From Dialister hominis (GTDB taxonomy: Bacteria > Bacillota > Negativicutes > Veillonellales > Dialisteraceae): a stretch of 64,000 nt of DNA. The notes under the pieces were generated by a model. It made no database searches, had not been told where the DNA came from, and worked only from the letters and a program-made list of their open reading frames with translations. Every line of letters starts with the position of its first letter. Position 1 is the stretch's first letter. Shown piece by piece: positions 1 through 64,000 of this stretch. Position numbers and translations under genes: made by a program. Where the stretch lies: the NCBI RefSeq assembly GCF_007164725.1, contig NZ_AP019697.1, positions 2,318,501 to 2,382,500 of the forward strand, given 5' to 3'.

Positions 1-2
1 GC

Positions 3-833
3 GGCAAAGTCACCCTCGAACAGGCCCTGATCGATTCCATGAACATCCCGACCATCGACCTCGCCAACCGCGTAGGCATGTCCAAGATCCTGAAAACCGC
101 ACAGGACGCAGGCATTTCCACCCTCGTCATGAGCGGTAAGCAGAACGATGACAACCTCGCAGCAGCCATCGGCGGTCTCACTAACGGCGTCTCCGTCTAC
201 GACATGGCAGAAGCATACTCCGTCTTTGCCAACGACGGCAAACTTATCAAACCAATCGCCGTCCTCAAAGTCGTCGACAGGAACGGCAGCGTCCTCGAAG
301 ACCACACCGGCACACCGGAATCCACACAGGTCATCAATGAAAACGCAGTCTACAAACTGACCTGCATCCTCCAGGAAGTCATTTCCAGAGGCACCGGCGG
401 AAACGCATACATCGGCCGCCCGGCAGCAGGCAAGACAGGCACCACCGACGGTGAACACGACGCATGGTTCGTCGGCTACACCCCGCAGCTCGTCACAGCC
501 GTCTGGATCGGCGACGACACCTCCAGCAACGCAGGCTACACCGGCGGCACCATCCCGGCAGCCATCTGGAGAGACTACATGAAAGCAGCCCTCTCCGGCT
601 ACTCCGTCAAGAACTTCTACATCCCGGAATCCATCCGCCAGCAAATCGAACAGCAGCGCGCAGCCAAAGCAGCCGCTGATGCAGAAGCCAAGAAGAAAGC
701 CGAAGAAGCCAAGAAAGCAGCTGACGCCAAAGCCAAGGACGACAAATCCGCAGGCAGCAAACTCCTCGACCGCATCACAGGCAAGGACGCCAAGACGGAT
801 AATACAGCTGATGCAGCAAAAGATACAAAATAA
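3..833 (+). CDS. Class A penicillin-binding protein (PBP1A-like), C-terminal part
   Basis: The gene is cut by the left window edge; the frame is open from base 3. It encodes the end of a peptidoglycan glycosyltransferase/transpeptidase that polymerises and cross-links murein on the outer face of the cytoplasmic membrane. Seen: the SxN motif (Ser-Met-Asn, bases 36-44), and the KTG motif in AAGKTGTTDGEHDAWFVGYT (KTG at 432-440), both hallmarks of the transpeptidase domain; the sequence after KTG (VTAVWIGDD) is typical of PBP1A. The catalytic SxxK lies upstream of the window. The last ~55 residues are a Lys/Ala/Glu-rich tail (KKKAEEAKKAADAKAKDDKS), probably a disordered or helical extension. A terminator follows immediately. 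The family assignment is firm; the exact paralogue (PBP1A versus PBP2A) is not decidable here. Confidence 0.93.
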   Translation, partial: GKVTLEQALIDSMNIPTIDLANRVGMSKILKTAQDAGISTLVMSGKQNDDNLAAAIGGLTNGVSVYDMAEAYSVFANDGKLIKPIAVLKVVDRNGSVLEDHTGTPESTQVINENAVYKLTCILQEVISRGTGGNAYIGRPAAGKTGTTDGEHDAWFVGYTPQLVTAVWIGDDTSSNAGYTGGTIPAAIWRDYMKAALSGYSVKNFYIPESIRQQIEQQRAAKAAADAEAKKKAEEAKKAADAKAKDDKSAGSKLLDRITGKDAKTDNTADAAKDTK

Positions 834-840
834 GGAAATA

Positions 841-875
841 AAAAAGGACCGCATGAACTTCGCGGTCCTTTTTAC
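841..875 (+). terminator. Rho-independent terminator after PBP gene
   Basis: Stem AAAAGGACCGC / GCGGTCCTTTT with an eight-base loop, followed by a T run. It lies 8 bases after the PBP stop codon. Confidence 0.9.
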
Positions 876-894
876 GTGGAGTGGGGAGGAGGAG

Positions 895-944
895 GGAAAA
901 GGGGCCGTAGGCCGGTCTTGACCTTGCTCCGGGAGGAGAAGTGG
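895..944. repeat. Intergenic mosaic repeat, left half (split by IS3 copy 1)
   Basis: Carries the modules gggccgtaggccggtctt and ccttgctccgggaggagaa that recur at many intergenic sites in the window. The right half resumes at 2670 (ggcggcggagccgacggatg), so the IS3 element sits inside one repeat copy. Confidence 0.75.
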
Positions 945-1006
945 TGCGGATTTGTTAATACAGACAAATAAATATCATAAAAAATCTAATCGTACCTTAA
1001 TCTTAA

Positions 1007-1891
1007 TCATGCAGCCATTGGAGCTGCGTTGAATACTTCCATTGGGGCTAAAAGATGTAATTTGCGCTGAATGCGTTTGTTGTTGTAGAAGTAGATGTAG
1101 CCGTTGATCATGCTTACCACTGCTTTGCGGCTGGTGAATTTACGTGTGTAGTAACGTTCGCGCTTCAGCATTCCCCAGAACCCTTCCATCAGACCGTTGT
1201 CTGCACAGCAGCCTACGCGGGACATGCTGTGAACCAGTCCTGCTTTTTCAACGATCTTATGGAATCCGTTGCTTGTATACTGGAATCCGCGGTCAGTATG
1301 AATCATTGGATGTGCTCCTGGATTCTCTTTAAGCGCCTTTTCCATTGTCTCAAAAGCCAGTGCAGTATTGTTTCTGTCGCCGATGACATAAGAGACAATC
1401 CGACGGTCATGGCCATCAATAATGGCGCTTAAATATAACTTATGCAAAACTCCATCAGCCGTTGTGTATTTGAATTCGGTGACATCCGTCATCCATCTTG
1501 CATTGGATACGCCTGCATCGAAATCACGGTTCAGCAGGTTTTCAAAAATGTACTTTGGATCCTTTGCGTTACGAGTGCAGCCATCGGTCTTGTATTTGAT
1601 CACGGACTTAATATTAAGTATCCGCCTGACACGAAGAACCAGACTGTCACTTACCATAAGGTGGCTCTCGCTATACTTCTTGATCCAATCGTTCATCCGG
1701 CGGTATCCCATATCCGGATATTCCTGATGGATTTTCACGACCTCCTGTGCGACCTTTTCTCTCAGCAGTTCACGGCCGCTCTTAATATGATTCAGCCAGC
1801 CGTAATAAGCTGCCCTGGAGACCTTTGAGAGTCGGCAGAGACTTTCTATGGAGATGTTGGTTTCTTCATGGACTTCTTTTATGGCTTTAAA
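1007..1891 (-). CDS. IS3-family transposase OrfB (DDE integrase), made by -1 frameshift from OrfA
   Basis: The catalytic half of the transposase. The rve-type DDE core is visible: WMTDVTEFKY (first Asp), IHTDRGFQYTS (second Asp), and DNGLMEGFWGMLKRERYY (Glu). Upstream of the first plausible start codon (GTG at 1738) the frame stays open and encodes the expected HTH_21 linker (FKAIKEVHEETNISIESLC...), reaching the overlap with orfA. So the natural product is an OrfAB fusion entered at the slippery heptamer, not a protein that starts at 1738. I give the region from the slip site to the stop. The second copy at 28574 encodes the same protein. Confidence 0.92.
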   Translation of the reverse strand, partial: FKAIKEVHEETNISIESLCRLSKVSRAAYYGWLNHIKSGRELLREKVAQEVVKIHQEYPDMGYRRMNDWIKKYSESHLMVSDSLVLRVRRILNIKSVIKYKTDGCTRNAKDPKYIFENLLNRDFDAGVSNARWMTDVTEFKYTTADGVLHKLYLSAIIDGHDRRIVSYVIGDRNNTALAFETMEKALKENPGAHPMIHTDRGFQYTSNGFHKIVEKAGLVHSMSRVGCCADNGLMEGFWGMLKRERYYTRKFTSRKAVVSMINGYIYFYNNKRIQRKLHLLAPMEVFNAAPMAA

Positions 1892-2610
1892 ATCTCTGAG
1901 AAGGTGAGTAAGGCTGAATCCTTCGAGGAACGCAACCTTTCCTCTATCTCCATCTTTTTTTTTAGCAGGGCAATCTCTGCTATAAGATCCTTCTTCTCTT
2001 CAAGAAGTCTGGCATTCTCCTGACGCAGCCGTTCTTCTTCGGTCCGGGGCGTTTGGAGCCTGATTGGCTTTCCTCTGTAATCCTCAAGACCAACTTCTCC
2101 CATCTCCTTGAACTTTTTTACCCATGTGTAGAGTGTTTGGTAGGACATGTTGTACTTCTTGGCTATCTTGTTGTAATCGCATCCACTGGCGATGCACTCC
2201 TGAACGATTCTGACTCGCTCTTCCTTGACCGATTGCTGGCGTTTGCCCATAAGATCTCCTCCTTCAGAAACGAGGTCTGTCAACTTATGCTCATTATACG
2301 CCTCAATCCATGTTTTAAGGGAGAGAGTGCCGGAAATTCTGTATTTGGCACAGACGGAAAGCATGGAAACGCCGCCTTTAAGATATTCCTTTACGGCCTG
2401 GATCTTCATCTGATTGGAGTAGTAAGACAAATGCTGCCTGGGCCGCAATCCCTTAAAGCCCTCCTCTTTATACCGGAGAACCCATTTTCTGAATGTTATG
2501 CGGCTCATATGAAGATTTTCAGCTGCCTGGGTAATCGTAACACCCTGATAGAGATATGAAGCAATCTGGTCTAACATTTCCTCCGGGGACGCTTTGGTTT
2601 TACATGGCAT
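1879..2610 (-). CDS. IS3-family transposase OrfA (helix-turn-helix protein)
   Basis: A 243-residue DNA-binding subunit that recognises the element ends. Seen: three helix-turn-helix-like segments (around residues 12-50, 66-105 and 130-170, the last with YNKIAKKYNMSYQTLYTWVK) and a C-terminal coiled coil rich in Glu, Leu and Lys (about residues 188-222) typical of OrfA multimerisation. The start ATG has an AGGAGG-like sequence upstream (gaccTCCTaa on the plus strand). The stop overlaps orfB by 13 bases. The length (243 aa) is that of the long IS150/ISL-type OrfA rather than the ~100-aa IS2/IS3 type. Confidence 0.92.
   Translation of the reverse strand: MPCKTKASPEEMLDQIASYLYQGVTITQAAENLHMSRITFRKWVLRYKEEGFKGLRPRQHLSYYSNQMKIQAVKEYLKGGVSMLSVCAKYRISGTLSLKTWIEAYNEHKLTDLVSEGGDLMGKRQQSVKEERVRIVQECIASGCDYNKIAKKYNMSYQTLYTWVKKFKEMGEVGLEDYRGKPIRLQTPRTEEERLRQENARLLEEKKDLIAEIALLKKKMEIEERLRSSKDSALLTFSEILKP
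1885..1891 (-). other. Programmed -1 frameshift slippery heptamer T_TTA_AAG
   Basis: Read on the minus strand in the orfA frame the sequence is ATT TTA AAG. It fits X_XXY_YYZ and after a -1 slip gives TTT AAA, exactly in the orfB frame (RDFKAIKE). The orfA stop follows two codons later. The same heptamer is present in copy 2 at 29452-29458. Confidence 0.8.
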
Positions 2611-2669
2611 AAGAATGACCTCCTAATATATTTATGATATTATTCTGTCTTTCTTGTTGAATCATACCA

Positions 2670-2740
2670 AGGGGGCGGCGGAGCCGACGGATGAGTTGCA
2701 TTTCTTCGAGCTTTAGCTCGGTTGTATGGCTTTTCAATTT
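2670..2740. repeat. Intergenic mosaic repeat, right half (split by IS3 copy 1)
   Basis: Continues the repeat interrupted at 944: ggcggcggagccgacggatg, then agttgcatttcttcgagctt and a tail around tagctcggttgtatggcttt. These match the consensus order of modules at other loci. Confidence 0.75.
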
Positions 2741-2930
2741 CCCCATCTCTCATTTCTCATCCCCAATTTCCTCTTTATCAATAGATTACTTAGAAATCAT
2801 TTATTCCCTTGCATGATTTTTAAGCAGTTACAGAAAAATTCAATAGTATTTAAAAGCCGATAGTATCGTTACTTTTACTGTTTGTCACCCTTAAGAGTAC
2901 TTTTACGGCGCCAATTTTCTTCAAATGTTG

Positions 2931-3617
2931 TATAATAATCATAGGCAACTGCCCGCAGTTTACCTGAAAAGACTGTTCCCAGGGGTGAGTCTTTGGAAGG
3001 GAGAGTGCCCGGTGAGGTTCCTCCGGTATCGTTACCCGGAAGGAAAGCAGCCGATCGCCGACCCGGACAAGGAATAGTCCCCATGAGGCCTAAGCCTCCG
3101 AAACTCTTTTTCGATTGCAGATATACCTGCCGCTTCTCCGAGCATTGTTTGTTTTGTCCGGAGGGGTCCAATGCCTCAATGAAGCTGCCGTATATCCGCC
3201 GGCGCAAGCGTACGCCTCGCAAGCACCGGTCCTCTTTTCCAAAGAAGAATAAGGAAGAAGATGCGAAAGCTCTTTCCTCCCTGCCATCAGGCCAGAGTCA
3301 GGCCGAAAAGCAGCAAGAAGAAACCTTACGTCTCTCCGCCCGTATCGGACGCCAATCTTCCCGCTCCCGCACGCTGTCAGTGCTTCCGTGGAAAAGTCAT
3401 TCATGCCGTCTTTCACGTATCCCGCAGACAAGAGCCAGCCGCTGATGCAGCGGCGCGATGGAATCCGTCTTTCCTCCTTCCAATCGCAAGGGTCTCCTAA
3501 CCCATGCATCTCTTTCGCAGCAGCATAGTTGATATGTTCCTGTGACTAGATCATTCCCAAACTCCAAAAATAAAGAAGCCCTCCCTGCCGGCTGCCATCC
3601 GGTAAGGAGGGTTTTTA
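2931..3617 (+). ncRNA. Candidate large structured non-coding RNA (family not recognised)
   Basis: No frame here encodes a plausible protein, yet the sequence is dense in complementary arms. A TATAAT box lies at 2931-2936 (no good -35 found) and a strong terminator ends at 3617, giving a transcript of about 670 nt. Helices seen: 2947-2951/2956-2960; 2968-2974/2988-2994; GAGGC hairpin 3085-3098; a long irregular arm 3120-3126/3190-3196, 3132-3136/3181-3185 and 3142-3147/3169-3174; 3438-3444/3448-3454; and a long-range pair 3262-3269 (TGCGAAAG)/3512-3519 (CTTTCGCA). The size is in the range of the large ornate RNAs OLE, ROOL and GOLLD, but I cannot assign it. A degenerate non-coding region is the alternative. 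Confidence 0.45.
3580..3617 (+). terminator. Strong Rho-independent terminator
   Basis: Arms CCCTCCCTGCCGG / CCGGTAAGGAGGG (one wobble, one mismatch) with a seven-base loop, followed by TTTTT. No gene precedes it on the plus strand, which supports transcription of the upstream non-coding region. Confidence 0.85.
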
Positions 3618-3639
3618 CGTGGGAATTGCGTGTGGATGG

Positions 3640-3790
3640 AGGCGAGGATGTGCGGTTTTCCACGAGCAACGCGAGGTTGGCATGTTTTCCCTTTGCGAAG
3701 CAAGGGAGGGTTAACTCCCTCAAACCAGCCTTCGGCTGAAGAAAAACCAGAAAAGCCTGCGCTGCTCGCAGGGCAGGCTCAGCTCCCCCA
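3640..3790. repeat. Intergenic mosaic repeat
   Basis: Modules shared with other loci: cgagcaacgcgagg, a gcgaagcaagggagggttaa segment and cagccttcggctgaagaaaa. No coding content. Confidence 0.65.
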
Positions 3791-3795
3791 CGTAA

Positions 3796-3833
3796 AAGAG
3801 CCATGAAGCGTAAATCTCGCTTCATGGCTCTTT
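3796..3833 (-). terminator. Terminator (bidirectional stem) after the LMW-phosphatase-like gene
   Basis: Perfect stem AAAGAGCCATGAAGCG / CGCTTCATGGCTCTTT with a seven-base loop, 40 bases past the stop of the minus-strand gene at 3874. Confidence 0.85.
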
Positions 3834-3873
3834 CATTTCCACAATTCACTGCTGCAAGGGGGGATGCAGTGAA

Positions 3874-4332
3874 TCATTTCATCCAGCTTGAGAGCTGGTC
3901 GATGAGGCCCTTGCAGGCTGCCTCGGAGGCCTTGATGGCTCCGGCGAAGGTGCCCTCTTCATAAGGGTTCTCAATGTCCCCTTCAAATCCTGCATATTCG
4001 GAGAGCAGGTGGATCTTGTTGTCGACGTCGCCGCCCATAGTATTGAAGAGGGCGGGGTTATCGGGGTTGTCGACGAGAAGGATGAGGTTGTAGTTGTCAT
4101 AAGTCTTCCATTCGAGCGGAATGGGGACTTCGGGGGTGACTGGGAAGCCTGCAGCCTCGAGAGCGTTCTTTCCTTCTTCACAAAGTGGTTCACCTTTGCA
4201 ATCTTCGATTCGGGCACTTTCTGCTTCGATGCGGTCTTCGAGGTCAGCATCCTGAATGAGCTGCCTTGCGATGAAGAGCGCGGCAGGCGGCTGCCCGGTG
4301 CCGGTGTGGGTCAGAAACAGGAGTTTAAACAT
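3874..4332 (-). CDS. Low-molecular-weight protein tyrosine phosphatase-like protein, active site lost
   Basis: A 152-residue protein with the layout of the LMW-PTP/arsenate reductase fold: an N-terminal strand and P-loop region, and a C-terminal IENPYEEG segment followed by the usual amphipathic helix (AIKASEAACKGLIDQL). In the active family the P-loop is CX5R and the general acid lies in a DP motif. Here the aligned loop is FLTHTGTGQPPA: the Cys position is Thr, the Arg position is Gln, and the DP acid is Asn (NP). All three catalytic residues are missing, so I infer a binding or regulatory pseudo-phosphatase. Ribosome site GGAAAGGAG precedes the ATG. The fold assignment is by eye and moderately sure. 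Confidence 0.65.
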   Translation of the reverse strand: MFKLLFLTHTGTGQPPAALFIARQLIQDADLEDRIEAESARIEDCKGEPLCEEGKNALEAAGFPVTPEVPIPLEWKTYDNYNLILLVDNPDNPALFNTMGGDVDNKIHLLSEYAGFEGDIENPYEEGTFAGAIKASEAACKGLIDQLSSWMK

Positions 4333-4445
4333 TGTAAGCTCCTTTCCAAGTGGAACAGAATATAAAGGGGTATGTTTTTAGTATAAAGGAGTTTTGTAAA
4401 GATTGTGTAAAGAAATAAGTAAAGTTATGGGTAAGGAAATGGGGA

Positions 4446-6311
4446 TCAGAGAGCGGCGAGGGCCTCTTTGGCGGGCGCATAGCCCAGGGCTGCGGCTTTC
4501 GTGAGGAGCTGGCGGGCGAGGGGGAGATTTCTTTCTCCGCCAAGTCCCTTTTCAAGGAGCAGGGCTTCGTCGGTCATGCCCGGGGCGGCGATGATGTCGC
4601 CTCTTTCCGCAGATTTCCTGTACCATTTCAATGCAAGGGCATAATCCCTTTCTACACCTGTCCCGTCCTCATAGCATTTCCCGAGGAGGTACTGGCTCGT
4701 GATGTCGCCGTCTTCCGCGCCTTTCTTGAACCAGGAGGCAGTTTCCTTGTCATTCTTCGGGACGCCGCGGCCTTCCTGATAGAGGAGTCCGATGTAGCGG
4801 GCGGCTTTCATGTGGCCTAGCTTGTCAGCTTCCTTGAAATAGGCGAGTGCTTTGGCTGCGTCTTCTTCTGTCTTTCCATTATAGAAACGGAGGCCCTGGC
4901 TTAGGACTTTGCCGGCAATTTCATGCTTCTCTCCCTGGGAAAGGCCGCTTTCGTTGAAGGAAACGGGAGTGTTGTCCAGTGTCTGGAGATAGAGCCAGTC
5001 ACGGATGCCCGGGATATTGTAGGCAAAGGTCCATGTGTACATGTGGTTGCCGTTCTGGAAGACGGTGTAATTGATGGCAGCGTCCTGCTTTTCGATCTGG
5101 CGCACGAGGTCGGCCATGGACTTGGAGTCAGCGTGGCTGTTCCAGAGGGGAGCAGTGGCTACTTTCGTGCCCAGCTTTTCCCAGCGGGAGACAGCGTCGT
5201 TCATGCCCGGATACGCTTTCGTGTCGCCTTCGCTGACGAGGATCCAGAGGTTCTTGTCCTTCAGCGCTTCCATTTCCTGCGTGTTCCACTGGCAGGCGAC
5301 AAGGAACTGTGCGGCAAAGAGGTCCGGATACTTATCGCTGATGGCGATGTTTGCCATGCCGCCCTGGGACTGGCCGGTGCCGTAGATGCGGTTCGTGTCG
5401 ACGGCGTACGTGTTCGTGACATCATGGATGAGATCGGTGACGAGGGTGAGGCCCTTTGTCCAAACGTTTTCATCCGTCGTCATCATGCCGAGGGAGTCGA
5501 CGAGTTCCTGTGGATACTGGACGGCAAGGACGATGGAAGGATGCTTCTTCTGCTCTTCCTCCGATGCCCAGACGGTCGCGCCGTTGCCCTGGACGAGGGT
5601 GATTTTCGGATCGCTGATATTCGTGCTGGCATCCGGGATGAAGACGAGAAGCGGGTAGCTCTTCGATTTGTCATAGCCCTTCGGAAGGTAGAGGTAGTAA
5701 GGGATCGTTGCCTTCAGGGCCGGATCAGTGTAAGTGTGCTTGATGAAACCGGAAATGTCCGGCTCAAGGACGGAAGTGTCCGTATAGACCGTCTTTCCAG
5801 CAGGGATGGTCTCCCCCCCCTTGGCCGTGCGGATCGGGCCGGTCTGCGTGACCTTCACGGAGAGGTCAGGCATGACGCGGTCGCTCTTCATGGACGCATC
5901 ACCGTTCTTGGGGCCTTCCTTTCCTTTGGAGCCGCCCTGCTTAAAGGGCATATCGGACTGCGGATTCGTGTTCTTGATATTGATGATGACATACCTGCCG
6001 GCTTCCGTGGGTTCGCCCGGGGATGCCGTGGTCGCTGCCCAGACGGAGGCGATTTCCTTTCCTTCCACGGAGAAATCTTCCGCAGAGAGGGAAGTTGTCA
6101 GGATTTTCTCAGGATATTCGAGAGCGATTTGGGAGACCTGCTCGCCCCAGCCATAGTTGCGGGCGATGGAAGTGACCGAAGAAACGAGAGGGGCTGCTGT
6201 TTCAGCTGCCGGCGCAGTACTTGCCGGAGCAGGCGCTGCTGCCAGACTTGCGCCGCCTCCCAGAAGACAGAGCGCACATGCCAGTGCGCAGATCATTTTT
6301 TTCTGTTTCAT
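4446..6311 (-). CDS. Secreted alpha/beta-hydrolase (esterase/depolymerase-like) with C-terminal Sel1 repeats
   Basis: 621 residues. A Sec signal peptide (MKQKKMICALACALCLLGGG, Ala-rich cleavage region) sends it to the periplasm or outside. The central domain (about residues 195-460) is an alpha/beta-hydrolase: TIPYYLYLPKGYDKSKSYPL, nucleophile elbow GTGQSQGG with Ser at about 315, and NGNHMYTW supplying a likely His near 435. The C-terminal part (about 480-610) holds Sel1-type repeats such as ARYIGLLYQEGRGVPKNDKE and YLLGKCYEDGTGVERDYALA, which mediate protein contacts. The substrate is unknown; PHB-depolymerase/feruloyl-esterase-like folds share the first part. A run of eight G (coding strand; 5813-5820) encodes residues 164-166 and could slip. 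Divergent from the cyclic-di-GMP gene. Confidence 0.82.
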   Translation of the reverse strand: MKQKKMICALACALCLLGGGASLAAAPAPASTAPAAETAAPLVSSVTSIARNYGWGEQVSQIALEYPEKILTTSLSAEDFSVEGKEIASVWAATTASPGEPTEAGRYVIINIKNTNPQSDMPFKQGGSKGKEGPKNGDASMKSDRVMPDLSVKVTQTGPIRTAKGGETIPAGKTVYTDTSVLEPDISGFIKHTYTDPALKATIPYYLYLPKGYDKSKSYPLLVFIPDASTNISDPKITLVQGNGATVWASEEEQKKHPSIVLAVQYPQELVDSLGMMTTDENVWTKGLTLVTDLIHDVTNTYAVDTNRIYGTGQSQGGMANIAISDKYPDLFAAQFLVACQWNTQEMEALKDKNLWILVSEGDTKAYPGMNDAVSRWEKLGTKVATAPLWNSHADSKSMADLVRQIEKQDAAINYTVFQNGNHMYTWTFAYNIPGIRDWLYLQTLDNTPVSFNESGLSQGEKHEIAGKVLSQGLRFYNGKTEEDAAKALAYFKEADKLGHMKAARYIGLLYQEGRGVPKNDKETASWFKKGAEDGDITSQYLLGKCYEDGTGVERDYALALKWYRKSAERGDIIAAPGMTDEALLLEKGLGGERNLPLARQLLTKAAALGYAPAKEALAAL

Positions 6312-6735
6312 GGATATTCTCCTTTCGAGCGGATGTCTGCTGTCCTCATTGTAGCACCGGGGAATATAAAAAAGTCAAGAGAAATACGTAGGGGAGGAAA
6401 GGAAAGAAATCGGGAGGAAATGGGAGCCATCCGCAGGAAATCCAAAAGTGACCACTCAGCCGAATGATAGAAGTCTTACGGATATAATAAAAAAATAAAA
6501 TAAAAAATCAAAAGTTATAAAAGATTGGTAAGGCACGAAAAATCCCGATTGTATCGGATTTTCTTCGATATCTTTCGTTCTTCCGGCGCGAAACTGGCCG
6601 TTTGAAATAATAGACTATTTACTTATTTTGTCGAAAATATTAAAATAAAAATGAGACATAAGCATTCTTTGTGCAATGCTTATTTGATATATATAAGGAC
6701 GTTCTAGGGTGAACGATTCAAGGCGGTGAATATGG
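6312..6735. promoter_or_regulatory. Divergent intergenic region with a palindromic hairpin
   Basis: 424 bases, AT-rich in the right half. It holds a hairpin ATAAGCATT / AATGCTTAT at 6658-6683, about 50 bases before the cyclic-di-GMP gene, which could be an operator or a leader structure. No gene is seen. The promoters of both flanking genes should lie here, but I cannot pick a convincing -35/-10 pair. Confidence 0.4.
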
Positions 6736-9700
6736 ATGTTGGATGAGAAAACGATTGAAGAGCTCCATTCCTATTATGACAGGCTCCCCGGGGGCATTTG
6801 TCTGGTCAAGGCAGATGATTCCGAGGAAATTTTGCTTGCCAACGCGGAGCTTCTGAATTACTACCAGTGCGCGAACTGGCAGGAGTTCAAGGAGCTGACC
6901 GGAGGGACGTACCGGGGCATGGTGGAAGCATCCGACTATATTCCGCTGAAAGATATCGTAAGAGTGAAGGGGCAGCCGGAGGCAAATTATGCCTACTTCC
7001 AGTTCCCGTACAGGACGAGAGAAGGCCATTTCAATAAAGGAAATGCGCTCCTGATCCGCACGACGCAGAAGGGGCTCGGGGACATCTGGTCCATCAATGT
7101 CATGAAGAGCAAGTACAGCCGCGCGCCCGGTGAGACGGAAAATATCACAGGGCTCCTTGGGGGTACTGCGTTCTACAAGCGTGTCAATGAACACATCCAG
7201 ATGGAAAAGATCGACGGGACCGGCGGACTGTACTGTTCTGTCTATTTCAACCTCACGAACTTCAAATTGTACAACTCCAATTACGGCATTGAGCAGGGCG
7301 ACGAACTGCTCCGGAAGGTGGCGGACGTACTGCGCGCGCATTTCCCGTACTCCATCATCGCCCACTTGAATGCCGATAATTTTGCCCTCGTTGCGCCGCG
7401 TGACGGCGTCATCGAGCAGGTGGAAGCCGTCTGCCGCGAAGTCGATGAAATGATCGACAATTTCAGCATCACACTGAAGGCCGGCGTCTTCTTCCGCGAC
7501 CCGGACAATCCGTCCGAATATACAGCCAACAGTGCTTTCGATATGGCCAAGATCGCCTGCGACTCCATCAAGGGCGATGCCAGCAGGAGCTGGGCCACGT
7601 ACACCGAGACGATGGGGAAGAACCTCGCTGCCCGCGCGTACGTCCTGGAGAATTTCGACCGCGCCCTGAGAAACGGCTACATCAAGATTTTCTACCAGCC
7701 TGTCGTCCGCACCCTGACAGGGAAGCTCTGCGGCATGGAAGCGCTCGCCCGCTGGGAAGATCCCGAAAGAGGCAGACTCACGCCGGACATGTTCGTTCCG
7801 GTCCTTGAAGATGCCAAGCTCATTTACAAACTGGACTCCTACGTCGTCGAGCAGGTCGGGAAACGTTTGCGCACGATGGAAGATTCCGGCATGCCGGTCC
7901 TCCCGATTTCCGTCAACCTGTCCAGCGCCGATTTCGATCAGGTCGATCCCCTCGACGTCGTCGAAAGAGTCGTCAGGAAGTACCGCCTGCCCAGAAGTTA
8001 TATTCGCATAGAAATCACCGAAAGCGCCCTCGTCAAAAACGGCAAGAAGCTCCAGCGCGAAATCGACCGCTTCAGGAAAGCGGGCTACCAGTGCTGGATG
8101 GACGACTTCGGAAGCGGCTACTCCTCCTTCAATGTGCTGCAGAATTTCCACTTCGATGAACTGAAGATCGATATGGCCTTCCTGCGCAATTTCAATGACC
8201 AGAGCCGGAAAATCATCAAATCCATCGTCCTCATGGCGAAATCCCTCGGCGTCCATACGCTCGCTGAAGGCGCCGAGACGCAGGAACAGGTGGATTTCCT
8301 CCGCTCCGTCGGCTGCGAAAAGATCCAGGGCTACTTCTACGGTCGTCCGATGAAGTATGATGACCTCCGCGTCCACTGCCGCGACAAGAACCTGCGCGAA
8401 GAAACGCGTCAGGAAGAATTTGCCTACGACAAACTCGGCCTCATCAATGTCCTCACCGGTGCGCCGGTCGCCCTCTGCGCCGTCAATGACAAATCGATGA
8501 GAATCCTCTACGAAAACGACGCCTACAAGAAAGTCCTCGAAGACGTCAGCGTCAGCGACCTCCGCCAGGCCAATGCCAATCTGGCGGCCGACGACCTGCC
8601 GATGCACAAGAAATTCAGGACCTTCGTCGACAAAGCTGTCGACAGCATGAAGAAAGAATCGATGACCTACGTCGACAATGGAAAGTACCTGCGCGTCAAT
8701 ATGGAAATCGTCGCCAGGACGAACCAGATCAGCGTCGGCCGTCTGGCCCTCTACAACATCACATTTGACGATAAATTCAAGGAAACGAAGCGGTATGACG
8801 AAATCTTCAGAAACGCCATCCTCTTCTACGACGGGATCTACTATGTCCACATGGACACGGGCGTCCTCGAAGTCCTTGAGACCATTAATCCGCTCCTGAA
8901 AGCAGGTGACCGCATCCCGTATGCACGCCAGCTCATCGCGCGCTATGCGGCCCGCTTCATCCACAGGGATGATCAGGAACGCTTCATGCAGTATGCAGAT
9001 GCCAAGAGACTGTATGAAATCGCGAAGGCATCGAAACGGTCCGAAGCGAACAACGTCTTCCGCGTCAAGCAGAAAGACGGCAACTACCGCTGGAAAGAAT
9101 TCGACGCCATCGTTCTCTATAAATCCCAGTCCAAGGACCTTCTCCTCTGCCTCAGAGACGCCACCATGGAACGCCTCCGCGAAAGAGAAGAGAAAGTGCC
9201 TGAATTCTTCGAATCCTTCGGCTACGTGCCAAGAAATGAAACAAGGGACTACAACCAGCAGAACAGCCAGATTTTCATCAACAATGCCCTGCAGTCTTTC
9301 CTCGACTTCTCCGGCATCAAGTTCTTCTGGAAGGACAAGAACCGCCGCTTCAAAGGCGCTTCGAACGCTTTCCTCAATTACTACGGCCTGAAGCTGGAAG
9401 ACATCCTTGGCAAGACGGACGAAGACACGGGCTGGCATATCAACGAAGGCCCGTACAAGGACGACGAATGGGCCGTCCTCCGTCATGGACGCGTGAAACG
9501 CCACGTCATCGGCCACTGCATCGTCAAAGGCGTACCGCACACCATTGCTGCCTCGAAATTCCCGATTTATGACGGCAATGAAATCGTCGGCCTCGCCGGC
9601 TACTTCAACGACGTCGACAAAGGACTCTGGCGCCAGGAGCAGCAGGTCAAGATCGGCCTCACCGATCCGGACACTGGACTCTTCGGCTTCCGCGGCATGA

Positions 9701-10113
9701 TGATGACAGGCCTCCAGTATGCGGACAACTACCGCCTCCATGGAGAAGACTTCTGCGCTATCATGCTCGACGTGCCCGACTTCGATGCCACCGTCCGCAT
9801 GTACGGCCCGCAGATCAGGAAGAAACTCCTGAAACGCATCCAGAAAGCGCTTGATACCTTCGACGTACAGAAACGCGCACTCGGCCATATCGGCGAAGGC
9901 GGCAATTTCCTCTGCTTCGTCAAAAGACAGGATGCCAAATCCATCCACAAGTACCTCATCCAGCTCGCCAAGAATATCCATGAAATCACCAAGATCGACG
10001 GATACGACTGCACCCTCTACCTGCGCTATTCGACCGCATGGTGCTCCGAGTCCAAGAACCTCGACGGCATGCTGCACCTCCTCATGGAACGTCTGAATGA
10101 CCAGAAACTCTAG
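6736..10113 (+). CDS. Multidomain PAS/GGDEF/EAL cyclic-di-GMP protein, part upstream of an amber codon
   Basis: 1,125 residues, cytosolic, no membrane segments. Order: PAS-like (10-110); degenerate GGDEF (about 145-290; the motif reads NADNF, so no cyclase activity expected); EAL (about 300-545) with the catalytic set intact: GMEALARW, PISVNLS, IEITESA, DDFGSGYSS, LKID, AEGAET; then three PAS-like modules (about 560-960) and a second degenerate GGDEF-like domain (about 965-1120, EGGNF in place of GGDEF). Predicted role: a phosphodiesterase controlled by small-molecule sensing. It ends at TAG (10111-10113), but the frame stays open beyond it and continues into a PAS-GAF-GGDEF module in the same phase, so this is probably the front of a ~1,600-residue bifunctional protein. 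Confidence 0.88.
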   Translation: MLDEKTIEELHSYYDRLPGGICLVKADDSEEILLANAELLNYYQCANWQEFKELTGGTYRGMVEASDYIPLKDIVRVKGQPEANYAYFQFPYRTREGHFNKGNALLIRTTQKGLGDIWSINVMKSKYSRAPGETENITGLLGGTAFYKRVNEHIQMEKIDGTGGLYCSVYFNLTNFKLYNSNYGIEQGDELLRKVADVLRAHFPYSIIAHLNADNFALVAPRDGVIEQVEAVCREVDEMIDNFSITLKAGVFFRDPDNPSEYTANSAFDMAKIACDSIKGDASRSWATYTETMGKNLAARAYVLENFDRALRNGYIKIFYQPVVRTLTGKLCGMEALARWEDPERGRLTPDMFVPVLEDAKLIYKLDSYVVEQVGKRLRTMEDSGMPVLPISVNLSSADFDQVDPLDVVERVVRKYRLPRSYIRIEITESALVKNGKKLQREIDRFRKAGYQCWMDDFGSGYSSFNVLQNFHFDELKIDMAFLRNFNDQSRKIIKSIVLMAKSLGVHTLAEGAETQEQVDFLRSVGCEKIQGYFYGRPMKYDDLRVHCRDKNLREETRQEEFAYDKLGLINVLTGAPVALCAVNDKSMRILYENDAYKKVLEDVSVSDLRQANANLAADDLPMHKKFRTFVDKAVDSMKKESMTYVDNGKYLRVNMEIVARTNQISVGRLALYNITFDDKFKETKRYDEIFRNAILFYDGIYYVHMDTGVLEVLETINPLLKAGDRIPYARQLIARYAARFIHRDDQERFMQYADAKRLYEIAKASKRSEANNVFRVKQKDGNYRWKEFDAIVLYKSQSKDLLLCLRDATMERLREREEKVPEFFESFGYVPRNETRDYNQQNSQIFINNALQSFLDFSGIKFFWKDKNRRFKGASNAFLNYYGLKLEDILGKTDEDTGWHINEGPYKDDEWAVLRHGRVKRHVIGHCIVKGVPHTIAASKFPIYDGNEIVGLAGYFNDVDKGLWRQEQQVKIGLTDPDTGLFGFRGMMMTGLQYADNYRLHGEDFCAIMLDVPDFDATVRMYGPQIRKKLLKRIQKALDTFDVQKRALGHIGEGGNFLCFVKRQDAKSIHKYLIQLAKNIHEITKIDGYDCTLYLRYSTAWCSESKNLDGMLHLLMERLNDQKL

Positions 10114-11538
10114 AAACGCAGCGAATCCGACTACATCGGCGACTGCATCTCCTTCGACAGGAGAAAGTTCGACGACATGGACGAAAGAGTCGCCATGAGC
10201 GATCCCGATACATACAACCTCGTCTACCTCAACAAAGCCCTCCGCCACGACCTGGGCCTGACAGAGGATGAAGACATCACAGGAAAGAAATGCTACGAAG
10301 TCCTCGAAGGCGCCAAGAGCCCGTGCGAATTCTGCACGAACGAACGCCTCTCCAGAGACTACTTCTATAAGTGGGTCCACCACGACGCAAGAACCGGCCA
10401 GGACTACATCATGCGCGACACCCTCGTACCGTGGCGCGGCAAGAACTACCGCTTCACCTTCTCGACCTGCCTGAAAGACTACGTAGGCAAGTACCTCAAG
10501 GAGAACGGGGAAATCGTCGGAAAATCCGCAGCGAATGAAATGATCGCCATTGCCCTCGACGAAAGAGATCCCGACGCCAGCATCGACAAAATGCTCGAAA
10601 GCATCGGGGAAGCCCTCAAAGCCGACAAGGTCATGATCTTCGAAGAAGATGAAGAAAACGTCTCCGCTACCTATGAATGGAAGAAGGAAGGCGTTCCTTC
10701 CACCATCGACAAACTCCAGAAAATCCCGCGCGAAAAGGCGAAAGCCCTCTACCAGGGCTACGTCCCCAGCGAAGTTACCATCATCAACGACCCGGAAAGA
10801 ATGAACAAGGCCTTGAAAGACGGCAACATCAGTGCCGTCAAAATCAACAGCCTCGTCTCCGGGCACCTTGCCATCAACAGGAAATCCTTCGGTTTCGTCG
10901 AAGTCGTCAACCCGGCACCCGACAGACTGAAAGACGCCTCCCTCCTCCTGACAGCCGTCACCAGATTCCTCAGCGTCCTCATCCGCAACAGAGACATCTA
11001 CAAACGCTTGAGACAGCTCGGGAACACCGACCAGCTCACAGGAGTCATGAGCAGGCACCGCTTCATGGGACTCATGCAGCACATCCCGCAAGGCGAACCC
11101 ATCGCCCTCATCTACGCTGACTTCAATGACCTCAAAGACATTAACGACACCGACGGCCACGAAGCAGGCGATGAAGCACTCAGGAAAATGGCCTGCGCCA
11201 TGTGCTCCGTCGTAGACCAGAACCGCGTCTTCCGCGTAGGCGGCGACGAATTCATAGCCGTCGCAGAAGAAGTCAACCTCGACGACGTCAAAGAAATCGT
11301 CAAGAAAATGAGACAAGCCTTCGACGAACAAGGCGTCAGCGCAGCCCTTGGCTACGGCATCTTCAAAATGCCCATAGACGACATAGAAGCCGCCATCGCC
11401 GAAGTCGACCACTGGATGTACTACGACAAACGCCGCGTCAAAGAAGAACAGCACAAAGACCAGGACTTCATCCCCGACCACCTGCCGGAAAAAACCGCAG
11501 GACAGAAGGAAGAAGGAAAAGAAAACCCAGAACAGTAA
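10114..11538 (+). CDS. PAS-GAF-GGDEF diguanylate cyclase module, in frame after the amber codon
   Basis: Same reading frame as the preceding gene; only the TAG separates them. The first in-frame ATG is at 10177, but the codons from 10114 (KRSESDYIGDCISFD...) already look coding and no ribosome site is evident before 10177. Domains counted from 10177: PAS (about 5-110, with ECFT-like Cys pair CEFC), GAF (about 120-285), GGDEF (about 290-430) with an intact catalytic motif VFRVGGDEFIAVAEE and substrate-site residues ADFNDLKDINDTDGHEAGD. No RxxD inhibitory site is visible upstream of GGDEF. So the cyclase is predicted active. If the amber is real and not read through, this half would need its own start or is silent. 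Confidence 0.8.
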   Translation, partial: KRSESDYIGDCISFDRRKFDDMDERVAMSDPDTYNLVYLNKALRHDLGLTEDEDITGKKCYEVLEGAKSPCEFCTNERLSRDYFYKWVHHDARTGQDYIMRDTLVPWRGKNYRFTFSTCLKDYVGKYLKENGEIVGKSAANEMIAIALDERDPDASIDKMLESIGEALKADKVMIFEEDEENVSATYEWKKEGVPSTIDKLQKIPREKAKALYQGYVPSEVTIINDPERMNKALKDGNISAVKINSLVSGHLAINRKSFGFVEVVNPAPDRLKDASLLLTAVTRFLSVLIRNRDIYKRLRQLGNTDQLTGVMSRHRFMGLMQHIPQGEPIALIYADFNDLKDINDTDGHEAGDEALRKMACAMCSVVDQNRVFRVGGDEFIAVAEEVNLDDVKEIVKKMRQAFDEQGVSAALGYGIFKMPIDDIEAAIAEVDHWMYYDKRRVKEEQHKDQDFIPDHLPEKTAGQKEEGKENPEQ

Positions 11539-11712
11539 AAGGAGAAAAGGATAAGACCTTCACAACAGGGGGAAGGAGATCCTTTATATCTTCAAAAAGA
11601 TAAAACCTTTACAACTGGGAAAGCAGAACAACCCGAGAACCGGGGGGAAAACATACAACCGGTAAAAACGAAAACCGGGAAACCGGGAAAAGCTAAGACC
11701 GGGAAATAAAAA

Positions 11713-11743
11713 ACCATGCCAGACCAAAATGCTGGCATGTTTT
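11713..11743 (+). terminator. Rho-independent terminator
   Basis: CATGCCAG / CTGGCATG stem followed by TTTTTT, 170 bases after the cyclase stop. The stretch between (11539-11712) is purine-rich with repeats of accgggaaa and holds no gene. Confidence 0.85.
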
Positions 11744-11855
11744 TTCAGCCGAAGGCTGGTTTAAGGGTGTTTGACCTTGCCTCGTAGAGGAAGGTGGCGG
11801 CGGAGCCGACGGAAACATCATTTCCCAGCCTGTAAGGCGGCTGTATGGTTTTTAA
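11744..11855. repeat. Intergenic mosaic repeat
   Basis: Modules cagccgaaggctggtttaag, gaaggtggcggcggagccga, cctgtaaggcggctgtatgg, in the common order. The rest of the gap to 12020 holds nothing I can identify. Confidence 0.75.
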
Positions 11856-12019
11856 TCTCTCCTCTCTGCTGTCCGTTTTTAAGCCTTTCCTACTTTGCCA
11901 TTTCCTCGACTCACCATCATAAAATTTCCTATTTCCTCAAATCACTCCCGCGGCTTGCTGTCAAAAAGTCGCATTTTGTCCAGCATGCGTGGTACATGCA
12001 TGGGATTTACTAAAAATTA

Positions 12020-12057
12020 TGATATAATAAAGAAAAAATAATTTATTTTTCTTTATA
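12020..12057 (+). promoter_or_regulatory. Extended -10 promoter and AT-rich hairpin before the CBS-domain gene
   Basis: TGATATAAT (12020-12028) is an extended -10 box. It is followed by a near-perfect AT-only inverted repeat (TAAAGAAAAA... / ...TTTTTCTTTA, 12029-12056) directly before the ribosome site AGGAGG, which could affect start-site access. Confidence 0.5.
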
Positions 12058-12073
12058 GGAGGAAATCACAAGT

Positions 12074-13441
12074 ATGGATGACGGCCACATATGGGGCGAA
12101 TTATTGATCATCATTTTGCTGGTACTGGCCAATGGGGCTTGTTCTCTGGCGGAGATTGCCATCGTAGGCGCCAGGAAGACGAAGCTGCAGGAAATGATTG
12201 ACGCGGGCAGCAAGAACGCTGTCTACGCGCTGCGTCTGGCGGAGAAGAAGGAAGAACTCTTCTCCACGATCCAGGTGGGCATCACGACCATCAGCATCAT
12301 CACTGGTATGTTTTCGGGCGCGTCGCTGGCGGGTCCTTTGGGGCGCGAGCTGGAGAAAATCCCGTTCCTTGCCCCGTATGCGCAGGGCGTCAGCATGGTC
12401 ACCGTCATGGTGCTTGTGACGTACTTTTCATTGATTATCGGCGAGCTCGTCCCGAAATGGGTCGCGATCGCCATTCCGGAGAAAGCAGCCTGCGCCATTG
12501 CAAGGCCGATGATCCTTCTTGCGACCGTCTGCCGTCCGCTCGTGCTTTTCTCCACGTGGTCGACGAAAGTCGTCGTCAATCTAATCGGCGTGAAAATGGG
12601 CGGTGAGCAACCGGTCTCCGAAGAAGAAATCCGCGTCCTCCTCCAACAGGGGGCAGAACTCGGCACCTTCGACAAGGAAGAACCGGAAATCATCGACAAT
12701 GTCTTTGAACTCAACGACCGCACCGCCGCTGACTGCATGACCGCGCGTCCGCAGCTGACATGGCTCGACCTGGAAGACACCGAGGAAAAAATCTGGAAAG
12801 ACATGATGGAGACCACCCATTTCAGGCTTCCTGTCGGGAGCGGATCCCTCGATGATTTCAAAGGCCTGGCCGACCTTTCCGAAGTCCTTATGGACCAGCA
12901 CCTTTACCCGGACAAACCGCTGAAGGCATCGCTCATCGAAAAAGTACGCCAGCCGCTCTTCATTCCGGAGACACTCATCCTGACGAAACTTCTCCGCTTC
13001 TTCCGCACGAAGGGCGTCCACGAAGCCGTCGTCATCGACGAGTACGGGACATTATCCGGCCTCATCACACTCCATGACGTCCTCGAAGAAATCGTGGGCG
13101 ACATGCCGGGCGACAAGCAGGACATCATTGACGAGAAAAACAAATTTATCCGCCGCTCCGAAAACTCCTGGCTGGTGGAAGGGCTCTGCTCCATCGATGA
13201 ATTCAGGGAATATTTCCACATCGAGGAAGAGCTGCCAGGCGAAGCGGAAGACTACTACAAGACTTTGGGGGGCTTTATCACCTACCTGCTCGGCTACATT
13301 CCGAAAGAAACGGAAAAAGCAACCTATGACCGATTCACATTCGAAGTCATGGACTGCGACAACCGCAGAGTGGATAAGGTATTGGTAACGGAAGGAACTC
13401 CTTCCGAGAAGGAGCAGAAAGAAAATGGCAAAAAAAATTGA
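12074..13441 (+). CDS. CNNM/CorC-type membrane protein (DUF21, two CBS domains, CorC_HlyC domain)
   Basis: 455 residues. N-terminal DUF21 domain with about four membrane segments (LLIIILLVLANGACSLAEIA; FLAPYAQGVSMVTVMVLVTY; later hydrophobic stretches to about residue 170) and the usual signature EEEIRVLLQQGAELGTFDKEE leading into the CBS pair (about 215-340, VIDEYGTLSGLITLHDVLEEIVGD). The C-terminal CorC_HlyC domain follows (about 355-445). Family members are linked to magnesium/cobalt efflux or ion homeostasis; the name haemolysin in old annotations is unsupported. Strong ribosome site TAGGAGGAAAT. The stop overlaps the start of the next gene by 17 bases, so the two are translationally coupled. 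Confidence 0.9.
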   Translation: MDDGHIWGELLIIILLVLANGACSLAEIAIVGARKTKLQEMIDAGSKNAVYALRLAEKKEELFSTIQVGITTISIITGMFSGASLAGPLGRELEKIPFLAPYAQGVSMVTVMVLVTYFSLIIGELVPKWVAIAIPEKAACAIARPMILLATVCRPLVLFSTWSTKVVVNLIGVKMGGEQPVSEEEIRVLLQQGAELGTFDKEEPEIIDNVFELNDRTAADCMTARPQLTWLDLEDTEEKIWKDMMETTHFRLPVGSGSLDDFKGLADLSEVLMDQHLYPDKPLKASLIEKVRQPLFIPETLILTKLLRFFRTKGVHEAVVIDEYGTLSGLITLHDVLEEIVGDMPGDKQDIIDEKNKFIRRSENSWLVEGLCSIDEFREYFHIEEELPGEAEDYYKTLGGFITYLLGYIPKETEKATYDRFTFEVMDCDNRRVDKVLVTEGTPSEKEQKENGKKN

Positions 13442-14156
13442 TGAAAAAACCATGCTGGAGAACATAGAAAACCTCCGCAGTGAACTTTCTGAAACAAAAG
13501 GATTCCTGCAGACATACATGCTCGATCCAGATCCCGACTCCCGCCCCGCTGAAGACGAAAGACTGAAAACCGTCGTCCGCCTCGCAGGAGAAATGGAAGA
13601 TATCCTGGCCCAGCTCACCGGCGGCGTCCACACAGAAGAAGTCAAAGAAGAAACTCCGGAAGAAAAAGAAGCTGCTGCTGAAGAAGAAAAAGACGAAGAA
13701 GTCATCAAAGAAGCAGAAGAATCCGAATACACCGAAGAAGAACCAAAAGAAGAAGCTGATGACGAAGAAGACGAAGAGGAAACCGAAGAACCGGAAGAAG
13801 TCTCTCTCGAAGGCACTCCTGAAGAAACAGAAGAAGACGCAGAAGACGACTCCATCCCGGTAGCCCAGGACATCTCCGAACCCGCCGACGACATCAACCT
13901 CGAATACAAAACCCACGAACTCGGAACACCTGGCGAAGACGAAGACAACATCGAAGCAGACTGGAACCTGAACGAAGAAGACATGATGCCAGCCTTCCGC
14001 GCCTACGCCACCAGCGAAGAACTCGAAGAAAAGAAAAAAGAAAAGAAAGCAAAGAAAGACAAGAAAAAAGACAAAAAGAAAGCAAAGAAAGACAAAAAGA
14101 GCAAAAAAATGAACAAAGAAGCCGGCCTCTTCGCCGACGTCAAAACATTTGAGTAA
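13425..14156 (+). CDS. Highly charged protein of unknown function (acidic middle, lysine-rich tail)
   Basis: 243 residues. A short folded-looking N-terminus (about 1-70, MAKKIDEKTMLENIENLRSE with heptad-like leucines) is followed by a very acidic, Glu-dominated stretch (about 72-150), a mixed linker, and a tail in which nearly every second residue is Lys (about 200-235). The charge blocks could pair in cis or bind partners. No signal peptide or membrane segment. It overlaps the stop of the CBS-domain gene and has a ribosome site (AAGGAG) inside that gene, so a functional link to ion transport is possible but only inferred. I do not recognise a family. Confidence 0.7.
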   Translation: MAKKIDEKTMLENIENLRSELSETKGFLQTYMLDPDPDSRPAEDERLKTVVRLAGEMEDILAQLTGGVHTEEVKEETPEEKEAAAEEEKDEEVIKEAEESEYTEEEPKEEADDEEDEEETEEPEEVSLEGTPEETEEDAEDDSIPVAQDISEPADDINLEYKTHELGTPGEDEDNIEADWNLNEEDMMPAFRAYATSEELEEKKKEKKAKKDKKKDKKKAKKDKKSKKMNKEAGLFADVKTFE

Positions 14157-14182
14157 CAGAGAAGAGGTCACCGGAGACGGGG

Positions 14183-14480
14183 ATGCAGCATTTCCTGGGC
14201 CGTAGGCCGGTCTTAACCTTGCTCCGGAAGGAGAAGGTGGCGGCGGAGCCGACGGATGAGTTGCATTTCCTCAAGGCGTTAGCCTTGGTTGCAAGGTTTT
14301 TATCGAGCAACGCGAGGTTTAAGGGTGTTAATTTTGCTCCGTCAGGAGAAGGTGGCGCCGAAGGCGTCGGATGAGATGTAGTTCCCAGCCTGTAAGGCGG
14401 CTGTATGGTTTTCTCATTTCTTGGCTGTCCCCGTTAGGGGAAAGTGGCGCCGGAGGCGACGAAAGGGGTTCATTTTCACT
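14183..14480. repeat. Intergenic mosaic repeat, three units in tandem
   Basis: Successive units with variable loops: gggccgtaggccggtctt, ggaaggagaaggtggcggcg, caaggcgttagccttggttg, cgagcaacgcgagg, ggagaaggtggcgccgaagg, cctgtaaggcggctgtatgg, gtggcgccggaggcgacg. The inner arms change while staying self-complementary, which points to hairpin-level conservation. Confidence 0.8.
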
Positions 14481-14606
14481 CCCTCCATCTTGCTTGTACG
14501 CTTTACACTTTCGTTCCAATTAAAGAGGATGTACGACGATCACTCGTTACTGCATCCCCTTTTTCATCTCAAAAGACAATTTGTTTCCATGAAAGAAGGA
14601 ATCATT

Positions 14607-15410
14607 ATGCCGAATTATGCCAAAGATGGCGAAGTCATGTACCACACCGGCCTGACCAAAGAAATGATAAAAGGCGCCAAATACGCCCTCGTTCCCGGCG
14701 ACCCGGGACGCGTCGAAGGCCTTGCCAAAGCCCTTGATCCGAACGCCGCCTTTGTCGCCAGCCACAGAGACTTCACCACCTGGACCGCCGAAGTGAATGG
14801 ACAGCCTATCCTCGTCATGTCCACCGGCATGGGCGGCCCCTGCGTTACCTTCGCCGTAGAAGAACTCGCCCGCCTCGGCGTCAAAACATTCATCCGCGTA
14901 GGCACCACAGGCTCCATGCAGGAAGACCTGAACCTCGGCGACATCGTCATCAACAAAGCAGCAGTCAGAATGGATGGCGCCTCCAAAGCCTACGCCCCCA
15001 TCGAATACCCCGCCGCTGCCGACATGCGTGTCACACTTGCCTTAGAAGAGGCCGCAGGGACCCTGAAGATCCCCTTCAAAACAGGCATATCCGTCTCCAC
15101 CGACAGCTTCTGGCCCGGCCAGGAACGCTACGACAGCTACGCCGGCTACGTCCGCCGCGCCTACCAGGGAAGCCTCGAAGAATACCAGCACCTCGGCTGC
15201 ACCAACTTCGAAATGGAAAACGCCACCCTCTTCACACTCTGCGACGTCATGGGCCTTCACGCAGGCTCCGTCTGCGGCGTAGTCGCCAAAAGAACCGACA
15301 GCGAGACAGTCGCCCCGCACGACGTCTACGAAGAAGCAGAAAAAAGATTCCAAAAGACAGTCAAGCTCGCATTAAAAATGCTCACAGGACACTTTCTCGT
15401 GAGGATTTGA
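14607..15410 (+). CDS. udp: Uridine phosphorylase
   Basis: 267 residues. Catalyses phosphorolysis of uridine to uracil and ribose-1-phosphate in pyrimidine salvage. Seen: the phosphate-binding GDPGRV near the N-terminus, IRVGTTGSMQ (nucleoside phosphorylase family I signature), and FEMENATLFTL (Glu-Met-Glu contacts ribose). The length fits the family (~255). Start ATG at 14607 was chosen because AAGAAGGA lies 6 bases upstream; an ATG at 14589 is in frame but has no ribosome site. It stands alone: repeats upstream, an IS1182 element 20 bases downstream. Confidence 0.92.
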   Translation: MPNYAKDGEVMYHTGLTKEMIKGAKYALVPGDPGRVEGLAKALDPNAAFVASHRDFTTWTAEVNGQPILVMSTGMGGPCVTFAVEELARLGVKTFIRVGTTGSMQEDLNLGDIVINKAAVRMDGASKAYAPIEYPAAADMRVTLALEEAAGTLKIPFKTGISVSTDSFWPGQERYDSYAGYVRRAYQGSLEEYQHLGCTNFEMENATLFTLCDVMGLHAGSVCGVVAKRTDSETVAPHDVYEEAEKRFQKTVKLALKMLTGHFLVRI

Positions 15411-15462
15411 GGATAGAAAAAATAAATGGTACGAAAGGGGATGTGACAAAATTCATCCCAAC

Positions 15463-15509
15463 AAAAAGGGCTCTGCCCCGGATCATTTGGTCCGGGGCAG
15501 AGCCTTTCG
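15463..15509 (+). terminator. Very strong hairpin between the IS1182 left end and its transposase
   Basis: AAAGGGCTCTGCCCCGGA / TCCGGGGCAGAGCCTTT, a perfect stem of about 17 bp, 17 bases before the transposase start. It probably blocks transcription entering from outside; such hairpins are common in IS leaders. Confidence 0.75.
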
Positions 15510-15526
15510 TGTTATAATTTTTTACA

Positions 15527-17104
15527 ATGAAAAATAACAACACTAGCAATCATTTTACCGCAGAACAAGGCATTTTGCCAATGTTTCCCTCTGAGATTCT
15601 CAATGTCGATGATCCTGTTTTAATGTATGACAGATTTATGGAGGAAATCGATCTTAAAAAGTACCTTCGTTACATACCGACGCGTGGCGCTGGCAGACCC
15701 AGGTATAATCCCGTCAACATGCTGAAAACGATCATCTATGGTTTCGCAGAAGAAGGATATTGCTCTTTTAGAAAACTTGAAGATAATTGCAGGGTTAATA
15801 TCAGATATATGTACCTGATGAATTATGAAGCCCCATCCTATCGGACATTCTGTCATTTCGTGAAGGGCTTTCTTAAGTATTCTCTCAAGGATATCTTTTA
15901 TTCAATTACGAAAGAACTCTGCGGCAAACTCAACGTGGATTTGCAGCATATATATATTGACGGTTCCAAGTTTGAAGCGAACGCAAATAAATACAGCTGG
16001 GTATGGAAGAAATCCGCTGAAAAATCCCGCTACAAGCTTTTTGCCAAGATTACCAGCCTTTTTGAGTTACTCAATGATGATCTTAAGTATGACCATATGA
16101 GTGTAAACATCAATACAGAATACGCTCCGGACTATCTGCGTCTGGTATTGGATAAATTAAAAGAAATCTGGCAGATTGATGAGACGGCCTTTGTTCATGG
16201 AAGCGGGCATCGCAAGTCCGATCATCAACGCAAGTATGAGCAGCTTAAGGCATATACATCAAAACTTGAAGAATATGTTGAGAAGATACAGATATGCGGT
16301 ACTTCCAGAAACAGTTATTCGAAGACCGATACGGATGCAACATTCATGCGAATCAAGTCGGACTACATGGGAAATGATCAGCTTCTGCCTGCATACAATG
16401 TCCAAATAGGTGTTGCCGATGAATTTATTGCCGTAATTGATGTTAACCAGTATCGTTCAGATATGGATTGCTTCGTACCGCTGATGGAGGAATTCCACGA
16501 AGTCTATGGGGCTTATCCTAAGTATCCTGTGGCAGATGCAGGATATGGATCTTTCAACAATTACATCTATTGCGAGCAGCACGGTATGGAAAAGTATATG
16601 AAATTCCCCATGTACAAGAAAGAAACGAAAGACAAGAAATACCATACCAATCCGTTTCGGCCAATAAACTTTAGAGTTGATGAGAATGGAACCATCCGTT
16701 GTCCAAATGACAGGGCTTTCAAATTTATCTATAGACATCTGGTCAGAGGGAACTTATACGGCAGGCAGGAGGAAGTATTTGAATGCGAAGACTGCCAAGG
16801 ATGCCCGCTGGCAGAGCAATGTAAAAAGACCCCGAAGAACAAAAGAATCTCATTGAGCAGAGAACGGAATAACATGTACCAGGAGGTTCAGGATAATCTG
16901 GAAAGCATCCATGGAGCCCTGCTAAGAATGAACCGGTCAATCCAGGCTGAAGGAACTTTTGGAATCATGAAACATGACAGATGGTACAAAAGAATCGTCA
17001 GAAAAGGGATAGATTCTGTAAAAGCCGAGTTATACCTGGTAGCACTTGGCTATAATTTAAGGAAATACATCACAAAAATAATGCGTATAAGGATTGCCGC
17101 CTAA
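15527..17104 (+). CDS. IS1182-family transposase
   Basis: 525 residues. The N-terminal DUF772-type domain (about 20-130) reads FPSEILNVDDPVLMYDRFME and YGFAEEGYCSFRKLEDNCRV, as in IS1182/ISL3-like DDE_Tnp_1 enzymes. DDE candidates: YIDGSKFEANANKYSW (first Asp), PVADAGYGSFNNYIYCEQHG (second Asp), and a C-terminal Glu in SIQAEGTFGIMKHDRW. A four-Cys cluster, CEDCQGCPLAEQC (about 415-428), is typical of the family. No disruption is seen. Confidence 0.93.
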   Translation: MKNNNTSNHFTAEQGILPMFPSEILNVDDPVLMYDRFMEEIDLKKYLRYIPTRGAGRPRYNPVNMLKTIIYGFAEEGYCSFRKLEDNCRVNIRYMYLMNYEAPSYRTFCHFVKGFLKYSLKDIFYSITKELCGKLNVDLQHIYIDGSKFEANANKYSWVWKKSAEKSRYKLFAKITSLFELLNDDLKYDHMSVNINTEYAPDYLRLVLDKLKEIWQIDETAFVHGSGHRKSDHQRKYEQLKAYTSKLEEYVEKIQICGTSRNSYSKTDTDATFMRIKSDYMGNDQLLPAYNVQIGVADEFIAVIDVNQYRSDMDCFVPLMEEFHEVYGAYPKYPVADAGYGSFNNYIYCEQHGMEKYMKFPMYKKETKDKKYHTNPFRPINFRVDENGTIRCPNDRAFKFIYRHLVRGNLYGRQEEVFECEDCQGCPLAEQCKKTPKNKRISLSRERNNMYQEVQDNLESIHGALLRMNRSIQAEGTFGIMKHDRWYKRIVRKGIDSVKAELYLVALGYNLRKYITKIMRIRIAA

Positions 17105-17253
17105 GACAATATAATTAAAAGTCTTATGGGGGTAAGGGGGCTTACGCGCATTTTTACGTAAAAGGCTTACAGCAGAGCTAAAAATGATGAAATAAAGACG
17201 CAAAAAAGAGGCTGCAACAAAATGATTAACCATTTTGTCACAGCCCCTTTCGT

Positions 17254-17960
17254 TGTCAGACTGCGCTGACGCCGCTAACACTCGCCTTCCCAGGGGAAGG
17301 GCCGTAGGCCGGTCTTAACCTTGCTCTGGAAGAGAAGGTGCGCCGTATACCAGTTGGCAATGATGGTAGGAGCAAGAATGACTCGAAAGTTTGTGTACGG
17401 GGCAGATGAGTTGCATTTCCTAGGCCATGGGCCGGCTGTATGGTTTTATCATCATTTCTCTCGCTCCCACCATTGCTGCTAAAATGCCAAGGTACGCCTT
17501 CTGTTTAGAAAAGATGGGAAAGAAGGCTCTTTCTTATTACACCTTTACAACCGCCCCAAGGTGCGAATGGGAACACCAACAACCGAACTTCGTTCGAGGA
17601 AAACAAGCCAACCTCGTTCCACTCGCAGAACCTTTTTATATGAAAGAAATTAAGGGATACTACACTCTTTCCCCCGGCAACAGCTAAAAGATTAGCCGGG
17701 CCCCCTTCCTCTCCGAGGCAGGTTTTCTCGATTCTGATGGATAGTATCGAACGAGCATCATACGATTATCATTTACGGTGAACGTATTTAAATCACTATT
17801 GATAATAGCCGTTCTCGCCGTTGCGGAAGGTTTTGACCTACCCCAGCGGGGAAGGAGTACCGGACTTCAACTGTTGCCGGGAAAGGGGTGCAGTATTCAT
17901 TGGTTTTTATAAAAGGTTCCACGGACGAAGTCCGGTTTTCCGGTTTTGTGAGCAGAGCTC
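17254..17960. repeat. Intergenic repeat-rich region, no gene
   Basis: About 700 bases. Modules include gttgtcagactgcgctgacg, gggccgtaggccggtctt, a gtataccagttggcaatgat segment that recurs inverted at about 45380-45400, gaacttcgttcgaggaaaac, and acgaagtccggttttccggt. Open frames here are repeat shadows. I see no gene in it. Confidence 0.7.
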
Positions 17961-17966
17961 ACCATC

Positions 17967-17995
17967 AAAAAAAGACCCTCGACGGGTCATTTTTT
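17967..17995 (-). terminator. Terminator after the hypothetical gene at 18027
   Basis: GACCC / GGGTC stem flanked by A7 and T6, so it can act on both strands; 31 bases past the minus-strand stop. Confidence 0.8.
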
Positions 17996-18026
17996 GATTC
18001 CTATTCTTCTATTCATATTCATACCA

Positions 18027-18578
18027 TTACAATTTCGTCGTCATTCTCTTCACATCCACCGCATATTCTCCATAGTTGGACCAGGAGTTGATGACTTCTT
18101 CGATCGGGAAGATGGTGTTGATGGAGCGTTCGTCGGTGACGGTGAGGAGCTGGGAGAACCAGGTGTCCCGGGCGAGCATGAGGGTCTTCTTGTCCATGTG
18201 GAAGAGGAGGGCCATGTCGAAGGAGACTTGGTAGGCTCCGTGGTTGACGTTGACGTAGTCGGTGACGATTTCTACTGAATTGATCTTGCCGCCTACGGGG
18301 AATGTGCTGTAGGGGAGGTAGAATTCGTCTCTCTTCAGCTGCCCCTCGTTTCTGAACGGGTGGCAGGTGAAGCAGGTCATGCTTTCCATGGCTCCGAAGA
18401 AGGGGAGCTGTTTCGGTTCATTGGCGACTTCTATGATTCCGTCATTGAGATGGATCCGGCAGTTTCCGTAGGTACGGGAAAATCGCTCGTCTTTCGCACA
18501 TTCGTAAGAAAGGAGTGTGGATCCCTTGGTGCGCGAAAGCAGCGCGCGCATGCTCTTGGTGAAGGTAGCTTCTACCAT
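18027..18578 (-). CDS. Hypothetical protein
   Basis: 183 residues from the ATG at 18578, which has the purine-rich site GGGGGGAAAGGGA upstream; an in-frame upstream start at 18611 would add 11 residues with no better site. No signal peptide, no membrane segment. Cys-His pairs occur in MTCFTCHPF (about residues 67-75), which could bind metal but are not a known motif. The C-terminal half is rich in beta-prone hydrophobic residues. I do not recognise the family. Its terminator is separate and it is transcribed in the same direction as nhaA upstream, 61 bases apart, so it may be the distal gene of that transcript. Confidence 0.6.
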   Translation of the reverse strand: MVEATFTKSMRALLSRTKGSTLLSYECAKDERFSRTYGNCRIHLNDGIIEVANEPKQLPFFGAMESMTCFTCHPFRNEGQLKRDEFYLPYSTFPVGGKINSVEIVTDYVNVNHGAYQVSFDMALLFHMDKKTLMLARDTWFSQLLTVTDERSINTIFPIEEVINSWSNYGEYAVDVKRMTTKL

Positions 18579-18638
18579 GATGGTTCCCTTTCCCCCCGGC
18601 GGGTGCCGCATCCGGTTCTATGCAGGGGAATGGCCGGC

Positions 18639-19817
18639 TTAATTCACGTTGGTTATCGGACTTGCCTCCAAATTTTGTGGGTGAGGCGTGGCCGCGAAGC
18701 GGAGAACCAGGTACCCGGCGATGCCGGATAGAAGTGATCCGAGGAATATGCCGACTTTCGCAAGTTCGCGGGCGTCGCCTGGAGGAAATGCGAGAAGGTC
18801 GACGAAAAGACTCATCGTGAAGCCGATGCCGCAGCAGAGTGCTATGCCGTAGACATGTGTCCAGGTCGCAGCTGCCGGCATGGGAACCAGTTTTGTTTTG
18901 ACTAGGATATACATTGTCCCGAAGACTCCGACCTGCTTGCCCAGGAATAGTCCGATGGCGATGCCAAGGACCACGGGCTGGAACAGATCCGAGATCTGGA
19001 AATGACCGAGATAAACACCGGTATTCGCAAATCCGAAGAGGGGCACGATGAGGAAAGTGACCCAGTTCGTGAGGGCATGCTCCCATTCCTGTACCGGGGA
19101 GACTGTGCGCCCTTCCCGCATGCCGCGGAAGGGAATGGCGGAGGCGAGGATGACGCCTGCCAGTGTCGCATGAAGTCCCGAGCGGAAGACGCAGTACCAG
19201 AGGACGATGCCAAGCATGAGGTAGGGGATCGGACGGATGTAACCGATTCTGTTGATGTAGAAAAGGAGAGCCGTGACCGCCGCTGCGCCAAGAAGGTACA
19301 TCCACGCAAGTTCCTGCGTGTAGAAGAGAGCAATGATGACGATGGCCATGAGATCATCCATGACGGCCAGAGTCGTCAGAAAGACTTTCATGGATATGGG
19401 AACCCGGGAGCCCAGGACGGAGACGATGCCTATCGCAAACGCGATGTCGGTCGCCGTCGGGATGGCCCAGCCGGAGAGATACTCAGGATAAGAGAAATTC
19501 ACGATCGTGTAGACGATGGCCGGACAGATGAGCCCGAAGAAGGCCCCGATGCCCGGCAGGAAGCGCTTGGCATTCGTGTTCAGCTCGCCATGGATCATTT
19601 CCCGTTTCACTTCCAGTCCCACCTGCAGGAAGAAGATGGCCATCAGCACATCATTGATCCATAAGTGCACAGGAAGAGGACCCAGCTCAGCATGAAGGAA
19701 ATGCTCGTAGTAAGGAGCAAGACCGGTATTCGCCATCACAAGGCCCAGGATTGCGGCCAGGAAGAGGAGCACTCCGCCCGCCGACGCAGATTGAAAGAAG
19801 AATAAGAGTGGATTCAT
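18639..19817 (-). CDS. nhaA: Na+/H+ antiporter NhaA
   Basis: 392 residues, about eleven to twelve membrane segments. Exchanges sodium for protons across the inner membrane for pH and salt balance. Diagnostic residues: ATDIAFAIGIVSVLG (the Asp equivalent to E. coli Asp133) and LAVMDDLMAIVIIALFY (the Asp163-Asp164 pair that binds the ion); the N-terminal LAANTGLAPYYEHF-like region and LWINDVLMAIFFLQVGLEVKRE are also typical. The length matches the family (~390). The ATG has GGAGGTTAACCT-type purines upstream. Followed on the same strand by the hypothetical gene at 18027. Confidence 0.95.
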   Translation of the reverse strand: MNPLLFFFQSASAGGVLLFLAAILGLVMANTGLAPYYEHFLHAELGPLPVHLWINDVLMAIFFLQVGLEVKREMIHGELNTNAKRFLPGIGAFFGLICPAIVYTIVNFSYPEYLSGWAIPTATDIAFAIGIVSVLGSRVPISMKVFLTTLAVMDDLMAIVIIALFYTQELAWMYLLGAAAVTALLFYINRIGYIRPIPYLMLGIVLWYCVFRSGLHATLAGVILASAIPFRGMREGRTVSPVQEWEHALTNWVTFLIVPLFGFANTGVYLGHFQISDLFQPVVLGIAIGLFLGKQVGVFGTMYILVKTKLVPMPAAATWTHVYGIALCCGIGFTMSLFVDLLAFPPGDARELAKVGIFLGSLLSGIAGYLVLRFAATPHPQNLEASPITNVN

Positions 19818-20031
19818 AGGTTAACCTCCGATTTAGCTTCTCTTTGGAGAGAAAGGAACATTTCCGTATAAGAAAAGGATTTGTCACTTCCTATACGTAC
19901 GCAACAGATCCTTTCCCTGAAAGATGGAGTTATAGTAGGGGTAACACATTCGTGTTTATCTATATCTATTTATATTATATCATCACTTTTCGATATAGCA
20001 AATTATTCGCAAATAAATTTTCAATAAAAAA

Positions 20032-20066
20032 TCGCGAAACCCGAAGGAAAAAAGGGATTTCGCGAC
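20032..20066 (-). terminator. Terminator after the AraC-family gene
   Basis: TCGCGAAAccc / gggaTTTCGCGA stem, followed on the minus strand by ATTTTTTATTG; 20 bases past the stop at 20086. Confidence 0.8.
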
Positions 20067-20085
20067 GATATTGCTAAAAATAGTC

Positions 20086-20976
20086 TTATATAGAGATTTT
20101 CTTTGTACTATTCCTAAATTCCGTAGGAGTCATGTGGAACGTCCGGCTGAAGAGCTTGGTGAAATAGCTCTGACTCGTGAAGCCGCAGTTGAAGGCGATG
20201 TCTGCCACGGAGGTGTCCGTGTACTGCAGAAGCGAGCGGCTGACCTCGAGACGGTAGTCGTTCACGAAGTCGATCGGCGAGCTTCCCATGTAAATCTTGA
20301 AAAGCGAGCAGCACTTGCTGCGGGACACCTTGCCGGCCGCGGAAATGTCCGCCAGCGTGATCTTTTCCTGGTAATGCTCGTAAATGAAATGGACCATGTC
20401 CTTCTGGACAGCACGGTCCGAGAAGGAAGGCTGCGGGAGCGCATTCAGCATCGGAGGGAATGAACGGTAGAGGTAGTAAAGAAGCATGTGGATGAGAGCC
20501 ACCGTGCGGAAAGGCGCTGCCGGCTCCTTGCTGTCCTTGGAAGCCTGCAGTTCCCTCAAAAGGCGCTGCACCTTGGGTGCATCATCCGAGCCCGCAGGGA
20601 TGTAGAAATACTCCCGGCTCGCATTCTGGAGGAGCGGGCGGACCAGCTTCTCCCGGATTTCCTCATTTGCCGTCAAAAGCGCAGGATTGGCCAGGATGCG
20701 CATGAAGACTGTATCCTCCGGCTTCGTCAGGTTCCTGTGGATCGCTCCCGGAAGGACAATCAGCGTCGAACCCTTCTGCAGGGAAATAACGGATTCGTTC
20801 AGCTGGAAATCCAGCGTCCCGTCCAGGATCGTCAGACATTCCAGCTCGTCGTGCCAGTGAGTGATCGTTCTGTATGATTTCTGCTCGCCCTTCTTCTCCT
20901 TCTGCACATAGAAAGGCGAGGCTTTCGCACCCGGCATGGCAGGCGCGTCGGGCAGAATCGTGAATGGTTTATCCAT
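20086..20976 (-). CDS. AraC-family transcription regulator with N-terminal cupin domain
   Basis: 296 residues. The cupin sensor (about 15-130) shows the usual THWHDELECLTILDGTLDFQ and GSTLIVLPGAIHRN. The C-terminal AraC DNA-binding domain (about 195-290) has both helix-turn-helix units: ITLADISAAGKVSRSKCCSL and SVADIAFNCGFTSQSYFTKL followed by FHMTPTEFR. The ligand is unknown. Start ATG at 20976 has AAGGAG 6 bases upstream; an in-frame TTG six codons earlier is less likely. The target genes cannot be read from context: nhaA lies downstream on the same strand, mnmE diverges upstream. Confidence 0.9.
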   Translation of the reverse strand: MDKPFTILPDAPAMPGAKASPFYVQKEKKGEQKSYRTITHWHDELECLTILDGTLDFQLNESVISLQKGSTLIVLPGAIHRNLTKPEDTVFMRILANPALLTANEEIREKLVRPLLQNASREYFYIPAGSDDAPKVQRLLRELQASKDSKEPAAPFRTVALIHMLLYYLYRSFPPMLNALPQPSFSDRAVQKDMVHFIYEHYQEKITLADISAAGKVSRSKCCSLFKIYMGSSPIDFVNDYRLEVSRSLLQYTDTSVADIAFNCGFTSQSYFTKLFSRTFHMTPTEFRNSTKKISI

Positions 20977-21233
20977 GAAAGTCTCCTTATCCAAAAAAGC
21001 GATAGAGTACGATTGTTATAAAAATAAGTCTTGAAAAAATCTTTACAAACTTGAGTGCACATTATTATTATAACAAATATAGAAAGATTTGAAAATAAAC
21101 ATGAGAATTACCATCAATTCCATAAAACACCTATGGAAATTTCCACTGTATCTGTTACAATAAGATAATATATAATTTTTTCAATATTACAGACACATTG
21201 TACGGAAAATCCGCGTAAAGACAGGAGTTTTAC

Positions 21234-22613
21234 ATGTACGAAGAAACAACCATCGCAGCGATTGCGACAAGCCCGGGCGAAGGCGGCATCGGCATCATCC
21301 GCATCAGCGGCATCGACGCCTGCTGCATCGCCGATAAAATATTTCAGGCCAGGGGCGGGAAATTCGCCGAATCCACGCCATACCTCATGCGCTTCGGCCA
21401 CGTCGTCAGAGGAGACAAAACCATCGTCGACGAAGGCCTTGCCGTATTCATGAAAGCGCCGCACTCCTACACAGGAGAAGACGTCGTCGAAATCCAGATC
21501 CACGGATCCATGGAAGCCCTCCGTCAGACACTCGCGCTCGTCCTTGAAAACGGCGCCGTCCCGGCAGCCAGAGGCGAATTCACGAAACGCGCCTTCCTGA
21601 ACGGCCGCCTCGACCTCACACAGGCCGAAGCCGTCATGGACGTCATCGAAGCCAAAGGTGCCGCTGCGCTTTCCCAGGCAGAAAGCCACCTCTCCGGGAA
21701 ACTCTCCAGCTTCGTCCACACCTGCCGCGACGAACTCACCGACCTCATCACGAAACTCGAAGTCACCATCGACTACCCGGAAGAAGACCTCGAAGACCTC
21801 ACCAACGAACAGATGGAAGAAGGCCTCGTCACCATCCAGAAATCCCTCGCTGATCTCCTCCAGAGATCCGAAGAAGGACGCATTATCAAAGACGGCCTTA
21901 GGACAGCCATCGTAGGACGCCCGAACGCAGGGAAATCCAGCCTTCTGAACGCCCTTCTCCAGGAAGACCGCGCCATCGTCACCGACATCCCCGGCACCAC
22001 AAGAGACACCATCGAAGAATCCATCAAAATCGGCGGCGTCCCCTTAGTCCTCATGGATACAGCCGGCCTTCGCGAGACAGACAACCGCGTCGAACAGATC
22101 GGCATAGAAAGAGCCAGAGCCTCCATGGAAAAAGCCGACCTCATCCTCGCCGTCATCGACGGATCCCAGCCGCTCACCCCGGATGACAGGAACCTCCTTT
22201 CCTCACTCAAAGGAAGAAACGCCATCGTCATCCTCAACAAATACGACCTTCCGCAGGAAACAGAAATCGAAGACGTCAGAGAACTTTCCGGAAACATCCC
22301 CTGCATCCGCCTCTCCGCCCAATACGGAAGCGGCATGGACGACCTCAAAGAAGAACTCAGAAAAATCACCGGTCACCAGGACGCAGACGCAGGAAGAGAA
22401 CTCTTCCTTACCAACCTGCGCCACGTAGACCTCGTCAAGAAATCCCTGGCAAGCGTAGAAAGAGCCTTAGAATCCGTCAGAAACGGCATGCCCGCCGACT
22501 GCATCGTAGTCGACCTCACCGAAGCCTGGACCCAGATGGGCGCCATCACAGGCGACACCGTAGACGACGAACTCATCAACGGCATCTTCGAACGCTTCTG
22601 CGTAGGGAAATAA
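21234..22613 (+). CDS. mnmE: tRNA modification GTPase MnmE
   Basis: 459 residues. With MnmG it installs the 5-carboxymethylaminomethyl group on U34 of tRNAs. Order: N-terminal formyl-THF-binding domain (about 1-120, TIAAIATSPGEGGIGIIRIS), helical domain split around the G domain (about 220-380) with G1 GRPNAGKSS, G3 DTAG, G4 NKYD, and the C-terminal catalytic motif CVGK (Cys at -4), a variant of the usual C(I/V/L)GK. Length is standard. Directly followed by a repeat block and then mnmG, the usual mnmE-mnmG-rsmG order. Confidence 0.97.
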   Translation: MYEETTIAAIATSPGEGGIGIIRISGIDACCIADKIFQARGGKFAESTPYLMRFGHVVRGDKTIVDEGLAVFMKAPHSYTGEDVVEIQIHGSMEALRQTLALVLENGAVPAARGEFTKRAFLNGRLDLTQAEAVMDVIEAKGAAALSQAESHLSGKLSSFVHTCRDELTDLITKLEVTIDYPEEDLEDLTNEQMEEGLVTIQKSLADLLQRSEEGRIIKDGLRTAIVGRPNAGKSSLLNALLQEDRAIVTDIPGTTRDTIEESIKIGGVPLVLMDTAGLRETDNRVEQIGIERARASMEKADLILAVIDGSQPLTPDDRNLLSSLKGRNAIVILNKYDLPQETEIEDVRELSGNIPCIRLSAQYGSGMDDLKEELRKITGHQDADAGRELFLTNLRHVDLVKKSLASVERALESVRNGMPADCIVVDLTEAWTQMGAITGDTVDDELINGIFERFCVGK

Positions 22614-22619
22614 AAGAAC

Positions 22620-23000
22620 AAAAACCAAAGCGCCAAGGTACGAACGGAAAAACAGAACTCGCTGCCCTCGTCATTCCAGAGTCCTGCACTGCTGCCGCAG
22701 CGCAGAAAAAATCCATGGTACGATTTAATATCTAAAAGCTCTTTCTTATTACACCTTCAAAACCGCGGCGGAGCGCGAAGGGGGAAACAAGCAAACTTTG
22801 CTGACGCAAGCGGAAAACATGCCAACCGAGAGGTGTTCATTGCGTTTTTTTCGAGCGAAGCGAGGTTTAAGGGTGTTAACCTTGCTCCGAAGGAGAAGGT
22901 GGCGCCGGAGGCGTCGGATACAGCAGTTCCTCAAGGCGTCAGCCTTGGTTGTATGGTTTTCCAATCCTTCCAATCTTTTCCCATCCCTTTCAATCTTCCA
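22620..23000. repeat. Intergenic mosaic repeat between mnmE and mnmG
   Basis: Contains cgagcgaagcgaggtttaag, ggtgttaaccttgctccgaa, ggtggcgccggaggcgtcgg and caaggcgtcagccttggttg, plus inverted units at 22760-22830. No gene. It separates mnmE from the mnmG promoter. Confidence 0.75.
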
Positions 23001-23048
23001 TCCAGAGGATGTCCCTTTCATCCTCTTTTTATTTTTCTGCCCTATACT

Positions 23049-23077
23049 TTGAAATAGAGCTATTTTTCTTATATAAT
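23049..23077 (+). promoter_or_regulatory. Sigma-A-type promoter of mnmG
   Basis: TTGAAA (23049-23054), a 17-base spacer, TATAAT (23072-23077). The clearest consensus promoter in the window; the start is expected near 23084. Confidence 0.85.
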
Positions 23078-23091
23078 ATGGTATTGTGAAT

Positions 23092-23133
23092 AGAGCAGAA
23101 TTTCTTCTTACGAAACACTCTGCTTTGCTTTTT
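23092..23133 (+). terminator. Terminator-like hairpin in the mnmG leader (possible attenuator)
   Basis: AGAGCAGA (23092-23099) pairs with TCTGCTTT (23119-23126, one G-U) and is followed by gcTTTTTTT. It lies between the promoter and the mnmG start, so it would act as an attenuator rather than an end-of-operon signal. The loop is 19 bases, so the stem is only moderately stable. Confidence 0.4.
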
Positions 23134-23156
23134 TTGAATCAGAAAGAAGGATACCC

Positions 23157-25028
23157 ATGTATCTGATAGATACGTATGACGTGATCGTGGTCGGCGCCGG
23201 CCATGCCGGATGCGAGGCGGCGCTTGCTGCTGCCCGGATGGGCATGAAGACGCTCCTTACCACGATTTCACTCGAGAACGTGGCCATGATGCCCTGCAAC
23301 CCTGCCATCGGCGGACCGGGCAAGAGCCATCTTGTCAAGGAAATCGACGCACTGGGAGGAGAAATGGGCATCGCTGCCGATGCTACCGCCATCCAGATGC
23401 GCATGCTCAACCTTGGAAAAGGCCCGGCTGTCTATGCCCTGCGCGCCCAGTCCGACAAGAGCGAATACCACCGCTATATGAAGAAAGTCGTTGAAAACAC
23501 AGATAATCTTGACCTCAAACAGATCCAGGTCATGGACATCATCGTCGAAGACGGCAAATGCGTCGGCATTACGACCGAACTCCATGAAGAATACCGCGCC
23601 AAGGCAGTCATCCTCTGCACAGGCACCTACCTCGACAGCGAAATCATCATCGGCGAGACCATGTACTCCGGCGGCCCGAACGGCATGAGACCCTCCGTCG
23701 GACTCTCCGAAAACCTCAAGAAGAGAGGCATCAAGATCCTCCGCTTCAAGACAGGCACACCGAGCCGCGTCGACATCAGAAGCCTTCACCTCGACCACAT
23801 GCAGCTCGAAGAAGGCGACCCGCAGAACCATGCCTTCTCCTTCATGAACGAAAGAGAAGACAGGAACCAGAGAAACTGCTGGCTCACCTATACAAATGAA
23901 GAGACCCACCAGATCATTTGCGACAACCTCATGCGCGCACCCAAGTACGCAGGCCTCATCCATGGCGTCGGCGCCCGCTACTGCCCGTCCATCGAAGACA
24001 AAGTAGTACGCTTTGCCGACAAGAAACGCCACCAGCTCTTCATCGAGCCGGAAGGCCTTGATACGAACGAAATGTACGTCCAGGGCATGTCCACATCCAT
24101 GCCGATCGACGTCCAGTACGCCTTCCTGCGCACCATCCCGGGCCTCGAAGACGTCAAAGTCATGCGTCCGGCCTACGCCATCGAGTATGACCTCCTGGAC
24201 CCGCTCCAGCTCTATCCGACCCTCGAACTCAAGAAACTCCCGGGCCTCTACTCCGCCGGCCAGGCCAACGGCACAAGCGGATACGAAGAAGCCGCGGCAC
24301 AGGGCCTCATGGCAGGCATCAACGCAGCCCTCAAGATCCAGGGGAAAGATCCCTTCATTCTCGGCCGCCACGAAGCCTACACAGGCGCACTCATTGACGA
24401 CCTCGTCACCAAAGGCACCAACGAACCGTACCGCATGATGACAAGCCGCAGCGAATACCGCCTCATCCTCCGTCAGGACAATGCAGACCTGCGCCTCACC
24501 GAAAAAGGCAGACAGATCGGCCTCGTCGACGACGCAAGATACGAACATTTCCTCAGAAGAAAGAAAAACTTCGAGGATGCCATGGAATACATCCGCACCG
24601 CGCGCTTCACACCGAAGCCGGAAATCAATGAAGCCCTCGAAAAAGCAGGCACAGCCCCGCTCACCACAGGCATCGGCGCCGACCAGATCCTGAAACGCCC
24701 GGAAATGACATACAGAAAAATGATTGAAATCCTGGGATGCCTCGAATTTGACCCTGAAGCCATAGAGGAAATGGAAATCACCGTCAAATACGAAGGCTAC
24801 ATCGCACGCCAGGAAGCAGCCGTCAGGAAAGCAGCCAAGATGGAAAGCGAGAAAATGCCCGCTGACATCGACTATCTCCACATGGATGGCATCTCCATCG
24901 AAGCACGCCAGAAACTCGACGAAGTCCGTCCGCTCTCACTCGGACAGGCCTCCCGCATCTCCGGCGTATCACCAGCTGACATGTCCGTCCTGATGGTTTA
25001 TATTAAGAGAAGAAAAGCCGAAAAATAA
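23157..25028 (+). CDS. mnmG: tRNA uridine-5-carboxymethylaminomethyl(34) synthesis enzyme MnmG
   Basis: 623 residues. FAD-dependent partner of MnmE in U34 tRNA modification. Seen: the N-terminal dinucleotide-binding motif [19 protein letters not shown], the [19 protein letters not shown] signature, [20 protein letters not shown] (second signature), and the C-terminal helical domain for tRNA and MnmE binding (about 550-620). Length is standard. Ribosome site AAGAAGGATACCC. Followed by rsmG 48 bases downstream, probably co-transcribed. Confidence 0.97.
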
Positions 25029-25076
25029 TTATAAGGGAAATGAGCCGCAAGGCTCCGGTTTGAAGGGGGGAAACAT

Positions 25077-25787
25077 ATGACAATCGCAGAAATGATGCAG
25101 CTGTCCGTACTTGCGGGGCGAGAGGACGCCGCGCAGAAACTCTTCGCCTACAATGACCTCGTCATGGAAATGAGCGGAAAGATCAATTTGACGGGCATCA
25201 AGGACCCTGAGGAGAGTCTGATCAAGAACGTCTACGATTCACTGACCGTCTACGAAGAAAAGTATTTTCCAGAAAACGCAAAACTCCTGGATCTTGGCAC
25301 AGGCGCCGGCTTCCCCGGCGTACCCCTTGCCATTCTCCGGCCTGACATCCAGGCAGTCCTGGCAGATTCCATCCAGAAAAAACTCACCTTCGTCGAAAAC
25401 GCATGCCAGAAACTAGGCATCAAAAACGTCAAGTGCCTTCACATCCGCGCCGAAGAAGGCGGAAGAAGAAGAAAAACCAGAGAATCCTTCGACATCGTCA
25501 CAGCCAGAGCCGTGAAAATGCTCCCCGTTATCTCCGAATGGGCCCTCCCATTCGTCAAGGTCGGCGGCGTCTTCGCAGCCATGAAAGGCCCGGGCGCCTT
25601 AGATGAACTCAAGGAATCCGGCAAAATCCTCCGCGAACTCAACGCAGAAGTAGAAGAAGTCAAAAACCTCGAACTTCCTACAGGAGAAAAACGCTGTATC
25701 CTCTACATCAGGAAAACAGCCCCATGCCCCAAGACATACCCAAGAAAAATCGGCATCGCAGAAAAGAAACCGATACTGGGGGAATAA
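25077..25787 (+). CDS. rsmG: 16S rRNA (guanine527-N7)-methyltransferase RsmG
   Basis: 236 residues. Methylates G527 of 16S rRNA using SAM. Seen: KINLTGIKDPEESLIKNVYDSL (substrate-side helix) and the SAM-binding loop LLDLGTGAGFPGVPLAILRP, followed by FDIVTARAVKMLPVISEWA. Ribosome site AAGGGGGGAAAC before the ATG. Last gene of the mnmG transcript, with a terminator right after it. Confidence 0.95.
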   Translation: MTIAEMMQLSVLAGREDAAQKLFAYNDLVMEMSGKINLTGIKDPEESLIKNVYDSLTVYEEKYFPENAKLLDLGTGAGFPGVPLAILRPDIQAVLADSIQKKLTFVENACQKLGIKNVKCLHIRAEEGGRRRKTRESFDIVTARAVKMLPVISEWALPFVKVGGVFAAMKGPGALDELKESGKILRELNAEVEEVKNLELPTGEKRCILYIRKTAPCPKTYPRKIGIAEKKPILGE

Positions 25788-25797
25788 TAGTAGTTAC

Positions 25798-25828
25798 GAA
25801 AAAAGGACCCATCGAGGGTCCTTTTTTC
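25798..25828 (+). terminator. Terminator after rsmG
   Basis: GAAAAAAGGACCC / GGGTCCTTTTTTC stem, loop ATCGA, 11 bases past the stop. Confidence 0.9.
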
Positions 25829-25829
25829 G

Positions 25830-26100
25830 TTGTCAGGCTACGCTGACGACACCGGAAAACCGCGGTAAAACCGCGTGGAACTACATCTCATCCACCGCAA
25901 GCGGTCCCCCTTCTCCTGTCGGAGCAAGGTCACCCGTCGAGAGTCCTTTTTTTGTTGTCAGACTACGCTGACGACACCGGAAAACCGCGGTAAAACCGCG
26001 GAGAAATGCAACTCATCTACCGCAAGTGGTCCCCCTTCTCCTGACGGAGCAAGGTCAAAGGCATTCTTCCCCGCTGGGGCAGGTCAAAACCTTACGCATC
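25830..26100. repeat. Intergenic mosaic repeat, two tandem units
   Basis: Two nearly identical units of about 115 bases in tandem, each with gttgtcagactacgctgacg, acaccggaaaaccgcggtaa and ctcctgacggagcaaggtca (or a close variant). The order is inverted relative to the loci at 14183 and 22620. Confidence 0.8.
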
Positions 26101-26155
26101 GTTGCGAACCGATATTATTAACTGCGATGTACTGAGTCTTGTCTTTTCCGTTCCC

Positions 26156-26641
26156 TCACTCAATGGCGGCCGGTATCCTTATGGGATTCTTCTCCGGGGC
26201 TTTCCACTCGAGTTCTTTTCTTCCTGCTTTCGGGGAGAGGACGTCTCTCACCAGGCGGATGTGGCGTTCTACGGTGGGGAGGGACCAGTGGGTCAGAAGC
26301 TCTCGGCCTCCCGAAAGGCCTATGATGCATTTTCCCTCGCCATCGGTGTAAAGGCTCCGGATGGCGGACAGGCGCACGTATCCCAGTGATGGCGCTTTGT
26401 CCGAAAGTTTGACCTGTACAAATATAGATCCGTCGTTAAAAAGAAGACCCGTCCCTCTCTTTCCTTTGAAAAGCTTCCTGCATGCCTGATTGTCATTCCC
26501 CATGAATGACGCCATCGTCTGCATATATTTTTCTACCGTGCAGTACGACATACTCTCCCACCAGTCCTCATAAATCACCAGGCACGAGGAAGCAGGGCCG
26601 GTGACGCAGGGGACAAGCGCAATGATCCTTGATGGTTCCAC
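26156..26641 (-). CDS. Hypothetical protein, weak resemblance to ComK-type regulators
   Basis: 161 residues from a GTG start with AGGAG upstream. The spacing of conserved-looking residues (MGNDNQACRKLFKGKRGTGL, then GYVRLSAIRSLY, GGRELLTHWSLPTVERHIR) reminds me of ComK-family proteins, in which a GRK-like turn is followed by an S..l..Q segment, but key residues of ComK are not clearly present. No signal peptide or membrane segment. Flanked by repeats on both sides, so not in an operon. The ComK idea is weak; treat it as hypothetical. Confidence 0.55.
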   Translation of the reverse strand: MEPSRIIALVPCVTGPASSCLVIYEDWWESMSYCTVEKYMQTMASFMGNDNQACRKLFKGKRGTGLLFNDGSIFVQVKLSDKAPSLGYVRLSAIRSLYTDGEGKCIIGLSGGRELLTHWSLPTVERHIRLVRDVLSPKAGRKELEWKAPEKNPIRIPAAIE

Positions 26642-26659
26642 TTGCTACTCCTGTATTAG

Positions 26660-27160
26660 ACTCACTTCGTTCCGAAAATCCGGCAAGGCTCCGGGAAACA
26701 GGAGCCAGCAGGGAATGGCAGCCTTCCCCGCGCCGTCAGGCGGCCGCATCTGCCGCCTCGGGTCTTGATGACCTCTTTAGCAATTATAAACATTTGTTCT
26801 ACTTTTAGCAATACTATCAATTTCACCGAAGCTTTGCAGCTACCAGTCGTGATGAAAAACACTGTTTCTCCTTTCCCGAGAGCCGCTAACCTCGCCTTCC
26901 CAGACGGGGAAGGGGGACCGCTTCGCGGTGGATAGGGTTAATTACCGACAGCCGGAGGCTGGTTTTATGGTTTCTAAAGGTGCAGTAATAAGTAAAAGGA
27001 TAGGGTTAATTACCAACAGCCGCAGGTATATAAGTTTAAGACAAATAAGAACTGAGCTCTTTTATTTCTTCATCGCAGAGCTGCCCCCACGGGGGAAGTG
27101 GCGCCGTTAGGCGACGAAAGAGGTGTAGTTGTTTCTAAAAGGCGAAGCATCATCGCACAA
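26660..27160. repeat. Intergenic region with repeat modules, no gene
   Basis: Holds cttcccagacggggaagggg, ccgcttcgcggtggataggg (twice, the second copy only as agggttaattacc), and gggaagtggcgccgttaggc. An AT-rich stretch at 26765-26870 shows no gene or clear signal. Confidence 0.6.
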
Positions 27161-27175
27161 GGTTTTAAACCCTCC

Positions 27176-27203
27176 CCGGACTTTTTCTCCTCTTTTTCCG
27201 ATT
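27176..27203 (+). promoter_or_regulatory. Bipartite promoter-like motif upstream of holin gene
   Basis: CCGGACTTTT, 12 bases, CCGATT. The same two blocks with the same 12-base spacing precede the DUF2922 gene at 31108-31135. Neither resembles a sigma-A promoter. I infer a recognition site for the small sigma factor encoded at 30533. Confidence 0.55.
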
Positions 27204-27252
27204 TTCTTATTGAAGGCCATATCTATATATAAGGAAAAGGAAAGGAGGTGGG

Positions 27253-27750
27253 ATGATGTGGCGTGATATTGAAGAAGCGGCGCGGCGGCTGATGGATTTG
27301 TTTCCTTTGAAAGCGGCGGCCGGGGTCTGCTTATTGTCTTTGGAGCAGCATGCGCTGATGTTCCTGGCGTTTTCGCTCCTGGTGGCTATGGACTGCCTTT
27401 CGAGGTGGCTGGCGATCAGCGCGGGGATGCTGAAGGAAAAGTCGGGGGAGATTCCTCCCCTGCTGCTCTCGCTTCTCTCGATTCCGGAGGCGCGGCGTAA
27501 GGGTTTGATATCCAGTAAGGTGATGAAGGAAGCCGGGCTTTCGAAGCTCTTTCTTTACAACATTTGCGTGATTGCTGCGGGCCTCGGGGATTATCTTCTG
27601 TCATCAGCCGGAAGCCCCTCGGGCCTCTCGGCCATCGCAGTCAGCTATTTGTCATCGGCCGAAGCCCTGTCCGTGACGGAGAACCTCTCCGAGGCAGGCG
27701 TGAAATCCATGGCAGGATTATTGGAATTATTCAGGAAGAAAGAATCATGA
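27253..27750 (+). CDS. Phage-type holin family protein
   Basis: 165 residues, small membrane protein. Hydrophobic segments at about 22-48 (AAAGVCLLSLEQHALMFLAF then LLVAMDCLSRWLAI) and 100-120 (LFLYNICVIAAGLGDYLLSS), and the C-terminal SSAEALSVTENLSEAGVKSM, together match the phage_holin_4_1/toxin-secretion holin layout (mD..s.., K...y...viaa..D, E.lSi.EN...G). Such proteins form membrane lesions that let an endolysin or a toxin out. Ribosome site AAAGGAGG; ATG codons at 27253 and 27256 are both possible. Its last base pair overlaps the lysozyme start (ATGA). No phage structural genes are nearby. Confidence 0.8.
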   Translation: MMWRDIEEAARRLMDLFPLKAAAGVCLLSLEQHALMFLAFSLLVAMDCLSRWLAISAGMLKEKSGEIPPLLLSLLSIPEARRKGLISSKVMKEAGLSKLFLYNICVIAAGLGDYLLSSAGSPSGLSAIAVSYLSSAEALSVTENLSEAGVKSMAGLLELFRKKES

Positions 27751-28334
27751 GAAAAGGAATTGACGTATCTTGCTTCAACGACGGAGTCGACTGGAAGGAT
27801 GTGAGAGGAGCAGGGATGGAATTCGCCATCATCCGCCTGGGCTATGGCCACAGGCACCTGGACGAACTCTTCTACAAACACGTGAACGGCGCCCTCGACG
27901 CCGGCCTCTTAGTCGGCACCTACTATTACAGCTACGCCCTCTGCCCCGAGGACGCCAAAGACGAAGCCCGCTTCACCGTAGACATCTTAGAGGACTGCGG
28001 CCTTCCGCCCGAACGCCTCGCCATGGGCTGCTGGTTCGACATGGAAGACGCAGACGAATGGAAAACCAAACATGATGCCCTCGATCCATTCCTGTTGACC
28101 GACATGTGCGCTGCCTACGTAGAACAGATGGAAGACCTCGGCTACCCCGCCGGCGTCTACGCATCCCTCTCCTGGCTCGAAGACCTCATCGAAACAAGAG
28201 ACCTGCCCCTCGGCACACCCCTCTGGTGCGCCCGCTGGGGAAATGAACCAGGCTTCCCAGGCGTCCGCCTCTGGCAATACACCGACAAACTCCCCATCGG
28301 AAACCAATACTTCGATGGAGACATCTGGTTCTAA
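27747..28334 (+). CDS. GH25 lysozyme (endolysin-type muramidase)
   Basis: 195 residues, a bare GH25 catalytic domain without signal peptide or cell-wall-binding repeats, as expected of an endolysin exported through a holin. Seen: GIDVSCFNDGVDWKDVRGAG at the N-terminus, IIRLGYG, the catalytic DxE in CWFDMEDADEW (about residues 93-98), and PLWCARWGNEPGFPGVRLWQ near the end. It cleaves the MurNAc-GlcNAc bond of peptidoglycan. Start ATG at 27747 overlaps the holin stop (ATGA), so the two are translationally coupled. A terminator follows 40 bases later. Confidence 0.92.
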   Translation: MRKGIDVSCFNDGVDWKDVRGAGMEFAIIRLGYGHRHLDELFYKHVNGALDAGLLVGTYYYSYALCPEDAKDEARFTVDILEDCGLPPERLAMGCWFDMEDADEWKTKHDALDPFLLTDMCAAYVEQMEDLGYPAGVYASLSWLEDLIETRDLPLGTPLWCARWGNEPGFPGVRLWQYTDKLPIGNQYFDGDIWF

Positions 28335-28375
28335 AAAGAATAACTGATGAAAATCAGAAGAACACATGAAATAAG

Positions 28376-28405
28376 AAACAGCTGTGGAAAAAGCAGCTGT
28401 TTTTT
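28376..28405 (+). terminator. Terminator after the holin-lysozyme pair
   Basis: AACAGCTG / CAGCTGTT stem, nine-base loop, then TTTTTT. Confidence 0.85.
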
Positions 28406-28424
28406 AGTGCGGGAAAGAGAGTAG

Positions 28425-28511
28425 ATTCCCAAGCAACGCGAGGTTGTGCGGTTTTTCTTCAGCCGAAGGCTGGTTTAAGGGTGTTGACCTTGCTCCGGCA
28501 GGAGAAGGTGG
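28425..28511. repeat. Intergenic mosaic repeat, left half (split by IS3 copy 2)
   Basis: cagccgaaggctggtttaag, ggtgttgaccttgctccggc, aggagaaggtgg, ending exactly at the IS3 left end. The right half resumes at 30237. Confidence 0.8.
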
Positions 28512-28573
28512 TGCGGATTTGTTAATACAGACAAATAAATATCATAAAAAATCTAATCGTAACTTAATCTTAA

Positions 28574-29458
28574 TCATGCAGCCATTGGAGCTGCGTTGAA
28601 TACTTCCATTGGGGCTAAAAGATGTAATTTGCGCTGAATGCGTTTGTTGTTGTAGAAGTAGATGTAGCCGTTGATCATGCTTACCACTGCTTTGCGGCTG
28701 GTGAATTTACGTGTGTAGTAACGTTCGCGCTTCAGCATTCCCCAGAACCCTTCCATCAGACCGTTGTCTGCACAGCAGCCTACGCGGGACATGCTGTGAA
28801 CCAGTCCTGCTTTTTCAACGATCTTATGGAATCCGTTGCTTGTATACTGGAATCCACGGTCAGTATGAATCATTGGATGTGCTCCTGGATTCTCTTTAAG
28901 TGCCTTTTCCATTGTCTCAAAAGCCAGTGCAGTATTGTTTCTGTCGCCGATGACATAAGAGACAATCCGACGGTCATGGCCATCAATAATGGCGCTTAAA
29001 TATAACTTATGCAAAACTCCATCAGCCGTTGTGTATTTGAATTCGGTGACATCCGTCATCCATCTTGCATTGGATACGCCTGCATCGAAATCACGGTTCA
29101 GCAGGTTTTCAAAAATGTACTTTGGATCCTTTGCGTTACGAGTGCAGCCATCAGTCTTGTATTTGATCACGGACTTAATATTAAGTATCCGCCTGACACG
29201 AAGAACCAGACTGTCACTTACCATAAGGTGGCTCTCGCTATACTTCTTGATCCAATCGTTCATCCGGCGGTATCCCATATCCGGATATTCCTGATGGATT
29301 TTCACGACCTCCTGTGCGACCTTTTCTCTCAGCAGTTCACGGCCGCTCTTAATATGATTCAGCCAGCCGTAATAAGCTGCCCTGGAGACCTTTGAGAGTC
29401 GGCAGAGACTTTCTATGGAGATGTTGGTTTCTTCATGGACTTCTTTTATGGCTTTAAA
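28574..29458 (-). CDS. IS3-family transposase OrfB (copy 2)
   Basis: Protein identical to copy 1 as far as the DDE region shows (WMTDVTEFKY, IHTDRGFQYTS, MEGFWGMLKRERYY). Read as the -1 frameshift continuation of OrfA from the heptamer at 29452-29458. Intact. Confidence 0.92.
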   Translation of the reverse strand, partial: FKAIKEVHEETNISIESLCRLSKVSRAAYYGWLNHIKSGRELLREKVAQEVVKIHQEYPDMGYRRMNDWIKKYSESHLMVSDSLVLRVRRILNIKSVIKYKTDGCTRNAKDPKYIFENLLNRDFDAGVSNARWMTDVTEFKYTTADGVLHKLYLSAIIDGHDRRIVSYVIGDRNNTALAFETMEKALKENPGAHPMIHTDRGFQYTSNGFHKIVEKAGLVHSMSRVGCCADNGLMEGFWGMLKRERYYTRKFTSRKAVVSMINGYIYFYNNKRIQRKLHLLAPMEVFNAAPMAA

Positions 29459-30177
29459 ATCTCTGAGAAGGTGAGTAAGGCTGAATCCTTCGAGGAACGC
29501 AACCTTTCCTCTATCTCCATCTTTTTTTTTAGCAGGGCAATCTCTGCTATAAGATCCTTCTTCTCTTCAAGAAGTCTGGCATTCTCCTGACGCAGCCGTT
29601 CTTCTTCGGTCCGGGGCGTTTGGAGCCTGATTGGCTTTCCTCTGTAATCCTCAAGACCAACTTCTCCCATCTCCTTGAACTTTTTTACCCATGTGTAGAG
29701 TGTTTGGTAGGACATGTTGTACTTCTTGGCTATCTTGTTGTAATCGCATCCACTGGCGATGCACTCCTGAACGATTCTGACTCGCTCTTCCTTGACCGAT
29801 TGCTGGCGTTTGCCCATAAGATCTCCTCCTTCAGAAACGAGGTCTGTCAACTTATGCTCATTATACGCCTCAATCCATGTTTTAAGGGAGAGAGTGCCGG
29901 AAATTCTGTATTTGGCACAGACGGAAAGCATGGAAACGCCGCCTTTAAGATATTCCTTTACGGCCTGGATCTTCATCTGATTGGAGTAGTAAGACAAATG
30001 CTGCCTGGGCCGCAATCCCTTAAAGCCCTCCTCTTTATACCGGAGAACCCATTTTCTGAATGTTATGCGGCTCATATGAAGATTTTCAGCTGCCTGGGTA
30101 ATCGTAACACCCTGATAGAGATATGAAGCAATCTGGTCTAACATTTCCTCCGGGGACGCTTTGGTTTTACATGGCAT
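29446..30177 (-). CDS. IS3-family transposase OrfA (copy 2)
   Basis: 243 residues, same as copy 1: helix-turn-helix units and a C-terminal coiled coil. Overlaps the OrfB frame by 13 bases around the slippery heptamer. Intact. Confidence 0.92.
   Translation of the reverse strand: MPCKTKASPEEMLDQIASYLYQGVTITQAAENLHMSRITFRKWVLRYKEEGFKGLRPRQHLSYYSNQMKIQAVKEYLKGGVSMLSVCAKYRISGTLSLKTWIEAYNEHKLTDLVSEGGDLMGKRQQSVKEERVRIVQECIASGCDYNKIAKKYNMSYQTLYTWVKKFKEMGEVGLEDYRGKPIRLQTPRTEEERLRQENARLLEEKKDLIAEIALLKKKMEIEERLRSSKDSALLTFSEILKP
29452..29458 (-). other. Slippery heptamer T_TTA_AAG (copy 2)
   Basis: Same -1 frameshift site as at 1885-1891. Confidence 0.8.
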
Positions 30178-30236
30178 AAGAATGACCTCCTAATATATTT
30201 ATGATATTATTCTGTCTTTCTTGTTGAATCATACCA

Positions 30237-30330
30237 AAGGTGGGAAATTTCTGCTTTTTAAAAATTTCTCGGATGAGATGTAGTTCCTAGGACATGGGCC
30301 GGCTGTGCGGTTTTTATCATCACTTCCCCC
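30237..30330. repeat. Intergenic mosaic repeat, right half (split by IS3 copy 2)
   Basis: ctcggatgagatgtagttcc, taggacatgggccggctgtg; the segment between the IS end and cggatgag (aaatttctgctttttaaaaa) is an unusual AT-rich hairpin version of the central module. Confidence 0.7.
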
Positions 30331-30375
30331 AAAAAATTTTCCTCTTCCCACCTCTCTCTAATCCCTATTTTTGCT

Positions 30376-30422
30376 CTTACAGATTCTCTAAGCTCAAATT
30401 TCGCTCTTACAGAATCTGTAAG
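30376..30422 (+). promoter_or_regulatory. Tandem palindromic operator-like repeats upstream of the sigma factor gene
   Basis: CTTACAGATTCTCTAAG (30376-30392) and CTTACAGAATCTGTAAG (30406-30422), each preceded by GCT. The second is a perfect palindrome (CTTACAGA/TCTGTAAG around the centre), the first has mismatches. The 30-base spacing is near three helical turns. They sit 110 bases before the sigma start and probably bind a regulator as two dimers. Confidence 0.5.
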
Positions 30423-30532
30423 CCTCATAGATGGCTCTACAGGAGCTGGTAGCAAACTTGTGTTCGCACCATCGTTCTTGTATCCTGAAACCATCCGGAA
30501 ATAAAAAAGAGCGCTCGGAAAGATTACAAGCG

Positions 30533-31105
30533 ATGAAGAAAGGAATCACGTATAACGAAGAAAGTTTTGAAGAAGACAGGAGACTTGTCAGACTCTGGAA
30601 GGAAGGGGACAGGGACGCAGCCGAGGAGCTGCTCAGGAAGTATGATCCCCTCATCTGCCGCGAAGCGGCCAGTGCGAGAGAGGAGGACCGCGAAGACCTC
30701 AGGCAGGAACTGCGCCTCGCATTTCTTGAAATCAGCAAAGCGTACGACGAAAAGAAGAAAATCTACTACGCCTACTTCATGAAAATCCGCCTCCACTACG
30801 CCAAGGTCGACTACATCGACCAGGACAACCGCCGCCGCGGCAAGGACACCGCCTGGCCCGAAGGCTTCGACCCCGCAGACGAAAAAGAGGAGGCCCCGGA
30901 TATGAAGGACCTTCTCCTCTTTGTTAAAGACCTGCCCCTGGGACCCGTCGAGAGGACACTCCTGGACTCTATCCTGGCAGGCGACCCCAACAACGTCCAG
31001 ATGAAAAAGATCCACAAGAAACGCTCCGGCTACTACAGCGCCAAAGCCCGCCTTGTAGACATCCTCCGCCAGCATAAAGAAGAACTTAGAGAAATTTTAA
31101 AATAA
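30533..31105 (+). CDS. Small sigma-70-family factor (UviA/TcdR- or SigO-like)
   Basis: 190 residues. The N-terminal half has the pattern of sigma region 2 (DRDAAEELLRKYDPLICREA, then REDLRQELRLAFLEISKAYD and YYAYFMKIRLHYAKVDYI) and the C-terminal part (about 140-185, VERTLLDSILAGDPNNVQMK) could be region 4. No anti-sigma gene is seen next to it. Family members (TcdR, UviA, BotR; SigO) drive toxin, bacteriocin or stress genes, some with holin-like partners. Start ATG at 30533 after ggaaagattacaagcg. Followed by DUF2922 and DUF1659 genes behind their own promoter-like motif. The assignment as a sigma factor is fairly sure, the subgroup is inference. Confidence 0.7.
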   Translation: MKKGITYNEESFEEDRRLVRLWKEGDRDAAEELLRKYDPLICREAASAREEDREDLRQELRLAFLEISKAYDEKKKIYYAYFMKIRLHYAKVDYIDQDNRRRGKDTAWPEGFDPADEKEEAPDMKDLLLFVKDLPLGPVERTLLDSILAGDPNNVQMKKIHKKRSGYYSAKARLVDILRQHKEELREILK

Positions 31106-31107
31106 TC

Positions 31108-31135
31108 CCGGACTTTTCTTATCCAAATTCCGATT
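31108..31135 (+). promoter_or_regulatory. Bipartite promoter-like motif upstream of DUF2922 gene
   Basis: CCGGACTTTT, 12 bases, CCGATT, the same blocks and spacing as at 27176-27203. It begins right after the sigma stop codon. Confidence 0.55.
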
Positions 31136-31222
31136 ATATAAACAGAAGGGCAAGAAGAAAGGAACAACCCGGCCGGCAGGTTGAAAAATCCGAAGCATCC
31201 CTTCAGGAAAGGAAGAATAGAC

Positions 31223-31429
31223 ATGAAAGAACTCGTAATGGTATTCGACACCAATGGCACATCCAAGATGACCATCTCCATCGACAACCCGAAAGAGGAA
31301 ATCGCCCTCTCCGACGTACAGGCAGCAGCTGAAAAACTGATCCCGATCCTGATCACCAGCAGCGGCGCAGAAATCACCGCCCTGAACAAAGCCTCCATCG
31401 TCACCACACAGACCGAAGTCCTCGAATAA
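31223..31429 (+). CDS. DUF2922 family small protein
   Basis: 68 residues: ELVMVFDTNGTSKMTISIDN PKEE then a short helix and an ITALNKASIVTTQTEVLE end, the layout of DUF2922. In Firmicutes these genes recur beside DUF1659, YvrJ-type and sigma-factor genes; the function is unknown. No signal peptide. Start chosen at the ATG with AGGAAAGGAAG upstream. 36 bases separate it from the DUF1659 gene; the two are surely co-transcribed. Confidence 0.8.
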   Translation: MKELVMVFDTNGTSKMTISIDNPKEEIALSDVQAAAEKLIPILITSSGAEITALNKASIVTTQTEVLE

Positions 31430-31465
31430 TTTTTTGGCCGATAACGGCAGAAAGGAAACACAACT

Positions 31466-31693
31466 ATGGCAGTCAAGAAAACAGTCTCTGACGTAAAACT
31501 TCAGGTTCGCCTCAACAACGGCACCACATCCGGCGGCAACATCGCCATCAAGAACATCAACCTGAACAACCTGAAACTCGACGCTACCGAACAGCAGCTC
31601 ATCGACGCAGGCAACGCAGTAGCCGCCCTCGTCTCCCTCCCCCTCGTAGGAGTCAGACGCATCGAAGACGGCGACCTCACCAACGAAGAATAA
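31466..31693 (+). CDS. DUF1659 family small protein
   Basis: 75 residues: KLQVRLNNGTTSGGNIAIKN, NLNNLKLDATEQQLIDAGNA, VAALVSLPLVGVRRIEDGDL. This is the DUF1659 pattern. Its size and beta-rich start resemble DUF2922, with which it is paired here; they may form a hetero-oligomer (inference). Ribosome site AAAGGAA. A terminator follows. Confidence 0.8.
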   Translation: MAVKKTVSDVKLQVRLNNGTTSGGNIAIKNINLNNLKLDATEQQLIDAGNAVAALVSLPLVGVRRIEDGDLTNEE

Positions 31694-31746
31694 TCGCCTG
31701 GTGAATGATCTGGTGAAACCTCCCAGAGAGAAATAGATCCATTAAG

Positions 31747-31774
31747 AAATCCCTCGCCCCGCGGGGGATTTTTT
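31747..31774 (+). terminator. Terminator after the DUF1659 gene
   Basis: AAATCCC...GGGGGATTT stem with GC-rich top, then TTTTTT. Confidence 0.85.
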
Positions 31775-31789
31775 AATGCGCGGAAAACC

Positions 31790-31980
31790 GGATGCAGGGA
31801 GTCGATCCTGCTCTGGAAGGGGAGAAGGGCCGTAGGCCGGTCTTAACCTTGCTCCGGGAGGAGAAGGTGGTGCGGAGCCGACGGATGAGTTGCATTTCGG
31901 ACAGACTTTAGTCTGGTTTTGTGGTTTTCAACGAACGAAGTGAGGTTTAAGGGTGTTAACCTTGCTCCGAAGGAGAAGAC
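31790..31980. repeat. Intergenic mosaic repeat
   Basis: gggccgtaggccggtctt, gctccgggaggagaaggtgg, gccgacggatgagttgcatt, gacagactttagtctggttt, cgaacgaagtgaggtttaag. From 31981 to 32288 the sequence is AT-rich and holds only the terminator at 32115. Confidence 0.8.
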
Positions 31981-32114
31981 CTGCTACACAAGAACAAGCC
32001 CCAATTTTAATTTTTTGGTATTTTTTGAATTTCTTATAGAATTTCTTGTCGGATTTCCTGACTGATCCTAACTGATTAGATTTTGGAGTTTGCCTGACTA
32101 ATTCATTGCACTAC

Positions 32115-32144
32115 GAAAAAGCCGATCTCACACTCGGCTTTTTC
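32115..32144. terminator. Bidirectional terminator hairpin
   Basis: GAAAAAGCCGA / TCGGCTTTTTC with loop tctcacac. No gene adjoins it directly; IS30 lies 145 bases downstream. Confidence 0.75.
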
Positions 32145-32288
32145 CGCTTTTCTTCACTTGTTTGCCTTATTTACGCAGCAAGGCCTAAGTCGCGATACAA
32201 ATGCATCACCCGGCCGTAGTATATTCGTAAAAACTTAGCCATTCCTGCTACTTTTGCTACTTTTTTATACTTCCCGAATTGCAATAAT

Positions 32289-33446
32289 AAGTTGAACACC
32301 CGGCGAACCTTTATGCAGTAAGTGCTGCAAGCATTTCTTCCCTAAAGCACTCCTCGGGTGTCTTATAGCCGAGTATTTTTCTTGGCAGGGTGTTGGCCCA
32401 GCACTCTACTCTGGAAATGTGTTCCACTGGGTAATCCTGGATTTTCTTCCCTTTGGGAAGAAATCGACGGAATAAGCCGTTGTGATTCTCATTCGTACCT
32501 TTGTCGCTGGAGCAGTACGGATGCGCATAATAGATCCGTGTGTGACTTAGTTTCTCTAGCTCCGACAGGCTAGAAAACTCACTGCCATTGTCTGTCGTAA
32601 TGCTGAGGAACACTTGGCTGAAACAGCCGCGGAACATTCCATCCTTCAATTTTCTGAAGGCTGCTATTACAGAGGCACTTTCCTTGTTGGGCAGTTTTCT
32701 GATGAGGGAACAGCGTGTCTTGCGCTCAACCAGAGTCAGCAGTACTTCGTCCTTTGAGCGAGATCCCAGTACAAGGTCACACTCCCAATGCCCGAAATCC
32801 TGACGCTCATCCACAGAAGGATCGCGCTCATCTATACTGCGGCCGAACTTCTTCTTACGCTCACGAACCCGCTTCCTGGCGTTTTTTCGCTTGACGCGCA
32901 AGGGCAGGTCAATACTCTTGATTTTTCCTAGGAGCCCCAGCGTGACATAGTTGTACAGGGTTTTCGTACAGACCATCTCGCCACGTTGAAATTCTCCCGT
33001 AACCAGTGCCCTGCCAAAGCAGGCATCGAGCGACCAGTGATGTTCCTGAAGTCTCTTCTGCACATAGTCGAGGAATGCTTCCTTTGCTATGGCGTCGCAT
33101 TTGCGACCACAGTTTTCGCGATGCGCCTCATAGGTGCTTTGCCCGTCTGCTGCGCGATAGCGTTCCACCTTGCCGTTATAGCAAAGAACCTTGCCACGCT
33201 TCACCTCGTTGCGTACCGTATTGACACAGCACCCAATCTCACGGGCTATGCTCCGATACGATTGCTTGTCGCGGAGACGCGTTTGGATAATGACTCGTTC
33301 CTCAAAAGTTAAATGAGCCCCTTTTTTGCGTAACGTATCCGTGGTAAAATGATTTTGATCCATAGCGATTCTCCTTTGTGGTTGTGTTTTTTGTGCAACT
33401 ACATTTTACCACAAGGGTTCGCTATGGATTTTTAAGTGTTCAACTT
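32289..33446 (-). mobile_element. IS30-family insertion sequence
   Basis: Imperfect terminal inverted repeats: both ends start AAGTTGAACAC read inwards and share GCGAACC further in. The flanks carry a possible 3-bp duplication (aat). One intact transposase. It lies about 190 bases upstream of the trimeric autotransporter and may separate that gene from an older promoter. Confidence 0.8.
32311..33363 (-). CDS. IS30-family transposase
   Basis: 350 residues. N-terminal helix-turn-helix (HLTFEERVIIQTRLRDKQSY then SIAREIGCCVNTVRNEVKRG, about 17-55) and a C-terminal rve/DDE core: HWECDLVLGS (first Asp), TTDNGSEFSS (second Asp), KGTNENHNGLFRRFLPKG (Glu). The last motif is the IS30 hallmark. Intact; start ATG after AAAGGAGAA. 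Confidence 0.95.
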   Translation of the reverse strand: MDQNHFTTDTLRKKGAHLTFEERVIIQTRLRDKQSYRSIAREIGCCVNTVRNEVKRGKVLCYNGKVERYRAADGQSTYEAHRENCGRKCDAIAKEAFLDYVQKRLQEHHWSLDACFGRALVTGEFQRGEMVCTKTLYNYVTLGLLGKIKSIDLPLRVKRKNARKRVRERKKKFGRSIDERDPSVDERQDFGHWECDLVLGSRSKDEVLLTLVERKTRCSLIRKLPNKESASVIAAFRKLKDGMFRGCFSQVFLSITTDNGSEFSSLSELEKLSHTRIYYAHPYCSSDKGTNENHNGLFRRFLPKGKKIQDYPVEHISRVECWANTLPRKILGYKTPEECFREEMLAALTA

Positions 33447-33631
33447 AATTATACAATCCGCCTTTTTTAATCAATTATAGCTTTATAAAAAAATAAATAA
33501 TCTAGAGGAATGCTTTGTTTAGGAAGTGAAATGATGTTAAAATAAGAAAAAATGCACCGTATAAAGTTTAAATCTATTAGAGGCGCTGAGTATTATTTTA
33601 TGCTATTTTTAATATAAAGGAGGCGATTAAA

Positions 33632-36600
33632 TTGAATAGAATTTACAAGGTTATATTCAATCGCGCAAAAGGGCAGCACCAGGTTGTTTCAGAATTAGCA
33701 AAAAATGGCGGGAAAACGTCGGGTAATTCTCTATTAAGAACAATTATTAAATCGGGGGGGTACTGACTAGTACCGTATTAACAGCTGTGCTTGTATTTGG
33801 AAGTGCACTTTATGGTAGCGCTGAATCTGTTCAAGACGGTGATATTTTGAAGGCCGGAACTAACATTTCTGTAACTAAAGACGAAACAACAAAGACAATC
33901 ACAATATCCACTGATGGGGTCGCAACCAGTGTAGAAGTGGATGCAGTAAAAAAAGACGTACAAAAGAACCAAACAGCTATTGCTGACAATACGGGCAAAA
34001 TTGCGGATAACAGCACAGAGATCGCTAACAATAAGATTAGAATCAATCAAAATTACAAGGACATCCAGCAAAACAAGACGGATATTGCGGCAAATAAAAA
34101 TGCGATTACAGCCAATACAGGAAAAATCAAAAATAATACGGACGATATTACAGAGCTAAAAAATGTGAATTCTGCTTTGGGCTTGGATCAAACAAAACCG
34201 GGAATAAAGTATTTCCGTGCCAATTCCACTGGAGAGGACGCTGCGGCTGCGGGCGAAGATGCTGTTGCCATTGGTGTCAGGGCAAAAGCGAATGGCAAAG
34301 ATTCTGTGGCTCTGGGCGATGATGCTCGTTCTGCTTCATCTGCTGAAAACAGTATTGCCATTGGCAGGAAAGCTGTCAGTGGCTCCTTTAATGATATGAC
34401 CGGTGATGGCGACAGTTCTAATGTGGTTAAAGACGGAGGCAAAGCAAGCATATCCATCGGTGATGCAGCCAATGCTCGGGGAAACTCTTCGATTGCACTG
34501 GGGGATGGAGCGACGGTCTATAATGATGGGACCAATGATCAGCTCAACGATAACAGCATGGCAATTGGAACTAAGGCTAGTACGGTTGCTTCCAACAATG
34601 CAATTGCGATGGGCAACAATGCTGCTGTGACGCAAAACAGTCATAGTGCTGCAGCGATTGGAGACAGCGCAAAGGCTGAGGCGGAAGGCGCACTGGCTCT
34701 GGGCAAAAGTACGGCTGCTTCTGGAGCTGACAGCATTGCGGTTGGAACAGAGGCAGCAGCCAGTGGAGCAGATGCCCTGGCTATGGGTAAGAATGCGCAA
34801 GCTAGTGGGGCAGATGCCGTTGCTCTTGGAAACGGAGCTGTTGCTGGGGGCAGTGCTTCTGTAGTTTTGGGTAAAGATGCCAGTGCCAATGCCGTCCGTT
34901 CTGTCGTACTTGGTCCAAGTGCAGGCGTGGGTATGGTAGGACACGTATTAGGGACGAAGGGATCCCATGTAGTCATTGGAGACGGTGCTGGCAACAATAT
35001 TGACGGACAACAGAACATTGCAATTGGCTACAAAACGGGAAATGATGTCAAAAGCGACCATAATGTAGCCATTGGTTCTGAAGCTGGGACCAATATTGGG
35101 TCTAGCGGAAACACATCTGAAGGGAAAAATGTTTCCATTGGCTATCATGCTAATAAAAACGATTCTGCTGTATCGCGGATCCAGTCTACGGCTTTAGGCA
35201 GTGAGACGAAAGCTGCTGATGATGCCGTTGCAGTCGGGTATCAGGCACAGGCGAATGGAAATGGATCTACGGCAATCGGGTTTAACGCCCAGGCTGCAGA
35301 TGCGGCCAGTGTAGCTTTAGGTCAGGGCGCCCAGGCTGCAGGCGGTAATGTTGCCATAGGCAATGACTCCGTGGCCAATGCCGCTATGATCAGTGGGACT
35401 GGGTATCTGACAGGACAGGCGGCTCCCAAGACTGCCGTTTCTGTCGGCAATGCATCGGCGCTGCGCCGTATTACCAATGTAGCTGACGGGGCACTGGATC
35501 AGGATGCCGTTACTGTGGCACAGCTCAAAAAATCAATAGACGCTACGGTAGCTCAGGTCAATGCGAATGTTTCTTCTGCAACGGCAAGCGGGGTATATTA
35601 TGATACGGTCACTTCTGGAGATGGAGACAGTATTACCCTTCGTAATAATGACAATAAGGGAACGAAAATCCATAATGTCGCCGCAGGGACACTGGGGACT
35701 GATGCAGCGAATGTAGCTCAGGTCAATAAGATTGTTGATACGGCAAAAACACATTACTACTCTGTAAAATCTACCGATTTGAATAATTATGATAACAATT
35801 TGGCTAAGGGTGAAGACTCTATGGCAGCTGGCGTGAGCGCCAAAGCTTTAGGGGACAGGAGTGTTGCGCTGGGGAATAATACAGGAGCGCAGAGTCTTGG
35901 CAGTATTACAGTGGGAGCCGGTTATGAAGATCCGGCTAACCCGGGAAGCCTGAAACAGACTTTAGCCATCAGCGGTTATCAATATAACACGGCAATCGGG
36001 GCTGGCGCTCAGGCAGCCGGAAATAACTCACTGGCTATAGGGACTCTTGCGACGTCTTCTATAAAAAATGGTGGAAGCAGTGTAGATAAAGCGGTTGCCA
36101 TTGGTTATTCTGCAGGTGTTTCTGATGACAAAGCCATCGCCATCGGCAGTGATGCCAAAAGTAACAGTAAAAGTGCTTCCGCTATGGGAGATACGGCTCA
36201 GGCACTGGCAGAAAACGCGCTGGCTATAGGAACAAACGCACAGGCAGCCGGTGTTTCTTCTGGGGCAATTGGCACCCAGAACCGGGTTACTGGGGCAAAT
36301 ACCTATGTCCTGGGCAGCCAGAACAGCACGGCTGCAACAGGTACAGCTGCTGATGTAAGTGCTTCGAATTCGGGAATCTTTGGGAATGAAAACCGTATGG
36401 AAGGGGACAGCAATCGTATTGTAGGGAATCAAAACGTGCTGAAAATGGAATCCCTGTCCAATAATTCTTCCAACTCGAAAACCTTTGAAAATATTTTTGT
36501 AACGGGTAGCCATAATACGGTTACGGGCGATCCGGATACAAGCACAGCAGGCGATGCAGGCAGCGTATCTGATATTACTGTTACAGGTTCGAAAAATACC

Positions 36601-39600
36601 ATCCAGGCCAAAAACCAGAAAAACAGGAATCTGACGGATATCCAGATCGTGGGGAACCAGAATACCGTTGATGCCACGACTCAAAACGCGGATTTGTCCA
36701 ATACCCAGATTCTGGGGAGCCATGTAACGGCAACCTTGGGGAATTCCGTCTATCTTGGCAGCAATTCGGCTTATGTTGTATCGGGAGCCACTACAAAAGG
36801 AATGGATGTATACGACAGCGACGGGACATATCAGTACGCCGGGGGAACCCCTGCAGGTATTGTAACGGTGGGCTCCGCAGGGAAGGAACGACGCATCCAG
36901 AACGTTGCGGCCGGTCTGGTCAGCGCAAAGAGTACGGATGCTGTGAATGGAAGCCAGCTTTACACCATGACTCGGCCTCTGCGGTTTGCCGGAGATAATT
37001 CGACCATCGGGACTACCTCAGGATCTGATGTCAATGTCCTCCATCGCGGTTCTGACCAGGCTATGTCCCTTTTGGGCGGCGCTGACGGTGATAAGCTGAG
37101 CGATAACAATATCGGTGTCGTTGCCGATGCGGCTAATAATAAAATGACCGTGAAGCTGGCCAATAACATTACTCTTGGCAAAGCGGATCCCAATGGCTCA
37201 GATGGATCTATTTCTGTCCTTGCAGAGAAGGGTGGTGAGGTTCGGATTTACGATGGTTCAGTTATGCTGCGAAATTCCGGCGATTCAGATGCTATTTATC
37301 TCCAGAGCCATATAGCGGGAGCAACGAGCTTGGATGGTTCATCCAAAGCTCGTCTGTATGTCATACAGGGATCAACGGAGAGTCCGCAGGAAGTGGCCCT
37401 CCTGACAGACGGCATGATTTATGGCGGTGATGCGGAGTCTGCCGGACTGGATCCTGCAACCAATAAATCCAATACAGGTAAAGAAATCAAAAAGGTGTTG
37501 AATCAGCAGGTCAATGTCATCGGCGGCATTACGAATACGACAAAATTCACGGCAGAGGACAATCTGGGCGTCGTGTCTGACGGTACAAACAACCTGAAAG
37601 TCCGTCTTGCCAAAGATTTGCAGGGAATCAGCAGTATTTCCAATCAGACGACGACCGGCGGAACTACCACCGGGACGAAGATTACATTGGGGAACACAAC
37701 CAATATCGTCAACGTGGGTGGCGCCAAAATCACCAACGTGGCTGCTGGTGATGTAAACAGTATGTCCACCGATGCAGTGAATGGCAGCCAGTTGTACCAG
37801 ACTAATCAGAATGTAAAAGCAGCTAAGACAGTAGTGAAAGCCGGAAGGAATGTGACCGTGGATTCATCAACCGGCGCTGATGGGCAGTCTGTTTATACGG
37901 TAAATGCTGATCTCAGCTCCGTTGCCAGAGCTATCGGCGGAACTTCTAGTGTAGATATTGCGACCGGTGCGGTTAAAGCCGGGCTGACTGTCAATGGCAA
38001 AACCTATAACAACGTGCAGGATGCTGTGAATGCAGCCAATACGACTGTTTCTTCTAAAGACGGTTCTGTCAAGGTGACACCGACCAATAACACCAATGGT
38101 TCACACAACTATGATGTATCCGTAGACTATAGCAAAGTCGCAGAGAATGCTGCTATTTCCTATAAAGCCAATAACAGTACGGCTCAGACCGTTACCTTGA
38201 AAAAAGGACTGGACTTCACCAACGGCAAGAATACCACCGCTTCAGTCGGGGCTGACGGCGTTGTCAAGTATGATCTGAATGATGATATTAACTTGAACAG
38301 TGTGACAGCAAAAACAATTAATGGCGATACCATCAAAGCCGGCGATACCACCATTACTACAGATGGCATGACCATCACAAACGGTCCGTCCATTACTAAG
38401 ACCGGTATTGACGCAGGCAGTAAGAAGATTACAAATGTGGCAGACGGCGATATATCGCCTACATCAAAGGATGCTATTAACGGCAGTCAGCTGGTATCGT
38501 ATGTAGCTGCCAATAAGACCATTCTGAAAGACGGTAAGAATACCACTGTTACCGGTAACGGCACAAAAGATGATCCCTACAAGGTGAATGTAAATGATAA
38601 TCTGAACCTTGGTGAAAAAGGAACTAATGGTAAAGACGGATCCATCGGCGTCAACGGTACAAACGGCTCTTCTGTAACTATTAACGGTAAGGATGGCTCC
38701 ATCGGTATGGTCGGCGAAGACGGGAAAGATGGCCTTACCATGAAATCTGCGAAGGGTCAGGATGGCGTGGATGGTGCTAATGGTATGACCCGTATTGTTT
38801 ACGAAGATGATGGGCATGTCACCCATGAAGTTGCCACATTAGATGATGGACTGAAGTTTGCTGGAAATACAGGATCTGTGGCCAAAAAACTGAACAGTAC
38901 CATGACCATCAAAGGAAATGGAACGAAAGCGGACACGGAATATGATGCGTCCAACATCAAGACTGTAGTGGATGCACAGGGAGATCTGGTCATCGGATTG
39001 GACAAGAATCTGAAGGCAGATACTGTTACCGTGGGCGGCCAGGGCAAAGACGGCGCTGATGGCATCAATGGGGCTATTGGTGTAAAAGGTGCTGATGGCA
39101 AAGATGGGGTTACCATTTCTTCTATAGGTAAAGACGGAACCAATGGTACCGATGGTCATATTGGCATTAATGGCAAGGATGGTGCTTCTGCTGACATCCA
39201 TGTTGTAAAAGGGGCAAATGGAGTAGACGGCACGGATGGCTATAATGGCACGGATGGTATTGATCGGATCGTCTATGAAGATCACAATGGGAATACCCAG
39301 ACGGTTGCCACTATGAACGACGGAATGAAGTATGGCGGTGACGTAGGGAATGTGATCAATAAAAAGCTCAATGGCCAGGTAAATGTAGTCGGGGGCATTA
39401 CAGATTCTTCTAAACTGTCAACGGAAGACAATATCGGAGTGGTATCTGATGGAAGTGATAACCTGAAAGTGCGGCTTTCAAAAGATTTGAAAGGACTGGA
39501 TTCGGTTACTACGAAGACTGTTACAGCAGACACTGGGAATATCACGACGGTAAATGCCAGCACTGTCAACGTTGGAGACACCACCATAACGACGGGAGGG

Positions 39601-40524
39601 ATGACAATCCAAAATGGTTCCGCAGGTCAGGATGTTACGCTCAATAAAGATGGGTTGAATAATGGTGGAAATAAGATCACCAACGTAGCTCCTGGAGATA
39701 TTTCATCGACCAGTACGGATGCTGTAAATGGAAGCCAGTTGTATGGCACGGAAACCCGGATTAATCGTTTGGGCAACCGAATCAATCATGTTGGCGCTGG
39801 GGCGGCAGCTCTGGCAGGGCTCCATCCTCTGGATTTTGATCCGGATGATAAATGGGATTTTGCAGCCGGGTACGGTAATTATAAAAATGCCAATGCAGTT
39901 GCTATTGGCGCTTATTATCGTCCTAATGAAGATACCATGTTTAGCGTAGGTGGGTCCTTCAGCGGCGGAGAGAATATGGTGAACGTTGGTGTCAGCTGGA
40001 AATTTGGGCAGAAGAGCCATATCTCCCGTTCACGTGTTTCCATGGCTAAAGATATGCTGGCTATGAAAAACCAGATTGAAACGCTGACGAAAAAATTGGC
40101 AGCCTATGAATCGGGTCAGCCTGTGAAATTGGCTCCTATAGCAACCGGAGCTATGACCTTCCCAGATGTACCGGAAAATCATTGGGCTTATGAGTATGTT
40201 AAGAACTTAGCGGAACGAGGTTATCTGAAAGGATATCCGGATGGAGAATTTAAAGGCGATAGAGCGATGACACGTTATGAATACGCAGCCATTATTTACA
40301 GGGCTTTACAAAATGGAGCGCCTTCGGATGGTAACATGACCCGTTCTGTAGATGACTTTGGTCCTGAATTGGTTAAAGTGCAGAATATCGATCGTTTCCG
40401 CGTAGACCGAATTTCCGGTAAAGATAATGATCGGCATAAGGTGGAACGTGTACGGGTAAATGATAAAGATGATAAAGCCCAAAATGTGTACCGTGATGTT
40501 TACGGAAACCATATTCAAAAGTAG
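33632..40524 (+). CDS. Trimeric autotransporter adhesin (YadA/Hia type) with C-terminal SLH domain; start region out of frame through a G7 tract
   Basis: Start TTG at 33632 follows AAAGGAGG and encodes an extended signal peptide (NRIYKVIFNRAKGQHQVVSELAKN...) typical of type V secretion. At the G7 tract (33754-33760) this frame meets TGA at 33764; with one more G it would read on as VLTSTVLTAVLVFGSALYGSAES and join the 2,245-codon frame that is open to 40524, giving about 2,297 residues. Order after the signal: short coiled coil (TDIAANKNAI...), YadA-type head repeats (AVAIG.RAKANGKDSVALGD-like) to about residue 500 and again later, necks with NGSQLY, collagen-like GKDG/NGKDGS repeats near 1650-1850, YadA membrane anchor (INHVGAGAAALAGLHPLDFD ... 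VNVGVSWKFG), then a coiled coil and one SLH domain (FPDVPENHWAYEYVKNLAER). As assembled it is OFF. Confidence 0.9.
33754..33760 (+). repeat. Homopolymeric G7 tract, likely phase-variation switch
   Basis: Seven G between AAA TC and TACTGA inside the signal-peptide region of the adhesin. Eight G (or five) restores the full frame. Slipped-strand changes in such tracts are the classic mode of adhesin phase variation. Confidence 0.75.
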
Positions 40525-40545
40525 GGCACAGTAGATAAGAAGTAT

Positions 40546-40586
40546 AAAAGCGCCAGTTGCTCGAAAGGAGTGACTGACGCTTTTAT
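40546..40586 (+). terminator. Terminator after the adhesin gene
   Basis: AAAAGCGcCAGT / ACTGaCGCTTTT stem, then TATA. The AT-rich 180 bases to the next gene hold nothing else I recognise. Confidence 0.8.
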
Positions 40587-40765
40587 ATTAGTGTTGAATA
40601 TAAAGTTGGGCTTGAAGATGGGTTACCAGTAGAAGTGTATAAGTATATAAAATATAGTTTTTTTATGATAGTGTTGATAGATGATATCTGGGAAAATTTT
40701 AAATTCTGATTGCAGTTTGACTTTTTTATTCATCATCACTTGGTTAATTTAATAGTTGGTGCATA

Positions 40766-41302
40766 TTATAAACCACCAACACGGTTTAGAATATATTGGT
40801 CATTATTTTTGATTAAATTATAGAATTCGGATTTGCTATTTACCCATAGGCCTTCATTTTTTCCATTACCTGCAATCCAAGCCGGAGCTATGGTTTTTAC
40901 TGAATATGATACATCATAATAGTGATTGTCTGTCTTACTGGTATCGTTTGTTGGGCCATTAATTCGATTAATTTTATAATCAAAAATTTGATTTTTAGTG
41001 AATAATCTCTCGGATTTATAATAGTCAAATTCTTGGATTAGTATTTTGTTAACAATTTCTTTTTCTGATAATCCCTCTACGTCTGATATTGCTATGTGAT
41101 TATATTGAACCTTTTCGGATGGTATGGATTCATACGAATAGAATAATAAATATACAACTCCTATTAGTATAATCACTATAGTTTTTGTTTCTATTTTCTT
41201 AGCCTTAATGCATTTATAGATGGTAATAATTATCACAAGAAAAGTGACGATATATAATAAAAACAAAGAATCACTTATAAATATAATCATTTTTAATATC
41301 AC
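40766..41302 (-). CDS. Small membrane protein of unknown function
   Basis: 178 residues. Two N-terminal membrane segments (about 5-28, IIFISDSLFLLYIVTFLVII, and 43-57, IVIILIGVVYLLFYSYES) separated by a basic loop (KCIKAKKIETKT), followed by a soluble domain of about 115 residues with many Tyr, Asn and Lys. The topology suggests an inner-membrane protein with a periplasmic C-terminal domain, or the reverse. Base composition is clearly AT-richer than the flanking chromosome, as for its island neighbours. Its start lies only 15 bases from the IS256 end, so its promoter may have been replaced by the element. Family unknown. Confidence 0.65.
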   Translation of the reverse strand: MILKMIIFISDSLFLLYIVTFLVIIITIYKCIKAKKIETKTIVIILIGVVYLLFYSYESIPSEKVQYNHIAISDVEGLSEKEIVNKILIQEFDYYKSERLFTKNQIFDYKINRINGPTNDTSKTDNHYYDVSYSVKTIAPAWIAGNGKNEGLWVNSKSEFYNLIKNNDQYILNRVGGL

Positions 41303-41317
41303 CTATTTTCGAAGCAC

Positions 41318-42685
41318 GGGTGTGTCAAGAGTTTTGTGTAAATCGATTCAATAAGCAACATCGTATTGCTGCATAAGCTGAGACATCCTGTCGTCCATGA
41401 GCAGCTGGTTCCGGACCATCGCCCAGTTTGCGACGTGACGACCCTTCCATTTTTTATAGAGCTCTTGGATGCGTAGGTAGAAAATCTTGAAGACTGCATC
41501 CTCGTTGGGGAAAGCGCCTTTCTTGGTCACCTTGCGGAAGCTAGAGTTGACACTCTCGATGGCATTGGTCGTGTACATGATCTTGCGCACGGCACTGCCA
41601 TAGTTATAGAGCTGCTCGACGTGTGAGAAATTGTTTTCCCATACGCTGACCGCGCCTGGATAAGCCTGCCAGTCGGTCTTGAACTTCTCGAATTCCTGAC
41701 GGGCCTGCTTGACGTTGATGGCACCATAGATGAGCTTCAGCTGCTTCGTGAATGCACTCCACTGCTTGCGTGGGATGTGGCGGATGGAAATGCGGATGAG
41801 GTGTACGATGCAGCGCTGAACCGTGGCATGCGGGAATACAGCCTTGGCACCTTCCTCCAATCCGCTCACGCCATCCATGGACAGGATGCCAAGATCCTTA
41901 ACGCCGCGAGCCCGCAGCTCGTCGAAGATCTGCATCCAGGCATGCTTGCTCTCCGTCTCGTTGATCCAGAGGCCAAGGACATCCTTGCAGCCGTTGACGT
42001 CATAGGCAAGCATGACATAGACGGCCACCTGCTGGACGCCATACTCCGTGCGCAGCGATACGTAGATGCAGTCGACGAAAGCAAATGGATAGAACGACTG
42101 GAGCGGACGATTCCGCCATGCCTCGACCTCTTCCATGACGCAGCCTGTGATGGTGGAGATCTGTTCATGTGACATCTGGAAGCCGTAGATGTCTTCGACG
42201 GTTGCAGCGATGTCGCGTTGGCTCATGCCACGGGCATACATCGCCAGTACCTTGCCCTCGATGGACGAAACGTCGCGCTGGTGCTTCTTGATGATCTGCG
42301 GTTCAAACGTACTCTGGCGATCCCTAGGGACGCGGATAGGAACCTCGCCCAGAGAGGTCTTGAGCGTCTTGGATGAATAGCCGTTCCGGACATTGTCACC
42401 GTCTTCGGAGCGCTCATGCTTCTTATGGCCGAGATGATTTTCCATCTCACCTTTGAGCATAGACTCAAAAATGGGGCCAAAAATCTGCTTCAGGACGTCC
42501 TGTACGTCTTCCGCGCTCTTGATGTCGTAGTTGTTGAGGATTTGCTGAGCAATCTGCTCGCCTGGGGTAGTTGGTGGAGTTTTACACTTTGCCATTCTGT
42601 TACCGTCCTTATCTTTGTTTACCCCAGTATGGGGCATAAAGTAGATTCATGCAATACCGATTTACACAAACTATTTTACACTCCC
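41318..42685 (-). mobile_element. IS256-family insertion sequence
   Basis: Imperfect inverted repeats: left gggtgtgtcaagagttttgt and, from the right end inward, gggagtgtaaaatagtttgt; both continue gtaaatcg. One intact transposase. The right end abuts a truncated sigma-like gene whose first codons now come from IS sequence. Confidence 0.8.
41348..42595 (-). CDS. IS256-family (mutator-type) transposase
   Basis: 415 residues from the ATG at 42595 (MAKCKTPPTT); an in-frame start at 42637 would add 14. Seen: NGYSSKTLKTSLGEVPIRVP and RDRQSTFEPQIIKKHQRDVS (N-terminal Transposase_mut region), DDE residues in FVDCIYVSLR, SMDGVSGLEEGAKAVFP, and TTNAIESVNSSFRKVTKKG. Intact. Confidence 0.95.
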   Translation of the reverse strand: MAKCKTPPTTPGEQIAQQILNNYDIKSAEDVQDVLKQIFGPIFESMLKGEMENHLGHKKHERSEDGDNVRNGYSSKTLKTSLGEVPIRVPRDRQSTFEPQIIKKHQRDVSSIEGKVLAMYARGMSQRDIAATVEDIYGFQMSHEQISTITGCVMEEVEAWRNRPLQSFYPFAFVDCIYVSLRTEYGVQQVAVYVMLAYDVNGCKDVLGLWINETESKHAWMQIFDELRARGVKDLGILSMDGVSGLEEGAKAVFPHATVQRCIVHLIRISIRHIPRKQWSAFTKQLKLIYGAINVKQARQEFEKFKTDWQAYPGAVSVWENNFSHVEQLYNYGSAVRKIMYTTNAIESVNSSFRKVTKKGAFPNEDAVFKIFYLRIQELYKKWKGRHVANWAMVRNQLLMDDRMSQLMQQYDVAY

Positions 42686-42687
42686 AA

Positions 42688-44337
42688 AGTATCATTAAAT
42701 TAGTAACCCCGGATGAAAATTATGAAGGATTATGCGAGAGTGCATGTACACAGAAGCCGATAGATAAGGATGTATATCTAGCTTCTATATCACAAGATGC
42801 AATATCCGACGGTGATGAAGTGTACGAAACTGTGTCAAGACTGACTTCAACAGAAGTACTGAACAATCAGTTAAAGCGTCTATCCGCTAAAGAAAAGCTA
42901 GTTCTTATGGAAAGAAATGGATTTTATGAAGAACCAAAGACACTTGAACAAGTTGGACAAATATTAAATGTTACACGTGAACGAGTTAGACAGATTGAAA
43001 TAAAAGCTATAAAGAAATTGAGAATAAAATTAAGAAGACGAGGTTATAACGAAAATGGAAACTCAACCTCTATCGGTGGTTTTGGCAGGCAATCATCTAC
43101 AGACATTAAAGATGAGACAGTATTGTACCGGTTGGGCGATGATTTGATTCATGCGACAGGTTTTGTTTTCGATGGAGGTTTCCTCGTTCATAAAGGTACG
43201 GAATTTACAGGCCATGAAACTCTTTCACTGTCAATAGAGTATCGTGTCCTTAGGAGAGAACTTGTAAATGAGGGTTATATAAAGAATAACGTGTTCGTAA
43301 AGGACTATGTGTTCAACGATAAACGCGAGGCTGCTATAGCTTTATTGGGCAGAATGGTTAGTCGAAAAGCTGCAAAGACTTTGTGGGATGCAGGAAATCC
43401 AAAGACTAAGGTAGCAGATAATCTAACGGATACTTTAGTGATAAATCTGTCGCAGGATAATAAAAATACAGACCAAACAAAGGAATCAGAGACTGTTCCA
43501 AATGGAGGAAATGAAGGTGGTAACGCAGCTACTGATGGTGAAGTTGGTAACCCATCGCAGGCAGATAGTAAAGCTGAGGTGGTATTGTACCAACTGAACA
43601 ATGATCGGATTCATGCGACGGGTTCTATTGTTGAGGGAGGTTTTCTCGTTCATGAAGGGGCTAAGTTTTCGTATCATGAAGATCTATCACTGGCAATGTG
43701 GTGTTATGTCCTTAGGAGAAAGCTTTTAAATGAAGGTTATGTAAAGAATAACGTGTTTATTAAGGACTATCGGTTTAACGACAAACGCAAGGCCGCTATG
43801 GCTTTATTGGGCAAAAACATTCCCGAACGAACTGCGGAGGCTTTATGGATTGCTGAAGATTCCAAGCCTGAGGTGGCAGATAATCTGATAGATACAGCGG
43901 TGACAAGCCAGCCACAGGATAATGAGAATACAGAACCAACGAAAGAATTAGGGACTATTCCAAATGGAGAAGGTGAAGATGGTAAAGCAGCCTCTGCCAA
44001 TGAAGTTAATAACCCATTGCCGACAGATAGCAAAGATGAGACAGTAGTGTACCGGTTAAATGATGATTGGATTCAGGCGACAGGTTCTATTGTCGACGGA
44101 GGTTTTCTTGTTCATGAAAAGGCTGATTTTTCTGGGGCTGAAGCTAGAGCAATAGCAAGGAAGTATCATGACCTTAGAAGGAAACTTTTAAATGAAGGTT
44201 GTGTAAAGAATAATGTATTTGTTAAGAACCATGTGTTCAAAAGCAAATATGAGGCTGCTATAGTTTTATTGGGCAGACACGTTTCCGAAGAAGCTGAGAG
44301 GGTTTTGTGGTTCGCTACAGGAAGCTATAAAGTCTAA
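42688..44337 (+). pseudogene. Truncated sigma-70 region-4 protein fused to three DUF4357-like repeats
   Basis: The frame begins inside the IS256 end, so the true N-terminus is lost. The remaining ~550 residues start with a sigma region 3/4 fragment: VTPDENYEGLCES, LSAKEKLVLMERNGF, TLEQVGQILNVTRERVRQIE, AIKKLRIKLRRRG (region 4.2 intact). Three repeats of about 90 residues follow (about 150-245, 305-400, 470-555), each DETVLYRLxDDxIHATGxxx, GGFLVHxGxxF, YxxLRRxLxNEGYIKNNVFV, xFNDKxxAAIALLGRxV, separated by acidic, Asn-rich linkers. The repeat matches DUF4357 by pattern. The three repeats are related but not identical (old duplications). AT-rich. Regions 2-3 that bind core polymerase and the -10 box are absent, so it is probably not a working sigma factor; N-terminal loss with IS256 is the simplest reading. 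Confidence 0.65.
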
Positions 44338-44412
44338 TGAATCAATCACGTATTGTACGGAAGCTATTGTTTTATTGGCACTAACGAAATAGTGTAGCCA
44401 TGGTTTACATGC

Positions 44413-44450
44413 AAAAAGCTGTCAAAGTGAGACTCACTTTGACAGCTTTT
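44413..44450. terminator. Bidirectional terminator
   Basis: AAAAGCTGTCAAAGTGA / TCACTTTGACAGCTTTT, a perfect 17-bp stem with a three-base loop, between converging genes. Confidence 0.92.
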
Positions 44451-44454
44451 CCTT

Positions 44455-45096
44455 TTACTCCCTCTCCACTTCCATCATCACGTATTCTTCTCCGTCGTTC
44501 TGGATTTCTGCTTTTCCTCCTGTGGCGTCGGTGAGCCAGCGGGTGTGGGTTTCGGCTTTGTCTGGGAGGGTGAGGAAGGTGACGGTGACTTTGTCGGAGA
44601 ATTGTCGGTCTTTCACGATAATGTCAGTGCCTTTGATGTGGTTTTCGAAGGCGCCGGCTGTGGTGTAAGGGAAGGAGACGGTGTATTTTTCGTGCGGGGT
44701 GTAGCGGACGAGGTCGGCTTCTTTGACGGCGTCGGCGAGGGACTGGGTGTAGGCCCGGGTGAGGCCGCCGGCGCCTAGTTTGATGCCGCCGAACCAGCGG
44801 GTGACGATGGCGAGGGTGTTCGTGAGTTCGTTCATCTGGAGGACGTGCAGCATGGGATGGCCGGCTGTGCCCTGGGGTTCGCCGTCGTCGCTGGATTTCT
44901 CGTAGATTCTCTCGGTTCCGATGCGGTAGGCGGAGCAGTTATGGGTGGCGTCTCTCTTTTCTTTTTTCATTTTCGCGATGGCTTCCTGGGCTTCTTCTTC
45001 GTCTTTGACGGGGATGAGGGTGGCCAGGAAGATGGATTTCTTGATTTCCAGTTCTTTCTGGAAGGTCGCCCTTGGGGCGGTGTATGGGATGAGCAT
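44455..45096 (-). CDS. yigZ: YigZ/IMPACT family protein
   Basis: 213 residues. UPF0029 N-terminal domain (about 1-115) with KKSIFLATLIPVKDEEEAQE, DATHNCSAYRIG, EKSSDDGEPQGTAGHPMLHV, and VTRWFGGIKLGAGGLTRAYT, the last two being strong family signatures; the C-terminal DUF1949 domain follows. Bacterial function is unclear (the eukaryotic homologue IMPACT regulates GCN2). Start ATG at 45096 has AAAAGGAG 9 bases upstream; an in-frame GTG three codons before lies too close to that site. Alone in its transcript. Confidence 0.93.
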   Translation of the reverse strand: MLIPYTAPRATFQKELEIKKSIFLATLIPVKDEEEAQEAIAKMKKEKRDATHNCSAYRIGTERIYEKSSDDGEPQGTAGHPMLHVLQMNELTNTLAIVTRWFGGIKLGAGGLTRAYTQSLADAVKEADLVRYTPHEKYTVSFPYTTAGAFENHIKGTDIIVKDRQFSDKVTVTFLTLPDKAETHTRWLTDATGGKAEIQNDGEEYVMMEVERE

Positions 45097-45149
45097 GGCT
45101 TTCACTCCTTTTCTTTTGATTGTACCATGGGAGAAGCGGAGTTAGGAGA

Positions 45150-45582
45150 GGGGGAGAACAATAAAACCTTACAACCGCAGCTTTGCTGCGTGGGAATCAA
45201 CCCTATCCACCGCGAAGCGGTTCCCCTTCCCCGTCTGGGAAGGCGAGTTTAAAACCATACGACCGGACTTCGCCAGTGGAAATGCACCTTTTTGAAAACC
45301 ATACAACCAAGGCTAACGCCTTGAGGAAATGCAACTCATCCGCCCCGTACACTAACATATGAGACATTTGTGTTGCTACCTCTGGTGTCAACTGGTATAC
45401 GGCGCACCTTCCCTTTCAGGGCAAGGTCAAAGGCCATCAGCTCCCCCTACGGGGCGAGCTCTGACACCATTTCCTTGCTGTCGCAAGGGGAAAACAAGCA
45501 AACCTCGCTGCGCCTTGAGGAAAACCATACAACCGCAGCTTTACTGCGTGGGAACTACTGTATTCGTCGCTTTCGCCGCCAC
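45150..45582. repeat. Intergenic mosaic repeat block, left part (interrupted by IS110)
   Basis: Several units: gcagctttgctgcgtgggaa, ccgcgaagcggttccccttc, aaggctaacgccttgaggaa, and finally ctttcgccgccacct, where IS110 begins. The repeat resumes at 47329 with tctccttttggagcaaggg. Confidence 0.8.
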
Positions 45583-45596
45583 CTAGTACCATATAA

Positions 45597-45800
45597 GTGT
45601 AGTCAGATAGGTCGCTCCTATCTACTGCACTTATTTTTTCATATGATAAGGGAAGCAGTTGGTCTGTCGAAAGCCCACCTTGGTGCAGATGCTTTTTACT
45701 GCCACCGCAGAGAAGTGCGACAGCCAACCCCTTGTTGTATGCGCCCGAGTAAGCAGGTTGTCCCTTTCATAGAGAGGCATACGTGTAACAAACTAGGTTG
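45597..45800 (+). ncRNA. IS110 bridge RNA (target- and donor-binding loops)
   Basis: Upstream of the recombinase, as in IS110-group elements. First hairpin 45597-45630 (GTGtAGTcAGATAGG/CCTATCTACTgCAC). Second stem GTTGGtCTGTCG (45658-45669) with CGACAGCCAAC (45718-45728) closes a 48-nt loop: CCACCTT (45675-45681) equals the left target plus core, GAGAAG (45710-45715) is the complement of core plus right target (CTTCTC). Third stem TTGTT-GTATGC (45732-45742) with GCATAC/AACAA (45777-45791) closes the donor loop: AGCAGG (45752-45757) equals the element right end next to the core; ACTAG (45792-45796) is the complement of CTAGT at the left end. The match to all four half-sites is strong; the last one lies just outside the drawn stem. 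Confidence 0.75.
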
Positions 45801-45874
45801 GGATAGGTAATAAGTGTGGCTGGCTACAAAAATCCAACTGACTGCTAAACTTTTGTAAAGGAGGACGAATTAGT

Positions 45875-47163
45875 ATGACTCGTATCAGTGCCGGTGTTGA
45901 TGTGTCAAAGAACAGGAGTACCGTATGTATTATAGACCAGGACGGGAAAGTCATTATGCGGCCGTTTCTTGTCTGCCATTCGACTGAGGAGCTCGATTTT
46001 CTTGCAGATACGCTCAAGAGGCTTAATGGAGAGGTTAGAGTCATTATGGAATCGACCAGTATTTACCAATATCCGATTGCTCTTCACCTTAAAGAAAAAG
46101 GATTTTTATCTCTATCGTCAATGCGTATAAAGTAAAGAAATTCGCTAATACAGATTTTAGAGGCGGCAAAACGGATAAGAAGGACTCCCGCACCATTGCC
46201 AGTTACGGAATTAGTTATTGGTATAAGCGGGTGGAATGGCAGATTCCCAAAGACACCTATTTTAACCTGGATCTGCTAAACAGGACCTATATGAATGCAA
46301 AAAAGCATCGTCAGATAATCCTTCAGGAACTGCAGCATTATATTGATTGTGCCATGCCGGGAATGGATAAAGAGCTTCATTCTCTCAATCTAAACACCAA
46401 GAAGGACTTCATGCTGGATTTTGTGGAGAAATTTTGGCATCGTGATAAGATCGTAAATATGACAGAAGCCGAATTTACCGAAGTTTTCACTGCTTGGGCA
46501 AAAGAAAAGGGATACCGCCCAGGCAAAGGTAAAGCCGCTAAGATTTACGCGATTGCCAAAAGCTGTATTCCTTATTACCCAGCAAATCCAACGGTTAAAA
46601 CCATTCTCCAATGTATCGTCGACAAGCTGAGCGGAGTCAACAGGACTCTTGTCACCATAGTAACACAAATGATTGAAGAGGCCAAGAAACTTCCTGAATA
46701 CCAGATTGTTAGAGAAATGCCAGGCGTTGGAGATCCATTAGCAGCAAGATCCTTCGGCTCCGCAGGAGATATCCGGCGATTCAAAAACTCAAAGGCACTG
46801 GTCGCATATGCCGGGATAGATTCACCTCCCGATGAATCCGGAGATTTCAGTAGTACGCATAGGCATATAACAAAGAAAGGCTCGAAAGTATTTCGTGACA
46901 CTGGTTACGAAATAATGATGGCTTTAAGGGCTCAGAAGAGAACATGGGAAAAGGTCAGGAAAAATCCTGATGTTTATGATTATATGCTCAGGAAAGAAGC
47001 CGAGGGAAAGCCACCAAAAGTAGCAAAGATTGCAGCTTTAAACAAATTCTTACGGATAATATATGCACGAATAAAAGAGTTATACGATAATATGGCACTT
47101 GCAGAAAGAGCCAAAACTAAAACCAGATCCAAAACCAGAGCTAAAACTAAAGTCACCGCCTAA
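45875..47163 (+). pseudogene. IS110-family recombinase (DEDD + Transposase_20), frameshifted
   Basis: About 430 residues if repaired. The N-terminal DEDD domain shows SAGVDVSKN (Asp), VIMESTSIYQYPIA (Glu) and, in the other frame, VNAYKVKKFANTDFRGGKTD KKDS (the two Asp). The C-terminal Transposase_20 domain has EMPGVGDPLAARSFGSAGDI and YAGIDSPPDESGDFSSTHRH (catalytic Ser region). The two frames are separated at TTTTT (46103-46107): one more T would give GGA TTT TTT ATC TCT and a continuous protein. So it is a -1 slip in a short T run, or a sequencing error. Ribosome site AAAGGAGG. Confidence 0.88.
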
Positions 47164-47328
47164 GCTCAATGAATTAGCAAGATTTAACTAAAGAAAAGCG
47201 CGAAAAAACCGAGGGAAAGATCGGCCTTTTTGTGCTGCCCAAAATTAAGTGGACAAAGAGAAAACGCCGGATTTAGAAAAAAGTTGCAAAAAAAATGAAA
47301 TTGGCACTTGCTTTTTGGTAGCAGGACT

Positions 47329-47500
47329 TCTCCTTTTGGAGCAAGGGTAACACCCTTAAACCGAACTTCGTTCGAGGAAAACAAGCAATCCTCGCTTCGC
47401 TCGTGGTAATCAACCCTATCCGCCCTTCGGGCACCTTCCCCGTCTGGGAAGGCGAGTATTAGCTGTGCTCGGGAAAACGAGCAAACCGTCCCTCTTTTCC
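47329..47500. repeat. Intergenic mosaic repeat, right part (after IS110)
   Basis: tctccttttggagcaagggt, aacacccttaaaccgaactt, cgttcgaggaaaac, tccccgtctgggaaggcgag. The 120 bases after it hold the promoter region of the porin gene, in which I see only a weak TATACT box. Confidence 0.75.
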
Positions 47501-47621
47501 ATTTCTAACGAAAAGATTTCAATTTTCTTAAAAGTTGTATCTGCTCATTAAGCGGATATTGCATTATACTGGAAAAATAGGGTGGAAAATCAGTGGGATT
47601 TTCACTAATGGTTCGGAGGGT

Positions 47622-48920
47622 ATGATGGAGAGGAAATGGCTGGCGGCGCTTTTGCCGCTTACGATGATGGGCGCGGTGTCTTTGGCTGCGAACCCCTTCG
47701 CAGACGTTACGCCGGATGACTGGGCGTATCAGGCTGTTTCGGAGTTGTCGGAGGAAGGGGTCGTTTCCGGGTATCCGGACGGGATGTTCCGCGAGGAGCG
47801 GAATGTGACTCGTTATGAGAGGGCACAGATCACGGCTCGTCTTCTTGCGAAGGAAGATCAGCTCAGCGATAGAGACAGAAGAATGACCGAGAAACTTGCC
47901 GAGGAGTATGGCGGCGAGCTCTCGTCTCTTGGCGTGCGTGTAAGAAATCTGGAGAAGCAGCAGGGAAATATTTCCTGGAGCGGGGATTACCGTCTGCGTT
48001 TCTTCGATCTTCTGGAGGGCGTGGCTGATCCGGAGAAGGATATCCATCATCGTGCCGGGGACATGTCGAGTTACGAAGATGCGCGTCTGCGTATTTCTTC
48101 GAAGGCAGAAGTGGCTCCGAAGGTGACGGTGAACGGACGCATGACGACGCTCATGAGTTTTGGCGAGACGGGCGACGAAGATGTGAAGTTTGACCGGGCG
48201 AATGTCTGCTGGCAGATGGGAAAGAATAGTGCCATCACGGCAGGGCGCCAGGGGATCCGTCTGGATCAGGCGGGTTTCTTCTGGGATCCGGATGCGGCGT
48301 ATGACGGGCTGACTTTTGAAACGGGGACGGATTCGTTTTCCCTTCAGGCCGGCATCGGTTATCCGCAGTCGGTCCACGCGATGTGGGGACAGTATTTCTA
48401 TGGCGGCAAGTCCGAGATGGAGTCCTGGTACGCAAGGATTGCAGGGCGCGCGGCGAATGGCTCGGAGCTTTCTGCGTTTTACTGGAAGGATACGGGCACG
48501 ATGAAGGGGATCCTTGCTCCTTCTGAGGGGCTCAAGGCGTCGATGTATGGCGCGGGCGCGGATATTCATCTGGGCGGGAAGTGGGATGCGGTCGGCGACT
48601 ACATCGTGACGCATTTCAATCATGAAGGCTTTGGGAGAAAGAATGCGGCTTACCGCATGGCAGGTCTTCGCTGGGGCCGTGAAATAGACGGCGTCCCTGG
48701 CAGCAAGACGATTTCCCTTTCTTACATTGCCGCGGACAGTGGCTCGTACCTTTTCGGCGTGACGGCGCTCGATGAGACGGACGTCCTTGATTACGGGCTG
48801 ATGAACGGGATGGATACCCGCTTCTGGTCGGCGTATGCCGGTTACGTCCTGACAAAGAACACGAAGGCAGGGCTTTTTTACCATCTCGGCGGCAAAGCAT
48901 CCGGCGGCAGACAAAAATAA
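47622..48920 (+). CDS. SLH-domain outer-membrane porin
   Basis: 432 residues. Signal peptide MMERKWLAALLPLTMMGAVS-LAA, then one SLH domain (about 25-75, FADVTPDDWAYQAVSELSEEGVVSGYPDG) that ties the outer membrane to peptidoglycan, a coiled-coil linker (about 78-120) and a beta-barrel (about 125-430) with alternating strands such as GNISWSGDYRLRFFD and NSAITAGRQGIRLDQAGFFW. This layout is the standard Negativicutes porin and marks a diderm Firmicute. Start ATG at 47622 with GGAGG upstream (47625 also possible). The last residues (LGGKASGGRQK) lack the usual terminal aromatic residue, so the end may be trimmed or the last strand is unusual. A terminator follows. Confidence 0.88.
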   Translation: MMERKWLAALLPLTMMGAVSLAANPFADVTPDDWAYQAVSELSEEGVVSGYPDGMFREERNVTRYERAQITARLLAKEDQLSDRDRRMTEKLAEEYGGELSSLGVRVRNLEKQQGNISWSGDYRLRFFDLLEGVADPEKDIHHRAGDMSSYEDARLRISSKAEVAPKVTVNGRMTTLMSFGETGDEDVKFDRANVCWQMGKNSAITAGRQGIRLDQAGFFWDPDAAYDGLTFETGTDSFSLQAGIGYPQSVHAMWGQYFYGGKSEMESWYARIAGRAANGSELSAFYWKDTGTMKGILAPSEGLKASMYGAGADIHLGGKWDAVGDYIVTHFNHEGFGRKNAAYRMAGLRWGREIDGVPGSKTISLSYIAADSGSYLFGVTALDETDVLDYGLMNGMDTRFWSAYAGYVLTKNTKAGLFYHLGGKASGGRQK

Positions 48921-48972
48921 ACACCTGGCCCGAAAAATACATGGGGTTTTAAAATAGATATTAAATTTTGAG

Positions 48973-49000
48973 AAAAAGCGTGGGATAGCCCGCACTTTTT
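48973..49000 (+). terminator. Terminator after the porin gene
   Basis: AAAAAGcGTGGG / CCCGCaCTTTTT stem with a four-base loop. Confidence 0.8.
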
Positions 49001-49039
49001 GCGTGTTAGCGTCATACTGAGAAATACAATCAGAAAAAT

Positions 49040-49048
49040 TGGTATAAT
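49040..49048 (+). promoter_or_regulatory. Extended -10 promoter of the 49112-53899 gene run
   Basis: TGGTATAAT, a TGn extended -10 box, 64 bases before the first gene. No good -35 box. Confidence 0.55.
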
Positions 49049-49111
49049 GAAAGCAAAATTAAGTCTGCGTCGGGGCTCTTCAAAGGCGGCCCGGGGAGAA
49101 AGGAGAATGCG

Positions 49112-50215
49112 ATGGGAAAGAAACTAGGAATCAAAAGTGTCACGATTCGTTCCACTGGGGGCGAAGGGGCAAGGACAGGTTTCATTGAAAAGGTGAAAAT
49201 GAAGAAGAACGGAAAAATTTCCGCCCTGAAAAAGGACGGGAAGAAATCGTCTGTCCATGTCGGAAAGCAGAAAATCCATTTCCTGCTAGAGTATTCTGAA
49301 GAAATTCTCCTCCATTACCGTTCTCTTCCCGGGAAAGTGGAAATAAGTCCGGACGGCTTTGTCCGGCCGGCGGATGGCATATGGGAGATGAAGATCGTCT
49401 ATGAGGACGGCCGGGTGCTGAGGGCATCCTATGCGATCGGCTGGGAAGGCTGCGGCGCTCCGCCTCTTTCCCGTTTCATCAGAAGGGCTCTCAAGCGGGA
49501 TGACCTTTTCCTCCTGGACGGCGAAGACGTCGATCTGACAGGCCTTACGGTTCATCTTTTCAGGACAGGGGGCGGCCGGCCCGCAGCTTTTGAGCTGCTT
49601 TCCATTGATTTCATCAGGGAAAGGGTAAAGCTTGACGTATATGACGAGCAGGGGAGAAAGATCACGGTTTCCCTGCAAAACGGAGCCATCGAATCACTGC
49701 GGAAATATCCTGTCTATAGACTGGAGAATCCGGCGGTGATCGATCCAGATGAAACGTATCCGGAGGGCAGCGTCCTTTATTACCTCACACTGGAAGGCGC
49801 TTCCGGGGGCAAGGCCGATGTCGCTTCCGGCCGTTATGACAGAGCGCATCTTCCCAGGAAATGGGGAAATTTCATGAAAGTGCTCTCGGTATTCCTCCCG
49901 ATCAGCTCGTATTCCATGCTCCTGGACAAGAGCCTCTACGGCAAGCGGACGGAAAAGAGGGAAGGAGACTACACCTACTGCGACGTTTCCTACGAGGAAG
50001 GCGGCAGTCTGTACTGCTACCTCTGTGATATCGATGAAGTGCATCCGGGGGATTATGTACGCGTCCCGGTCGGCCCTGACTATAATGAAATCGCCGCGCG
50101 CGTCGAGGATGTCTACTACGGAACCAAAGAAGACGCGCCGTATCCGTTCCACGGTCTGAAACATATCCTGGGCGTCTACGTCAAAGCGCCGCGGGATGAA
50201 GAAGAGGGTGACTGA
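49112..50215 (+). CDS. Hypothetical protein, first gene of a run with a DNA glycosylase
   Basis: 367 residues, no signal peptide or membrane segments. Two parts: about 1-215, beta-rich with short repeats of charged strands (VKMKKNGKISALKKDGKKSS), and about 225-367, with SVLYYLTLEGASGGKADVAS and a distinctive end, CDIDEVHPGDYVRVPVGPDY then DAPYPFHGLKHILGV. The latter pattern (GD.V.VP.G, then edaPyP) recurs in uncharacterised Firmicute proteins and looks like a small beta-barrel. I do not recognise a named family. Ribosome site AAAGGAG; 3 bases separate it from the glycosylase gene, so they are translated together. Confidence 0.7.
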   Translation: MGKKLGIKSVTIRSTGGEGARTGFIEKVKMKKNGKISALKKDGKKSSVHVGKQKIHFLLEYSEEILLHYRSLPGKVEISPDGFVRPADGIWEMKIVYEDGRVLRASYAIGWEGCGAPPLSRFIRRALKRDDLFLLDGEDVDLTGLTVHLFRTGGGRPAAFELLSIDFIRERVKLDVYDEQGRKITVSLQNGAIESLRKYPVYRLENPAVIDPDETYPEGSVLYYLTLEGASGGKADVASGRYDRAHLPRKWGNFMKVLSVFLPISSYSMLLDKSLYGKRTEKREGDYTYCDVSYEEGGSLYCYLCDIDEVHPGDYVRVPVGPDYNEIAARVEDVYYGTKEDAPYPFHGLKHILGVYVKAPRDEEEGD

Positions 50216-50218
50216 GCC

Positions 50219-50941
50219 ATGCCGGATGAAAACGGATGCTTCGCTTATGGCGAAAAGGAAACGGAATATCTGAAGAAGAAGGATAAGAAGCTGGCAGAGG
50301 TGATCGACCGGGTCGGGCATGTCTATCGCAAGACCGATCCGGATCTTTTCTCGGCTGTCATGCGGCATATCGTGGGGCAGCAGATTTCCACGAAGGCGCA
50401 GGCGACTGTCTGGCAGAGGGCGCTGGACAAGTTCAGCGCTGTGACGCCTGAGGCGATCGATCATGCAAGTGTGGAAGATATCCAGTCTGTCGGGATTTCC
50501 TTCCGGAAAGCCGGCTACATGAAGGATTTCGCCAGGAAGGTCGTCCCCGGCGAGTTCGATCTGGCAGCTGTCGAGCACATGAGCGACGAGGAAGCCATCG
50601 AAGCGCTGTCGTCCCTGAAAGGTATCGGCGTCTGGACGGCGGAGATGCTTCTTCTCTTCTGCCTGGAGCGGCCGGATGTCCTGAGCTTCGGTGATCTCGC
50701 TGTCCTCCGCGGCATGCGGATGGTCTACCATCACAGGAAAATAGACAGGAAATTATTTGAGAAATACAGAAGACGCCTCTCTCCCTATGGGAGCGTCGCA
50801 AGCCTTTACTTCTGGGCCGCTGCCGGAGGGCAGGTGCCGGAGCTGAAGGATCTTGCGCCGGTGAAGAAGGAGCCAGCTAAAGATAAGAAATCACAGACTC
50901 CCGCGCGAAAACGGAAGGCCATTTCAAAAGGAGAAAAATGA
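50219..50941 (+). CDS. DNA-3-methyladenine glycosylase II (AlkA-like, HhH-GPD)
   Basis: 240 residues. Removes alkylated bases in base-excision repair. Seen: VMRHIVGQQISTKAQATVWQ near residue 45 (family signature), the helix-hairpin-helix LSSLKGIGVWTAEMLLLFCL (about 125-145), and the catalytic Asp in DVLSFGDLAVLRGM (about 155). It lacks the N-terminal AlkA_N domain of E. coli AlkA and has a basic C-terminal tail (KKEPAKDKKSQTPARKRKAI). Starts 3 bases after the upstream gene; its stop overlaps the next start (ATGA). Confidence 0.9.
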   Translation: MPDENGCFAYGEKETEYLKKKDKKLAEVIDRVGHVYRKTDPDLFSAVMRHIVGQQISTKAQATVWQRALDKFSAVTPEAIDHASVEDIQSVGISFRKAGYMKDFARKVVPGEFDLAAVEHMSDEEAIEALSSLKGIGVWTAEMLLLFCLERPDVLSFGDLAVLRGMRMVYHHRKIDRKLFEKYRRRLSPYGSVASLYFWAAAGGQVPELKDLAPVKKEPAKDKKSQTPARKRKAISKGEK

Positions 50942-51714
50942 TGAAACCAGAGAACATTGAAAAGATCCATGAATCCTTCGCCCAGCAGGCCGCTGAATTC
51001 GAAAAGCCGGGCCGCATTTTCTCGAAGAAGGAATACCTCGACTACATCGTCGCATCCGTCAATCCGGACAAGGAGGACGTCATGCTTGAAGCCGCTGCAG
51101 GCACCTGCGCCGTCAGCCGCGCCTTTGCGCCGTACGTGAAGACGGTCGTTTCCATGGACGGGACGCCCGTCATGCTTGAAACAGGCAGAAAACAGGCTGA
51201 CAAGGAAGGCCACAGAAATATTATTTTCACGAAGGGCTTTGTCGAAGACATCCCCTTCCTCGACGGGTTCTTTGATATCGTCATTTCCCGTCTCGCCTTC
51301 CATCATTTCACGGATCCGAATGCAGCTTTCCATGAAATGGCACGCGTCGTAAAACCGGGCGGCCGCCTCGTCCTCGTCGACATGGCTGCCACGCCTGAGC
51401 CGGACAGAACCGTCCGCGATGAGTTTGAAATCCTCCGCGATCCGTCGCATGTAAGGAACCTTTCCGAAGAGGAAATGGTAGACCTCTTTAAAGGCGAGAA
51501 CCTTTCCATCGAAGTCCACAGCTCCAAGACGATCCCGCAGGACCTCGAAGGCTGGATGGACGTGACGCATACGCCGGAAGACGTGAGAAAAGTCATCCGC
51601 ACCGCAATGGAAACGGAACTCTCCGGCGGCAAGAAGACAGGCTTTGCCCCCTACCGCAAGGAAAACGGAATCGGATTCGATCATAAGTGGATCCTGATAA
51701 CCGGAAGAAAATAA
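50938..51714 (+). CDS. SAM-dependent methyltransferase (UbiE-like class I)
   Basis: 258 residues. Class I Rossmann methyltransferase: motif I VMLEAAAGTCAVSRAFAPYV (about 45-60), motif II around VVSMDGTPVMLETGRK, motif IV FDIVISRLAFHHF, and VVKPGGRLVLVDM. A Methyltransf_11 domain; the substrate is unknown. It overlaps the glycosylase stop by 4 bases (ATGA). The next gene is a paralogue with about half the residues the same, so a tandem duplication is likely. The C-terminal half (HVRNLSEEEMVDLFKGENLS ... GFAPYRKENGIGFDHKWIL) is shared too and distinguishes the pair from UbiE. Confidence 0.88.
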   Translation: MMKPENIEKIHESFAQQAAEFEKPGRIFSKKEYLDYIVASVNPDKEDVMLEAAAGTCAVSRAFAPYVKTVVSMDGTPVMLETGRKQADKEGHRNIIFTKGFVEDIPFLDGFFDIVISRLAFHHFTDPNAAFHEMARVVKPGGRLVLVDMAATPEPDRTVRDEFEILRDPSHVRNLSEEEMVDLFKGENLSIEVHSSKTIPQDLEGWMDVTHTPEDVRKVIRTAMETELSGGKKTGFAPYRKENGIGFDHKWILITGRK

Positions 51715-51764
51715 AATCATGATCAGAAAATAATAATAATAATACATATTTTTAGAAGCAGGGC

Positions 51765-52556
51765 ATGTTTATGGAAGAAGAACAATTGCAAAATCGCACG
51801 CCCCTGGAGAAAAAGGCTCCGGATATTGGAGAAATGGTGAACATTTTTTCCAAAGGAGAATACCTGGGGTTCAACCTTGCCTTCGTAAGGCCGAGGCCAG
51901 ATGATGCCGTGCTCGACGTCGGAGCCGGCACTTGTGCAGTCAGCCGCGCATTCTCGCCTTACGTCCGTGCCGTCGTTCCGCTTGATATGTCGGAAGAGGC
52001 GCTGGAAAAGGGACGGAAAGCAGCCGAGAAGGAAGGCCTTTCCAACTTGATTTACGTAAAAGGGATGGCGGAAGATCTGCCATTTCTTGATGAAACATTC
52101 GATATCACGCACTCGCGCCTGGCGTTCCATCATTTCAAGGACGTCTGGGAACCGTTTTCCGAAATGGCGCGCGTGACGAAAAAAGGCGGCCGCGTCGTTC
52201 TGGTCGACATGGAAGCAAGCGCAGAACCGTACCGCGTCATCCGTGACAAGATCGAACGCCTCCGCGACCCGTCGCACGTGAGGAATCTTACGCAGGACGA
52301 AATGCTCGCCCTTTTCAAAGGGGAGGGCCTCACCGTCGAAATGAGCACGTCGAAGGTCATCCCGCAGAAACTGACCCCGTGGCTCACGCTTTCGGGCGCC
52401 TCGAAGAAGGACGGGGAGGAAATCCGCCGCCTCATGGAAGAGGAACTCGCCGGCGGTGATAAGACGGGACTCAACCCGTACCGTATCGACGGGGATATCG
52501 GATTCAACCACAAGTGGATCCTGATCATCGGAAGAAAAGAAGGAACCGAAGCATAA
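51765..52556 (+). CDS. SAM-dependent methyltransferase, paralogue of the preceding gene
   Basis: 263 residues. Motif I VLDVGAGTCAVSRAFSPYVR, then VVPLDMSEEALEKGRK, FDITHSRLAFHHF, VTKKGGRVVLVDME. Same C-terminal layout as its neighbour (DPSHVRNLTQDEMLALFKGE ... DGDIGFNHKWILIIGRK). Unlike the neighbour it starts 50 bases after the previous stop. ATG at 51765 and 51771 are both possible. Substrate unknown. Confidence 0.88.
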   Translation: MFMEEEQLQNRTPLEKKAPDIGEMVNIFSKGEYLGFNLAFVRPRPDDAVLDVGAGTCAVSRAFSPYVRAVVPLDMSEEALEKGRKAAEKEGLSNLIYVKGMAEDLPFLDETFDITHSRLAFHHFKDVWEPFSEMARVTKKGGRVVLVDMEASAEPYRVIRDKIERLRDPSHVRNLTQDEMLALFKGEGLTVEMSTSKVIPQKLTPWLTLSGASKKDGEEIRRLMEEELAGGDKTGLNPYRIDGDIGFNHKWILIIGRKEGTEA

Positions 52557-52568
52557 GGAGGCGCTTTT

Positions 52569-53432
52569 ATGAGTTTTCATATTCGCTGCGGGAAGATCCG
52601 CGCGGGCGGCGCCGACATCTTCTACCGCGAGGCAGGAAGGGAAGATGCGCCGGTCATCGTGCTGTTTCATGGATTCCCGACGGCCAGCTACATGTTCTCT
52701 GACCTGATGCCGATCCTGGCAGAGAAATACCACGTCATCGCGCCCGATTATCCAGGCTTCGGCGAATCGGAAATGGTACCGCGCGATAAATTCGCGTATA
52801 CATTCGATCATCTGGCCTCTGTCATGGACGATTTCCTCACAAGAATGCACGTGAAGAAATTTGCCATGTACATCTTCGACTACGGCGCTCCGATCGGCAT
52901 GCGCATCGCATGCAAGCATCCTGACCGCATCACCGCGATCATCAGCCAGAACGGCAACGTCTACGAAGAAGGCCTTGGCGAGAAATGGAAAGCCCGCGCT
53001 GCCTACAGGGCCCATCCGACGGAAGAGCTCCGCGAATCCTTCAAGTCCGCCTTCCGCGCACCGGCTGTCACCGCGCAGTACATGGGCGGCGAGGCAGAAG
53101 GCAGCGTCCTTCCGGACCATTACACGCTTGACCTTTACTACATGAGCCGCGAAGGGGAAGACGAAATCCAGTCCGATCTCATTTACGACTACAGGACAAA
53201 CGTCGCCTTCTACCCGACATTCCAGAAGTACCTGCGCACTTATCAGCCGCCGCTCCTTGCCATCTGGGGAAAGAACGACGTTTCCTTCATCCCGGCAGGT
53301 GCCAAGGCATTCCAGAAAGACCTCCCGAATGCCGTCATCCGCCTCCTCGACGCAGGCCACTTCGCACTGGAGACCCACTCCAGAGAAATAGGAAACAAGA
53401 TCCTCCAGTTCCTTGCAAAGGAGAATATCTGA
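52569..53432 (+). CDS. Alpha/beta hydrolase (haloalkane dehalogenase/epoxide hydrolase-like)
   Basis: 287 residues, cytosolic. Seen: oxyanion-loop motif VLFHGFPTASYMFSDLMP (HGFP), the nucleophile elbow YIFDYGAPIGMRIA with an Asp rather than Ser, as in dehalogenases and epoxide hydrolases, WGKNDVSFIPAGAKAF (acid region) and DAGHFALETH (catalytic His). Predicted to hydrolyse small halogenated compounds, epoxides or a related ester; the cap region (about 135-215) would set specificity. Good ribosome site AAGGAGG. The stop codon shares a base with the next start. Confidence 0.88.
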   Translation: MSFHIRCGKIRAGGADIFYREAGREDAPVIVLFHGFPTASYMFSDLMPILAEKYHVIAPDYPGFGESEMVPRDKFAYTFDHLASVMDDFLTRMHVKKFAMYIFDYGAPIGMRIACKHPDRITAIISQNGNVYEEGLGEKWKARAAYRAHPTEELRESFKSAFRAPAVTAQYMGGEAEGSVLPDHYTLDLYYMSREGEDEIQSDLIYDYRTNVAFYPTFQKYLRTYQPPLLAIWGKNDVSFIPAGAKAFQKDLPNAVIRLLDAGHFALETHSREIGNKILQFLAKENI

Positions 53433-53899
53433 TGAAAGTCTACCCGATGAGAAGAAAAGACAGACAGGCCGGCGAAGAAGACATCCTCCGCATCCTGAAA
53501 GAAAACGTCTACGGCGTCCTCTCCACCATCAGCGAAGACGGCTGGCCCTACGGCGTCCCCGTCTCCTACGTCTACGAAGACGGGAAAATCTACTTCCACA
53601 GCGCGACGATGGGACATAAAGTGGACAACCTTGCGCACTCAGAGAAGGCATCCTTCTGCGTCGTAGGAAAGACCGAGCTCCTTCCCGAGCAGTTCTCCAC
53701 CCGCTACGAATCCGTCATCGCCTTCGGCACCGTCACCAAACTCGAAGGCCAGGACAAAATAGACGGCCTCATGAAACTCGTCGACGCCCTCTCCGAAGGC
53801 TACCAAGAACTCGGCCTCAAAAAAGCCGAAGCCGGCGTCAACCACTACAACTCCTACTGCCTCACCATAGAGGAAGGCACAGGGAAAATAAGGAAATAA
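53432..53899 (+). CDS. Pyridoxamine 5'-phosphate oxidase-related flavin protein (NimA-like)
   Basis: 155 residues. Split-barrel FMN-binding protein (Pyridox_ox_2). Seen: MRRKDRQAGEEDILRILKEN, YGVLSTISEDGWPYGVPVSY, IYFHSATMGHKVDNLAHSEK (His as in Nim nitroimidazole reductases), VVGKTELLPEQFSTRYESVI. Nim proteins reduce 5-nitroimidazoles to amines and lower susceptibility to metronidazole; many homologues have other, unknown roles, so resistance is not established here. One-base overlap with the hydrolase stop, so co-translated. A terminator ends the run. Confidence 0.85.
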   Translation: MKVYPMRRKDRQAGEEDILRILKENVYGVLSTISEDGWPYGVPVSYVYEDGKIYFHSATMGHKVDNLAHSEKASFCVVGKTELLPEQFSTRYESVIAFGTVTKLEGQDKIDGLMKLVDALSEGYQELGLKKAEAGVNHYNSYCLTIEEGTGKIRK

Positions 53900-53919
53900 A
53901 GGAAATAAAGGATATACAA

Positions 53920-53947
53920 AAAATAGACCCGCCGAAGGTCTATTTTT
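53920..53947 (+). terminator. Terminator after the NimA-like gene
   Basis: AATAGACC / GGTCTATT stem followed by TTTTT. Confidence 0.85.
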
Positions 53948-54069
53948 TATTTGGGGAGTGTTAGCGGTGCTGCGAACTCCGCTAACACTTGCTGCCTCTA
54001 CTCCTTCTTCATACATTTGCTAAATCCATACAGGAAACGTATAATGCTAATTAGATAAGGAGGGATAGT

Positions 54070-54948
54070 ATGGATGTCGAGGTACTGAATCATTTCCTGA
54101 CGGTGGTCAGGGAGGAGAATATTTCCAGAGCGGCGGAGCGGCTGCATGTGACGCAGCCGACGCTGTCCCGTCAGATGGCGGCGCTGGAGGAGGAGCTGGG
54201 GACGCAGCTTTTCATCCGCGGCAAGCACCTGCAGCTGACGGATGCGGGCGTGCTTCTTCGCGGACGCGCGGAGGAAGTGACGCAGATCATCGACAAGATC
54301 CGCATGGAATTCAAGGCAGGGGAAGAATTGTCCGGCGTCGTTTCGATCGGAACCGGCGGGCTCATGTCTGCGCAGATTCTTTCGAAGCTCATCAGTGAAT
54401 TCCGCGCGCTTCATCCGGCTGTCCGTTTCAATATATACACGAACAGCGCCGATCATCTCCGCGAGCAGCTTGACCGCGGCCTTCTGGATTTCGCGTTCCT
54501 TCTGGAACCGGTGGACATCGGGAAGTACGACTTTGTCCGCATGCAGGTGAAGGAGCGCTGGGGCATCCTGATGCCGAAGGGCCATCCGCTCGAAGAAAAG
54601 CCGCTCATTTCCAGAAAGGATCTCCTGCATCAGCCGCTCGTCATGACGAACCGCGCCAATGTCCAGAAGGAACTGGCAGGATGGTTCGGCGGCAGCATGG
54701 AGCACCTCGACTTCATCGCGACGTACAACCTCATCAATAATGTGGCGAACCTTGTCTCCGACGGCACAGCCTGCGCCATGACGCTCGAGGGTGCTGTCAA
54801 TTTCCTGGATCCGCAGAAATTCACCTTCCGGCCGCTTTCGCCGGATCTTTCCGCAACGTCCGTCGTCGCATGGAAGAAATTATCGCCCTTCTTCGGCGCG
54901 GCATCCGCGTTCCTTTCAACGATCAAGAGGTATGCAAAAACTGAATAA
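54070..54948 (+). CDS. LysR-family transcription regulator
   Basis: 292 residues. N-terminal winged helix-turn-helix (about 1-60: FLTVVREENISRAAERLHVT, QPTLSRQMAALEEELGTQLF, IRGKHLQLTDAGVLLRGRAE) and a periplasmic-binding-protein-like effector domain (about 90-290, GVVSIGTGGLMSAQILSKLI). It lies directly before a set of detoxification-type genes that share a duplicated upstream sequence, so it probably controls them and its inducer is a small reactive or aromatic compound (inference). Ribosome site AAGGAGGGAT. Confidence 0.93.
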   Translation: MDVEVLNHFLTVVREENISRAAERLHVTQPTLSRQMAALEEELGTQLFIRGKHLQLTDAGVLLRGRAEEVTQIIDKIRMEFKAGEELSGVVSIGTGGLMSAQILSKLISEFRALHPAVRFNIYTNSADHLREQLDRGLLDFAFLLEPVDIGKYDFVRMQVKERWGILMPKGHPLEEKPLISRKDLLHQPLVMTNRANVQKELAGWFGGSMEHLDFIATYNLINNVANLVSDGTACAMTLEGAVNFLDPQKFTFRPLSPDLSATSVVAWKKLSPFFGAASAFLSTIKRYAKTE

Positions 54949-54954
54949 CGACCC

Positions 54955-54998
54955 ATGAAATATAACTATTTTAAGTTGTAATTTGATTGCGGTATAGT
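54955..54998 (+). promoter_or_regulatory. LysR-type operator/promoter, copy 1
   Basis: ATGAAATATAACTATTT, then 17 bases, GCGGTATA(G)TG. The same sequence blocks with identical spacing (34 bases from ATG to GCGG) recur at 55561. TATAGT (54993-54998) is a likely -10 with no consensus -35, as in activator-dependent promoters. Confidence 0.6.
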
Positions 54999-55087
54999 GA
55001 ATGCAGAGGAAACTCTGCATTTTTTTCATGGAAAGATTCCGCGCGGGTCTCCGCAGAAGGAATCCATAGCAGAAGGGGAGGAAAACG

Positions 55088-55516
55088 ATGAAACATTCAG
55101 CACTTAGAAAATTCGCAGCCGCAGCCGTCCTGGCTGTTTCTTTCACGGGATTGTCCATGGTGAGCGCCAGCACCGCAGAACCAGCGCCGGCTCCCGCTGT
55201 GAAGGTCACCGCCGGACATGACCAGCTCGGCAGCTTTGCACCGGAATTTGCTCATCTCAATGACGACGTCCTCTTCGGCGAAGTATGGTCGAGAACAGAC
55301 AAGCTTCCGGCCAAGATCAGGAGCATCGTGACTGTCACGTCCTTCGTTTCGAGCGGCGTTCTCGACAGCTCGCTCAAGTTCCACATCATGAAAGCCAAGG
55401 AAAACGGCGTCACGAAGGAAGAAATGGCAGAAATCCTGACGCAGACCGCTTTCTATGCAGGCTGGCCGAAGGCATGGGCCGCTTTCCGCTATGCCAAGGA
55501 AGTCTACGAAGGATAA
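55088..55516 (+). CDS. Exported carboxymuconolactone decarboxylase-family protein
   Basis: 142 residues. An N-terminal signal peptide (MKHSALRKFAAAAVLAVSFT, then MVSASTAEP) precedes a CMD domain (about 45-140): FAPEFAHLNDDVLFGEVWSR, KLPAKIRSIVTVTSFVSSGV, LDSSLKFHIMKAKENGVTKE, AFYAGWPKAWAAFRYAKEVY. The mature part is the close paralogue of the cytosolic CMD protein at 56838. There is no CxxC of AhpD type and no Cys at all in the domain, so it is not a peroxiredoxin-type reductase. Export of a CMD domain is unusual. Behind its own operator copy. Confidence 0.85.
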   Translation: MKHSALRKFAAAAVLAVSFTGLSMVSASTAEPAPAPAVKVTAGHDQLGSFAPEFAHLNDDVLFGEVWSRTDKLPAKIRSIVTVTSFVSSGVLDSSLKFHIMKAKENGVTKEEMAEILTQTAFYAGWPKAWAAFRYAKEVYEG

Positions 55517-55560
55517 GCGCATTCCCTGCAGAAAAGTATGCATTGAGTGAATATTTTCAT

Positions 55561-55604
55561 ATGAAATATAACTATTTCGCATGCCAAACGAATCGCGGTA
55601 TATT
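55561..55604 (+). promoter_or_regulatory. LysR-type operator/promoter, copy 2
   Basis: ATGAAATATAACTATTT, 17 bases, GCGGTATATTG. Matches copy 1 at the same spacing; the internal 17 bases differ. It precedes the second transcription unit (55657-58555). Confidence 0.6.
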
Positions 55605-55656
55605 GGCCTTAGAGCAAAGCTCTGAGCACTTCAAAGGAAAAGGGGGCGGATCGCCT

Positions 55657-55869
55657 GTGGAAGAGACGACCTTGTCAGGAATCAAAGAGACGCTGAAGCG
55701 TGCGGGCGCGACGAAGGAGGAAGTCAGGGATTATCTGGCTCTGACTGAGCCCGAGGCAAGAAAGCAGCTCCTTTACCGGATTCGCAGAAAGGCGCTTGAT
55801 GAGTGCCATGAAAAGCAGAAAACACTCGATGAACTGGATTTTCTGATATACAGGGAGGACAAATCATGA
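55657..55869 (+). CDS. Small hypothetical protein, first gene of the LysR-linked operon
   Basis: 70 residues from a GTG start after AAAAGGGGGCGG. Entirely helical in appearance (SGIKETLKRAGATKEEVRDY then PEARKQLLYRIRRKALDECH), mixed charge, one Cys. No family recognised. It overlaps the lipoprotein start by 4 bases (ATGA), so it is co-translated with it. Confidence 0.6.
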   Translation: MEETTLSGIKETLKRAGATKEEVRDYLALTEPEARKQLLYRIRRKALDECHEKQKTLDELDFLIYREDKS

Positions 55870-56396
55870 AAAAGAAATGGATCGCGCTTGCAGCGCTTGC
55901 AGCATCCTTCGCGCTTCTGACGGGCTGTGGTTCCGATACCGCCAGCGCCAAGAGCGCATCTGCCGCATCGGCCGCCGTTTCGGCAGCACCGGCAAAGAGT
56001 CAAAATAAAAGCGGGGAATCAGCAGTGAAGAAATCAGAAGAAAGAATCATCCGCATCACATCGGGCAGCCATGTCATTCATGCCAAACTTTACGATAACG
56101 CGGCAGCCAGAGCCCTTTGGGACAAGATGCCCGTCACCTATTCGATGCAGAACCTGTACAACCGTGAAATGTGCTTCCGCATGGGAGCCGGCAGCCTTCC
56201 GACGAAGGAAGCTAAGGACACCGGCTACAAGGTAGGGGATATTTCCTACTGGCCGCCGATGGGAAGCCTTGTCATCCTTTACAGCCAGAACGGCGAAGTC
56301 TTCGAACAGCAGCCGATCGGCCACACGGACGACGACATTTCATTCTTTGCCAACATGGGAACGACACCGATTATTTTCGAAAAATCCGAAGTATAA
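55866..56396 (+). CDS. Lipoprotein with cyclophilin-like fold domain
   Basis: 176 residues. Lipobox LLTGC (Cys at about 21) means lipid anchoring after export; a Ser/Ala-rich linker follows (about 22-60). The domain (about 62-174) reads IRITSGSHVIHAKLYDNAAA, RALWDKMPVTYSMQNLYNRE, GYKVGDISYWPPMGSLVILY, the pattern of the cyclophilin-like (Cyclophil_like/DUF3830-related) family that recurs beside cupins and flavin reductases. Function unknown, possibly binding of a small ligand or peptide. Middle of a tight operon. Confidence 0.8.
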   Translation: MKKKWIALAALAASFALLTGCGSDTASAKSASAASAAVSAAPAKSQNKSGESAVKKSEERIIRITSGSHVIHAKLYDNAAARALWDKMPVTYSMQNLYNREMCFRMGAGSLPTKEAKDTGYKVGDISYWPPMGSLVILYSQNGEVFEQQPIGHTDDDISFFANMGTTPIIFEKSEV

Positions 56397-56414
56397 TATA
56401 GGGAGGAATTCATT

Positions 56415-56819
56415 ATGAAGGAACTCAGCGTATTCCCGACAGGGGAAAAGAACACAGCGTATGCCAAGTATTTCATCAAACAGAGCTACCTCTATCCGCT
56501 TTCGACCGAACAGGTCCATATTTCCAACGTCACCTTTGAACCGGGCTGCCGCAACAACTGGCACGTCCACACCGCCAAGAAGGGCGGCGGACAGATCCTC
56601 ATCTGCACCGCAGGCGAAGGATGGTACCAGGAATGGGGCCAGCCGGCAAGAAGACTGAAACCGGGCGATGTCGTCAATATCCCGACCGGCGTGAAACACT
56701 GGCACGGCGCCACGAAAGACAGCTGGTTCCAGCACATCGCCATCGCAGTGCCGGGAGAAGAATGCGGCAACGAATGGCTCGAACCTGTATCTGACGAAGA
56801 TTACAGCAAGCTTGACTGA
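56415..56819 (+). CDS. Cupin-domain protein
   Basis: 134 residues. A single cupin: VHISNVTFEPGCRNNWHVHT (first metal-binding motif, HxH), then GGQILICTAGEGWYQEWGQP and LKPGDVVNIPTGVKHWHGA (second motif, His). Such small cupins next to CMD proteins occur in many anaerobes. Probably a metal-dependent isomerase or dioxygenase-like protein; the substrate is unknown. 19 bases after the lipoprotein. Confidence 0.88.
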   Translation: MKELSVFPTGEKNTAYAKYFIKQSYLYPLSTEQVHISNVTFEPGCRNNWHVHTAKKGGGQILICTAGEGWYQEWGQPARRLKPGDVVNIPTGVKHWHGATKDSWFQHIAIAVPGEECGNEWLEPVSDEDYSKLD

Positions 56820-56837
56820 TTGAAGGAGGAAATGAAA

Positions 56838-57158
56838 ATGGCAAAAGTAACAGCAGGAAGAGATCAGCTCGGCGAATTCGCACCAGAGTTCGCACATTTG
56901 AATGATGACGTCCTTTTCGGAGAAGTCTGGGCCAGGGAAGACAAACTCTCCCCGAAACTGAGAAGCATCGTGACCGTCACTGCCCTGATGGCAAGCGGAG
57001 CGCTGGACAGCTCGCTGAAGTTCCACATTTCCAAAGCTAAGGGAAACGGCGTCACTCAGGAAGAAATGGCAGAAATCCTGACCCACGCTGCCTTCTATGC
57101 AGGCTGGCCGAAAGCATGGGCTGCATTCAATTTCGCAAAAGAAGTGTATAAAGATTGA
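56838..57158 (+). CDS. Carboxymuconolactone decarboxylase-family protein (cytosolic paralogue)
   Basis: 106 residues, no signal. GRDQLGEFAPEFAHLNDDVL, KLSPKLRSIVTVTALMASGA, FYAGWPKAWAAFNFAKEVYK. Very close to the exported protein at 55088, so one is a recent duplicate that gained or lost the signal peptide. Start ATG at 56838 has AAGGAGG 8 bases upstream; the ATG at 56832 is too near it. The stop overlaps the next start (TTGA). Confidence 0.88.
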   Translation: MAKVTAGRDQLGEFAPEFAHLNDDVLFGEVWAREDKLSPKLRSIVTVTALMASGALDSSLKFHISKAKGNGVTQEEMAEILTHAAFYAGWPKAWAAFNFAKEVYKD

Positions 57159-57676
57159 GAATCCTCATCCTGAACGGCAGCGCAAGGGCGCATGGAAATA
57201 CGAGCACCCTCACCGCCGCTTTCAAAAGAGGCGCTGAAGAAGCGGGCAACGACGTCGTCGAACTTCCCGTCGGCCGCATGGCCATCCGCGGGTGCCTTGG
57301 CTGCGAATACTGCCACGGCAGGGGACACGGCGAATGCATCATCAGGGACGATGAGAAGGAAGTCAAAGAGGAAATGAAGAAGGCGGACATGCTCGTTTTG
57401 GCCAGCCCGATCTATTTCTTCTCCCCATCCGCCCAGCTTGAAGCCGCCATCCAGCGCATGCATGCCAAAGGCATCCCGGACAACATCCGCGAAAGCGCCA
57501 TGATCCTCACCTCCGGCTCCCCGGGCGTCTACGACGCAGCGAAGGCGCAGTACAAAGCTATCTTCGATTATCTGGGCACCAGGGACAGAGGCATCTTCAC
57601 CGCCTGCGGCAGCGAAAGCAGATTCGAAAGAAAACAGAAGGAACTCGAAGACTTCGGGCGCTCCCTCGTTTCATAA
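57155..57676 (+). CDS. NADPH-dependent FMN reductase/flavodoxin-like protein
   Basis: 173 residues from a TTG start overlapping the CMD stop. FMN-binding P-loop ILNGSARAHGNTSTLTAAFK at the N-terminus, then RGCLGCEYCHGRGHGECIIR (two Cys pairs, possibly an iron-sulfur or zinc site as in iron-sulfur flavoproteins), and VLASPIYFFSPSAQLEAAIQ. Predicted electron-transfer or quinone/nitro reductase. The atypical start codon suggests translational coupling with the CMD gene. Confidence 0.85.
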   Translation: MRILILNGSARAHGNTSTLTAAFKRGAEEAGNDVVELPVGRMAIRGCLGCEYCHGRGHGECIIRDDEKEVKEEMKKADMLVLASPIYFFSPSAQLEAAIQRMHAKGIPDNIRESAMILTSGSPGVYDAAKAQYKAIFDYLGTRDRGIFTACGSESRFERKQKELEDFGRSLVS

Positions 57677-57688
57677 AGGAGGAAATCC

Positions 57689-58555
57689 ATGATATTAAGC
57701 GAAACATATACATTGAAAGACAGTCTGACCATCCCGAAATTTGGCCTTGGCACATGGCTCATCGATGACAAGGACACAGCAGAAGCTGTCAGAAAAGCCA
57801 TCGGTTTCGGTTACCGTCTGATCGACACCGCCCAGGCATACGGCAACGAAAGAGGCGTCGGCGAAGGCGTCCGCACCGCATCCGTCCCGAGAGAAGACAT
57901 CTTCGTCACCAGCAAGATTGCCGCTGAACTCAAAGACTACGAAAGCGCATCCAAATCCATCGACGAGACCTTAAACAAAATGGGCCTTGACTACATCGAT
58001 ATGATGCTCATCCACAGCCCGCAGCCGTGGAAAGAAGTCAACCAGTCCGAAAACCGCTGCCTCCTCGCCAAACGCGAAGTATGGAAAGCCCTCGAAGACG
58101 CTTACGACGAAGGTAAAGTCAAAGCCATCGGCGTCGCCAACTTCCTCGAAGAAGACCTGATGAACATCCTTGAAAACTGCAGGATCCGCCCGATGGTCGA
58201 CCAGCTCCTCTGCCACGTCGGCAACACGCCATTCGGTGTCATCGACTTCTGCAAGAAAGAAAACATCTTAGTCGAAGCCTACTCGCCGATTGCCCATGGC
58301 GCAGCCCTGAAACTCAAGGACATCGAACCCATGGCAAAGAAATACGGCGCTACCATCGCCCAGCTCTGCATCCGCTACGACCTCCAGCTCGGCACCGTCG
58401 TCCTTCCAAAGACAGCCAACCCGGACCACATGAAAGCCAATGCAGACGTCGACTTCACTATTTCCGATGAAGACATGGAAACCCTGAAGAAAATCACCTT
58501 CAAAGACTACGGCGAAGCATCCCACTCCCCGGTATTTGGTGGGAAGATTAAATAA
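57689..58555 (+). CDS. Aldo/keto reductase
   Basis: 288 residues, TIM-barrel. NADPH-dependent reduction of carbonyls. Seen: IPKFGLGTWLIDD, the catalytic Tyr and Asp in IGFGYRLIDTAQAYGNERGV (D..Y), Lys in IFVTSKIAAEL, His in YIDMMLIHSPQP, and the cofactor site near VVLPKTANPDHMKANADVDF. Last gene of the LysR-linked operon, 12 bases after the flavin reductase; together they suggest handling of reactive carbonyl or aromatic compounds (inference). Confidence 0.93.
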   Translation: MILSETYTLKDSLTIPKFGLGTWLIDDKDTAEAVRKAIGFGYRLIDTAQAYGNERGVGEGVRTASVPREDIFVTSKIAAELKDYESASKSIDETLNKMGLDYIDMMLIHSPQPWKEVNQSENRCLLAKREVWKALEDAYDEGKVKAIGVANFLEEDLMNILENCRIRPMVDQLLCHVGNTPFGVIDFCKKENILVEAYSPIAHGAALKLKDIEPMAKKYGATIAQLCIRYDLQLGTVVLPKTANPDHMKANADVDFTISDEDMETLKKITFKDYGEASHSPVFGGKIK

Positions 58556-58570
58556 AAGAATCACTGAAAA

Positions 58571-58596
58571 GGAGACCTGAAGAGGGTCTCTTTTTT
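58571..58596 (+). terminator. Terminator after the aldo/keto reductase
   Basis: GAGACC / GGTCTC stem followed by TTTTTT. Confidence 0.85.
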
Positions 58597-58661
58597 AGTG
58601 CTGCATTTCTGCTTCCAATGCCTGTTCACTTGCGTACAGCACAGATATCCAATAAGATATT

Positions 58662-58717
58662 AATCTTAAAATAAGTTATTACTAATTTTCATTCTATTAT
58701 CTAACTTATTTTAGATT
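58662..58717 (+). promoter_or_regulatory. Long AT-rich inverted repeat upstream of the autotransporter
   Basis: AATCTTAAAATAAGTTA (58662-58678) and TAACTTATTTTAGATT (58702-58717) are complementary over 16 bases with one bulge, 23 bases apart. Shorter copies of AGATTAAnAT follow. Likely binding sites of a regulator of the gene at 58818, or a cruciform. Confidence 0.45.
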
Positions 58718-58817
58718 AACATAAGATTAATATAACATTTGACACTCTAATTAACTGACCTATGAAATTAAAGAAGCATTAATTTGCTCACTTAATATTA
58801 ATTAAAGGGATGTTAAG

Positions 58818-61800
58818 ATGAGACAATTAAAAAGAAGGGTGACTGTATGCCTGATTGCCATGATGGCTGCAGGGAGTGTTTCGCCGCTCGCTTTTGCGGA
58901 CAGCACGGAAGGGTCCAGGTCTTACGGGCCGGCACTGACGCTGACGGGGCCTGAGGCTGACCTGGCATCAAAGATTCACTCGGGAACGAATCTTAAGATC
59001 GATGTACCGGAGGGCGGGAACCTTGCAGGGACACTGGTTGCCCGCGGGAAGTACAATGTGATGTTGATCGATGGGACAAAGGGAACGATCGGGAAGGACG
59101 ATGGCAAAGCTGACGATACGATTACGATCATCGTCCATTCGAAGTATCTGGACAGTGCTTTCATCAAAAATCATTACGATCTGGATAAAGATTATTCAGG
59201 AACACTCACGGTGAATGATCCTATCGTGGCAAAGGCAGAAAAGGGCGGGACGATACAGATCGAAGGAAAGAATATGAATTTCAACCTGCTCTATGCGCAT
59301 AAGAACCAGTGGTATGAACCGGCTGATGAGGAAGAGTATCACTCCTCGGTCATCGTCCACCTCACCGGGGATCTCGTAGCGGGCGATGCGAATAATGAAA
59401 TCGGAGACCGCAGGAATGACTGGATCAGCCAGAGCGGCATTGCCGGAGGGTCTTACCGCGTGGGAGATATCCAGACGAGGTCCGGCGAGGGCATCATTTC
59501 GGTGGATGCGAATTCCATGACGATCAACAGTGTTTCCGGATTTGAGGAGACGGAAATCACGCTGAAAGCGAAGGATTTCATCAAGGCGAATAATGTCTCG
59601 AACCGGCACGAATCCAAGCTCACGATGCGGGCCAAGACGATCGAGATGAACGGACTTGGCACAAACAGTGACCTGGCGGAAACGGTCGTCGGCGATGAGA
59701 ATACGGAATCTCTTACCGTCCATGATTCTGTCGTCCTTTCAGGAGGCCGGTCGAAGATGGCGCTCACAGGGAAGAGCATCCATCTGGAAGGCGGGCTTGA
59801 ATTTGATGAAACGAGCACTTCCTCCATCAAGTCAAAGACAGCGGATACATTCTCCATCAAGGGCAATGATGTTTCCATGAAAGGAAATATTATTCTCGCA
59901 GGGGATGAAGGCACGATTGAAGCGGACACGCTGACACTGGAAGGGAAAAAGGTGCAGGCCAAGGGACGCTCGAACGTTTCCATTTCCGCCAATACGATCA
60001 ATGGCACGATGGACTCACTGAATCTTGATCTTCTGGACACGAGAAATCCAAAGGAAGAGTACAAGAACACAGTCACAATCGCGGCCAAAAATGGAGGAAC
60101 ACTTGCCATCAAGGATCCGATCATGGTAAAAGAAGGCGGCAATACGCTGGATATCCACGGCCTTGAAAATCTTTCAGCCGGTGCGCTCATCATGGATGCT
60201 GCATCCTACGCAGAAGCAGCGGATTCATCTGTAACGCCTGGCGCAGAAAATATCAGTCTGGAAAGTATCGCAAATACGAAGGGCAACGCCAGGAACGGCA
60301 AGCCGGTCGACCAGTCCATTTCCATCAGCCACTCCGGCACGGCAAAGGTGGAAGCAGGGAAGACGCTCACTCTGGAGGGCGGCGTGAAGAATATCAACGG
60401 GACGGCAGTCCTGTCTGCTCCCGAAGCGCATCTTTACCGCGTCCAATCTGTCGGATCGGATGTCTATGCAGCTTTGGAAGAAGGAGCAGAAACGACGGTC
60501 AATGCGGATTCTCTTTCTCTTGATACGTCGGCAAGCGCGATATTCCTTGGCAATAAAGTGACAATCAATGCCAAAGAACTGAAATTCAATCCGGAAGGCC
60601 ATTACTATGAAGCGGCCTCCGCGGATCCTGATCAGGGAATCCCTTATGATGTTTCCGCCGATGCAGACGGGCCGTACAAGGATGAAGGCACCGTCTGGGC
60701 ATCGTATGGCGGTGTCATGGATATCAATATCAGCAAGGGCGGCACTTTCGAAGGTGCTGCGGCTGTGGATAATGAGAAGATGAATATCGACAAGGATCTT
60801 GCTATGTATGCCAAGTATCCGGATTACAAAGAAAGGTTTGGCGCGCTCCTTGCCAATAAGGCCGGCAAGGTCAATGTCAGCCTGGATGAAGGATCCCAAT
60901 GGAATGTGACGAAGGATTCAACAGCGTCCTCTCTGTCCATGAAGCAGGCCACTCTGAATCTTTCCGGAAAAGATGCGCCGGTAACGCTGACTACGGATGA
61001 TTTCAAGAGTGAGAACGGCACGCTGGCTGTCAAAGTGACGGATGATGCGCACAGTCTCCTCAATACGAAAACAGCATCCGGCACGGTCTATGTCAGTGCC
61101 AACGGAGAAAAGGGCGTGACCCCGGCCTCCGAACTGGCCAAGACAAAGATCATGTCTTTTGATCAAGGAAGCAGTGTAACCCTTAAGGGCGTCACCACGA
61201 TGACGGATGAGAGCATGTACGGCATCGTGACACCAGTCAGCCAGGATGAAAGTGCAGGCTATGTCGGAGGGAAGTATGAAGTGGATAAGAATGTTGTTTC
61301 CGATGAAGCTCTCCGTACGATAGGCGCTGTCAGAAGAGCAGGCCGCTTCATCATGGCAGGCATGGATGCGCCGCTCTATCCAGACAGCAATGATAAAAAT
61401 GTATGGGCGCACTGGTCACGCGGCAATTACGGTCCGGGAGACCGGAGCGGAAGCCACAACGATCTGGCGGCTGGTGTCGATCTCTATCATACCGATCATT
61501 CCCGCGCCGGTATTTCTGTCATGCATACGAATTCCTCGCTCGACAGGACGGAAAATCTCGGCGAAGTGTCCATGAAGAAGAAATTCACCCGTGTCTTTCT
61601 TTACGGGCGTCATGACTTTGCAGGCGGACTCTACGCGGCAGGAGATGTCTTTGCCGGCGGAATCCGCATCAAGGACACCAGTCTGGTGGATATGAGCACG
61701 CGCACAGCGGGAGTCCATGCGGAAGTTGGCGTGGATGTCCCGGCAGGAAGGGGCACGATCACACCTCTTGTCCGCGCTGCTTATGCAGGCATCCGCGGAT

Positions 61801-62147
61801 TCACGACGAAGGATGGGGAAGGATTCCCGTTCACCATGAAGGAAAGCCATTACAGCTCCTTCTCAGCCGGGCTCAAGGCGTCCCTTCCGCTCTCGCCGGT
61901 ATCGCTTCTTACCGCTTATGCAGGCTGGGGCATCCGCACCGGATATGATATCGACGGCACCATGTCTGATGCGTGGAATGCGATGGACATTTCCGAAAGC
62001 GGAAAGGAACACGTCAAGACACTCGGCATCGGCTGCCGCTGTGACGTTACGCCATTTGCGCGCCTGTCCCTGTCCGCTGCCCGCGAATTCTCTTCCGGTC
62101 TTCATGACGACTGGAATTTCCAAGTCTCTGCAGCCTATAAATTCTAA
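58818..62147 (+). CDS. Type Va autotransporter
   Basis: 1,109 residues. Signal peptide (MRQLKRRVTVCLIAMMAAGS then VSPLAFA), passenger of about 800 residues rich in Thr, Gly, Asn and short strands (a beta-helix pattern: DTFSIKGNDVSMKGNIILAG, TLTLEGKKVQAKGRSNVSIS), and a C-terminal 12-strand beta-domain (about 855-1109: NVWAHWSRGNYGPGDRSGSH ... DDWNFQVSAAYKF) ending in the required Phe. The passenger has no protease or lipase motif that I can see, so an adhesin-like role is inferred. ATG at 58818 after AAAGGGATG. Single gene with its own terminator. Confidence 0.92.
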   Translation: MRQLKRRVTVCLIAMMAAGSVSPLAFADSTEGSRSYGPALTLTGPEADLASKIHSGTNLKIDVPEGGNLAGTLVARGKYNVMLIDGTKGTIGKDDGKADDTITIIVHSKYLDSAFIKNHYDLDKDYSGTLTVNDPIVAKAEKGGTIQIEGKNMNFNLLYAHKNQWYEPADEEEYHSSVIVHLTGDLVAGDANNEIGDRRNDWISQSGIAGGSYRVGDIQTRSGEGIISVDANSMTINSVSGFEETEITLKAKDFIKANNVSNRHESKLTMRAKTIEMNGLGTNSDLAETVVGDENTESLTVHDSVVLSGGRSKMALTGKSIHLEGGLEFDETSTSSIKSKTADTFSIKGNDVSMKGNIILAGDEGTIEADTLTLEGKKVQAKGRSNVSISANTINGTMDSLNLDLLDTRNPKEEYKNTVTIAAKNGGTLAIKDPIMVKEGGNTLDIHGLENLSAGALIMDAASYAEAADSSVTPGAENISLESIANTKGNARNGKPVDQSISISHSGTAKVEAGKTLTLEGGVKNINGTAVLSAPEAHLYRVQSVGSDVYAALEEGAETTVNADSLSLDTSASAIFLGNKVTINAKELKFNPEGHYYEAASADPDQGIPYDVSADADGPYKDEGTVWASYGGVMDINISKGGTFEGAAAVDNEKMNIDKDLAMYAKYPDYKERFGALLANKAGKVNVSLDEGSQWNVTKDSTASSLSMKQATLNLSGKDAPVTLTTDDFKSENGTLAVKVTDDAHSLLNTKTASGTVYVSANGEKGVTPASELAKTKIMSFDQGSSVTLKGVTTMTDESMYGIVTPVSQDESAGYVGGKYEVDKNVVSDEALRTIGAVRRAGRFIMAGMDAPLYPDSNDKNVWAHWSRGNYGPGDRSGSHNDLAAGVDLYHTDHSRAGISVMHTNSSLDRTENLGEVSMKKKFTRVFLYGRHDFAGGLYAAGDVFAGGIRIKDTSLVDMSTRTAGVHAEVGVDVPAGRGTITPLVRAAYAGIRGFTTKDGEGFPFTMKESHYSSFSAGLKASLPLSPVSLLTAYAGWGIRTGYDIDGTMSDAWNAMDISESGKEHVKTLGIGCRCDVTPFARLSLSAAREFSSGLHDDWNFQVSAAYKF

Positions 62148-62160
62148 TTGATTTCCATGT

Positions 62161-62212
62161 AAAAAAGGGGCTGTGACGAAATGGTTAATCATTTTGCCAC
62201 AGGCCCTTTTTC
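62161..62212 (+). terminator. Terminator after the autotransporter
   Basis: AAAAGGGGCTGTGACGAAATG... / CATTTTGCCACAGGCCCTTTT, a stem of about 20 bp with few mismatches, then T run. The same core (ctgtgac.aaatggttaatca) occurs at the IS1182 right end (17208-17253). Confidence 0.85.
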
Positions 62213-62254
62213 TATTGGAATATTCCATTAAAGGATTATCTAACAAATGTATTT

Positions 62255-62385
62255 ATTGGTTCTATCTGAAAACCTCAAAACCTCGCTTTGCTCGAAAACT
62301 ACTGTATTCCCCGGCTTCGCCGGGACCTTCTCCTTCGGAGCACGGTTAACACCCTTAAACCTCGCTTCGCTCGAGAAAAAGGAAA
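62255..62385. repeat. Intergenic mosaic repeat
   Basis: cctcgctttgctcgaaaac, ccggcttcgccgggaccttc, tccttcggagcacggttaac, acccttaaacctcgcttcgc. The same modules as elsewhere, in reverse orientation. Confidence 0.75.
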
Positions 62386-62429
62386 AGCAGCGTTTTAACG
62401 GATTTCGTCACAGTCTCTTTTTATTTCCT

Positions 62430-62786
62430 TTATTTTTCTTTCGGCATGTGTTCGCAGCCCCAGTCGCAGAGGAGCTCCAGGAAGGGGGTCATGGATTTCC
62501 CTTTTTCGGTCAGGTCGTATTCGACTTTCGGGGAAATCTGGCTGTATTCTTTGCGGCTGATGAGACCGTCGGCTTCGAGTTCTTTGAGGGAGTTTGTCAG
62601 GGAGCGGAAGGTGGCGGCTTCGAGGCGGCGTTTGAGTTCGTTGTAGCGTGTGGGGCCGTTCATCATGAGGCAGTAGATGATGCCCAGTTTGTATTTTCTC
62701 TTGATGAGGGACATGGTGTAGTGGAATCCGGTGTGCGTGATGCCGCGTTCGAATTCTTCGTGCGCAAGTTTCAGGTCCATTTGCAT
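62430..62786 (-). CDS. HxlR-family transcription regulator
   Basis: 118 residues. Winged helix with the HxlR signature: KYKLGIIYCLMMNGPTRYNE, ELKRRLEAATFRSLTNSLKE, LEADGLISRKEYSQISPKVE YDLTEKG. Typically a redox- or electrophile-sensing repressor of a divergent reductase gene, and here a nitroreductase diverges 170 bases away over a long palindrome, so self- and neighbour regulation is likely. The Cys residues (about 37 and 108) could sense oxidants. Confidence 0.9.
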   Translation of the reverse strand: MQMDLKLAHEEFERGITHTGFHYTMSLIKRKYKLGIIYCLMMNGPTRYNELKRRLEAATFRSLTNSLKELEADGLISRKEYSQISPKVEYDLTEKGKSMTPFLELLCDWGCEHMPKEK

Positions 62787-62831
62787 CGTCCTTTCTTTCC
62801 TATGATGGTACTACGCGTGAGCGGCGCGGGC

Positions 62832-62895
62832 AAGTACTATATTTCACTGCATACACTCTACTAAAGTAGTGTGCTGTCATAGAAATATCGTACTT
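62832..62895. promoter_or_regulatory. 64-bp dyad-symmetric operator between HxlR and nitroreductase genes
   Basis: Outer arms AAGTACTATATTTC (62832-62845) and GAAATATCGTACTT (62882-62895), complementary at 13 of 14 positions; inner arms CACTCTACT and AGTAGTGTG around AA (62854-62873). Both pairs share the same centre, 62863.5. Confidence 0.65.
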
Positions 62896-62953
62896 GTTTA
62901 AAAGCTGGCAATGGGTCTATACTTGAAACAGAATAGCGAAGGAGGTTTTACAT

Positions 62954-63478
62954 ATGAACGAAGTCATGGATGCGCTTGTAAACCGCAGGAGTGTCAGAAA
63001 GTACAAGGCGGAGGCTGTGCCGGAAGAGCTTGTGAAGGAAATCGTGGAAGCTGGGCTGTATGCGCCAAGCGGCATGGGATACCAGAAGCCGGTGATTGTG
63101 GCGGTCACGGACAAAGAAACGCGTGATGAGCTTTCTGATCTGAACCGCAAGGCTGGCGGATGGAAGGAAGGTTTCGATCCCTTCTACGGTGCGCCGGTCG
63201 TGATTTCCGTGCTGACACCGAAGGACTGGGACAAGGGCGTCGAAGACGGAAGCCTTGCCATCGGACAGATGCTTCTTGCCGCTCATGCGCTGGGACTTGG
63301 CGGATGCTGGATCCACCGCGCGAAGGAAGTCTTCGAGACGGAAGAAGGAAAGGAAATCTTGAAGAAGGCCGGCCTTGAAGGGGAATACCTTGGCATCGGC
63401 AACCTGGTCATCGGTTATGCAGACCAACAGCCGAAGGCAGCTCCAAGAAAAGCAGGACGCGCATTTTTCATTAAATAA
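62954..63478 (+). CDS. Nitroreductase family protein
   Basis: 174 residues. FMN-dependent NAD(P)H oxidoreductase. Seen: the FMN-binding RRSVRKYKAEAVPEELVKEI at the N-terminus, GLYAPSGMGYQKPVIVAVTD, GSLAIGQMLLAAHALGLGGC WI, and GIGNLVIGYADQQP near the end. Substrates may be nitroaromatics, quinones or enones. Strong ribosome site AAGGAGG. Divergent from its probable HxlR regulator. Confidence 0.93.
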   Translation: MNEVMDALVNRRSVRKYKAEAVPEELVKEIVEAGLYAPSGMGYQKPVIVAVTDKETRDELSDLNRKAGGWKEGFDPFYGAPVVISVLTPKDWDKGVEDGSLAIGQMLLAAHALGLGGCWIHRAKEVFETEEGKEILKKAGLEGEYLGIGNLVIGYADQQPKAAPRKAGRAFFIK

Positions 63479-63532
63479 TTTCATCATAATAAGAGCGGGA
63501 AAACCGCCATGTGGGAACAGGGAGTGAATGAA

Positions 63533-64000
63533 ATGCTGCATAAGGTAAAAGTGACTGTCATTGATAAGAAACTGTATCCGGAACTGCAGGAAGCATACTG
63601 CATGGATCCGAAGTCGGGAGCATGCCCCTGCTACAATGTGGGCGACACGTTCATCTTCGAATGCGCTGCTGGCAAGGATGATTTCTGGCACATGGGCCTT
63701 TCCGCCCTGGTAAAGGCAGAAGGAAATCCGGACGAGGTCGCAGGCGGGCCGAAGATGCCTTTCTGCTCGGAAGCATGGGATGCGATTTCCCGCTATATCT
63801 ACACGGGGCTGCAGGGCGGCTGAATCATGCGCGGCTGGATGAAGGATGAGAGGCAGATGATCTGCTGCTGCTCTGACGGCACGCGTCCGGTTATTTTCAA
63901 GATCGACCGTTTGGATTACCAGAGGGTCTCCATCAAGGGAATGGGCTGCGAGAACTGCGAGAAGAAAATCCGCGCTGCTTTCGAAGCGCTCCCGGGCGTG
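63533..64000 (+). CDS. TIGR04076-like protein with an in-frame UGA; runs past window end
   Basis: First part 63533-63823: 96 residues, VKVTVIDKKLYPELQEAYCM, GACPCYNVGDTFIFEC, PFCSEAWDAISRYIYTGLQGG. It then hits TGA (63821-63823), but the same frame continues at once with IMRGWMKDERQMICCCSDGT RPVIFKI, which is the expected C-terminus of TIGR04076 proteins (CC.DG.RPVvFKie). After that KGMGCENCEKKIRAAFEALP resembles an HMA-type metal-binding CxxC region. So the gene is one unit split by UGA: selenocysteine, nonsense mutation or error. Start ATG at 63533 has GGGAG upstream. Confidence 0.7.

Follow-up and report, generated by a model that had tools for sequence, protein, structure and literature searches.

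A poly-G tract that splits the signal peptide of a giant trimeric adhesin in Dialister hominis: a probable contingency locus

In Dialister hominis, the gene of a giant trimeric autotransporter adhesin is divided between two reading frames at a run of seven G. Is this copy a phase-variable gene caught in its OFF state, a young pseudogene, or an intact gene whose homopolymer was miscounted in the assembly? We propose that the adhesin is a poly-G contingency locus working through a mechanism like that of Moraxella Mid/Hag, a reading that the sequences of the locus and of its homologues make probable.

Anatomy of the leader, the G tract and the adhesin body

On the forward strand of the 64-kb window (the whole stretch of DNA that was analysed), direct reading places a Shine-Dalgarno sequence, AGGAGG, at 33618..33623, 8 nt 5' of a TTG start, and the homologue alignment reveals that it is kept in homologues. 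From TTG 33632, the leader ORF (33632..33766, forward strand) encodes the 44-aa peptide LNRIYKVIFNRAKGQHQVVSELAKNGGKTSGNSLLRTIIKSGGY, an extended signal peptide (ESPR) according to its translation and its match to PF13018 (E 3.4e-14); how good a signal peptide it is was assessed by visual inspection and from this ESPR match. The leader ends at TGA 33764-33766, right after the G7 tract (33754..33760, forward strand), the proposed slipped-strand switch, where homologues carry G8 or G9. The adhesin body, recognized by translation, Pfam and purifying selection, occupies another frame of the same strand (33751..40524): its frame opens after a TAA just 5' of 33751 and runs to the stop at 40524, that is, 2,257 codons stop to stop or 2,245 codons counted from GTG 33787, and the chance of a 2,245-codon open frame in random sequence is ~1e-47. 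The sequence-only reading, which had described a TTG start with a strong ribosome site, an extended signal peptide whose frame ends at a TGA just past seven G, and a body of 2,245 codons in a different frame, was thus accurate on the layout of the locus.

By Pfam, the body comprises 11 YadA_head stretches, 6 YadA_stalk stretches, collagen repeats, a YadA_anchor and a C-terminal SLH domain. The outer-membrane YadA_anchor domain (39838..40005, forward strand; residues 2030-2085 of the body) scored 47.8 bits against a PF03895 cut-off of 22.7 at the protein level and 55.5 bits in the genome search. The SLH domain follows the anchor (40156..40287, forward strand; body residues 2136-2179), an architecture reported from Negativicutes (PMC7549365, PMC5491611). 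With its YadA_anchor beta-barrel and its head and stalk passenger repeats, the product has the composition of a trimeric (type Vc) autotransporter. The gene does begin with an export signal, the ESPR leader, the frame of which differs from that of the body in the Dialister copy; judging from these frames, the copy as sequenced should give no exported protein.

The G tract is positioned exactly at the frame junction between the two halves of one signal peptide, and it is the sole frame lesion of the 6.9-kb gene. The run itself is ordinary (GGGGGGG was observed 3 times in the window versus 8.0 expected from dinucleotide shuffles), and we therefore discarded its rarity as an argument, the case resting on position and homologues. 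That the position of the tract is not a matter of chance follows from its place at the junction, from its being the sole G run of at least 6 in the 6,893-bp adhesin gene (the remaining runs are A6 or A7), and from the G8 or G9 found there in homologues. We also considered, and rejected, a separate start from which the body could be translated in its own frame close to the junction: among the starts at 33787, 33847, 33937, 34165, 34177 and 34183, none has a Shine-Dalgarno-like sequence upstream, and none restores an n-region together with a hydrophobic core. Hence, a start with an export signal in the long frame, which had been named beforehand as telling against the switch, was sought near the junction and not found there.

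Tract length and frame state among natural alleles

Homologues were searched for in 40 relatives and in 380 genomes of the class (by pattern and profile), and a collection of 84,980 species genomes served to name them. The subfamily is small, being found in Dialister, Megasphaera, an allied Veillonellaceae isolate and Acidaminococcus, and its alleles carry a repeat tract whose length sets the reading frame. With G7 at the junction, the Dialister hominis allele is off. With G8, the alleles of Megasphaera sp. NM10 and of Acidaminococcus intestini DSM 21505 are on, their leaders being in frame with the body. G9 is found out of frame, hence off, in A. massiliensis Marseille-P2828, and on in Veillonellaceae bacterium Marseille-P2974, in which the leader phase and the flanking codons differ and the leader is longer. 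An allele from the genus of A. intestini (Acidaminococcus G061) is in frame without any tract (GGGAAGGCA), and A. massiliensis harbors a second, diverged copy, likewise without the tract, that is frameshifted elsewhere in its signal peptide.

Dialister and NM10 share 93% DNA identity over the 1-kb 5' query, and around the tract they are identical over 76 bases upstream and 171 bases downstream, where the sole difference is the tract length. Natural copies with near-identical flanks thus differ in tract length between species (G7 in Dialister versus G8 in NM10). The G8 of NM10 reads straight into a predicted signal peptide, and this natural in-frame allele bears out the earlier surmise that eight G would join leader and body. 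As G8 alleles are on and a G9 allele is off, tract length varies around the in-frame value, as a slipped-strand switch predicts. Moreover, the tract is kept at a synonymous divergence of up to 0.84 and the flanks of Marseille-P2974 differ; therefore, it is the G run itself that has been retained. Scans of IMG/VR returned only copies of assemblies already compared, identical over the aligned regions, and no independent strain.

The idea that ESPR genes carry poly-G as a rule was considered and rejected. An ESPR-like motif followed by G7 matched 7 of the 380 class genomes (6 of these 7 with ESPR genes; the reversed control pattern matched 1), a later case with a variant motif (G067) being added, and most ESPR genes of related bacteria are devoid of a poly-G tract, several of them being broken by ordinary lesions. 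No poly-G beside an ESPR was matched in the genomes searched from Veillonella's family. Two unrelated ESPR genes deserve mention in their own right. In one, from the same bacterial family (G011; L193:573, contig 1), a G8 stands right after the ESPR and out of frame, an arrangement that could possibly represent an independent poly-G switch. In the other, from Acidaminococcus (G067; L228; C35:10050-12000), a G7 lies in a signal peptide of variant motif that is in frame as far as assembled; a frameshift was suspected and dismissed, the later break being a stretch of the assembly in which the bases are unknown.

Switching, miscounting or loss

In the proposed mechanism, the G tract would act from its place within the coding sequence, past the conserved n-region of the ESPR and ahead of the hydrophobic core, where slipped-strand mispairing in replication would add or remove G and so shift the body into the frame of the leader or away from it. 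In the ON state, with the body in frame, the adhesin would be made, exported and displayed; in the OFF state, translation would stop after a leader of ~44 to 62 residues, and nothing would be exported. The sequenced Dialister genome would represent the OFF state. G7 is at the short end of the range for fast slippage. As to the initial claim of a phase-variable switch in OFF state, the variation of tract and frame is supported across species; slippage as its cause and reversibility, as well as adhesive function and the benefit of switching, are what we infer from the sequences.

The single-contig assembly may rest on long reads, and homopolymer miscounts are a known long-read assembly error; in a consensus error of this kind, the true tract would be in frame and its G homopolymer miscounted. 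We hold this to be unlikely, given that other G8 or C8 tracts in the same assembly sit in intact long frames, that the 6.9-kb gene has no other frame lesion, and that in a separate genome, that of A. massiliensis, this tract has independently put the gene out of frame. The intact long frames with G8 or C8 are the 621-aa Sel1 gene, a 568-codon frame at genome position 2089377 and a 308-codon glycosyltransferase at 1700222. In the Sel1-repeat gene (4446-6311 of the window), the tract is a G8 at 5813-5820 on the minus strand.

A pattern search in this genome (a single contig of 2.41 Mb, with one ESPR and two YadA anchors) gave ~19 tracts of G7 or longer. Two prophage copies (genome 428345, L190:4346, and 944714, L191:8715) agree at every position over 4.6 kb apart from one tract, G7 in one copy and G8 in the other, located between the gene of a Mu gp48-like tail protein and that of a tail fibre, and the fibre region is possibly a tail-fibre variation system. 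This region differs downstream of the tract, beside a tyrosine recombinase gene. Two pairs of galU-like and family-2 glycosyltransferase genes (L189:5334-7485 and L189:13516-15626; genome 1692079 and 1700222) likely form a second phase-variable surface system: the glycosyltransferase paralogues have G8 in frame versus G10 broken, with 59 further differences over the 2.1 kb aligned, and the glycosyltransferase of Dialister G005 has G8. Either poly-G tracts are mutable in the Dialister lineage or they were misassembled at several sites, and the latter is disfavored because several G8 or C8 tracts sit in intact frames of the same assembly. A G9 was also noted at genome 939059 (L015, L191:3060), with a small open frame beside the prophage starting a few codons further on.

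A recent one-way loss, by which a frameshift in the slippery tract would have left a young pseudogene with no switching back, appears improbable. ESPR genes broken without any poly-G tract do occur in these genera, the second A. massiliensis copy is frameshifted, and the second YadA-anchor gene of the Dialister genome (L188:4015-9106) is a wreck, a pseudogene with several frame breaks and an inserted transposase that illustrates decay in this genome. In the present gene, by contrast, the sole lesion sits in the one tract that is variable in homologues too, the body is open over its whole length, and the tract is kept across diverged alleles, on and off alike. A G7 upstream of the second YadA-anchor gene was examined as a possible ESPR tract and discarded, as it lies beside the transposase insertion in the decayed gene.

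Selection on the body bears on the same alternative. In codon alignments, pairwise dN/dS of the bodies ranged from 0.08 to 0.24, with 0.085 between the off A. massiliensis allele and the tract-free allele; the bodies are under purifying selection, off alleles included, and the gene has been kept. On the short Dialister branch, parsimony counted 13 changes that are synonymous and 15 that are not (omega ~0.38; departure from neutrality, P 0.01), whereas the other branches, with omega 0.05 to 0.07, are under tighter constraint, a contrast that should not be pressed because a divergent segment of NM10 (~codons 1600-2000), probably recombinant, inflates the NM10 change count. The off Dialister gene is no old pseudogene; it may have been lost recently, and the raised omega of the Dialister branch, a point in favor of loss, would also fit a gene that has stood in the off state for a while.

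Finally, the out-of-frame gene could provide a constant low amount of full-length adhesin if ribosomes were programmed to shift frame, or the polymerase slipped, at the G tract, as both can do on such runs. This is highly improbable, and frameshifting is not a conserved requirement, since there are homologues in frame with G8 or G9 and the tract-free allele needs no frameshift.

Known switches and mobility of the locus

The poly-G contingency locus proposed here has its nearest described counterparts in Moraxella and Veillonella. In Moraxella catarrhalis, Mid/Hag is a trimeric autotransporter whose frame is switched by a G(n) tract close to the ORF's 5' end (PMC7302503). The Dialister adhesin resembles it as a trimeric autotransporter adhesin with poly-G in the 5' coding sequence and in-frame and out-of-frame states. 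It departs from it in belonging to another phylum, in a tract that parts the n-region of an ESPR signal peptide from its hydrophobic core, in a body that has collagen repeats and, past the anchor, an SLH domain, and in a switch deduced from sequence. UspA1, with a poly-G tract acting on expression level, and UspA2, with AGAT repeats upstream of the ORF acting transcriptionally (PMC7302503), also exemplify repeat-tract phase variation of trimeric adhesins; unlike theirs, the Dialister tract is in the coding sequence and would act on/off.

Within the class Negativicutes, Veillonella parvula has trimeric autotransporters, VtaA-I (PMC7549365) and Vpar_0041/0100/1664 (PMC5491611), which share with the Dialister adhesin the YadA head, stalk and anchor and, in some, an SLH domain after the anchor. 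The searched passages of both papers make no mention of poly-G switching, and ESPR genes are frequent in the genus Veillonella. In the open-access literature, our searches turned up no adhesin of Negativicutes described as switched by poly-G. Hence, as far as we found, this would be a random on/off switch of a known kind that was not previously reported in this bacterial group.

Repeat-tract switching has been described mostly from Gram-negative pathogens, and a review noted that genomes with multiple phase-variable loci seem restricted to pathogens, maybe through database bias (PMC11868660). If our reading is true, a poly-G-switched giant adhesin would be common to gut commensal Negativicutes, and commensals would hedge their attachment too. 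Annotation from a single genome, whether as pseudogene or as intact, would misread such genes. Metagenome reads that already exist allow the tract length to be counted directly.

The locus also appears to have moved between lineages. A segment common with A. intestini, which belongs to a different order from Dialister, spans 33515..41313 at 92 to 94% DNA identity in two aligned pieces (blastn), and the match with NM10 spans 33553-40588. An IS30-like transposase gene lies just upstream (32311..33363, minus strand; HTH_38 and a weak rve by Pfam) and a Mutator-family (IS256-type) transposase gene downstream (41348..42637, minus strand; PF00872, E 3.5e-106); in NM10, an integrase-like reading frame was seen by eye just upstream of the adhesin. 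Horizontal transfer is the natural reading, and 33515..41313 is likely the unit of such transfer. On the broader proposal our judgment is evenly balanced: the adhesin gene may have moved among gut Dialister, Megasphaera and Acidaminococcus, taking promoter and poly-G switch along, as part of a wider poly-G phase-variable repertoire of Negativicutes that would include glycosyltransferases and prophage tail genes. Elsewhere in the window, a two-gene transposase element (HTH_Tnp_1 and rve) is present in two copies, at 1007-2610 and 28574-30177, with equal ORF sizes and spacing.
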